A stretch of DNA of 37,995 nt from Acidimicrobiaceae bacterium (GCA_028820455.1 JAPPJC010000017.1:25784-63778), one strand, 5' to 3'; counted from the first letter of the stretch, positions 1 to 37,995 are shown. The notes: generated by a model not told the origin, from the sequence alone. Made by a program: numbers and translations.

Positions 1-60
<60 letters not shown>

Positions 61-213
61 GGCCGCCGCCGCGCCAGGGGGTTCATTCTTATTCGACCCA
101 ACATCAGCCAACCGGCAAAAGACGAGCGATCGCGTAGTGACTGACCTTGTCAATGCCAAATCTGCACCAATTCTGAGGGGTTGACTGCGGCGGCAACAGA
201 AAGTGGCGACAAC

Positions 214-239
214 GCAAGTGTGCTCTTGCCCACACTTGC
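214..239 (-). terminator. hairpin downstream of tRNA-Cys
   Basis: A perfect 9-bp inverted repeat (gcaagtgtg / cacacttgc) with an 8-nt loop lies 25 nt beyond the 3' end of tRNA-Cys on the minus strand. It has no following U-run, so it may be a factor-dependent terminator or processing hairpin rather than a classical intrinsic terminator. Confidence 0.4.
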
Positions 240-264
240 CTCCCTCACACGGCAACCCCGCTTT

Positions 265-342
265 TGGAGCACCGGGCGGGATTTGAACCCGCGACTTTAC
301 GGCTTTGCAGGCCGTTCCCTTGGTCCGCTCGGGCACCGGTGC
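265..342 (-). tRNA. tRNA-Cys (GCA)
   Basis: The minus strand folds as a full cloverleaf: acceptor GCACCGG/CCGGTGC, anticodon stem ACGGC/GCCGT with loop CTGCAAA (anticodon GCA), and T-arm GCGGG-TTCAAAT-CCCGC. The discriminator is U73, as expected for tRNA-Cys. A CCA end is encoded in the DNA (265-267), unlike the other two tRNAs here. The 3' end of the upstream phosphoribosyltransferase ORF runs into the gene and stops inside it. Confidence 0.95.
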
Positions 343-980
343 TTAGGAGTCAGTTTAGTATTCCAAGGTTCTTTTCGATCAACTTGCCGTACTAAACCTG
401 CTGTACTATTAGTGCGAGTGCGTGCCGCCACAAGTGCTATAACACTAGTGGCCCCAGCTTTTCGCAACAAAGCAGCCAACATTCTCAGAGTAGATCCCGT
501 GAGGATCACATCATCCACTAGTATGACAGGCCATCCCACTTTACTTGTTTTCATATGACTTGTTTTCACCGCGTATCCAAGCTCAGCCACACCACGATGC
601 CTCAGATCAGGAGAGACCTCACGCAAGCGCAGCTTTGTGTTCTGTCGGGTTAGCAAACCGGCGACATAGGTTCCGACTCCTGTCTCTGCTAAAGCTTCTG
701 CCAATAAAACATTAAGCTGAAAACCAGCTTTTTTGCCACTTGAAGGCACTGCAGCTATCAGGGGTGCCTTCTTGTTTTTCGTAAAACCTTCTACTTTGCC
801 GACTTGCTTTCGCAATGTCTTGAAGAGGTCTGCTAAATCTCTAGCAGCGTTGAAATCTCCGCAGTCTTTGGCTCTGTAAACCAACTTCCCTATGTGTGTG
901 CGCTCTGTACGATCAGAAAACCAGTAATCATCCAATACAAACAAGGCATTCAACCCGGTAATCGGATTCATCGTGTTCAT
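297..980 (-). CDS. phosphoribosyltransferase family protein (ComF-like)
   Basis: A 227-residue protein with the PRPP-binding signature of type I phosphoribosyltransferases (VILVDDVILTGST, residues about 152-164), preceded by a segment with AAVPSSGKKAGFQ that resembles the ComF-like core. Such proteins bind 5-phosphoribosyl-1-pyrophosphate; the acceptor substrate cannot be told. The last 30 or so residues after VAARTR are unlike the family, and the final 15 are encoded by the tRNA-Cys gene, where the stop codon lies. The start is 23 nt downstream of tRNA-Gly, so the gene fills the space between two tRNA genes and is probably co-transcribed with them. No clear Shine-Dalgarno is seen, and a second ATG follows three codons later. 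The domain call is firm; the C-terminus may not be made as drawn. Confidence 0.75.
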   Translation of the reverse strand: MNTMNPITGLNALFVLDDYWFSDRTERTHIGKLVYRAKDCGDFNAARDLADLFKTLRKQVGKVEGFTKNKKAPLIAAVPSSGKKAGFQLNVLLAEALAETGVGTYVAGLLTRQNTKLRLREVSPDLRHRGVAELGYAVKTSHMKTSKVGWPVILVDDVILTGSTLRMLAALLRKAGATSVIALVAARTRTNSTAGLVRQVDRKEPWNTKLTPKHRCPSGPRERPAKP

Positions 981-1002
981 CTGGATGGGTTTGGATCTTC
1001 GG

Positions 1003-1075
1003 AGCGGACGACCGGCTTCGAACCGGCGACCTCAACCTTGGCAAGGTTGCGCTCTACCAACTGAGCTACGTCCGC
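1003..1075 (-). tRNA. tRNA-Gly (GCC)
   Basis: The minus strand gives acceptor GCGGACG/CGTCCGC, the D-arm AGCTCAGTTGGTAGAGC, anticodon stem CAACC/GGTTG with loop TTGCCAA (anticodon GCC), and a T-arm with GGTTCGAAG. The discriminator is U73 and CCA is not encoded (CCG follows). In many actinobacteria Gly(GCC) and Cys(GCA) tRNA genes lie side by side; here a phosphoribosyltransferase gene sits between them. Confidence 0.95.
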
Positions 1076-1108
1076 GTATAGTTCCTATCCTAGCAAGTTG
1101 CCACGACG

Positions 1109-1345
1109 TCAACCACGAGCTTCACGTGGACGCAGATCCACAGTAAGCCGCAGAATACCTTCTTCGAATGATATTTCAGAATCGCCGATAATGGCGAAAT
1201 CTTGAAAATCCAACTGGGCCTGCTCAAGAAATTTTTTGCGTTCTTCGCCGGCTACAGGAGGCAAATCCCGGCGTTTCACACTGTCGGCACGTTCACGGAA
1301 ACGTTGAATCATGGCATCAGGGTCGAATGTGTTTTCGGAGTTCAC
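1109..1345 (-). CDS. small hypothetical protein (78 aa)
   Basis: A 78-residue acidic and basic protein with no membrane segment or signal peptide. It has a charged helix-prone N-terminal half (IQRFRERADSVKRRDL) and a C-terminal part likely to form beta strands (AIIGDSEISFEEGILRLTVDL). I do not recognise a family. It starts with GTG and has no clear ribosome binding site. It lies between tRNA-Gly and the next minus-strand gene and reads in the same direction, which together with its ordinary composition makes it a plausible real gene. The overlapping plus-strand ORF (1202-1459) looks like its shadow. Confidence 0.55.
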   Translation of the reverse strand: MNSENTFDPDAMIQRFRERADSVKRRDLPPVAGEERKKFLEQAQLDFQDFAIIGDSEISFEEGILRLTVDLRPREARG

Positions 1346-1395
1346 ACTGGCAATCTAGTGGCTAAAAAGGTTGATCACACCAATTTAGAAGTTGT

Positions 1396-1896
1396 TTACG
1401 TATCCGATGAGCTGTCTGTTATTGGATTCAAAAGTTTATCCGATGAGCAGTTTTTTTGACCTTCAGGTCGGCGAGACAGCGTGCGGTGTTGATCCGGATT
1501 CAAGAGTTCAGCTTCCTCATCCGACGTGTCATCGGCCTTCTTTTTCAAATCAGCAGTACGCATGCGCCGTCGTGGGCTGGTATGCCACAAGAAAATTATC
1601 AGCAAGACCACAAGTGAGGCAGATATTCCCACAAGAGCTAGCTTCACGAAGTTCAGCCGACGGCTACTGCCTGAATCGGCTTCAACAGTCTGAGTTCCCA
1701 ACACTTCAACAGTCTGGGTTTCCAGTGTTTGAGCTTTTGAATTCTGGGTAGGTAATCTGAATGTCTGTCGGACGTTACTCGACTTCAAAGCCGTCTCGAG
1801 TTTCAAGGGCATTTGAGGGCTCGCCAATAGGCCGACAAGAATCACGCTGAATATCGAACTCACAGCACTCAAGTGCAAATACTTCAAGTCATGCAT
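1396..1896 (-). CDS. hypothetical membrane protein, two transmembrane segments
   Basis: A 166-residue protein of unknown function. Residues about 8-27 form a hydrophobic signal or anchor segment (SSIFSVILVGLLA), and a second strong transmembrane helix lies at about 85-105 (LALVGISASLVVLLIIFLW), followed by a basic, then acidic and Ser-rich cytoplasmic tail. The linker contains a short in-frame duplication (TQTVEVLG/TQTVEA; DNA copies at 1680-1692 and 1704-1716), and the tail another (SSDK/SSDT; DNA copies at 1401-1412 and 1437-1448). It starts 14 bp after metX ends on the same strand, so it is likely the distal gene of a metX operon. The topology is clear; no job can be assigned. Confidence 0.55.
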   Translation of the reverse strand: MHDLKYLHLSAVSSIFSVILVGLLASPQMPLKLETALKSSNVRQTFRLPTQNSKAQTLETQTVEVLGTQTVEADSGSSRRLNFVKLALVGISASLVVLLIIFLWHTSPRRRMRTADLKKKADDTSDEEAELLNPDQHRTLSRRPEGQKNCSSDKLLNPITDSSSDT

Positions 1897-1910
1897 ACTG
1901 TTCCCATTGC

Positions 1911-3152
1911 TTACACGGTTTCGTGTATTTCGTCTAAGAATGCGCTTATCGGCTTGTACATTTGTCCTGTTTCCAACAGGAAAGCATCATGACCTTCGTC
2001 GCTGTCGATCATCACAAATCTGCAATCACCGCCTCCGTTGACAACTCCATCATAAATCTCTTGTTGTTGGTAGGGTGGATATAGAATGTCACTGGAAATG
2101 GCTGCTGTTAAGACTGGAACTTTAATGCGGCTCAGCGCAGTGGCTACTCCTCCTCGGTTTCGCCCGATATCATGCAAATCTATGGCTTTACTGATTGTCA
2201 TGTAAGTATTCGCGTCAAACCGTCTTACAAGTTTCTGTCCATGATGGTCTAAATACGATTCGATTTCGAAACGTCCCCAAAGATTGTAAAAATTGTCCAA
2301 ATCAAAAGAATCGCGTCCAAAACGATGATCGAACATTGCCGAACTCCGATAGGTCACTTGCGCTAATTCACGTGCTACAGCCAAGCCCCACCAAGGCCCG
2401 GAAGGCTTGTCGTAATAGTCGCCGTTATGCCAGTGAGGGTCACCGGCGACAGCAAGACGACCCACAGCATTCCAGGCAATTTGTGTGGGACTACTGGCAG
2501 TACAAGTCGCCAAAGGCAGAATTGACCGTACTCTTTTGGGATACATGACAGCCCATTCCAAGGCTTGCATTCCTCCCATCGAACCGCCAGCCACCGACAA
2601 CCAGCAACGAATACCAAGGTGGTTGGCTAGCAGTGCTTGGACTCTCACCATGTCTCGTATCGTCACCACCGGAAAACGTGAACCGTAAGGATATGCCTTA
2701 TAGCCAGCATCAGCCTGTCGGCTAGAATCGGGGGTGGAAAACATAGTCTCAGGTTCAGGTGGTGCATCTGCTGGACCTGTAGTTCCTTGACATCCACCCA
2801 ATACATTGCTGCACACCACAAAATAGCGATTCGTATCTATTGCCTTGCCAGGCCCGACCACGTTGTTCCACCATCCACCTGCAGGATAGGCACTGGTTAT
2901 TTCACCAGTAGCGTGCGAATCTCCCGTGAATGCGTGGCACACCAGTACAGCATTACCGGCGCCCTCGTTGAGCGTCCCCCAAGTCTCATAGGCAACTCTT
3001 ATTTCTTTGAGTCGGCCACCACCTTCCAAAGCGAAAGGATACTTGCCATCGGCGATATTGAAAAAAGAGCGATCCCCAGGTGGATCAGCTGGAGTCCATG
3101 CCCCGGTAGTAGGCAAAGCAGACGGAAAACGTGAAGCAAGTAACTCGTCCAT
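1911..3152 (-). CDS. metX: homoserine O-acyltransferase (MetX)
   Basis: An alpha/beta-hydrolase fold enzyme of 413 residues that activates L-homoserine with an acyl group (acetyl-CoA, or succinyl-CoA in some MetX proteins) in methionine biosynthesis. The nucleophile elbow is GGSMGGMQALEW with Ser191; the probable triad partners are Asp355 (SSDILYPP) and His388 (EGHDAF). The N-terminal core motif YETWGTLN and the CHAFTGDSH segment are typical. A Pro/Asp/Ser-rich insertion lies at about residues 127-150. The ATG start has a weak AGGAT about 9 nt upstream. No metY or metB partner is in the window. I cannot decide acetyl versus succinyl specificity from the sequence. Confidence 0.93.
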   Translation of the reverse strand: MDELLASRFPSALPTTGAWTPADPPGDRSFFNIADGKYPFALEGGGRLKEIRVAYETWGTLNEGAGNAVLVCHAFTGDSHATGEITSAYPAGGWWNNVVGPGKAIDTNRYFVVCSNVLGGCQGTTGPADAPPEPETMFSTPDSSRQADAGYKAYPYGSRFPVVTIRDMVRVQALLANHLGIRCWLSVAGGSMGGMQALEWAVMYPKRVRSILPLATCTASSPTQIAWNAVGRLAVAGDPHWHNGDYYDKPSGPWWGLAVARELAQVTYRSSAMFDHRFGRDSFDLDNFYNLWGRFEIESYLDHHGQKLVRRFDANTYMTISKAIDLHDIGRNRGGVATALSRIKVPVLTAAISSDILYPPYQQQEIYDGVVNGGGDCRFVMIDSDEGHDAFLLETGQMYKPISAFLDEIHETV

Positions 3153-3369
3153 GAATTGAAATCCTAATACTGACCTCTGTGTATCCGTGTATCCCTATTA
3201 CCAAAACCTAGCGTCCATAAGCTCTTAAGGTCACCACTCACCAAAAGTTGAGTTTGAACAATCAATAATACAAGCAACTGTCACAGCAGTAGCTTAGTAT
3301 AGACTGCATGAATCCCACCCGATTTTCAAATAAACCACAAGTCATTCAACAATCAGAGGAGGTAGACAA

Positions 3370-4311
3370 ATGACACATCCTTTTCGTTTTGGAGTGCTTC
3401 TCAGGTCACCATTGCCAGATCTTACTTGGACTGACACCGCCAAAAAATTGGAGGATTTGGGTTTTTCCGCTTTGAATATTCCAGATCACTTCGGTGATCA
3501 GTGGTCTGTTACTCCTGCATTAGCCGCTACTGCAGCAACTACTACCAAACTACGTCTCGGTCCTCTGGTGCTCTGCAATGATTACCGGCATCCTCTGATT
3601 CTCGCCCAGGAGATGGCGACAATAGATGTGATATCCGAAGGACGTTTGGAGTTGGGGTTAGGTGCTGGTTGGATGCGGTCTGATTATGACGCGTCAGGTA
3701 TTGAGTATGATAGTCCAGGCACTCGGATAGAACGTTTAGAAGAAGCCGTTCAAGTCGTATACGGATTGTTTTCCTCGGATTATTTTAGTTTCAGTGGCAA
3801 GTATTATCGAATAGGAGAACACTACGGTCGTCCTGACCCGGTGCAAACACGTGTGCCTTTGCTTATAGGCGGAGGCGGCCCAAAAATGTTGGGATTAGCT
3901 GCACGTTATGCCGATATTGTAGGGGTCAACGCAAATTTGCGATCGGGAAAGATAGATGAAAACACGCTCGATGATCTCACTGAAAGCAGATTTGACGAGA
4001 AACTGACCTGGGTACGCGACGCCGCTGGAGATCGATTTGAGCAGATCGAACTACATGTGCTGACACAAATAGCTCAAGTTACTGCAGGAGGCCAAGCTAC
4101 GAAAGACACGCTTAACGCTACGGCTTCTTTTGTCGGACGTCCTCCTGAAATAGCTGAAAAATCACCTATGCTTCTGATCGGTTCTGCCGAAGAGATGGCA
4201 GACACCTTACGCGAACGGCGTGAAAGATGGGGATTCAACTATATCAGCATTCCTGGTAGCAGCGACATAGAAGCCTTTTCAGCAGTTATAAACCTACTAG
4301 ACGGTGAATAA
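3370..4311 (+). CDS. LLM-class F420-dependent oxidoreductase (MSMEG_2516-like)
   Basis: A 313-residue luciferase-like monooxygenase superfamily protein. It has the TIM-barrel signatures FGVLLRSPLPDLTWTDTA near the N-terminus, NIPDHFGDQWSV, RLGPLVLCNDYRHP and ELGLGAGWMRSDYDASGI, and a C-terminal substrate and cofactor region (LIGSAEEMADTLRERRERWG). This pattern matches the actinobacterial F420-dependent subfamily related to MSMEG_2516, so coenzyme F420 is the probable hydride donor; the substrate is unknown. The start is well set by a strong Shine-Dalgarno, AGAGGAGG, 7 nt before the ATG. It is divergent from metX across 217 bp in which I saw no riboswitch. Confidence 0.85.
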   Translation: MTHPFRFGVLLRSPLPDLTWTDTAKKLEDLGFSALNIPDHFGDQWSVTPALAATAATTTKLRLGPLVLCNDYRHPLILAQEMATIDVISEGRLELGLGAGWMRSDYDASGIEYDSPGTRIERLEEAVQVVYGLFSSDYFSFSGKYYRIGEHYGRPDPVQTRVPLLIGGGGPKMLGLAARYADIVGVNANLRSGKIDENTLDDLTESRFDEKLTWVRDAAGDRFEQIELHVLTQIAQVTAGGQATKDTLNATASFVGRPPEIAEKSPMLLIGSAEEMADTLRERRERWGFNYISIPGSSDIEAFSAVINLLDGE

Positions 4312-4339
4312 TAATCGGGAGTGATAACCAACCACAGCA

Positions 4340-4350
4340 GGTAGGCTACC
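4340..4350. promoter_or_regulatory. candidate DtxR-type operator upstream of the DtxR gene
   Basis: A perfect dyad GGTAG-G-CTACC lies about 120 bp upstream of the DtxR-family gene. It resembles the core of actinobacterial IdeR/DtxR boxes (GGTTAGGCTAACC) but is 2 bp shorter. A second partial copy, GGTAGGCTA, lies just after the gene (5347-5355). Autoregulation is an inference. Confidence 0.25.
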
Positions 4351-4468
4351 AAGCATCGAAAATTTTGATAGAATAAGGTCGTTCACATTTTCACATATAA
4401 CCATCGATAGTTGTTCAATAGTCGCCGATGCCGAAAACCAATCAACCCAAGCAGGAAATGGATATCAA

Positions 4469-5335
4469 TTGAAACCGACGGATGGTCTTAGTTCGAAACT
4501 TGCCCAAGGTGTTGAGCGTGAACAAGGTATTGAGCCGGTGAGAGATGCTAAACCAGCAGGAAACAAAGTACACTCCCGCAAACCGCCCGATGATGGTACA
4601 ACAAATCACGCTAGCAACACCTTGAATCAAAATAGCAGTACTACAACTCACGATGCTAATTCACCAAACTTTGAAGAATACGGCGAAACCTTTGAAGAAT
4701 ACTGTGAAACGATTTACGGTTTGAACGAGGACAACCTACAAGTTATTCAGGCTCGCATAGCGGAACGTCTTGAGGTGTCCCCACCTGCAGTTTCAGAAAC
4801 AATCAAGCGAATGAAAAAGGCAGGTCTCGTTGAAAGCGATAGCGACACGATAACACTCACAGAAGCCGGAAATTTCTTGGGTGCTCAGGTAGTGCGACGT
4901 CATCGGATAGCTGAACGGTTTCTTACCGACATACTCAACCTACCCTGGGCACAAGCTCATACTGAAGCGAGTAAATGGGAGCACGTAATTTCAACTGAAG
5001 TAGAACAGTCGATGATGAAAGTGCTGAATCAGCCCACTACATGCCCTCACGGCAATCCCATTCCCGGATCAGAATATGAACCACCAAATCTGGTGGCGTT
5101 GAAAACTTTGGGGGTTGGAGACAGATTCACCATACGTCGTATACTCGAAGAACTAGAGTTTAAAGCAGGAATGCTGAATTTTTTGGAACAGTCACGTATT
5201 GTCCCCGGGGTTGAAGGCACTATAACAGCGTGCTCACCCAACGGCACTTCCACACTCGAAATCCAAGGGACATCCGTAGGGCTGGACAACTACATCACAG
5301 CCAGAGTACTTGTCACCAATTCTTCAACAGATTGA
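4469..5335 (+). CDS. DtxR/IdeR-family metal-dependent transcriptional regulator
   Basis: A metal-sensing repressor with a winged helix (about residues 88-132), a dimerisation and metal-binding domain (about 133-205, with the hallmark CPHGNPIPG), and a C-terminal FeoA/SH3-like domain. Compared with DtxR, the ancillary-site ligands are kept (His145, Glu149, His164), as is the WEH pair (Glu171, His172), but the residue at the Cys102 position is Ser168. The drawn start is TTG, with AGGA 12 nt upstream. The first 66 residues are a polar, Ser/Thr/Asn-rich extension absent from the family, so the start could be further in. Residues 69-82 are a tandem duplication (FEEYGET-FEEYCET), copied by a 21-bp DNA repeat at 4670-4711. 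The convergent ABC ATPase is a possible target. Iron or manganese specificity is undecided. Confidence 0.88.
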   Translation: MKPTDGLSSKLAQGVEREQGIEPVRDAKPAGNKVHSRKPPDDGTTNHASNTLNQNSSTTTHDANSPNFEEYGETFEEYCETIYGLNEDNLQVIQARIAERLEVSPPAVSETIKRMKKAGLVESDSDTITLTEAGNFLGAQVVRRHRIAERFLTDILNLPWAQAHTEASKWEHVISTEVEQSMMKVLNQPTTCPHGNPIPGSEYEPPNLVALKTLGVGDRFTIRRILEELEFKAGMLNFLEQSRIVPGVEGTITACSPNGTSTLEIQGTSVGLDNYITARVLVTNSSTD

Positions 5336-5391
5336 GTGGAAAACCTGGTAGGCTAGAGCAGGCCAATTAGCGAAAAAATTAACAGAAGCGC

Positions 5392-5416
5392 GTATGCAGA
5401 TGACGCATCCGCATAC
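5392..5416. terminator. bidirectional terminator-like hairpin
   Basis: An imperfect hairpin (GTATGC-A-GATG / CATC-C-GCATAC, 3-nt loop, one A-C mismatch) sits between the convergent DtxR gene and ABC ATPase gene. There is no T-run on either side. Its place between converging 3' ends suggests transcript termination. Confidence 0.4.
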
Positions 5417-5460
5417 CCTCACACAACCTCTAAGTACTCTAACACAGCTTCTAGCAGTAG

Positions 5461-6720
5461 CTAGTAGGCCGTACTGGTAGGCCGATACTTTTTCAGCTGG
5501 GCTATAAGAGAGGTGATATCCGGCTTCTGATTTTGGTTTAGCTGTTCGTCTGTTAGCTGTTCGTCTGTCTTCATAACTCTGTTTGTTGTTGCCTGGTTTT
5601 GTTTGGTGTTTGGTGTGATTGCCCGTTCATGTGGTTGGAAGGCAACTGTTCGAGTGCCGTTGTGGTGGATATCCACACAGGATCCAACTGCAAATCTAGG
5701 TGCACCACTAGCCCGACATCGCAGCATCGTACCACAACCCACTCGAATATAGTAAAGAGTGTCGTGTCCGTAGTACTCAAGATGATCGACAATTGTCGTC
5801 GTACCTTCTCTCAGAGCAAGCTGTTCCGGCCGTACCAACACGTCAACCATGCCTGAAACAGATCTTGAAAGGGGTATCTTCCCTAGCGAAGTTTGAGCTA
5901 TTCTCCCAGAAGCTGTTCCAGGTATTATTGCAGCATCACCCACAAAACCGGCGACCCAACGATCTGCGGGATGTTCGTAAATAACATTTGGAGGGTCTTG
6001 CTGAACCACGGTTCCGTTACGCATAACAGCAACATCACTGCCCAAGACAAAAGCTTCATTTTGGTCGTGCGTAACGAATACACAAGTAATACCCAATTCT
6101 CGTAACAGCAAAGCGAGATCTGCTCTTATCTCAACTCGCATAGCAGCATCCAGGTTGGAGAAAGGCTCATCAAGCAGCAACACCGATGGTTGCGGTGCTA
6201 ATGCTCGCGCTAAAGCCACTCGTTGGCATTGACCTCCTGATAAGGAAGCCGGCAGGCAGTCTGCCAGCTTTGCAATCTCAAGCAGGTCGAGTAGATCGGT
6301 CACTCGTGGCGAGGTTGATTTTCGTTTGAACCAACGATTCTGTCGTTCGGTGCGAGGCAACCCGAATGCTATATTCTCAGCTACTGTTAGATGTGGGAAT
6401 AATGCCCAGTCCTGAAAAACCATCCCCACTCCCCTCTTATCCGCAGGCACATGTACACCGTCTGAGGCCACAACTTTGGAGCCCAAATTGATAACACCGG
6501 AATCTATTCGATATAGGCCGGCTAATGTGCGCAGTAAGGTGGTTTTGCCGCATCCACTAGGACCAAGTATCGATAACGTACGACCTGCCAATGCGGTCAT
6601 CGACACGCCTTTGAGTATTTCATTCTCACTCAGTGAAACGCTGACGTCGTCTACAACCACTTCAACATTTGTAGAACGACTACTGTGCGATGAATCAGTC
6701 AAAAAAGAATTATTAAGCAT
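5461..6720 (-). CDS. ABC transporter ATP-binding protein (FbpC/PotA-like)
   Basis: A 419-residue ATPase of the iron(III)/polyamine/thiamine importer type. Visible motifs are Walker A GPSGCGKTT (53-61), Q-loop VFQDWALF (101-108), signature LSGGQ (160-164), Walker B LLLDEP (181-186) and H-loop His218. A TOBE-like domain follows (about 285-370, VLVRPEQLALREG). The QDWALFPHLTV segment favours the FbpC-like group. The C-terminal tail is a non-family extension with an in-frame duplication (TDEQL-TDEQL). No permease or binding protein lies next to it, so its partners must be elsewhere. A near-consensus promoter lies so close to the ATG that the mRNA may be leaderless. The neighbouring DtxR-type regulator hints at metal uptake (inference). 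Confidence 0.85.
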   Translation of the reverse strand: MLNNSFLTDSSHSSRSTNVEVVVDDVSVSLSENEILKGVSMTALAGRTLSILGPSGCGKTTLLRTLAGLYRIDSGVINLGSKVVASDGVHVPADKRGVGMVFQDWALFPHLTVAENIAFGLPRTERQNRWFKRKSTSPRVTDLLDLLEIAKLADCLPASLSGGQCQRVALARALAPQPSVLLLDEPFSNLDAAMRVEIRADLALLLRELGITCVFVTHDQNEAFVLGSDVAVMRNGTVVQQDPPNVIYEHPADRWVAGFVGDAAIIPGTASGRIAQTSLGKIPLSRSVSGMVDVLVRPEQLALREGTTTIVDHLEYYGHDTLYYIRVGCGTMLRCRASGAPRFAVGSCVDIHHNGTRTVAFQPHERAITPNTKQNQATTNRVMKTDEQLTDEQLNQNQKPDITSLIAQLKKYRPTSTAY

Positions 6721-6732
6721 AGTTAATACCCT

Positions 6733-6762
6733 ATTATAGTATCAGTTATTCTCAGCTGTTAA
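6733..6762 (-). promoter_or_regulatory. promoter of the ABC ATPase gene
   Basis: On the minus strand TTAACA (6757-6762) and a perfect TATAAT (6733-6738) are 18 bp apart. The expected transcription start falls about 6 nt before the ATG at 6720, which would leave no room for a Shine-Dalgarno and suggests leaderless translation. An imperfect dyad (AACTGATAC / GGTATTAACT) overlaps the -10 box and could be an operator. The rest of 6763-7050 holds nothing I recognise. Confidence 0.5.
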
Positions 6763-7072
6763 TTACAACAACTATTGTGTCGTTCATCTAACAAGAACAA
6801 TTAACATCGCATGAGCTCTTTGAAAGATGCCGCCCTACCCCACCGAAGCCGTGTTGTCAATACTGGTTAGACGATTATCACCGGGCTTCGTTCTGATTGT
6901 GTCGAAAATCACTAAGCCAGTATTGCCGAGTTAGCCTACAAATGAGTTGCAAGTGTGTTTTCTTGTCATGCGAGGTATTAGCATCATCTATATGTTTCTA
7001 CTGGTTGTACATCGGAGCGTTTATTTTTTATCAGGTGGGAACTGAACACTCAACCCACGGAGAGGAGAACTT

Positions 7073-7774
7073 ATGAAAATCACTGCATTACGTCGTTTGC
7101 ATTCTCTGATTGCAGTAGTGGTCATGTTAGTAGCACTCGGCACAGCCTGCGGATCCGACGAAAATGACGACACTGAACCGATTGACTCAAATGAAGGAAC
7201 AACCACTACGACGGTAGCTCCTGATGTTGATGATCGTGATGATGATACTGATGGTATTGATGATCCTGACGATATGTCCACTGAAACTGGTGACAACGGA
7301 GAGATGGTCGACACAGAGGGCACGGACACGAACACCGGCACAGAAACTGAAACACCGGATGATAGCGCAGCAACCGCTACTACAGTACCCGTTGAAGAGC
7401 CTGTTTCCTTTACAGAGGAAGAACAAGCAGTGGCAGACGCATGGCTCAATGTGTTCAGCCCGGATAGCACTTGGGAAGAAATGCGGCCACACCTCACCGG
7501 TATTGAAGAAATCGAAGATTTAGCTAGAGAATACGCCGAAACGAAAACAGATCAAACATTTCCAGGTGTTACTTTAGAGGTTGTTTCTGTGGATATCGCA
7601 GGAACTACAGCCGATATCACGTTTGATATTCTGCTCAACGGTTCTCTCCTGCAACCAGGGAATTCCGGAGTGCTGACACTTGTTGACGAAACATGGGTCG
7701 TACAATACGACACGTTCTGTGATATGGTCGCACTAGCCGGCTACAGTTGCGATTTGTTGGCTTGGAACGCTTAG
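7073..7774 (+). CDS. putative lipoprotein with acidic Thr/Asp-rich linker
   Basis: A 233-residue exported protein. Residues 1-25 form a lipoprotein signal peptide (basic MKITALRRLH, hydrophobic SLIAVVVMLVALG) ending in TAC, with Cys26 as the likely lipidated residue. Residues about 27-110 are low-complexity and very acidic (TTTTTVAP, DDRDDDTDG, TGTETETP), acting as a spacer from the membrane. The C-terminal part (about 112-233) looks like a small folded alpha/beta domain with two Cys (TFCDMVALAGYSCD), of no family I can name. The start is firm: GGAGAGGAG lies 7 nt before the ATG. It is an outward-facing, membrane-anchored protein of unknown role. Confidence 0.75.
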   Translation: MKITALRRLHSLIAVVVMLVALGTACGSDENDDTEPIDSNEGTTTTTVAPDVDDRDDDTDGIDDPDDMSTETGDNGEMVDTEGTDTNTGTETETPDDSAATATTVPVEEPVSFTEEEQAVADAWLNVFSPDSTWEEMRPHLTGIEEIEDLAREYAETKTDQTFPGVTLEVVSVDIAGTTADITFDILLNGSLLQPGNSGVLTLVDETWVVQYDTFCDMVALAGYSCDLLAWNA

Positions 7775-7877
7775 ACTTCCCTTTTGGGGAACACGCTACT
7801 GACACTTCAAACAAGATACTGCTTCAGGAGGGGTGATCCCTGTATTTCAAATAGTCGAGATTAACAGTTCGGATTAT

Positions 7878-7952
7878 TCGCTAGTAGCTGAAGAGCAGTA
7901 GTAGTCCTTGTCGTAGCTGATATCGCTAGTAGCTGAAGAGCAACAATAATCC
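7878..7952. repeat. direct repeat copying the 3' end of the membrane protein gene
   Basis: tcgctagtagctgaagagca occurs at 7878-7897 and 7923-7942, and similarity continues for about 10 bp more (45-bp offset). The second copy contains the last codons and stop of the 7926-9440 gene; the first lies just beyond that stop. The remaining 7775-7877 between the convergent genes holds only a weak short hairpin near 7777-7791. Confidence 0.8.
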
Positions 7953-9440
7953 GGTGGTGGTGAAGAAAATCATAGCTGCTACCATCGGATATTGTGAGCG
8001 CAATGCCAGTTCACGTCGGTAGCGTTCTAAGGCACGGTCGTGCGCTATGACGATACCGATTATGTGCCCTACTACGATGGATGCGGTCTGCACCCAAGCT
8101 ATAAGGGAAGGAGACAAAAAAGTATGGTTAGGTTGGTATGTCGCAGTATCAAACATGTCCCAGGCGCGACCAAATGGATCTGATATGTGCGTTATCAGTT
8201 TCTGCCCATCAAGCAATAGGAAGCTGAAGTAATGCGACACCATGTAAGCCACGCAGATTGGTATTAAAGATGGCACAAACATATCGGCCAATTCTTGCTC
8301 GCTGTCCTCAGTGATCACAGACATGACCTTTACAGCAGTCCGATAGATAAAGAAAGTGATACTTATAGTTAGTAGCAATCCAACCGTGTTATAGGCGGTC
8401 AGTGTCCATCCTTTGTACCGGTACACAAGATCGAGCCAGAAAGACGTGCCTGTTAGACTGTCGAAGGCTGTGGCACCTATCACGATCAACACCACTGCTT
8501 CCGTGCCTGGAAGTACGGATATGTTAGCAAGTCGGGTTAGAGGCCAGCACAAACGCAGCCGGTTGTTGCTGTCATGCTGAAGCGGGCCTATAGCACCAAA
8601 ATATTTGAAGAGAACACCGAAGCCATCCGCGTTGAGGGCCCAGCTTCTACCACGGAAGGCAGCACCTAGAATGATGAATGCCGTGTAAGCAGACAGGAAA
8701 ACTCCTATAGCACGTGGAGAGCCGGAATTGTGATAAGCCAATTCCAGCCACACAAAAACCAACAGCACAGCAGCCGCCCACCAATGGGTGTCGTTTTTCG
8801 GGGTGCGCTGATTCTTGATTTTGAACACGCGGGTTTTCACCCATTCAGCTCCTGTTGCAAAGGTTGACATTGGGTTGAATATCCGCCATACATCACCGGC
8901 CAATATAGACAGCACGGGTATCCCAACCCAAAACAGGATGTAAAACGCAGCTGGTGCTATGTTTACAGACTGATTTATATTGCCGTATAGGGCTGCGAAC
9001 AGTGTTACAAAAAAAGCGGTCAAACCGATAGCACGGGCTGCAACGATTGCAACTTTTTCGAGTGTTCGACTCCATGACTTCACCGCGTAGACACTTGGCA
9101 ACAAGAACGCTGCAACGATTGCAACTTTTTCGAGTGTTCGACTCCGAACCTGTTTGGCTCCCGTACTGTCATCCACAGTGGCTGTTGGTTGAATTGCGAG
9201 TTTGCGATCGGCTAGTTCACGAAGTCGGGGTTTATACCAGAAAAACCCTACCACCAAAAATGAGATGGCTACCGCACAAACCGAACCCCAGACAACACTT
9301 GCAAGCGGTAAAGGCAAATCGGAACGACCGCCCACACCGTGAGCCGCTGCGGGAGCAGCAACAAAAAGCAAAGAGCAACCTACGCTGACAGTAGCTGATA
9401 CTAGATTCGTGGCTATGCGGCTTGGGCGACTGCTGCTCAT
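7926..9440 (-). CDS. polytopic membrane protein with cleavable signal (family often labelled fenitrothion hydrolase)
   Basis: A 504-residue protein with a signal peptide (about 1-33, ending AAPAAA) followed by HGVGGRSDLPLP and roughly ten or more hydrophobic segments. The 'AHG(V/I)GGR.DLPLP' start after the signal is, from memory, shared by an actinobacterial membrane family often annotated as fenitrothion hydrolase; that name is not a proven function. Signal cleavage would leave His as the mature N-terminus. Residues 100-111 and 124-135 are identical (SRTLEKVAIVAA) because of a 37-bp exact DNA repeat at a 72-bp offset, which keeps frame. No Shine-Dalgarno is clear. It follows the nitroreductase gene by 25 bp on the same strand, probably as one transcript. 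The biochemical role is unknown. Confidence 0.65.
   Translation of the reverse strand: MSSSRPSRIATNLVSATVSVGCSLLFVAAPAAAHGVGGRSDLPLPLASVVWGSVCAVAISFLVVGFFWYKPRLRELADRKLAIQPTATVDDSTGAKQVRSRTLEKVAIVAAFLLPSVYAVKSWSRTLEKVAIVAARAIGLTAFFVTLFAALYGNINQSVNIAPAAFYILFWVGIPVLSILAGDVWRIFNPMSTFATGAEWVKTRVFKIKNQRTPKNDTHWWAAAVLLVFVWLELAYHNSGSPRAIGVFLSAYTAFIILGAAFRGRSWALNADGFGVLFKYFGAIGPLQHDSNNRLRLCWPLTRLANISVLPGTEAVVLIVIGATAFDSLTGTSFWLDLVYRYKGWTLTAYNTVGLLLTISITFFIYRTAVKVMSVITEDSEQELADMFVPSLIPICVAYMVSHYFSFLLLDGQKLITHISDPFGRAWDMFDTATYQPNHTFLSPSLIAWVQTASIVVGHIIGIVIAHDRALERYRRELALRSQYPMVAAMIFFTTTGLLLLFSY
9037..9145. repeat. 37-bp exact direct repeat, 72-bp offset, in frame
   Basis: The 37-bp segment beginning gctgcaacgattgcaacttt is present identically at 9037-9073 and 9109-9145, separated by 35 bp of unrelated sequence. 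The 72-bp offset is 24 codons, so the host membrane-protein ORF stays open. Identical copies point to a recent event or an assembly error. Confidence 0.9.
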
Positions 9441-9465
9441 AGATTCATGAAGAGATCAGTGAAGT

Positions 9466-10053
9466 TCACGAGGAGTCTGTGAAGTTGACTGTGGTTCCTT
9501 TGAATGCGAATTCCGATGCGGCTTTGCGAGTGTTCGGCTGCTCCATTTTCTGCAGGGGTTCTGGTAGTGTTGTAGGATTACCGAGGTGGCCTATTACAAA
9601 ACCGCATATGATCTTTGCTTCTTCGGGGTTTATGTCGAGCAGTTCGTGGGCATCGTCTACGTGTATTCCACCCATTAGGTGTGCGTATAAGCCGAACATC
9701 GTGGCCTGTATGAGCATTGCCATCGTTGCCGACCCTACGTCGAAGTCACGTGTACGACCCGATCCACCTTCCAAAGTCGTGCGAGCGATCACAAGCCCGA
9801 CCACGGGCGCGCGCTGCGCCCACTGGCGGTTGCGCTCCGTGAAGATGTTGAGGATATCCTGACGGTTTTCGCCGTCGGTTTCGTAAACATAATACCAAGG
9901 CTGCTCGTTGTAGCATGAAGGTGCCCAACGTGCAGCCTCGAAGATTGCGGCCAGTTGTTCCTCTGCTACCGGCCTATTGCTGAAAGACCTTGGCGACCAG
10001 CGGTTCAGGAACACCTCATTCATAAGCGAGGAGTCGGATATTCTTTTGTTCAT
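9466..10053 (-). CDS. nitroreductase-family FMN oxidoreductase
   Basis: A 195-residue protein of the nitroreductase fold. It shows the N-terminal phosphate-binding segment RWSPRSFSNRPV (about 18-29), the AARWAPSCYNEQPWYYV segment, and a C-terminal CGFVIGHLGNP. Such enzymes bind FMN as dimers and reduce nitro compounds, quinones or other substrates with NAD(P)H; the substrate here is unknown. The start is supported by AAGGA 7 nt upstream of the ATG. It is upstream of the polytopic membrane protein gene, 25 bp apart, and downstream of tRNA-Val on the same strand. A short repeat, gtgaagtt(c/g)ac, covers its stop region. Confidence 0.88.
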   Translation of the reverse strand: MNKRISDSSLMNEVFLNRWSPRSFSNRPVAEEQLAAIFEAARWAPSCYNEQPWYYVYETDGENRQDILNIFTERNRQWAQRAPVVGLVIARTTLEGGSGRTRDFDVGSATMAMLIQATMFGLYAHLMGGIHVDDAHELLDINPEEAKIICGFVIGHLGNPTTLPEPLQKMEQPNTRKAASEFAFKGTTVNFTDSS

Positions 10054-10114
10054 ATATTGTCCTTCGTAATTCGAATACCTTGTGTAATCATAACGTAATG
10101 TTTGTCATCCGGTG

Positions 10115-10188
10115 TGGGCGATACTGGACTCGAACCAGTGGCCTCTGCCGCGTGAAGGCAGTGCTCTAACCAACTGAGCTAATCGCCC
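10115..10188 (-). tRNA. tRNA-Val (CAC)
   Basis: The minus strand gives acceptor GGGCGAT/ATCGCCC, D-arm TAGCTCAGTTGGTTAGAGC, anticodon stem CTGCC/GGCAG with loop TTCACGC (anticodon CAC), and T-arm GGTTCGAGTCC. The discriminator is A73 and CCA is not encoded. It stands alone, between murF and the nitroreductase gene, all on the minus strand. Confidence 0.95.
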
Positions 10189-10334
10189 GCATCAACATCC
10201 TAACAATCTGAGCAACAAAGCTTACAAACAAAAAGTCGCACGTAAAAATCCGCGGCCTATCACACACGCCGACACCACAAGATAGAACACCATAGCAGTC
10301 TTGCTGATAAAAGCGGCAAACGAAAACGGTATCT

Positions 10335-11840
10335 TCAAAGCTTTGTCAAAGCATCGACTAGTCGTTCCAAACCAGCGACACGTGAGCCTTTAACAAGCAC
10401 GGCAGTATCCACGTCCAACCCCCCCAGGTCATTCAAAGCTTCGAGTGCCTCTTCTCGGTTGAGCACGTGAATGATCCTCCCCGAGTTTGAGAAGTCAACA
10501 TACTCGGGGGCATTTGCGGCTATGATTTGCACATTTAATTCAGCTGCCGTAGCAGCGATAGCAGCATGTTCATCGGCAGAATGTTCGCCAAGTTCAGCCA
10601 TTACCCCCAACACAGCTACCCTGCGCTTACAAGGTAACAAAGCCAGAGAATGCAAAGCAGATCTCATCGACAACGGACTAGCGTTATAACAGTCGTTCAA
10701 AATCATGCCGCCACTTGCTGCGTGAACCAAATCCATGCGCAGTGGAGAAAGCACCGGATCAAGTAGGCCCTTCGCCACATTACGGAGCGACACACCAAGC
10801 CGCAGACCAACGGCCGCGGCTGCTAAAGCGTTAACCACAGAATGCAGACCCCGTGCAGCGAGCGTCACCCGAATCTCGTTCACAGAAAAGCCGTTCCTAG
10901 AATTTTCCACTGCACCGCGGTTGACTAAAGTAAAACTCGACGTCAAATCATTATTCATGACTATATTCTCGGCACCTACATCAGCCTCCCCAGAAGTGCC
11001 GAACGTAATGACATCAGCTTCAGTACTACTTGACATTGCCATCACTTCCGGCACATCAGCATTCAGAAATGCCACGCCACCATGCTCAGCCGCCGGCAGA
11101 CATTCGACTAGTTCCCTTTTGGCAGCAGCCACTTCCCGTAGTGATCCGAACTCACTTGTATGAACAAGCCCGACGGTAGTAACCACACCCATGGTAGGTT
11201 TGGCGATATCGCACAAATGTTCAATATGCCCGCTACCCCGCGATCCCATCTCCACAACTACAGCATGAGCATCTGATGCACCGTCAGCTACCACTGACTC
11301 CGGCACCGCCAACAGCGTGAGAGGAACACCGATTTCATTGTTATAAGAATGTCTGCTGGCATGAACTTGTCGGTCATACTGCAATACTGCTGACAGCAAA
11401 TCTTTAGTAGTGGTTTTGCCAACCGAACCCGTAATACCCACAACAGGGGTTTCCCCGATTCGCTTGCGAGCTGACTCCGCCAACAACGTAAGAGCGTCAC
11501 GTGTGTCCTCCACTTCAACGGCAGCAACCGCAACTTTTTCATCAGTAGCAGTCGCAGCTATCGTAGCAATATCACTTGTGAGGCTTAGTCCCTTTTCGGC
11601 TTGAACGATTCTTGCTTCCCGAGCGATGAGATAGGCGCACGCCCCGGCTTTAATGGCTTCCGCAATATAATCATGGCCGTCGCGCTTCGCTACAATAGGC
11701 ACAAACAGCGAGCCTGCGCGCGCTTGGCGGCTGTCTTGAGTGACATTGTCGACTACATTAGCACTGGAATCAGACACAGACAGAAGACAGCCACCTGTTA
11801 TTGCTACAATCTCATCAACAGTGAAACGCACGGTCAGCAA
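10335..11840 (-). CDS. murF: UDP-N-acetylmuramoyl-tripeptide:D-Ala-D-Ala ligase (MurF)
   Basis: The cytoplasmic Mur ligase that adds the D-Ala-D-Ala dipeptide to the UDP-MurNAc-tripeptide. The 501-residue protein shows the MurF N-terminal domain (DSRQARAGSLFVPI), the ATP-binding P-loop GSVGKTTTK (138-146), the central EMGSRGSGHIEHL segment and the C-terminal motif LNDCYNASPLSMRSAL typical of MurF. The segment about 85-112 is an Ala/Thr-rich insertion. The drawn start is TTG, with GTG available three codons later; neither has a convincing Shine-Dalgarno. It is divergent from ddl, whose product supplies the D-Ala-D-Ala substrate, with 323 bp between them. Confidence 0.95.
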   Translation of the reverse strand: MLTVRFTVDEIVAITGGCLLSVSDSSANVVDNVTQDSRQARAGSLFVPIVAKRDGHDYIAEAIKAGACAYLIAREARIVQAEKGLSLTSDIATIAATATDEKVAVAAVEVEDTRDALTLLAESARKRIGETPVVGITGSVGKTTTKDLLSAVLQYDRQVHASRHSYNNEIGVPLTLLAVPESVVADGASDAHAVVVEMGSRGSGHIEHLCDIAKPTMGVVTTVGLVHTSEFGSLREVAAAKRELVECLPAAEHGGVAFLNADVPEVMAMSSSTEADVITFGTSGEADVGAENIVMNNDLTSSFTLVNRGAVENSRNGFSVNEIRVTLAARGLHSVVNALAAAAVGLRLGVSLRNVAKGLLDPVLSPLRMDLVHAASGGMILNDCYNASPLSMRSALHSLALLPCKRRVAVLGVMAELGEHSADEHAAIAATAAELNVQIIAANAPEYVDFSNSGRIIHVLNREEALEALNDLGGLDVDTAVLVKGSRVAGLERLVDALTKL

Positions 11841-12040
11841 TTACCAACCAGTCAGATTAAAATGCTACTCATCAAGACTGACATCACCAACCGATTTTAA
11901 AGGCATCACAGAAGTTCACAACAGCCTACTCAGCCAGTAGCCACTCCCTCTTCGATTAGTTGCCATAGTCTTTCCCATCTTCATAATCCTTCCCATCATA
12001 TGAGACGACTGCCATTCCGAAAATCAAACATTCCAAAAGT

Positions 12041-12207
12041 TAGGATCATTCAATGGACAGCGGCCGTGCATCTGAATGAATAGCAACCGTATCAGGACTT
12101 GTCATAATTCGGGACTGTCCAATAGCTGCAAGACTTAGGATCATTTGATGAATAGTAGACCTTTTGATGAGTAGTAACCGTATAAGACTCGTAATCCTTT
12201 TCGGGGG
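12041..12207. repeat. imperfect duplication of the ddl 5' region
   Basis: taggatcatt followed by an ATG-containing stretch occurs at about 12041-12113 and again at 12136-12207. The first copy's atgaatagcaaccgtatcag (12076 on) would read MNSNRIR, matching MSSNRIR at the ddl start, then loses the frame. It is a decayed copy of the ddl leader and first codons. A third fragment, atgaatagtag, lies at 12148. The rest of 11841-12163, between divergent murF and ddl, shows nothing I recognise. Confidence 0.7.
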
Positions 12208-13408
12208 ACGTTCTGCCGAACATGAAGTGTCATGTGTTTCAGCCCGTCATGTGGTCGCAGCCACCGATACCCGCAAATACGAAATCGAACTAATGGGTAT
12301 CACCAAAGAAGGCTGTTGGGTGCAAGTTGCTCAAAGATCACAAAATCCAACAGTCGAACCCAACGAACTGCCTACTGACCTGCAAGCAGTCGGTACCCCA
12401 ATCGATCCCCTGGTTTATCTCACAAGTTTTGCGTCCAAGCAACCAGCATCCAGTGCTCAACCCCAAGGTATCGACTACAAAACCGGAGACGGAGACACAG
12501 TCACTCCCAACATCGAAGAAACTCCCACTATCGTGGTTATGCCTGTTTTGCATGGTCCTATGGGTGAAGACGGCACAGTGCAAGGCCTGTTGGAACTTGT
12601 CGATGTGCCCTACGTGGGATGCGGAGTGCTTGCTTCAGCCGCCTGCATGGACAAGGTAATGACAAAAACTGTCTTGTCTGCAAATGGCATACCCCATACC
12701 CGTTTCCGAAGCATCCGTATCAGCACTAGCACCGACGGCACATCCACCGCACACTCTGAAGCCAAAGCAACAACCAGCCTAGACAACGATCAAGAGTTGC
12801 ACTCTCAAGCTGTGAGTGCTGTGGAGTGTCTAGGTTTACCGTTGTTTGTGAAACCAGCCAATATGGGCTCTTCAATCGGTATATCCAAAGCTTCTACTTT
12901 AAAGGAAGTCAAAAAAGCGGTATCGTTGGCTGCCAACTATGATCGAGTCATAATTTTAGAGGAAGCTGTCAACGCCCGAGAGATTGAAATATCCGTGATG
13001 GGCAATCAGGCATACCTCACCAGCATCCCAGGTGAAATTGTGCCGGGGGCAGAGTTTTACACTTACGACGACAAATACGAGGACGGTGCTGAACTGCTGA
13101 TACCGTCCCCTCTAAGTGTCGATGAGATCAGAACCGTGCAATCTTTAGCTGTTTCTGCTTGCCGTGCACTTCAAGTGGAGGGACTGGCTAGAGTGGATTT
13201 CTTGTATGAGGATGGACGCAACGGACGTGGGAGTCGTGGCTGGTTTGTGAACGAATTGAACACAATGCCGGGATTCACTCCTATCTCAATGTACCCCAAA
13301 TTATGGGATGCCACTGGAATCTCGTACACCGAATTGATCGACCGTTTGATAGGTTTAGCCTTTGAACGTTACCTCAACAAACGTCGACACACTCGCATCG
13401 GCCGTTGA
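12167..13408 (+). CDS. ddl: D-alanine--D-alanine ligase (Ddl)
   Basis: The ATP-grasp ligase that makes D-Ala-D-Ala for peptidoglycan. Visible motifs are LFGGRSAEHEVSC at the N-terminus, VLHGPMGEDGTVQGLLE, KPANMGSSIGISK, EIVPGAEFYTYDDKYEDG and the C-terminal metal-binding FVNELNTMPGFTPISMYP. At about 413 residues it is longer than most Ddl proteins because of two polar insertions, one near residues 90-120 (SKQPASSAQPQG) and one near 190-220 (TSTDGTSTAHSEAKATT). The ORF track begins at a TTG one codon upstream; the ATG giving MSSNRIRLV is more likely. No Shine-Dalgarno is visible. It is divergent from murF, the next enzyme in the pathway. Confidence 0.95.
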   Translation: MSSNRIRLVILFGGRSAEHEVSCVSARHVVAATDTRKYEIELMGITKEGCWVQVAQRSQNPTVEPNELPTDLQAVGTPIDPLVYLTSFASKQPASSAQPQGIDYKTGDGDTVTPNIEETPTIVVMPVLHGPMGEDGTVQGLLELVDVPYVGCGVLASAACMDKVMTKTVLSANGIPHTRFRSIRISTSTDGTSTAHSEAKATTSLDNDQELHSQAVSAVECLGLPLFVKPANMGSSIGISKASTLKEVKKAVSLAANYDRVIILEEAVNAREIEISVMGNQAYLTSIPGEIVPGAEFYTYDDKYEDGAELLIPSPLSVDEIRTVQSLAVSACRALQVEGLARVDFLYEDGRNGRGSRGWFVNELNTMPGFTPISMYPKLWDATGISYTELIDRLIGLAFERYLNKRRHTRIGR

Positions 13409-13573
13409 GTTTACAGCCGATAAGCTGCAACAAGTGCAAATGCAACCAACATTCATTCCAGCCCATTCAGTTGTTCAGCAAGCAAAACACAACAAAACCA
13501 GACAGACACAAACACCAAGCAGAAAAAACACAAACAATATCCAACGTAAGTAGGAGCACAAAGAATTATCACC

Positions 13574-15916
13574 GTGATTGTTGAGTCGTTGACAGGAAAG
13601 CGAATACTGATAACAGGAGCTACCGGGTTCCTGGGCACGGCACTAGTGGAACGCTTGTTGCGTTGCATACCCGAATGTGAGCTGGTATTGATGGTGCGCC
13701 CTGGAAGACATGGCGCAACCGAGCGTGTGAAGCGAGACATTTTACGAAACGAAGCGTTCAAACAACTCCGCGTTGCCTGCTCACAAACCGATGAAACTTT
13801 TGAAGAAACGATCAAGAGACGGATTCATGCTGTGGCTGGTGATGTCAGCATCGACGGACTCGGTCTTGACAGTGCGGGACGAGATTTGCTCGCTAGTTGT
13901 GATATCGCAATTCACGCGGCGGCTACTGTCAGTTTCGACTCAGCTTTAGACGACGCAGTAGAAGTCAACCTGCTTGGACCGAAACGGATAGCCGATGTCT
14001 TGCGAGAAGTCTGTTCACCAGCTCATCTTGTCTGCGTGTCAACCTGTTATGTGGCCGGCAACCAACGCGGTGCAGCTTACGAACAACTTATCACCGAATC
14101 CCCCTTTTTTGTCAAGGTAGACTGGCAGTACGAAGTAACTTGTGCACGTCAAGCACGTAACAACGCAGAACAAAACAGCCGTCTACCCAAACGCCTCGCC
14201 TCTTTCAAGGCTCAAGCACGGCGTGAACTAGGTGCAGCTGGAAGACCTGCTCTAGCAAACAAAACAGAAAGCCTACGCCAGCGTTGGGTTAAAGACACTA
14301 TGGTTAAAGCAGGTCGAGCCCGTGCCAGCAGTCTCGGCTATCCAGATGCGTACGCTTTCACTAAAGCTTTAGGCGAACAAGCACTTATCGAAACAAGAGA
14401 TGGCCTGCCTATCAGTATTGTTCGGCCATCTATAATCGAATCCGCCTTGGTTGAGCCTCGCCCCGGGTGGATTAGAGGTTTTCGCATGGCTGAACCGGTG
14501 ATCGCAGCCTATGCTCGAGGCTTGCTCAAAGAATTCCCTGGTGTACCGGAAGGAATCATCGATGTCGTCCCAGTTGATCTCGTGGTATCCGCAATTCTGG
14601 CTGTAGCAGCTAGAGGGCCGCTTCATACCGGTCCTGATGTGACACAAATAGCCAGTGGATCCATTAATCCACTCAAATATGCACAACTTGTGGACTTAGT
14701 GCGTAACTGGTTCATCAAACATCCCGTCTACGATGAACATGATCAACCCATAAGCGTGCCAGAATGGTCATTCCCCGGACGTGGAAGAGTTACCAAACAA
14801 CTAAAAAAAGTTCAGCTTCTATTGGAAACCGCAGACCGTGTCTTGACTTTACTGCCACTGCGAGGACGCTACGCAGAGATGAGTGTCAACCTGGACGAAC
14901 AGCGCGCTCTTTTGGAAAGGGCGAAGGAATATGTGGAACTCTACGGTGCTTACGCAGAATGCGAAGCCATCTACCAGCTTGACCGGTTAATGGAGTTATG
15001 GGAAACATTGGACAGTGAAGACCGAGCTAATTTTTGTTTTCACCCTTCGGTGATCAACTGGTCAAACTACGTGCAGAACATCCACTTACCATCCATGGTC
15101 GTTCAAGCTCGTTTGAAAATGACCGCCAACACTCACAGCAAAAAATCTCACTCTCACACAGATCGCAGGCGACTTCAAGTGATGAGTCCACAGCGCCATC
15201 TTGCGGTTTTCGATCTTGAAAACACGTTGATCGCATCTAATGTAGTAGCCAGTTACGCCTGGTTAGCCACACGTGAACTCGACGATTTGGAACGTGTCGT
15301 GTTCACCATCAAAGCACTTAAAGAAATACCCCGGCTGCTGGCTTTAGATCGTAAAGATCGCAGTGACTTCCTCCGCTACTTTTATCGTCGTTTTGAAAAA
15401 GCACCTGTCGATTTGATAGCAACCGAATGCCGCGAAATGCTTAGTGACTTGCTTATCAAAAAATCTTTTCCACAAGGATTGCGGCGAGTGCGCGAACACC
15501 GTCAAGCAGGCCATACCACTCTGCTTATCACTGGTGCGCTGGACTTTGTAGTAGAGCCTTTGCGTCCACTTTTCAACCATGTGATCGCAGCGGAAATGGA
15601 TGTCAAGGATGGCTGTTATAACGGCCACCTACTAAGTGCTCCACCTACAGGGGAGTCTCGCTATCAGGTGCTTTTGGAGTTTGCGCGTGACCACAACTGT
15701 GACCTGAGAGAATCCGTGGCATACGCGGATAGCACATCCGACTTGCCAATGCTGGAGGCAGTGGGTTTTCCGGTGGCTGTCAATCCTGAAATCAAACTAG
15801 CATCATTAGCCCGGCGCAGAGGATGGTTGATAGAGAATTGGTCTACAAGCGCAGGAACACCGAATAAGCTCATACCTCTAGCTCCAAGACAAAAACACCG
15901 CACGTGTCACAGCTAG
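13574..15916 (+). CDS. fusion: NAD(P)-dependent fatty acyl reductase-like domain + HAD-IB phosphatase-like domain
   Basis: A 780-residue two-domain protein. The N-terminal half (about 1-480) is a Rossmann reductase of the fatty acyl-CoA reductase / thioester reductase type, with GATGFLG (15-21), an HAAATVSF segment and the catalytic pair Tyr260/Lys264 (YAFTK), then a male-sterility-like C-terminal part. After a His/Ser/Lys-rich linker (about 516-534), residues 541-780 are a HAD-IB domain with motif I DLENTL (Asp547; Glu549 in place of the usual second Asp), motif II TGALDF and motif IV ADSTSDLPML (Asp719/Asp723). The likely chemistry is acyl-CoA reduction coupled to a phosphatase; substrates are unknown. 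The drawn start is GTG, but AGGAG (13552-13556) fits an in-frame ATT at 13565 better. The LarA-like and PlsC-type genes follow on the same strand. Confidence 0.82.
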   Translation: MIVESLTGKRILITGATGFLGTALVERLLRCIPECELVLMVRPGRHGATERVKRDILRNEAFKQLRVACSQTDETFEETIKRRIHAVAGDVSIDGLGLDSAGRDLLASCDIAIHAAATVSFDSALDDAVEVNLLGPKRIADVLREVCSPAHLVCVSTCYVAGNQRGAAYEQLITESPFFVKVDWQYEVTCARQARNNAEQNSRLPKRLASFKAQARRELGAAGRPALANKTESLRQRWVKDTMVKAGRARASSLGYPDAYAFTKALGEQALIETRDGLPISIVRPSIIESALVEPRPGWIRGFRMAEPVIAAYARGLLKEFPGVPEGIIDVVPVDLVVSAILAVAARGPLHTGPDVTQIASGSINPLKYAQLVDLVRNWFIKHPVYDEHDQPISVPEWSFPGRGRVTKQLKKVQLLLETADRVLTLLPLRGRYAEMSVNLDEQRALLERAKEYVELYGAYAECEAIYQLDRLMELWETLDSEDRANFCFHPSVINWSNYVQNIHLPSMVVQARLKMTANTHSKKSHSHTDRRRLQVMSPQRHLAVFDLENTLIASNVVASYAWLATRELDDLERVVFTIKALKEIPRLLALDRKDRSDFLRYFYRRFEKAPVDLIATECREMLSDLLIKKSFPQGLRRVREHRQAGHTTLLITGALDFVVEPLRPLFNHVIAAEMDVKDGCYNGHLLSAPPTGESRYQVLLEFARDHNCDLRESVAYADSTSDLPMLEAVGFPVAVNPEIKLASLARRRGWLIENWSTSAGTPNKLIPLAPRQKHRTCHS

Positions 15917-15987
15917 CGTACCCGTTTGTTTCGAACATAAACGAACAAACCAAACCCCCAGACAAAAACACCGCACGTGTCAGCTAG
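15887..15987. repeat. direct repeat of the 3' end of the acyl reductase-HAD gene, with hairpin
   Basis: agacaaaaacaccgcacgtg and the following bases to gctag occur at 15887-15916, including the stop codon of the fusion gene, and again at 15960-15987 with a 2-bp deletion. Between them lies an inverted repeat (GTTTGTT.CG / CGAACAAAC, 15924-15950) that could form a weak terminator hairpin. The rest of 15988-16148 holds no recognisable element apart from a weak AAGGA before the next gene. Confidence 0.8.
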
Positions 15988-16148
15988 TATCTACCATGAC
16001 ATTGCCTCATCGAACTGTCTCATGAACCGCACGAATCACACTGAGCCACACCGGGTCATAGCCGATAGAACCCCGAACAAAAGATCCATCTCGCACTTTA
16101 CTACAATTCACTCTTACCATACTTCTACTGTAAGGACTGCATAATTCC

Positions 16149-17762
16149 ATGGCCACGCAACACCGTCACACTCCACGCCCGGGTTTAGTGTTGGAGGTGG
16201 ATCGCTCCACCCCACCGGTGATGTTCCACCACGGTGAAGGTTTCCGTTTAGAGAAACTTCCCCCAGGACGTAGTCGCGTGATCTACCCTGCAGAACCGAA
16301 AACAGGAATAGCAGACCCGGACAATGCCATCCGTCAGGCACTCCTGAACCCCATCGATGAAGACCCTCTGCCTTCATTGATGCGGCCGAGCATGCGGCTT
16401 ACCATTGCTTTTGACGATCTTTCGCTGCCGCTGCCTCCGATGCGTCGCCCGGACATTCGCCAGAGAATCATTGAGCAAGTTTTGGACATAGCAGCCGAAG
16501 CAGGAGTAGATGACGTGCATCTGATAGCTGCTTTGGCGTTACACCGCCGTATGACAGAAAACGAGTTGCGTCACGCTTTGGGTGACCGTGTTTATGATGC
16601 TTTCGCTCCACAAGGTGCTCTTTACAACCACGATGCCGAAGACTCTCATGGGATGGTCACCTTAGGCTACACTTCACATGATGAGATAGTGAGAATGAAC
16701 CGCCGTGCTGCTGAAAGCGACCTACTGGTCTACGTGAATATCAATCTGGTGTCGATGGATGGCGGATGGAAATCAACGGCCACCGGTTTGGCAGACTACC
16801 AGGCACTGCGACACCATCACAATGTTGCCGCCCTGCAACAATCCCGTTCATTCATGGATAGGCACCGTTCGGAACTTCACCACTCGAATTGGAGGCAAGG
16901 TGCCGTGATAGATGCCCACGGCCCACGTATTTTCCAAATCGAAACCACCGTCAACAACAACACTTTCGGCCGTTCCGGGCCTTTAGCAGTTTTGCAGAAA
17001 CGTGAATGGGAGTGGACATTCAAAGACCGTGTGTCTTGCATGGCTATGTCGAAATCCCTTAAAGTGACGCCCCCAGCGATACAGCGTGCCATATTCCAGG
17101 CTTGGCGTGCTCCTTACGAACTAACTTCCGTACAAGCTGGAGCAGTTGAAGCTGTACATGAACGCACCACCGAGAACGTCTTGGCGCAGCATCTAGTGCC
17201 GGTAGAAGGACAAACAGACGTAGTGACTATGGGGCTTCCCTACATATGTCCATACAACGTTAACTCAACCATGAATCCAATCCTGGTTATGTGTCTTGGG
17301 CTAGGATATTTCTTCAATCTTTACCGTGGTAAGCCAGTGGTACGCCCAGGAGGGGTGGCCATTATGAGCCACCCGACTCGTCCGGAGTTCCACCCTGTTC
17401 ATCATCCCAGCTATATCGACTTTTTCGAACAGCTGCTAGCAGAAACCACCGATCCCGCTGAACTTGAAGCCAAATACGAGCAGCAGTTCGCGACAGATGA
17501 ATGGTATATACATCTATACCGTAACAGCTACGCTTACCATGGCGTTCATCCTTTTTACATGTGGTACTGGGGGGCACACGCCTTGCAGCATTTGGGTCGT
17601 GTGATAATCGTGGGTGGTGACACCGCAGCTGTCAGAAGGCTTGGGTTCCAACCAGCTTCCACTTTGGCAGACGCTTTGGAGATGGCAGCCGATGTGGTGG
17701 GGTCACAACCAACTATAACCCATCTACACAACCCTCCGATTCTTATGACAGACATGGCCTAA
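16149..17762 (+). CDS. LarA-like protein (DUF2088, nickel-pincer racemase superfamily)
   Basis: A 537-residue protein of the lactate racemase (LarA) superfamily. It has the N-terminal signature FDDLSLPLPPM (about 88-98), ALALHRRMTENELRHALGD with a His at the LarA catalytic position (His132), the HDAED segment, and GGWKS (Lys208) where LarA carries the lysine linked to its nickel-pincer cofactor. It is about 100 residues longer than typical LarA and lacks the usual PHxxAGxSGG form (SMDGGWKS here). LarA-type proteins racemise or epimerise 2-hydroxyacids; the substrate is unknown and no larB, larC or larE cofactor gene is in the window. It lies between the acyl reductase fusion and a PlsC-type gene, only 18 bp from the latter, which suggests a shared pathway. 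Confidence 0.75.
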   Translation: MATQHRHTPRPGLVLEVDRSTPPVMFHHGEGFRLEKLPPGRSRVIYPAEPKTGIADPDNAIRQALLNPIDEDPLPSLMRPSMRLTIAFDDLSLPLPPMRRPDIRQRIIEQVLDIAAEAGVDDVHLIAALALHRRMTENELRHALGDRVYDAFAPQGALYNHDAEDSHGMVTLGYTSHDEIVRMNRRAAESDLLVYVNINLVSMDGGWKSTATGLADYQALRHHHNVAALQQSRSFMDRHRSELHHSNWRQGAVIDAHGPRIFQIETTVNNNTFGRSGPLAVLQKREWEWTFKDRVSCMAMSKSLKVTPPAIQRAIFQAWRAPYELTSVQAGAVEAVHERTTENVLAQHLVPVEGQTDVVTMGLPYICPYNVNSTMNPILVMCLGLGYFFNLYRGKPVVRPGGVAIMSHPTRPEFHPVHHPSYIDFFEQLLAETTDPAELEAKYEQQFATDEWYIHLYRNSYAYHGVHPFYMWYWGAHALQHLGRVIIVGGDTAAVRRLGFQPASTLADALEMAADVVGSQPTITHLHNPPILMTDMA

Positions 17763-17780
17763 ACCTTCATTGGAACTGCT

Positions 17781-18671
17781 ATGAAAAAGATTTACAGGTT
17801 TTTACTGCGAGCCCCTGCCACGCCTGAAGGCGTGGAACCTCTCCCTCCTCAAAAACGTGTGGGAATGCATTTCAACACCAGCTGGGCTAGACGCTGGCCA
17901 GCACGCGTTGGCCGTTTCGCAGGACTTGAAGGCCCTTTAAGAGTCGCTGTCTGGTTGTTCGCAACCCCTAACCGTAGAGGCCTGGAAAACCTTGATAAAG
18001 TGAAGGGGCCCGTGATATTCGTGGCCAACCATCATAGCCATGCAGACACCCCTTTGTTACTCATTTCACTGCCTATGAAGATACGACATAAAACAGCAGT
18101 CGCTGCTGCGTCCGACTATTTTTTTAAAAACAAGATAACAGGCGTTGTATCCGCGTTGTTCATCGGGGCAATTCCTGTGGACAGAAAGCGAGTGGGACGC
18201 CAATCTGCCAAATTGTCGGCTGAGCTTCTCGCTGAGGGATGGAATCTGTTAATCTACCCTGAAGGAGGGCGTAGTCCCGACGGTTGGGGTCAATCATTTC
18301 GTGGCGGGGCTGCCTATCTATCAAAACGTTGTAACACACCCATACTACCAATACATCTGTCTGGCACAGACCGGGTTTTACGCAAGAATACTTTCATACC
18401 CCGCCCGGCTATCACCACAGCAACTTTTGGTAAACCCATATACCCCTCAACAGAAGAGAGATCAGCCAAATTAGCTTTACGAGTGGAAGAAGCTGTGAAC
18501 GCACTAGCAGACGAGATTCGAACTGATTGGTATACTGCCCGGAAGCGAGCTCACGGACGCCAGAATCCAACTCTTACCGGGCCAGCGGTAAGCGAATGGC
18601 GTAGAGCTTGGATAAGAGGCGACCAATCCCGAAAAAATAAACGACCCAAAAATGCTTGGCCGGTAATTTAG
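17781..18671 (+). CDS. PlsC-type 1-acylglycerol-3-phosphate acyltransferase
   Basis: A 296-residue lysophospholipid acyltransferase family protein. Block I NHHSHAD gives the H-x4-D catalytic pair (His84, Asp89); block II is at IPVDRKRVGR (about 131-140); block III is YPEGGRSPDG (about 159-168), a variant of EGTRS; and block IV is LPIHLSG. These enzymes move an acyl chain from acyl-CoA or acyl-ACP to a lysophosphatidate or related acceptor at the membrane. There is no strong transmembrane helix beyond hydrophobic stretches, and the C-terminus is basic. It follows the LarA-like gene by 18 bp, so the two are probably co-transcribed. The acceptor lipid is not known. Confidence 0.88.
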   Translation: MKKIYRFLLRAPATPEGVEPLPPQKRVGMHFNTSWARRWPARVGRFAGLEGPLRVAVWLFATPNRRGLENLDKVKGPVIFVANHHSHADTPLLLISLPMKIRHKTAVAAASDYFFKNKITGVVSALFIGAIPVDRKRVGRQSAKLSAELLAEGWNLLIYPEGGRSPDGWGQSFRGGAAYLSKRCNTPILPIHLSGTDRVLRKNTFIPRPAITTATFGKPIYPSTEERSAKLALRVEEAVNALADEIRTDWYTARKRAHGRQNPTLTGPAVSEWRRAWIRGDQSRKNKRPKNAWPVI

Positions 18672-18727
18672 CAGCTGAATGCATTATCACAAACCAACAC
18701 CACACGAACACCACCACATGAAAAAAC

Positions 18728-21235
18728 ATGACTAATACTATGACTGTGAGTTCTAAAACCCCTTTGAAGCTGGTTTCAGAGGTTTACGCAACCCTTGATG
18801 AACGTATTGACGGCATCCGAGAACAGCTTGGACGACCTCTCACCCTTGCGGAAAAGATTTTGTGCAATCATCTTGACCCCCAAGTTTTGAGCGGCTGCAA
18901 ACCCTTTCCGAAGCGTGGATCGACTTACGCTGATCTCTGGCCAGACCGCGTTGCCTTGCAGGACGCCACCGCGCAGATGGCGTGGCTTCAGTTTATGACA
19001 GCTGGTCTTGACAGAGTTCAGGTGCCGGTGACCACTCATTGCGACCATCTAATACAGGCTCGCACCGACGCTAAGCGGGATTTGCTAGCTGCTTTGGCGG
19101 ATAACGATGAAGTATACGATTTTTTACGTGGTGTCTGCGCACGCTACGGGGCTGGATTCTGGAAGCCTGGAAGCGGGATTATCCACCAGGTTGTGCTAGA
19201 AAATTATGCTTTCCCTGGTGGGATGATGATCGGTACTGACAGTCACTCCCCCAACGCTGGAGGCTTGGCAATGCTGGCTGTGGGGGTGGGCGGGGCTGAC
19301 GCTGTTGATGTAATGACCGGTTCAGCTTGGAATGTGCGTTGGCCCAAAATGGTAGGCGTGTACTTGTCAGGGCGTCTCAGTGGTTGGACTGCTCCTAAGG
19401 ATGTGATCCTGAAAGTTGCGGATATTCTCACCGTGTCGGGTGGCACTGGCAGTATCGTGGAGTATTTCGGCCCCGGTGCTGAAACCATCAGTGCTACCGG
19501 TAAAGCGACGATATGCAATATGGGTGCTGAGATTGGTGCTACCACATCATTGTTCTCTTACGACCAAGCTATGGAACGTTACCTTGTCAGCACTGATCGG
19601 GCAGACACCGCAGCTGCTGCCAACACGGTTGCTCATCATTTGCGTTCTGACCCGGAAGTAGCAGCCGACCCGCAGCATTTCTACGACCGTGTAGTGGAGA
19701 TCGACCTTAACACGCTAACACCTCACATCAACGGGCCTCACACTCCCGATCTGTCACGCCCTACGAGTGAATTAGAGGCCGACACCAAGCGAGAGGGCTG
19801 GCCTATCGAGATAAGCTCAGCTCTTATCGGTAGTTGCACGAACTCATCTTATGAGGACATCACTAGAGCAGCGTCCATTGCCCGTGATGCTAAAAGCAAG
19901 GGACTGCAAACTCGCACTCAGTTGTTTATAACGCCCGGCTCAGAGCAGGTTCGTGCGACTATCGTGCGTGATGGGTTGATGGCCGATTTCGAGGCACTCG
20001 GGGGCACAGTATTGGCCAACGCTTGTGGTCCTTGCATAGGACAGTGGGATCGATCTGTAGACGAAAAGCATAGCCCAGGCCAACCTAACGTAATCGTAAC
20101 TTCTTATAACCGCAATTTTCCTAAACGTAATGATGGTGATGCGGCCACACTGGCTTTTGTTGCTTCACCTGAGACTGTCATGGCTTTAGCCTTAGCCGGT
20201 ACTCTCGATTTCGACCCACTCAACGACACTCTCACCAATGAAAACAACGAAGAGGTCTATCTAAACGAACCGGTGGGTGTGGAATTACCACCAAACGGTT
20301 TCAACTCCGGGGCTGACACTTTCATAGCTCCACCCGAAGATGCTGACAGTGCTGCCGCTATTGAGATACGAGTATCACCGAACTCACAGCGTTTGCAGCT
20401 ACTAGAACCTTTTGAAGCTTGGGATGGTAAGGACTACTTCGACTTGCCGATCATTGCTAAAGCTAAAGGCAAATGCACAACAGATCACATATCCGCAGCA
20501 GGCCCCTGGCTGCGATACAGAGGCCATCTGGAGAACATATCAGACAATTTGTATCTCGGCGTGGTAAACGCTTACAGCCCAAACAATACAAGCCGTGATG
20601 AGCGATGTGACTTGGAACAGGATGATCCCCACACAGCGGATGGCCAGGATCCTTCGCCCTCGCAAGAAGACAACCCCGCACGGCAAGATGAGTATGATGT
20701 GGGACATGGTAGAAATCAGCTGACAGGTGAGATTGAATCACTGCCCGCTATTGCACGCTCTTACCATGCTGCTGGGCTGCGCTGGGCTTTCATAGGGGAT
20801 CACAACCTGGGTGAAGGTTCCAGTCGTGAGCATGCTGCTATGGAACCCCGTTTCCGTGGTTGTATGCTGGTTGTGGCACGCAGTTTTGCTCGCATACACG
20901 AAACAAACCTCAAAAAACAGGGTGTGGTGGCATTGACTTTCAATGATCCTGACGACTACAACCGCATTGGCGAGGACGACCGGTTAACGGTTTTGGGATT
21001 AGCGGATTTGGCAGAAGGTAAGCCCGTCACTGTTGAAGTTACTACTCCTCAAGGCACAACCTGGGAGTTTGAAGGTTCACATACTTTGAATGACGAGCAG
21101 ATTGAATGGTTTCGAGCTGGCAGTGCACTCAATCTAATCCGTCGACGTTCTGCTCAGGAAGACTCTGAGCCAGTACCCTCAACTCGGAGTTCTTCGCAAA
21201 GTCCTACCCGAGTCACCTCTCAGGATGTCTCATAG
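18728..21235 (+). CDS. aconitate hydratase, mitochondrial-like type
   Basis: An 835-residue [4Fe-4S] enzyme that interconverts citrate and isocitrate. Cluster ligands are Cys370 (IGSCTNSSYED), Cys433 and Cys436 (ANACGPCIGQW); the active-site loop GEGSSREHAAMEPRFRG spans about 695-711. DRVALQDATAQMAWLQFM and HCDHLIQAR resemble the mitochondrial aconitase group rather than the longer AcnA/IRP group common in mycobacteria. A hydrophilic insertion of about 50 residues (about 619-668, Asp/Glu/Gln-rich) and a Ser/Thr-rich C-terminal tail make it longer than relatives. The start gives MTNTMTVSS, with a second ATG four codons on; no Shine-Dalgarno is clear. The gene symbol is left open because the subtype is not settled. 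Confidence 0.93.
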   Translation: MTNTMTVSSKTPLKLVSEVYATLDERIDGIREQLGRPLTLAEKILCNHLDPQVLSGCKPFPKRGSTYADLWPDRVALQDATAQMAWLQFMTAGLDRVQVPVTTHCDHLIQARTDAKRDLLAALADNDEVYDFLRGVCARYGAGFWKPGSGIIHQVVLENYAFPGGMMIGTDSHSPNAGGLAMLAVGVGGADAVDVMTGSAWNVRWPKMVGVYLSGRLSGWTAPKDVILKVADILTVSGGTGSIVEYFGPGAETISATGKATICNMGAEIGATTSLFSYDQAMERYLVSTDRADTAAAANTVAHHLRSDPEVAADPQHFYDRVVEIDLNTLTPHINGPHTPDLSRPTSELEADTKREGWPIEISSALIGSCTNSSYEDITRAASIARDAKSKGLQTRTQLFITPGSEQVRATIVRDGLMADFEALGGTVLANACGPCIGQWDRSVDEKHSPGQPNVIVTSYNRNFPKRNDGDAATLAFVASPETVMALALAGTLDFDPLNDTLTNENNEEVYLNEPVGVELPPNGFNSGADTFIAPPEDADSAAAIEIRVSPNSQRLQLLEPFEAWDGKDYFDLPIIAKAKGKCTTDHISAAGPWLRYRGHLENISDNLYLGVVNAYSPNNTSRDERCDLEQDDPHTADGQDPSPSQEDNPARQDEYDVGHGRNQLTGEIESLPAIARSYHAAGLRWAFIGDHNLGEGSSREHAAMEPRFRGCMLVVARSFARIHETNLKKQGVVALTFNDPDDYNRIGEDDRLTVLGLADLAEGKPVTVEVTTPQGTTWEFEGSHTLNDEQIEWFRAGSALNLIRRRSAQEDSEPVPSTRSSSQSPTRVTSQDVS

Positions 21236-21256
21236 AATTTTACTTCGAATTATTTC

Positions 21257-21352
21257 GAGGTTCGACATCATTGGGATTCTCAAAGGTTGATAATCCGGCT
21301 AGACGAGACTATTGCAAGTTTTGAGGTTCGACATCATTGGGATTCTCAAAGG
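21257..21352. repeat. 30-bp exact direct repeat, 66-bp offset
   Basis: The 30 bp beginning gaggttcgacatcattggga is present identically at 21257-21286 and 21323-21352, with weaker similarity continuing downstream. Both copies lie in the 185-bp gap between the aconitase and carboxyltransferase genes, on the transcribed side of both. It could be a regulatory duplication or a neutral tandem duplication. Confidence 0.9.
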
Positions 21353-21420
21353 ATGTTGCCCGGGTTCAGACTACTCAGACACCTTGCTAACACAACCAGA
21401 CATTTACGGTAAACATCAAA

Positions 21421-22959
21421 ATGGAAGCCAAAACGCAAGACATCAAAGCAGTTTTACCCGCGAATTCCCGTGAACTGTCACGGTCTGATGCTCAACCGCT
21501 GTTCAGTGTGCGGTCGCGGATTGTCGTAGTTGAAGGCAGAACTTTTGTTCAAGTAGACGTCGGACAAACCGATCTGGCTTCAGTTGCAAATCAGCAACCC
21601 GTAGAAAATCAAACCCTTTTTGAAAACGAAACCCTTCTCCAAGTAGACCGGAGGTTTCAGTCAGACAACAGTATCACCGGCAACAATACCAGCCCGGTCA
21701 ACACCAATCGCAACAACAACGGTCACGCTCAGTTGACATCCAACGATGCTCGTGCTATCGCCGCGGCTGCTCAAATGTCAAAAAACCGAAAAATACCTTT
21801 GGTGCTACGCATAGTATCAGCCAGTGTCGACCTCACAGACGGTGTTGACGCATTACACAACTGGGGTGCAGCTGTCAAAGAGATGACAAGATGCTCCGGT
21901 GTGGTACCGATCATTGTGATAACGAACGGACCCAACGTGTCAGGCACTTCGCTTCTACTGGGATTAGCGGATTTTGTGATAATGACCGAAGCTTCTTACG
22001 CCTTCGTGGTGGGGCCAAGGATAGTGCAACATTTCACCGGTGTTGACACTAGCAGGGATGAACTAGGAGGTTGTCACACGCATTACAACAACTCAGGTTT
22101 AGCTACTTTCGTTACTGACGACATGACAGAAGCTGACGAAATTCTGATAGAACTTCTGAGCTATATCAGCGAACACAACGACGCTGACCCTCCTGCGTGG
22201 AGATGCACCGACCCGGTAAGTCGTTCAACCCCAGAAGTTCTTGATGTACTACCTGAAAGCCTGACTGGCAGTTATGACGTTCGTGACATCGTGTGTGGCG
22301 TGGTAGACGACGGAGTCATTTTAGAACTCAACGCCGGTTGGGCTGATAATTTGGTAACCGCTTTTGCCACAATCGGAGGTCGATCGATTGGTGTTGTAGC
22401 GAACCAGCCGCAATCGAAAGCAGGTACCCTGGATATCACCGCTTCTCGCAAGGGCGGTAGGTTTGTATCTTTTTGTGATGCCTTTAATTTGTCACTTGTG
22501 ACTTTTGTGGATACTTCCGGTTTCTACCCTGGAAAAGATTTGGAGTGGCGTGGTATGATACGTTACGGTGCTCAAATGGCATTCGCTTATGCACGTGCCA
22601 CGGTTCCCCGAGTGAATGTTACATTGCGTAAATCATATGGTGGAGCTTACATTGTGATGGACTCCAAGGCTATGGGCAATGATATTGCTTTAGCCTGGCC
22701 GTCAGCTGAAATAGCAGTGATGGGTGCTAAAGGTGCGGTAAGTATCTTGCATCGCAATGCTTCACCTGAGGAAGCGGTCAAACTTGAGGCAGAATATGAA
22801 GAACGGCTTCTCAACCCTTACCTAGCAGCAGAAAGAGGGTTTGTGGATGCGGTGATCGACCCAGCCGACACCCGCAAAGAAATCTATGCTGCTTTGGAGA
22901 TGCTAGCTGCTAAGCGAGAACGACTCCCTCACCGTCGTCACGGTAACACCCCACTATAG
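21421..22959 (+). CDS. acyl-CoA carboxylase carboxyltransferase subunit (AccD/PccB-like)
   Basis: A 512-residue protein of the biotin-dependent carboxylase carboxyltransferase family (crotonase fold). The C-terminal half is typical of propionyl- or acetyl-CoA carboxylase beta chains: SIGVVANQPQSKAGTLDITAS, DTSGFYPGKDLEWRGMIRYGAQ, VTLRKSYGGAYIVMDSKAMG and SAEIAVMGAKGAVSILH. The N-terminal half is divergent and has an Asn/Gln-rich stretch near residues 55-105 instead of the usual start, though the ADFVIMTEASYAFVVGP segment keeps the fold. It transfers CO2 from carboxybiotin to an acyl-CoA. No biotin carboxylase gene is in the window. Acetyl versus propionyl preference is not decided, and the first 100 residues are an oddity. 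Confidence 0.88.
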   Translation: MEAKTQDIKAVLPANSRELSRSDAQPLFSVRSRIVVVEGRTFVQVDVGQTDLASVANQQPVENQTLFENETLLQVDRRFQSDNSITGNNTSPVNTNRNNNGHAQLTSNDARAIAAAAQMSKNRKIPLVLRIVSASVDLTDGVDALHNWGAAVKEMTRCSGVVPIIVITNGPNVSGTSLLLGLADFVIMTEASYAFVVGPRIVQHFTGVDTSRDELGGCHTHYNNSGLATFVTDDMTEADEILIELLSYISEHNDADPPAWRCTDPVSRSTPEVLDVLPESLTGSYDVRDIVCGVVDDGVILELNAGWADNLVTAFATIGGRSIGVVANQPQSKAGTLDITASRKGGRFVSFCDAFNLSLVTFVDTSGFYPGKDLEWRGMIRYGAQMAFAYARATVPRVNVTLRKSYGGAYIVMDSKAMGNDIALAWPSAEIAVMGAKGAVSILHRNASPEEAVKLEAEYEERLLNPYLAAERGFVDAVIDPADTRKEIYAALEMLAAKRERLPHRRHGNTPL

Positions 22960-23054
22960 ACATAGGATAACAACCCCGCTCAGTAATCTTGATAATGAGA
23001 TAATGAGGAGAAGGCCATAGGGGTGAGTTGTACAATCTCAAAGTTTTCCATACG

Positions 23055-23471
23055 TTAAGGACCGCTGCTACGACCACCGTTAAGGAAAGTGCTGAGTAAA
23101 CCCGCTACAACGTCAAGATCATCAGGGTCGGGGGAAGTATCAGCTTGAGAAAAATCAAGATGTGCCAATGACTCTATGGGAACCACATGAATATGCACAT
23201 GGGGCACATCAAAACCGGCAATCATCAACCCTACCCGGTGGGCGGCCAAAGTGGCTTTTTGAGCTTTAGCTATTTTGTGAGCTATCAGCATCAGATGACT
23301 AACTGTTTTAGGATTGAGATCCACCCACTCGTCGATCTCTTCGTTCGGTATCACTAGAACATGACCACGATTCAATGGTTGGATATCCATGAAAGCCACA
23401 CACTGACTGTCCCGCCATACAAAACGGGCAGGTATATCACCCTGAATTATTTTAGAGAATAAGCTGGGCAC
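23055..23471 (-). CDS. HIT-family nucleotide-binding hydrolase
   Basis: A 138-residue histidine triad protein, with the catalytic HVHIHVVP motif (His91, His93, His95) and the N-terminal segment SLFSKIIQGDIPARFVW typical of HINT-like bacterial members. The conserved CVAFMDIQPLNRGHVLVIP segment is also present. These enzymes hydrolyse nucleoside phosphoramidates or related adenylates; the physiological substrate is not known. The gene is divergent from the phosphatidyltransferase gene with only 25 bp between start codons, so promoters must overlap; a CAATT/AATTG dyad lies in that gap. The 22960-23054 stretch downstream shows only short ataatgag repeats. Confidence 0.92.
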   Translation of the reverse strand: MPSLFSKIIQGDIPARFVWRDSQCVAFMDIQPLNRGHVLVIPNEEIDEWVDLNPKTVSHLMLIAHKIAKAQKATLAAHRVGLMIAGFDVPHVHIHVVPIESLAHLDFSQADTSPDPDDLDVVAGLLSTFLNGGRSSGP

Positions 23472-23496
23472 AATTTGAATTGTACACTACTCAACA

Positions 23497-24180
23497 ATGA
23501 AATATAAGCTTAACACCACAAAAGATGTAGTTGGAATCACAGATACCAGCCAGCCTGAATCTGCTTCAACGGATGTATCTGCAAAAGGAACAAGATCAAC
23601 AACAGCAGTATCACACTACCGGATAGTGACTATTCCCAATGTGATCTCAGTAACACGCATCTTATGTATACCGTGGTTTTGTTGGTTACTTTTCGGTGCT
23701 GAAAATCGTTGGTATGCTGCATTGCTGCTAGGTACTTTAGGAGCTACCGATTGGGTTGACGGTTGGTGGGCCAGACGTTTCAATGCGATTAGCGAGTTGG
23801 GGAAATTGCTTGACCCTGTTACAGACAGGATCGTATTCATTGTGAGCACACTCACCATCGGACTCGACGGGGCAGCTCCATGGTGGCTGATCATATCAGT
23901 ATTAGCCCGAGATGTCTTGATATCAGTGGGTGGTGTAACGCTGGGCATCCTTGGGGTTAAACAGGTTGATGTCACTTGGTGGGGCAAGTGTGCTACTTTC
24001 GGGCTCTACTTTACTTTTCCGCTGTTGCTAGCTGGTGCTTCTCATATCAGTGCAGCCAGCGTATCGCATTGGATAGGATGGTTATTCGCAATACCATCAC
24101 TGATTTTGAGTTATTTTTCGGCTTTTCTATATATTCCCTTAGGTATGAAAGCGTTGCGTAAAAGTCGTTCGGACGATTAA
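23497..24180 (+). CDS. CDP-alcohol phosphatidyltransferase (PgsA-like)
   Basis: A 227-residue integral membrane enzyme of the CDP-alcohol phosphotransferase family. The signature is complete: Asp85 and Asp88-Gly89 in DWVDG, Ala92-Arg93, Gly102, then Asp106 and Asp110 (DPVTDR). About five or six transmembrane helices follow the first 45 polar residues. The RIVTIPNVISVTRI start of the domain is typical of PgsA, which makes phosphatidylglycerophosphate from CDP-diacylglycerol and glycerol 3-phosphate; another polar head group cannot be excluded. The first 40 residues are a Ser/Thr-rich extension, so the true start may be further in. It is divergent from the HIT gene. Confidence 0.85.
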   Translation: MKYKLNTTKDVVGITDTSQPESASTDVSAKGTRSTTAVSHYRIVTIPNVISVTRILCIPWFCWLLFGAENRWYAALLLGTLGATDWVDGWWARRFNAISELGKLLDPVTDRIVFIVSTLTIGLDGAAPWWLIISVLARDVLISVGGVTLGILGVKQVDVTWWGKCATFGLYFTFPLLLAGASHISAASVSHWIGWLFAIPSLILSYFSAFLYIPLGMKALRKSRSDD

Positions 24181-24362
24181 CGTCATTCGTCTTTGCAGCA
24201 ATGCACTGGCATTGCCATTGAACTAGCAGGATCAATGTTACTTCGCTGTGGTTACGAAGGTCGGGTAGAACAGAGATTTCCATTGCAATCAATCCAGTCA
24301 CTCCGCCTATCAGTGTCGATACACGTGAAAGAACATTACAAGAACACTTCAATAAATGGCTG

Positions 24363-24390
24363 TTAATAGTGCTATCTGTCCTAATATAAT
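24363..24390 (+). promoter_or_regulatory. candidate promoter of the gcvH operon
   Basis: TTAATA (24363-24368) and a perfect TATAAT (24385-24390) are 16 bp apart, about 140 bp upstream of gcvH. The -10 box lies in the first copy of an imperfect tandem repeat of about 20 bp (24381-24399 and 24400-24419). The rest of the 351-bp gap (24181-24531) shows a gcatgcattcatgc dyad near 24424-24437 but no glycine riboswitch that I could recognise. Confidence 0.35.
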
Positions 24391-24531
24391 TGAACACAGC
24401 TAATATGACTGGACACAAGCTAAGCATGCATTCATGCAAGCTGAACACTGGATACCGCGGTCGCTTGGTCATAGTCGAGTCATAATGGTTGAGTCATATT
24501 GCAAATGCGTTTTCCATGTTGAGGTTACTAC

Positions 24532-24912
24532 ATGAACATTCCAGAAAATCTGCGTTATTCAAAAGACCATGAATGGGCTCGAGCCGAAGGAGATCTGATC
24601 GAAGTAGGCATAACCGATTACGCCCAGGACGCCTTAGGAGATGTAGTCTACGTTGAACTGCCGGAAATTGACAGCCGACTTCAACAGCATGAAGTGTTCG
24701 GTGAAGTGGAATCCACAAAATCAGTTTCCGAACTTTATGCGCCGGTAAGCGGGACCGTATCAGAAGTCAACGATGACCTATACGGAGCACCTCAAAGGTT
24801 AAATGAAGATCCTTACGGCGAAGGCTGGATTTGCAAAATCAACTGCGAAAATTCAGATGAGCTTGACAACCTGCTAGATGCGAATGCATACCGTCAGCTA
24901 ATCAGCGAATGA
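24532..24912 (+). CDS. gcvH: glycine cleavage system H protein
   Basis: The lipoyl-carrying shuttle of the glycine cleavage system, 126 residues. The lipoylated lysine is Lys63 in [17 protein letters not shown], and the N-terminal [14 protein letters not shown] plus [20 protein letters not shown] are classic. It carries the aminomethyl group between the P and T proteins, both encoded further on in this window. The start is supported by GAGG 8 nt before the ATG. Its stop overlaps the start of the next gene by 4 bp (ATGA), indicating translational coupling with the MerR regulator. Confidence 0.97.
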
Positions 24913-26003
24913 GCGATCTACTTAAACCGGAAGAACCGTACCATTCAATAGGCCAGGTTCTTTCACTTCTGGCTGACGAGCACCCAGGCCTAAGTATCTC
25001 AAAAATCCGCTTTTTGGAGAGTAAAGGCTTGATATCACCCGAGCGTACATCTTCAGGGTACCGTAAGTTCTATGCCCATGACATTGAAAGGTTGCGTTGG
25101 ATACTCATACAACAACGAGACCAATATCTACCTTTAAAAGAAATAAAACGACGTCTTGATGAAGCTCCCGGTTTGCTGGACGATGATTTTTCAAGCAATC
25201 GACAACCCCGTAAACCAACAGAAGTTCAGTCGGAAACTCTTATAGGCCTATCATCAACAGAGGAAGAAAGCTTTCTAGATCAAGAGCAAAACCTAAGTGA
25301 TGACGTAAGCCTTCATGAACAACCTGATCCGAAAAGTGCAGTGCCTTTACTATTCGCATCTCTTGCGAAAGACGATGTTGCATCAGACTCCAAGAAAAAC
25401 ACTGCAGAAAGCAGATCATCTATTTCTGAAGAACAAAACAGCCCCCTTGAAGGGGACGACACTACAACAAAAGGCTCACACCAGTGCCATGCAGAAAATG
25501 CTGTAGAGCACCGATACGAACCAAGAGCCTCCCTGGATAATCCTGCTGCCGTTACAACAAGCAAAACCGCTACCACCGAGAAATCGCTGCTGCACAATCA
25601 CACACCCACACTGGAAGGTTCAGTGAGCTTAACTACTTCCGATCTTGCTCAAGCAATGGACGTGGACCGTCAAGTGATTATTGATCTGCAACGTTTGGGA
25701 CTCATCATCCCTGTTAACAACCCATCTGAGAACACCGAAAATGAGGCTGTGTTCAGTCATGAAGCATTGATCATGGTTAAAGCAACACTGGAGTTCGCGG
25801 CCCGAGGTGTTCCTGCCCGTAATCTGCGTATGTACAGGATAGCGATTAATCGTGAAGTAGGCGTCTACCAGCAGATTATCGCTACCTTAATTGCACGTGA
25901 CGATCGTGCTCGACTCCAACGAGAGTTAAATGAATTGCTTGATCTAGCGAACACGATACGTCATTCGTTGTTGCGAAGTATTCTAGGCCCATATTTGAAT
26001 TGA
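24909..26003 (+). CDS. MerR-family regulator, FtsR / Rv1828-like
   Basis: A 364-residue regulator with an N-terminal MerR winged helix (about 10-90: [46 protein letters not shown]) and a C-terminal second DNA-binding or dimerisation part (about 240-364) with [24 protein letters not shown]. This two-part layout and its place after gcvH match mycobacterial Rv1828 and corynebacterial FtsR, an activator of ftsZ. It is over 100 residues longer than those because of a Ser/Glu/Thr-rich linker (about 95-240). It overlaps gcvH by 4 bp. The FHA protein gene garA, which separates the two in mycobacteria, is absent here. Confidence 0.85.
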
Positions 26004-26132
26004 TCATTCCAATACCAGAGTTAAGCCAAAGCATTGGATCACCACAAAGCATTGCTGCAAAATTACGTGCAAATCTTGCCTAAGCTCCAATCTGACAGTG
26101 TTGTAGTCTTCAAGCTTGGGTAGGATGACACT

Positions 26133-26627
26133 ATGCAACAGATGGAACTTATCGGAGTTCGGGTTGAGTTGCCATCCAACACCCCCATAATGCTCTTACG
26201 TGAAAAGGACGAAACCACTCGGCTGTTACCGATCTTCATCGGTGCAGCTGAAGCCACAGCAATATCCATTGCCCTCGACGACATACACACACCCCGTCCT
26301 ATGACTCACGACCTGCTGAACAATGTGGTATCCAAGCTATCAGCCAACTTGGAACGAGTTGTAATCACCGAACTGAGGAAAAGAACGTTCTACGCTGAGC
26401 TTCACCTCAAGAATGCGTCGGGTTTGACTGTGATATCCAGCAGACCTTCCGACGCTGTTGCATTGGCGATTCGTTCCAATGCACCGATCTACGCAGATGA
26501 GTCGGTAATAAATAGAGCAGGGTATCGAGCTGATGGCACTCCCATCAAAGACCAACAGGAGACAGCTATGTTAGAAGAGTTCAAAAAATTCATAGATACG
26601 GTCTCCCCCGAGGATTTCGGCAACTAG
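26133..26627 (+). CDS. DUF151 / bifunctional nuclease-domain protein
   Basis: A 164-residue single-domain protein of the DUF151 (BFN) family, with MELIGVRVELPSNTPIMLLRE, LPIFIGAAEATAISIAL, RPMTHDLLNNVVSKL and SSRPSDAVALAIRSNAPIY. Some plant members have nuclease activity; the bacterial role is not established. It is the counterpart of mycobacterial Rv1829 and keeps the same place between two MerR regulators. A TAGGA sequence 8-9 nt upstream supports the ATG. The 129-bp gap before it has two aaagcattg copies and no other element that I recognise. Confidence 0.9.
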   Translation: MQQMELIGVRVELPSNTPIMLLREKDETTRLLPIFIGAAEATAISIALDDIHTPRPMTHDLLNNVVSKLSANLERVVITELRKRTFYAELHLKNASGLTVISSRPSDAVALAIRSNAPIYADESVINRAGYRADGTPIKDQQETAMLEEFKKFIDTVSPEDFGN

Positions 26628-26661
26628 CAAATATTCTCCTTCTCCCCTCTTAGCCGTTGTT

Positions 26662-26687
26662 TTATCTGTGATACTTATCTGTGATAC
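26662..26687. repeat. 13-bp perfect tandem repeat upstream of MerR gene
   Basis: ttatctgtgatac occurs twice head to tail, about 85 bp before the second MerR gene. It may be a duplicated operator half or a neutral tandem duplication. Nothing else is recognisable in 26628-26770. Confidence 0.85.
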
Positions 26688-26770
26688 CATTTAGAGTTAC
26701 AACAGTAAAATCTGAGTCTGTACTCGCACAGGCTGTCAACGATTGGGGCTGCTGCGACTCTATATAGACG

Positions 26771-27304
26771 ATGACGCCAGAAAACACCACAAACAACAGT
26801 GCTGATCATAGCACTGAGAAGACCACTCGCCGAACTTACGAACAGGGCTTTGGCAGTATGAGTGCTGTTCGAATCGCAGGTATCACTTACCGTCAGCTTG
26901 ACCATTGGGCGTCACAAGGTTTAGTACGACCGTCGTTAATAGAAGCTGCAGGCAGCGGTAGTCGCCGTTTATACAGCTACAACGATCTAGTAACTCTGCG
27001 AGCCGTTAAAAGACTTTTGGACGCCGGGCTTCGGCTTGCAATAATCCGTTCGGTGATCAACAAACTCGATAAAGAATTCGACACCGATTTAGCGTCATCC
27101 AACCTTGTTATTGACGGTACCACTCCAGTACTAGTCACGAGTGAAGACGAACTAATCGATCTACTCAAGAACGGTCAAGGTGTTCTCAATGTGCTACCCA
27201 TGGTGTCGGTCCAACAAGAAGTCGACGCTTCTATTATTGAACTGTTTCCCAAAGCTGCTATCACAGGATCTCATCAAAAAGAACAACAAAAAAGGCATCT
27301 ATGA
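26771..27304 (+). CDS. MerR-family transcriptional regulator, Rv1830-like
   Basis: A 177-residue MerR-type protein. The DNA-binding region (about 33-105) includes AVRIAGITYRQLDHWASQGLVRPS and the wing SRRLYSYNDLVTLRAVKRLLDAGLRL, and the C-terminal half holds a coiled-coil-prone helix plus a short alpha/beta tail. It corresponds to mycobacterial Rv1830, the regulator after DUF151 in the same cluster. The first 30 residues are polar and poorly conserved (NNSADHSTEKTTRR), so a later start is possible; no Shine-Dalgarno is obvious. gcvT follows after 27 bp, suggesting co-transcription. The effector is unknown. Confidence 0.85.
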   Translation: MTPENTTNNSADHSTEKTTRRTYEQGFGSMSAVRIAGITYRQLDHWASQGLVRPSLIEAAGSGSRRLYSYNDLVTLRAVKRLLDAGLRLAIIRSVINKLDKEFDTDLASSNLVIDGTTPVLVTSEDELIDLLKNGQGVLNVLPMVSVQQEVDASIIELFPKAAITGSHQKEQQKRHL

Positions 27305-27331
27305 CCACATGGAACACAGCCTAATTTAACT

Positions 27332-28420
27332 ATGCGCTACTCACCTTTACACAAGCTTCACGAAGAAGCTGAAGCTCGGATAGTGGACTTTGCAGGCTGG
27401 AATATGCCACTGCACTATAAGGCTGGCACACTGAAAGAGCACCTCGCCTGCCGAAAAGATGCTGTGATGTTCGATGTATCTCATCTAGGCACTGTCCGTC
27501 TTATAGGTAGAGGCGCGTTCAGAATTCTACAATGGGCGTTCACAAACGACCTTCAACGGATCAGTCCAGGTAGAGCCCTGTACACGCATATGCTAGACCC
27601 GGATGACGCTTCCGTTACAGACGATATCATCGTCTGGTGGATACGTGAAAACCACTTTGACGTTATGCCCAACGCATCTAACACCGGTCGGGTGATGGAT
27701 GCTCTTGCCACTGGACTTGGAGCAGCAACCAAAACATCAGACTTGCAAATTGAAGATATAACATCTTCACGGGCGATAATTTCGGTCCAAGGCCCAAAAG
27801 CACGTGAACGTGTCAGCGCTATCGCTTCTGATGTAGCAGAAGTAGGACGCTTCAAAGTAGCTGAAGTGAATTTTCTTGACATACCGGTCACTGTCGCTGG
27901 CACTGGCTACACTGGCGAAGACGGTATAGAAATAGCAGTCCCTGCTGAACACTCTACCAAAGTGTGGCAATCATTGCTTGAAGCAGAAATCCAGCCAGCA
28001 GGATTAGGAGCCCGCGATACACTACGACTTGAAGCTGGTTTTCCTCTACATGGACATGAGCTAGGGCCAGGTATAACACCACTGCAAGCCAACCTAGGAT
28101 GGGTGGTACGCTTCGGCAAAGGCGACTTCCGAGGTCGAAAGCCGTTGGAACAAGAAAAGACAATCGGTCCTCAGCGGATTCTTAGAGGACTACTCGCTGA
28201 GAATCGACGCCCACCCCGTGAAAACTGCATTGTATACAAAAACGGCAAAAACGTGGGAAAAGTAACAAGCGGCAACTTTTCACCCATTTTAGGAAGAGGC
28301 ATAGCCTTGGCTTTGCTGGATGCAGCCTGTCAAAAAGACGATCAGGTGGTGATAGATGTAAGAGGGAGAGAACTGAACGCCACCATTGTAAAACCACCCT
28401 TTCACCACCTCAAAATCTGA
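27332..28420 (+). CDS. gcvT: glycine cleavage system T protein (aminomethyltransferase)
   Basis: A 362-residue folate enzyme that releases ammonia from the aminomethyl-lipoyl H protein and forms 5,10-methylene-tetrahydrofolate. It shows the family start SPLHKLHEEAEARIVDFAGWNMP, the MFDVSHLG segment, GTGYTGEDGIEI, and GLGARDTLRLEAGFPLHGHEL. Length and motif order are normal. It belongs to the same system as gcvH upstream and gcvP on the opposite strand. A copy of the last codons and stop is duplicated 54 bp downstream. No ribosome binding site is obvious before the ATG, and it lies 27 bp after the MerR gene. Confidence 0.95.
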   Translation: MRYSPLHKLHEEAEARIVDFAGWNMPLHYKAGTLKEHLACRKDAVMFDVSHLGTVRLIGRGAFRILQWAFTNDLQRISPGRALYTHMLDPDDASVTDDIIVWWIRENHFDVMPNASNTGRVMDALATGLGAATKTSDLQIEDITSSRAIISVQGPKARERVSAIASDVAEVGRFKVAEVNFLDIPVTVAGTGYTGEDGIEIAVPAEHSTKVWQSLLEAEIQPAGLGARDTLRLEAGFPLHGHELGPGITPLQANLGWVVRFGKGDFRGRKPLEQEKTIGPQRILRGLLAENRRPPRENCIVYKNGKNVGKVTSGNFSPILGRGIALALLDAACQKDDQVVIDVRGRELNATIVKPPFHHLKI

Positions 28421-28485
28421 CACTCTGCCAACCCGGCGGCAGCGGCCGTAGCCTTTCACCACCTCAAACTCCGACACTCTGCCAA
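28399..28485. repeat. direct repeat of the gcvT 3' end
   Basis: A 33-bp segment starting ctttcaccacctcaaa is found at 28399-28431, including the gcvT stop codon, and at 28453-28485 with two mismatches. A third fragment (ctcaccacctgaaa) starts near 28489. The copies lie between convergent gcvT and aroC. Confidence 0.85.
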
Positions 28486-28533
28486 ACCCTCACCACCTGA
28501 AACCAGGCCTTCGCTCAGCCTTTTAGCTTCTGA

Positions 28534-28573
28534 TGTTGCTTTTCTGCTTACAGTGTTGCTTTCCTGCTTACAG
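28534..28573. repeat. 20-bp tandem repeat between gcvT and aroC
   Basis: tgttgctttyctgcttacag occurs twice head to tail (28534-28553 and 28554-28573) with one difference. It lies just past the aroC stop on the minus strand. Confidence 0.85.
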
Positions 28574-28585
28574 CAACAACCGTAA

Positions 28586-29692
28586 TCACGGCAGATTCTC
28601 CAGATGTGGCAGTACATCCACAGCACGCTGCAGCAACCACAAATCTGCCAACACGAGCAGTGCCATAGCTTCCACTATGGGAACAGCCCGAGGTAGAACA
28701 CACGGATCATGTCGACCACGAGCAGCCAACGTGGTTTCTTTCCCTTCCCGGTTCACCGTTTTTTGTGGACTAGCTATAGTTGATGTCGGTTTGAATGCTA
28801 CACGAAAAATAATGTCAGCCCCGTTGGATATGCCGCCCTGCACACCACCCGAATGATTGGTGGAAGTGCTGATTCCTCCAGATCCATCAGGAACAAAAGG
28901 ATCGTTATGGGTTCGTCCCGTTAAACGCGTCCCTGTGAAGCCACTGCCAATTTCAAATCCTTTAGTGGCTGGTATTGAAAGCATAGCTGAAGCTAAAACA
29001 GCCTCAAGTTTGCCAAACACGGGTTCACCCAACCCTGCTGGTATGCCACGACACACACATTCCACCACACCCCCCAAAGAATCACCGTTGCCACGAGCTG
29101 TTTTGATGGCTTCAATCATACTATCCGCTGCTTTTAGGTCAGGGCACCGGGTTGGTGTTGATTCTACTTCTTCTTTGCTTACGTTATCTGCATCAACTGA
29201 CGCTTCGATCTCACCCACTGAAAGTACCCATGCTAAAACTTCCACCCCCGCTACGGTGGCTAGAAGCTTGCGGGCCACAGCACCCGCTGCGACCCTTCCA
29301 ACAGTTTCGCGAGCGGAAGCTCTGCCACCCCCGGTCCAGTTCCGGAACCCGTATTTGGCATCGTATGTATAATCGGCATGTGAAGGCCGGTAAAGGTCAC
29401 GCATATGCTCATAGGCTGCTGGTCGAGCATCCTTATTGCGTACTAATACTGCTATGGGTGTGCCCGTGGTGTAACCATCGAACACACCAGAGAGTACTTC
29501 TGCTGTGTCGTCTTCACTGCGTTGGGTGACAATGCGGCTCTGCCCAGGGCGACGACGATCCAGATCAGTTTGAAGATCAGCACTGCTGAGAGCCAGACGA
29601 GGTGGACATCCATCTATGACCACACCCACTCCTCCACCATGTGATTCGCCGAAGGTTGTCACCTTGAACAATGTGCCTATAGTACTGCGCAT
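28586..29692 (-). CDS. aroC: chorismate synthase
   Basis: The last enzyme of the shikimate pathway; it makes chorismate from EPSP using reduced FMN. The 368-residue protein starts with the family signature [14 protein letters not shown], followed by [55 protein letters not shown] in pieces across about 105-140, and [19 protein letters not shown] near the C-terminus. Length is normal. It is convergent with gcvT and lies downstream of mtr on the same strand, 73 bp from the mtr stop. No Shine-Dalgarno is clear. Confidence 0.97.
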
Positions 29693-29765
29693 ATGTTTTA
29701 AGGGAAATTCGTATTATTGCCGGATTTCAAGCTTGAAAGCAAACTACAAATCAACTTCTGCCAAC

Positions 29766-31145
29766 TCAGAGTTCTCGTTCCAAACCTATCAGGGCCTGCT
29801 CAATCACTTCCGGCAAAGCTGGATGAATGTAATACTGCTCGTGTGCTATCTCACTAACGGTTAAACCAAAATGCATGCATTGGATGAGCTGCTGTATGAG
29901 GGTGGAAGCTTGTGGACCGATAATATGCGCTCCTAACAGGAGTTGCGTTTCACTGTCGGCTATAACTTTTACCACACTGGTTGTGTCTTCCATAGCCCAC
30001 CCGTAAGCCGTGCTGCTGTAAGGATGCACATAACCAGCATAGGAAATACCATTACGCCGGCAGTCGCTCTCGGTGAGTCCTACGCTAGCTACCTGGGGAC
30101 TACCGAAAACTGCGTGAGGTATGAATCGGTGATCAACTGTCACAGGATCATCGGTGTCGGTCAAAGTCAAATTATGACGCACAACACGAGCCTCGTGATT
30201 AGCCACATGTTTGAGCTGTATTGGGTTGGCGATATCACCCAATGCCCAAACATTGTCAACATTGGTTCGGCATTGATCGTCGGTCATGATATAGCCACGC
30301 TTATCCGTATCGATACCTGCGGCTGTCAAATTGAGTGGCTCAGTATTAGGACGGCGTCCGGTAGCTACCAACAAAACATCACCACGAAGCTGTTCAGATG
30401 TTTCGCCGTTACTACTAACGTGCAGCACGACTTCTCCACCTTCTCTGCAAGCTTCAATTATCCGAGTATGGAATAGAACATTGAATTTACGGTTGTAGGC
30501 GTCTGTGAAACGCGAGCTTATTTCGGTGTCTTCTCTGCGTAGGAAAGTCTCACCTCGCAATATAAAAGTCACATCAGAACCAAGAACTCCCATAACATTG
30601 CCAAGCTCAGCTGCGATGTAGCCGCCACCGATGACTAGAAGCCGGTTTGGCAGAGTATCCACACGCATGATCGTGTCTGAAGTGTGATAACCGCAATCCT
30701 CCAAACCCACTATCGGAGGTATTGAAGGTCCAGCTCCAGCAGCAATGACGATACGTTCTGCGGTGATCACTTCATTACCCACAGCTACCTGCATTGGCGC
30801 AACAAACCGCGCTGAATGCTCAAATACTGTCACATTGGGTAATCCGTGACGATATTCAAGTCCGGAAGCAGCTAGCGGATCTATACGACCAAAGATACGG
30901 TCACGTATCGCTGGCCAATCAGCCCTTTTGAAACGTGTGTCGAGTCCGAAGTTTTTTCCATGGTTGGATAGCTCCGCCAACTCGGATGTGTACACAAACA
31001 TTTTTGAAGGTATGCAACCGACATTGAGGCAAGTACCTCCAAACAAAGCACGTTCAGCTATAGCTATATCCCAGCTGTCATGTTCAGGGCCGATAATCGA
31101 GTTTCCAGATCCTGCTCCTATGATTAGAAGATCAAAACTGCGCAT
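29766..31145 (-). CDS. mtr: mycothione reductase
   Basis: A 459-residue FAD/NADPH disulfide oxidoreductase that keeps the actinobacterial thiol mycothiol reduced. The FAD motif GAGSGN is at 10-15; the redox pair is Cys39/Cys44 in GGTCLNVGC followed by IPSKMFVYTSE, which is the mycothione reductase pattern rather than that of dihydrolipoyl dehydrogenase. The NADPH motif VIGGGYIAAELG and the C-terminal base YYIHPALPEVIEQAL are present. The ORF track starts 43 codons earlier, but that extension is Cys-rich, runs into gcvP and is unlike the family; the ATG at 31145 gives the usual length. It lies downstream of gcvP on the same strand. Its presence implies mycothiol. Confidence 0.9.
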   Translation of the reverse strand: MRSFDLLIIGAGSGNSIIGPEHDSWDIAIAERALFGGTCLNVGCIPSKMFVYTSELAELSNHGKNFGLDTRFKRADWPAIRDRIFGRIDPLAASGLEYRHGLPNVTVFEHSARFVAPMQVAVGNEVITAERIVIAAGAGPSIPPIVGLEDCGYHTSDTIMRVDTLPNRLLVIGGGYIAAELGNVMGVLGSDVTFILRGETFLRREDTEISSRFTDAYNRKFNVLFHTRIIEACREGGEVVLHVSSNGETSEQLRGDVLLVATGRRPNTEPLNLTAAGIDTDKRGYIMTDDQCRTNVDNVWALGDIANPIQLKHVANHEARVVRHNLTLTDTDDPVTVDHRFIPHAVFGSPQVASVGLTESDCRRNGISYAGYVHPYSSTAYGWAMEDTTSVVKVIADSETQLLLGAHIIGPQASTLIQQLIQCMHFGLTVSEIAHEQYYIHPALPEVIEQALIGLEREL

Positions 31146-31225
31146 ATCAACGAGCTGACACTGGAGTGAACAATAACAGATCGTACGACACAGGCAATAT
31201 GAGATGACTGCAATCCGGTCGGGGG

Positions 31226-34183
31226 TTATGCAGACTCTGAGTAGGCAAGAACTTCTAGCGGCGGACAACTGCAAGCAATGTTGCGGTCACCGTAGGCACC
31301 GTCTATGCGACTAACCGGAGGCCAATACTTGGAATTACGTAGCCATTCTTTGGGGTAGGCAGCACATTCGCGCGAATAAGCGTGTGGCCATTCATCCACT
31401 ATCACATCTTCAGCTGTGTGAGGTGCATTCACTAGCGGGTTGTCATCAGCAGGCCAGTCACCACGGCCTACACGATCGGCTTCGTTCGCAATAGTCAACA
31501 TCGCATCACAGAAACGATCCAGCTCCGCTTTTCCTTCGGATTCTGTGGGCTCTACCATAATCGTGCCAGGAACCGGAAAACTCACCGTAGGCGCGTGAAA
31601 CCCATAGTCGATAAGACGTTTAGCCACATCGTCCACAGTGATACCATGAGTCGTTTTAAGAACTCGAGTATCGAATATGCATTCATGTGCCACAAAACCT
31701 TGATCACCTGTGTAAAGCACGGGATAAGCATCACGCAACCGAGCAGCCAAATAGTTGGCGTTGAGTATGGCAGTCTCAGTGGCTTGGCGCAAACCCTCTG
31801 GTCCCATCATGCGTATATACATCCATGAAATAGCGAGAATACCCGCCGAACCCCAAGGAGCGGCAGCAATAGGTCCTGGTGAGGTATTTCGTGGCCCTGC
31901 TTCCACTACTAAAGGATGGTCAGGCAAAAACGGTGCCAAATGAGCAGCAACCCCAATCGGCCCAACACCAGGACCACCCCCACCATGGGGAATACAAAAC
32001 GTTTTATGTAGATTGATGTGACTCACATCAGCACCAAAAATACCAGGTTTGGCAAGGCCGACCATAGCGTTTAGATTAGCCCCGTCAAGATACACCTGAC
32101 CACCATTTTCATGCACCACAGCACAGATGCGACGAATAGCCGTTTCAAACACGCCGTGCGTGGAAGGATAGGTAATCATCACAGCGGCTAATGTGTCCTT
32201 GTATTCGGAAGCCAGCTTCTCTAGCTCATTTATGTCAACGTTTCCTTTATCATCGCAAGGCACAACCACTAACCGCATTCCCGCCATAACTGCGGTAGCA
32301 GCATTGGTGCCATGTGCTGAAAAAGGCACCAGACAAACGTTGCGATGTGCTTCTCCCCTGCTTTGATGATAAGAGCGAATAGCGAATAATCCTGCTAACT
32401 CACCTTGCGCTCCACTGTTAGGCTGTAGTGATATGGCAGCAAATCCTGTGATTTCAGCCAACCAGGTTTCGAGCTGACTGATCATCAAATGATATCCACT
32501 AGCCTGTCCTGCGGGGGCAAACGGATGGATGCTGGACAACCCGGGCCAGCTTACTGGCTCCATTTCACTAGCAGCATTCAATTTCATAGTGCAAGAACCC
32601 AACGGGATCATCGAACGATCCAAGGCTATGTCACGATCGGCGAGACTGCGCATATACCGCAAAAGATCGGTTTCACTGCGATATTTCGAGAAAATAGGAT
32701 GAGAAAGTATGGGTGTACTACGACGGTAGTGGGCAGGGCGTGGATCACCGACTTCAACTTCCAAATGGCAGAAATCGGCTGTTACACCGAAAGCTTTCCA
32801 CACCTTGTTGATTTCAACATCTGTGGTAGTCTCATCAAGCGACACTGCAACAGTGTCGTCGTCAACACGACGTAGATTTATTCCCTCAGCCAAGGCTAGG
32901 GCCAGTACTTTACCGGCTCTTCCTGGCACCCTGACACAAACTGTGTCAAAAAATTCGTCATGAACTATTTGCAGGCTGGATTCACGCAATCCGCCACATA
33001 GCACCGCAGCAAGACGGTTGACCCTGACAGCTATACGTCTCAAGCCAGTTGGCCCATGATAGATCGCATACATCGAAGCTATGACAGCTAGCAGCACTTG
33101 TGAGGTGCAGATATTGGAAGTGGCTTTCTCACGACGGATGTGTTGTTCTCGTGTCTGCAATGACAGACGAAATGCCTGCCTGCCTTTACTATCAACGGAA
33201 ACACCCACAAGACGACCGGGTAATCTTCTACTTAAACTCGGCCGAACTGCCATGAAAGCAGCATGAGGCCCCCCGTAACCCAAAGGTACGCCGAAACGCT
33301 GTGTGGACCCGACAACCACATCTGCATCCAGTTCCCCTGGAGGGGTGAGGACACAAAGTGCCAGCGGGTCTGAAGCGACTGCTATCATAGCCCCCGCAGC
33401 ATGAGTACGTGCTACTATCGACTTGAGGTCACAGATAGCACCGGTAGTGCCGGGATACTGTACTAGCAGACCGTAAACACCATTGAGATCCTCGGTGGCC
33501 GGATCACCAACCACTACTTCCACACCGATCGGTTCAGCTCTAGCGGTGACTACGGCTATGGTGTGCGGATGACAATCTGTGTCAACAAGAAACCGCTTAT
33601 CAGAAGGACTGGCATTGCGATTACCTCGTTGCAGTAGAACCATTGCCTCTGCGGCAGCGGTCGACTCGTCCAGCAGTGACGCATTTGCCATATGCATGGC
33701 GGTCAGCTCAGCGATCATGGTCTGAAAGTTGAGCAGTGCTTCAAGACGACCTTGGGAAATCTCAGGCTGATAAGGAGTGTATGCGGTATACCAGCTCGGG
33801 TTTTCCAACACGTTACGACGGATAACAGCAGGCGTGATAGTGTTGTGGTAACCCAAGCCGATCAAAGACACAAGAGTCCGATTGGCTTCGATGATCCGAC
33901 GCAATTCTTGTTGTGCTTGCGCTTGAGTACAGCTATCAGGAAGATCAAGCCGATCGTGTTGGCGAATGTCGTCGGGAACTGTCTTGTCAATTAATTCGTT
34001 CATGCTGCTTACGCCAACGACTTTGCACATCGCGTCGATATCGGTGCTATTGGGGCCGATGTGACGTCTAGGAAAACTTCCTGTATAGAGCTCTTCTCTC
34101 AAAGAACAGGAGCCAGAAGTATAGTCGAAAATATGCATATCACTTTTTGTATCAGGCAAACATTGATTTATGGAATCCACCAC
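31226..34183 (-). CDS. gcvP: glycine dehydrogenase (decarboxylating), P protein
   Basis: The PLP enzyme that decarboxylates glycine and passes the aminomethyl group to GcvH. The single 985-residue chain combines both halves. The N-terminal half begins FPRRHIGPN and includes [23 protein letters not shown] in pieces; the C-terminal half includes [11 protein letters not shown] and the PLP lysine Lys727 in [19 protein letters not shown]. Length is normal. About 35 residues before RRHIGP are extra, and an internal ATG at residue 16 is an alternative start. It is encoded opposite to gcvH and gcvT, with mtr and aroC following on its strand. No glycine riboswitch was recognised upstream. Confidence 0.96.
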
Positions 34184-34243
34184 TAATTTGAATGTATTGG
34201 ACTTTGAAGCATCCTGGGTAACTTTAGCGCATAATACGTCTCT

Positions 34244-34322
34244 ATATTCACATACTTCATATTCACATACTTCTTTTCTTGTTTTCTTGCCGATTTATCT
34301 TTTGAACTCTCGCCGATTTATC
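34244..34322. repeat. short tandem repeats in the gcvP-HU divergent region
   Basis: A perfect 15-bp tandem (atattcacatacttc at 34244-34258 and 34259-34273) is followed by a pair of gccgatttatc copies (34289-34299 and 34312-34322). All lie between the divergent gcvP and HU genes. Confidence 0.85.
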
Positions 34323-34357
34323 ATTTAAAGTTATCACTGCTTCATGCTTCCATTAGT

Positions 34358-34387
34358 TATAATGAACAAACTTTTTTAAAAGTTTGT
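34358..34387 (+). promoter_or_regulatory. HU gene -10 box and 22-bp palindrome
   Basis: A perfect TATAAT (34358-34363) is followed after 2 bp by a near-perfect palindrome of 22 bp (arms ACAAACTTTT and AAAAGTTTGT, 34366-34387), which would sit at the expected transcription start. No convincing -35 box is seen. The palindrome fits an operator, or an AT-rich hairpin in the 5' end of the mRNA; it is too AT-rich for a typical terminator. Confidence 0.5.
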
Positions 34388-34474
34388 AAAGGCCAACACG
34401 CTTATATCCAAGCGTTAGGACAGAATTGCATTGAAAGCGATCGTTCGATTGCTGCTAATTTGAAAGAGATAAAT

Positions 34475-34753
34475 ATGAACAAAAAAGAACTGGTAACTGC
34501 TATAGCTGAACGCTCCGGCTTGACTCAGAAGAATGCTGACTCCATGATAAAGTCTTTCTGTGACATCGTATGTGAACAAGTGGGTAGCGGTGAAGATGTC
34601 AACTTGACCGGTTATATGAAGTTCTCACAAGTAGAACGTAAGGCTCGTACAGCACATAACCCAAGAACTCGTGAGCCGATAGCAATACCTGCTACCAAGA
34701 CTGTGAAGATTCAAGCGGGTTCTAAACTGAAGGCTGCTGCCAAGACCTCTTGA
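34475..34753 (+). CDS. HU-family DNA-binding protein
   Basis: A 92-residue histone-like DNA-bending protein. It starts MNKKELVTAIAERSG, the standard HU start, and contains the DNA-binding arm ARTAHNPRTREPIAIPATKTVKIQAGSKLK. The ORF track begins five codons earlier at TTG (MKEIN), but the ATG at 34475, with AGAG about 6 nt upstream, is the family start. There is no long Lys/Ala tail of the mycobacterial HupB type; the protein ends soon after the fold. A 22-bp palindrome lies in its leader. It coats and organises the nucleoid. Confidence 0.93.
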   Translation: MNKKELVTAIAERSGLTQKNADSMIKSFCDIVCEQVGSGEDVNLTGYMKFSQVERKARTAHNPRTREPIAIPATKTVKIQAGSKLKAAAKTS

Positions 34754-34853
34754 CTTGGCGTATGAACCGGTGGATGTTAGAGCCGTCATTCGGCATGCCC
34801 TCCCTCCATGCGACCAGTACTGCACAATCAAGAGCTACTCATGATCGATTACT

Positions 34854-35288
34854 ATGGAGTTACCTGATATAAAGCTGCCCAGACCAATGGATTTACTGCC
34901 TCACCGGGAGCCTTTTCTGTTTCTGGATGAGGTGACTTTGCTTGTTCCTGGTAAGGAAGCTGCGGGTTACTGGCAGCTAACTGATGATCAGCCATTTTTT
35001 GCTGGTCATTTCCCCGGGCGTCCGATCTTGCCAGGTGTACTGATATGTGAGGCAATAGCCCAACTGGGAGCAGTAGCCGTGTTGGCCGATGAGCGTTATG
35101 CAGGGCGTCTGCCACTGTTTGGTGGACTGAACAAGGCACGATTCAGACGGCAAGTAGTTCCTGGTGACAAATTGGAAATGCACGTAAATATGGTTCGCCT
35201 CGGATCAAGAGGTGGAAAAGGTATAGGCGTAGCAAAAGTCGGCAATCGTGTAGCTGCTGAATGCGAAATGATGTTCATCATCATGTGA
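34854..35288 (+). CDS. fabZ: 3-hydroxyacyl-ACP dehydratase (FabZ)
   Basis: A 144-residue hot-dog fold enzyme that dehydrates 3-hydroxyacyl-ACP in type II fatty acid synthesis. The catalytic pair is His52 (GHFPGRPILPG) and Glu66 (CEAIAQ), and MDLLPHREPFLFLDEV is the family N-terminus; the 11 residues before it are optional, with an in-frame ATG at residue 12. It is convergent with fabF, only 35 bp apart, and close to acpP, forming a fatty acid group. No clear Shine-Dalgarno is seen. Nothing in the motifs is abnormal. Confidence 0.95.
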   Translation: MELPDIKLPRPMDLLPHREPFLFLDEVTLLVPGKEAAGYWQLTDDQPFFAGHFPGRPILPGVLICEAIAQLGAVAVLADERYAGRLPLFGGLNKARFRRQVVPGDKLEMHVNMVRLGSRGGKGIGVAKVGNRVAAECEMMFIIM

Positions 35289-35323
35289 ACAGTCTCATAC
35301 CAAGGTCAAGTTGATGCCATGCT

Positions 35324-36544
35324 TCATCTCAGGTTATCAGGGGGGCCGATTACAAGGGTTCCGTTGTGGCCGCCAAATCCAAATGAGTTAGAGATGGAAA
35401 TACCGGGCTCCCAATGCATCGGTTCGTCTGTTACGAGTCTGATAGGAGGCAACTGCGGATCGAACCTATTGATCCCCGTTGTCGGTGGGATCAGCTTCTT
35501 TTGTATGGATAACACCACTGCAGCCGCTTCTAAAGCACCAGCCGCGCCTAAAGCATGGCCTGTTACCCCTTTAATCGAAGTGACTACCGGGCCAGGTGAA
35601 ACACCGAACAACCTTGTCAACGCTTCAGCTTCGGCTTCATCGTTCAAAGGAGTGGAAGTGCCGTGTGCGTTAACGTGAACAACCTCGTCAGGCTGCACAC
35701 TAGCATCATCGAGAGCTAGTCGCATACATTCAAATGCGCCTCTACCCCCTGGAGCAGGTGCCGTGATATTATGCGCATCAGCTGTGGATGCTGAGCCTAG
35801 AATCTCGGCCAAAATCCTGGCTTCACGGTCAACAGCATGATTCCGCTCTTCAAGAACTAATACTGCCGCACCTTCAGCCATGACAAAACCATCACGACCT
35901 ATATCAAAAGGCCTGCTCATACCACTAGACGACAAAGCAGTCATATTGGCAAAACCAGCCACAGCCGTAGGCGTAAAAGGAGCTTCAGACCCACCCGCCA
36001 ATACTACATCACACCGACCATCAGCTATGAGGCGAGCCCCAGCAGAAATGGCATGCGTACCGGCCGCACAAGCTGTTACCACACTCTCAGACGGACCTTT
36101 CATTCCATAACGCATCGACACGGCAGCACTTGCAGCATTGGACATCATCATCGGCACCAAAAATGGCGACACACGACGAGGCCCTCTAGTAGCTAGAACT
36201 TTGATCTCACCTTCAAGCGTGGCAATGCCTCCGACTCCTGTGCCGATTAGAGTTCCGCAACGGCTGGGATCAGCATCCAACTCACCAGTCTGCGCTATAG
36301 CTTCTGCTGCAGCAGCTATAGCGAACTGAGTAAAACGATCAGCTCTACGAGCTTCTTTCGGATTGCTGTAGTATCCAGCTGCATCAAACCCAGTAATCCG
36401 ACGCTCACCCACCAGTGCAGGGCCACACAAACCATCAAAATAATCTTCAACACCAATTCCAACAGCTGATACCACCCCAACACCGGTAACAGCCACTCGC
36501 TGGCGATTTCTTCTATCTTCAAAAACCGGTTGGCGGTTAACCAT
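35324..36544 (-). CDS. fabF: beta-ketoacyl-ACP synthase II (FabF)
   Basis: A 406-residue condensing enzyme that extends acyl chains with malonyl-ACP. The Cys-His-His triad is Cys159 (VVTACAAGTHAIS), His294 (NAHGTSTPLND) and His330 (GVTGHALGAAGALEA). The GFGGHNGTLVI C-terminus is typical. It starts 42 bp after acpP on the same strand, the common acpP-fabF arrangement, so the two are most likely one operon. The first 15 residues (NRQPVFEDRRNRQ) are extra relative to the usual start at RVAVTGVG. It is convergent with fabZ. Confidence 0.95.
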   Translation of the reverse strand: MVNRQPVFEDRRNRQRVAVTGVGVVSAVGIGVEDYFDGLCGPALVGERRITGFDAAGYYSNPKEARRADRFTQFAIAAAAEAIAQTGELDADPSRCGTLIGTGVGGIATLEGEIKVLATRGPRRVSPFLVPMMMSNAASAAVSMRYGMKGPSESVVTACAAGTHAISAGARLIADGRCDVVLAGGSEAPFTPTAVAGFANMTALSSSGMSRPFDIGRDGFVMAEGAAVLVLEERNHAVDREARILAEILGSASTADAHNITAPAPGGRGAFECMRLALDDASVQPDEVVHVNAHGTSTPLNDEAEAEALTRLFGVSPGPVVTSIKGVTGHALGAAGALEAAAVVLSIQKKLIPPTTGINRFDPQLPPIRLVTDEPMHWEPGISISNSFGFGGHNGTLVIGPPDNLR

Positions 36545-36586
36545 TTCAGTAACTCTTTTTTGGTAGCCCTCTTCTTCGCCAACCCT

Positions 36587-36841
36587 TTAAAGTTTCGAAA
36601 CAATCAAGTTGTACGCCGCTGAAACCGTTGTTACTCCCTCGAGTTCTTCTTCATCAATACCAACATCAAATTCTTCCTCAAGAGTCATTACCAACTCAAC
36701 AATGTCCAGACTGTCAGCTTCAAGGTCCTCAGCAAAGTCGGCTTCAAGCACAATCCTTGATTCCTCTACTGCCAACACCTCCGCTGCACATTTTTTGAAA
36801 CGCTCGAAATTATCGCTGCTAGCTGAGTTATCTTGACTCAC
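36587..36841 (-). CDS. acpP: acyl carrier protein
   Basis: The phosphopantetheine-bearing carrier of fatty acid synthesis. With a GTG start at 36841 it is 84 residues, and Ser44 in DSLDIVELVM is the attachment site; the acidic helix LEEEFDVGIDEEEL follows. The ORF track gives 134 residues, but AAGGAG lies 6 nt before this GTG, whereas the upstream ATGs lack a Shine-Dalgarno and give a Cys-rich extension unlike any acyl carrier protein. It is followed by fabF after 42 bp on the same strand. Confidence 0.93.
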   Translation of the reverse strand: MSQDNSASSDNFERFKKCAAEVLAVEESRIVLEADFAEDLEADSLDIVELVMTLEEEFDVGIDEEELEGVTTVSAAYNLIVSKL

Positions 36842-37505
36842 AATGTTCTCCTTCATAATTTCGCATATAATCATGCAACTTATTGTCTTACAACTTTTAC
36901 AAACATTATTATCAATGTATTGTATAAAGGCACACGATACAGGCATACGGCGTACATCAAATAGCAACACTACTGTAGCAGCATCGTTCACCTCACGGTG
37001 ACCATCGTCGATCTTTATTGCAGTTCTAATATTTTAAAATCAAAATTGACCGCAGCTGCCTACGGGAAACTGTAATCGAACCGAAAGTGCAGACATAGGA
37101 TATCAAGATGCTATACTTTTGAGTATGAGGGGGTTGTCGATGAGTAGTGGACTATTGATGTGCAGTGTGGAAATTTAGTCATCTACAGTGTAGTCTGTGT
37201 ACGCAGGCTACACTCCTTCGTGCATATGAGTTCGCGGGAACTCAATCACACTATGGACCGTCTAACCATATGTAGCCTTCGTGCAATATGAGTTCGCACC
37301 TTTGCAGCTTCTTTATGAGAAACAGACTTGTAATCGCATAAGAAACAAACGTATAAGTCACAAGTTTTAGTATATGAGCAATGCAATAGATGATATTTGC
37401 ATGCCCTACCCACAACCATGCCCTACCTTGCAACAAAGAATACTTCAGCTTTGAAAACACTAAAAGCACAATGTGGTTCATAGCCCACGAGAGAATCCTA
37501 GAATT
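36842..37505. other. long intergenic region with short repeats
   Basis: About 660 bp with no convincing gene; the 76-residue minus ORF (37251-37481) lacks family features and a start signal. It holds a direct repeat, ccttcgtgca(a)tatgagttcgc, at 37215-37235 and 37276-37297, and an inverted pair agtgtag (37187-37193) / ctacact (37208-37214). Promoters for acpP (minus) and the lipoprotein (plus) must lie here, but none is clear. Confidence 0.7.
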
Positions 37506-37995
37506 ATGAAGTCACGAGTGGAATCACTGTCTCCGCGGATCATCACACTTTCCATTGGAAGCATACTAGTGGCAGTTGTTTGGACCATTGTCGCAACCAG
37601 CTGTAACGGTGACGAAACAAACCCGCCACCTAACTCGCCGACTAGCAGTGTTGCAACAACCACAAGCACCAACGGTAATAAAACGCCGAATCCAAGTGAT
37701 CCTAATCCAGGAATAGCAGATGAAGATTTTGAGGTTATTCGCATTGAAACAATATCAGCAGGTGAAAAACACACTTGCGCAATACGCACAGACGATAAAA
37801 TCATTTGTTGGGGCAGCAATTCCAATAGTCAAGTCGACGCGCCTACCGGAAGATTTACCGCAATATCAGCCGGAGGCCAACACACCTGCGCAATACGCAC
37901 AGACGAAACAATCGAATGCTGGGGCAACAACGCCGATAGACAAGTCGACGCGCCTACCGGAAGATTTACCGCAATATCAGCCGGAGGCCAACACA
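37506..37995 (+). CDS. RCC1-like repeat lipoprotein (partial, cut by window end)
   Basis: This open frame is not in the ORF track because it runs off the window. It starts ATG, with a signal segment (about 11-32) ending VATSC, where Cys33 is the likely lipidated residue, then an Asn/Pro/Thr-rich linker (about 34-72). From about residue 82 it has RCC1 / alpha-tubulin-suppressor-like repeats of 37 residues built on ISAGGQHTCAIRTD, CWGNN and QVDAPTGRFTA. Two repeats and the start of a third are visible, the DNA repeating at exactly 111 bp with long identical stretches. Such repeats form beta-propellers; an outward-facing, membrane-anchored propeller is likely. The binding partner is unknown. A weak GAGAG lies about 15 nt upstream. 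Confidence 0.85.
   Translation, partial: MKSRVESLSPRIITLSIGSILVAVVWTIVATSCNGDETNPPPNSPTSSVATTTSTNGNKTPNPSDPNPGIADEDFEVIRIETISAGEKHTCAIRTDDKIICWGSNSNSQVDAPTGRFTAISAGGQHTCAIRTDETIECWGNNADRQVDAPTGRFTAISAGGQH

Follow-up and report, generated by a model that had tools for sequence, protein, structure and literature searches.

The acyl reductase-phosphatase fusion, LarA-like and PlsC-type genes at positions 13,574 to 18,671 of the window (the whole 37,995-nucleotide stretch of Acidimicrobiaceae bacterium DNA that was analysed) are the local share of a four-gene cassette spanning the Actinomycetota, composed of a FAR-HAD fusion, a dehydrogenase, a LarA-like protein and either PlsC or PlsY. The best explanation, to which we give a probability of about 0.5, is that the cassette produces a non-standard glycerolipid, most likely a 1-O-alkyl (ether) lipid, independently of AGPS and with a hydride-transfer step performed by the LarA-family protein. 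The lipid reading is stronger than the ether reading, and the latter is stronger than any particular step given to the LarA-like protein. These observations place a LarA subfamily (LarAH14/15/16) that has no known reaction in a concrete functional context for the first time, and join the nickel-pincer cofactor to lipid genes through direct linkage with larE, larB and larC. They also suggest which genes may underlie the ether lipids of Rubrobacterales and the lipids of the widespread Acidimicrobiia. No published link of LarA or DUF2088 to FAR, acyltransferases or ether lipids was found in the literature searchable here, nor any connection of LarAH14/15/16 with a lipid operon.

The three open reading frames follow each other on the plus strand, and their coordinates and domains agree with the initial annotation, which had described an acyl reductase fused to a phosphatase, a member of the LarA superfamily and a PlsC-type protein on one strand. 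The FAR-HAD fusion (780 aa, 13574..15916) was assigned by Pfam and NCBIfam matches, the PDB match 7eoz and motifs traced across 107 homologues; it contains a FAR domain (aa 13-341, nt 13610-14596; NAD_binding_4/FAR E=3.8e-55; YxxxK at aa 260-264) and a HAD-IB phosphatase domain (aa 543-741, nt 15200-15796; PF12710 E=1.4e-26; motif I D547-x-E549-N-T). The LarA-like protein (537 aa, 16149..17762) was recognised by Lar_N (E=4.4e-36), the NCBIfam model LarAH_14_15_16 and its conserved residues, and the PlsC-type glycerolipid acyltransferase (296 aa, 17781..18671; PF01553 E=8e-18) has intact HX4D (NHHSHAD) and EGxRS-type motifs. Only 18 bp separate the LarA-like and PlsC genes, and 232 bp lie between FAR-HAD and LarA; by locus comparison this interval (15917..16148) is the slot held in most other lineages by a gene for a zinc-type (MDR) dehydrogenase. 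Promoter and terminator scans of the block gave scores no better than those of shuffled sequence.

The initial annotation had proposed looking for the three-gene order in Acidimicrobiia and other actinobacteria, and had named the lack of a shared neighbourhood or unrelated phylogenetic profiles as evidence against a common pathway; order and profiles both proved to be conserved across the phylum. Among 61 genomes of order relatives the LarA-like protein occurs in 57 and FAR-HAD and PlsC in 58 each; two genomes (G037 and G039) lack all three genes, and G058 has neither LarA nor FAR-HAD and a weak PlsC match only. Of 80 named Acidimicrobiia loci, 79 have FAR-HAD upstream of LarA on its strand and 77 have PlsC downstream; every exception falls at a contig end. 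The arrangement FAR-HAD, dehydrogenase, LarA recurs in 33 distant loci; 19 of these come from outside Rubrobacter, and PlsC follows in 18 of them. Across 297 Actinomycetota genomes, LarA and FAR-HAD occur together in 73 and are both missing from 217, with LarA alone in 4 and FAR-HAD alone in 3 (Fisher p=2e-60, uncorrected for relatedness); in at least one genome of the "alone" type (G275) FAR-HAD is cut by a contig end. The association of the genes is far above chance, their order and strand being shared by essentially all relatives examined. LarA is the most conserved member, with 50-66% identity across classes (about 76-82% within the family of the window) compared with 37-48% for FAR-HAD. 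The association is confined to the high-scoring LarA family, since a group of lower-scoring LarA loci (about 420-540 bits; L217-L219, L236 and L237) has no adjoining FAR-HAD fusion, only a remote HAD-only match being present in L219; a tblastn search of plasmids for LarA returned distant, ordinary LarA-type matches only. The genes murF and ddl also stay near the block in many Acidimicrobiia loci. In other classes murF, ddl and aconitase are no longer close by and the order of the block is still kept.

Outside the family of the window, most lineages encode the fourth member, a zinc-type medium-chain dehydrogenase, between FAR-HAD and LarA; this is so in 24 of the 80 named Acidimicrobiia loci, where the block is often preceded by a divergent TetR gene. 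The dehydrogenase carries the domains PF00107 and PF08240 and comes closest to the NCBIfam models of polyol and threonine dehydrogenases, reaching the cut-off of none of them. In the family of the window the gene has gone from the block and is retained elsewhere in the genome; the homologue of the window's own genome, outside the window, is located at G000:C38:9796-10974 (51% identity). No conserved lipid partner was found adjoining the relocated dehydrogenase in the ten genomes inspected (nine of the window's family and one other).

In the PDB the fusion matches the fatty acyl-CoA reductase 7eoz (E=1.8e-51), and both the Rossmann motif TGxxGFLG and the YxxxK motif of the FAR domain are present and conserved in the tally of 107 homologues. 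The HAD part (aa 543-741) scores 106 bits against TIGR01490 (cut-off 98.3). The HAD-IB class is defined by DxD in motif I, whereas the window's fusion has DxE and retains motifs II and IV; DxE is found in 75 Acidimicrobiia homologues, with no exception among the Acidimicrobiia sampled, and in 13 from other classes, and DxD in 13 Rubrobacter and 5 other homologues. A Pfam/NCBIfam domain search of the 780-aa protein revealed no acyl-CoA synthetase or carrier domains. As for the acyltransferase, HX4D and EGxRS are invariant in 95 PlsC homologues. In Rubrobacter, PlsY is encoded immediately upstream of FAR-HAD (above the TIGR00023 cut-off in the single representative scanned), and no PlsC was found near the FAR-HAD/LarA loci. 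The FAR-HAD/dehydrogenase/LarA set with PlsY occurs in Rubrobacter radiotolerans, R. indicoceani, R. tropicus and a putative R. marinus; for the Rubrobacteraceae loci, plasmid contigs gave 100% matches to R. indicoceani, R. radiotolerans and R. tropicus. The same trio is therefore joined by either of two unrelated glycerolipid acyltransferases, PlsC or PlsY.

The LarA-like protein scores 869 bits against the NCBIfam model for LarAH14/15/16 (NF052592; cut-off 740). Its closest PDB matches in sequence and fold are LarA_Sp and LarA_Bw (PDB 9q2u/9q3k and 9q3j; PMC12611868), and the best match of its AlphaFold2 model (mean pLDDT 80; weak at 365-375, 412-417 and 462-466) is LarA_Sp (9q3k; TM 0.74/0.82), at about 20-22% identity to both in the fold alignment. 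Asp73, His115, Lys195, His211 and His401 of LarA_Sp (9q2u) align to D90, H132, K208, H224 and H467, none of which varies among 114 homologues. By comparison with LarA and the residue roles described for LarA_Sp (PMC12611868), H132 corresponds to the catalytic histidine (LarA H108), K208 to the cofactor-tethering lysine (K184), H224 to a nickel ligand (H200) and D90 to the ribose-binding aspartate (D72). The single catalytic histidine, the cofactor lysine and the nickel-ligand histidine are common to LarA_Sp, LarA_Bw and the LarA-like protein. The second catalytic histidine (LarA H174) is absent, the region reading N-[ILV]-N in all 114 homologues. The Arg75/Lys76 position (Arg75 in LarA), which contacts the NPN phosphate and the substrate carboxylate, is L93, with Leu, Ile or Cys in 113 of the 114 (one X); LarA_Sp and LarA_Bw have lysine at the Arg75 site, in contrast to the aliphatic residue or cysteine of these homologues. 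A plain 2-hydroxyacid racemase is unlikely, judging from the sequence, because the second catalytic histidine and the carboxylate-binding arginine are missing. The initial annotation had suggested that the protein could act on a hydroxyacyl or glycerate-type intermediate; if so, the reaction would probably differ from ordinary 2-hydroxyacid racemisation. Loss of His174 and Lys298 was noted in some unassigned LarAH groups, which may perform another hydride-mediated reaction (Desguin et al., 2020, PMC7583248); groups 14 and 15 were named as lacking His174 (PMC12611868), and the assays made on the LarAH14 of Frankia detected no activity (PMC7583248). The genomic context of LarA_Sp and LarA_Bw pointed to carbohydrate metabolism (PMC12611868), whereas that of the window's protein consists of probable lipid genes.

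In five distant loci (L201, L205, L206, L207 and L209) larE, larB and larC lie directly downstream of PlsC, and this adjacency ties the cassette to nickel-pincer cofactor synthesis; the representatives scanned pass the curated cut-offs (LarE 268 vs 150, LarB 249 vs 175 and LarC 164 vs 90 bits). The window's genome has none of the three. Whether larB, larC and larE accompany the set in the same genomes, also raised in the initial annotation, has a mixed answer, as they are absent from the window's genome and occur in most other bearers. In the phylum sample, 66 of the 77 bearers have LarC; within the order, LarB, LarC and LarE are present in 28, 27 and 29 of the 61 genomes. Of the order's 57 genomes with LarA, 28, the window's included, have none of the three genes, and in nearly all genomes without them the LarA-like protein is the sole Lar_N protein. 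On the LarA tree their presence and absence require at least 10 changes, 5 of them forced by strongly supported branches, and the cofactor residues are unaltered in the genomes lacking them. Incomplete assembly was rejected as the cause because near-complete genomes (G008 in 1 contig, G004 in 3 and G029 in 6) are without all three.

A known system that resembles the cassette is the elb ether-lipid operon of M. xanthus. In that operon ElbD combines a FAR1-like with an AGPAT-like domain and ElbB is a HAD protein; NAD-dependent oxidoreductases and an ElbC of unknown function are encoded as well (PMC9131029). Both sets include a FAR, a HAD-superfamily protein, an AGPAT-like acyltransferase and oxidoreductases. 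ElbD, however, also has acyl-CoA synthetase and carrier domains that are absent from the window's fusion, the elb oxidoreductases belong to the epimerase/dehydratase family whereas that of the cassette is an MDR dehydrogenase, and the description of the operon names no LarA (PMC9131029). FAD-oxidase_C (PF02913) was not detected in the window's genome (91.75% complete) and was found in 11 of 14 control genomes; the genome thus has no recognisable AGPS. Dominant mixed ether/ester lipids have been reported in Rubrobacterales, as indicated by the title of Sinninghe Damste et al. 2023 cited in PMC11150832, and it is in Rubrobacter species that the FAR-HAD/dehydrogenase/LarA set occurs with PlsY.

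In the proposed pathway, the reactions of which are all assigned from family membership and the gene arrangement from direct observation, FAR would convert acyl-CoA or acyl-ACP into a fatty aldehyde or alcohol. The three-carbon glycerol-phosphate backbone would undergo redox steps catalysed by the polyol-type dehydrogenase and the LarA-like protein; the latter would use one catalytic histidine and pass a hydride to the nickel-pincer nucleotide. The HAD domain would remove phosphate, and PlsC or PlsY would attach an acyl chain. More speculatively, transient oxidation of the C2 hydroxyl could activate C1 so that an ester there is exchanged for a fatty alcohol, which would be the counterpart of the action of AGPS on dihydroxyacetone phosphate. 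The kept gene order, the phylum-wide profile, retention of the unlinked dehydrogenase, larE/larB/larC linkage, the Rubrobacter PlsY, the likeness to elb, the ether lipids indicated by title for Rubrobacterales, the lack of a recognisable AGPS and the invariant NPN-binding residues support this explanation. The missing ElbD-type ligase and carrier domains, the DxE motif of the HAD domain in Acidimicrobiia, and the absence of larB, larC and larE from the window's genome and 27 other LarA-bearing genomes of the order count against it, and with the genome 91.75% complete the lack of AGPS is less than absolute. The possible lipid pathway suggested in the initial annotation gains from the pairing of FAR with PlsC, the replacement of PlsC by PlsY in Rubrobacter and the elb comparison. 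Its description as undescribed is only partly safe, for Sinninghe Damste and colleagues reportedly described in 2023 a putative ether-lipid operon, for 1-O-alkyl glycerol phosphate, in five Rubrobacter species. If the ether-lipid role of the LarA family is true, it would be the first non-hydroxyacid and the first membrane-lipid role of the nickel-pincer cofactor.

Enzymes of these classes could also be used to make fatty alcohols, wax esters or diol lipids. The formation of fatty alcohols, wax esters or neutral lipids, in which the PlsC-type enzyme would esterify alcohols released by FAR and the LarA-like protein would supply or recycle a small hydroxyacid, agrees with the chemistry of a FAR and an acyltransferase, but it is unlikely given that the acyltransferases are of glycerophosphate type (the HX4D/EGxRS PlsC and the Rubrobacter PlsY) instead of wax-ester synthases, and that a HAD phosphatase and a polyol-type dehydrogenase are better suited to a phosphorylated polyol. 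A 2-hydroxyacyl or 1,2-diol lipid, for which the LarA-like protein would invert or oxidise a long-chain 2-hydroxy acid that FAR then reduces to a 1,2-diol before acylation, has in its favour that characterised LarA superfamily members act on 2-hydroxy acids (PMC7583248, PMC11770544) and that FAR could yield a diol; the near-uniform Leu/Ile/Cys at the carboxylate- and phosphate-binding position, the lost second histidine and the inactivity of the Frankia LarAH14 in the assays tried (PMC7583248) make it quite improbable. Very little weight is given to a chance cluster of housekeeping genes held together by slow genome rearrangement: inheritance within the order is vertical and murF and ddl are often near, but across classes the genes are present or absent together and keep their order away from murF, ddl and aconitase. 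Plain housekeeping synteny was rejected because the block persists in the same order where the flanks differ.

The remaining alternative concerns the LarA step and is compatible with the lipid reading. It holds that the nickel-pincer cofactor is not used by the LarA-like protein, which would have another cofactor or a structural role, its fold and residues being kept for a different reaction, and it is a possibility of some substance though a doubtful one. The half of LarA-bearing order genomes without larB, larC and larE, the repeated changes on the tree and the high identity of the protein within the family speak for it; however, larE, larB and larC share the gene block in distant loci, K208, H224 and H132 stay invariant even where these genes are missing, and LarC accompanies most bearers in the phylum. 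The losses would be accounted for just as well by uptake of NPN or a precursor as by an NPN-independent function. Within the ether-lipid reading we tentatively propose that a LarA-family nickel-pincer enzyme may perform a hidden-redox step or an ether-forming exchange in an AGPS-independent pathway of Actinomycetota, and that many Acidimicrobiia, having lost larB, larC and larE, may import the cofactor. Repeated loss of cofactor synthesis with an intact cofactor site would mean either that the cofactor is shared between microbes or that LarA works otherwise.

Among the order relatives of the window's genome (Acidimicrobiales), larB, larC and larE, the synthesis genes for the nickel-pincer cofactor, have been lost jointly many times, and the single LarA-like protein together with its cofactor residues is retained despite these losses. 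Actinomycetota also hold a second LarA group, at loci L217-L219, L236 and L237, whose LarA proteins score about 420-540 bits against the model of LarAH14/15/16, the NCBIfam family of the window's LarA-like protein; the FAR-HAD neighbourhood is absent around the loci of this group.

In the window, the sequence agacaaaaacaccgcacgtgtca (about 23 bp) occurs twice as a direct repeat, at 15887-15909 and 15960-15982, with the copies 73 bp apart; the first copy overlaps the FAR-HAD gene at its 3' end, and the repeat is possibly a recent duplication. About 16 kb downstream of the FAR-HAD/LarA-like/PlsC block, fabZ, a FabF-like ketosynthase gene and an acyl carrier protein gene (34854-36991) represent ordinary fatty-acid synthesis. 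The extreme start of the window (1-60) is a series of C/G homopolymers that looks like an assembly artefact or a low-complexity join, and at the opposite end (37473-37995) lies the 5' part only of a gene that continues past the window end; its product has RCC1-like repeats and is probably secreted.
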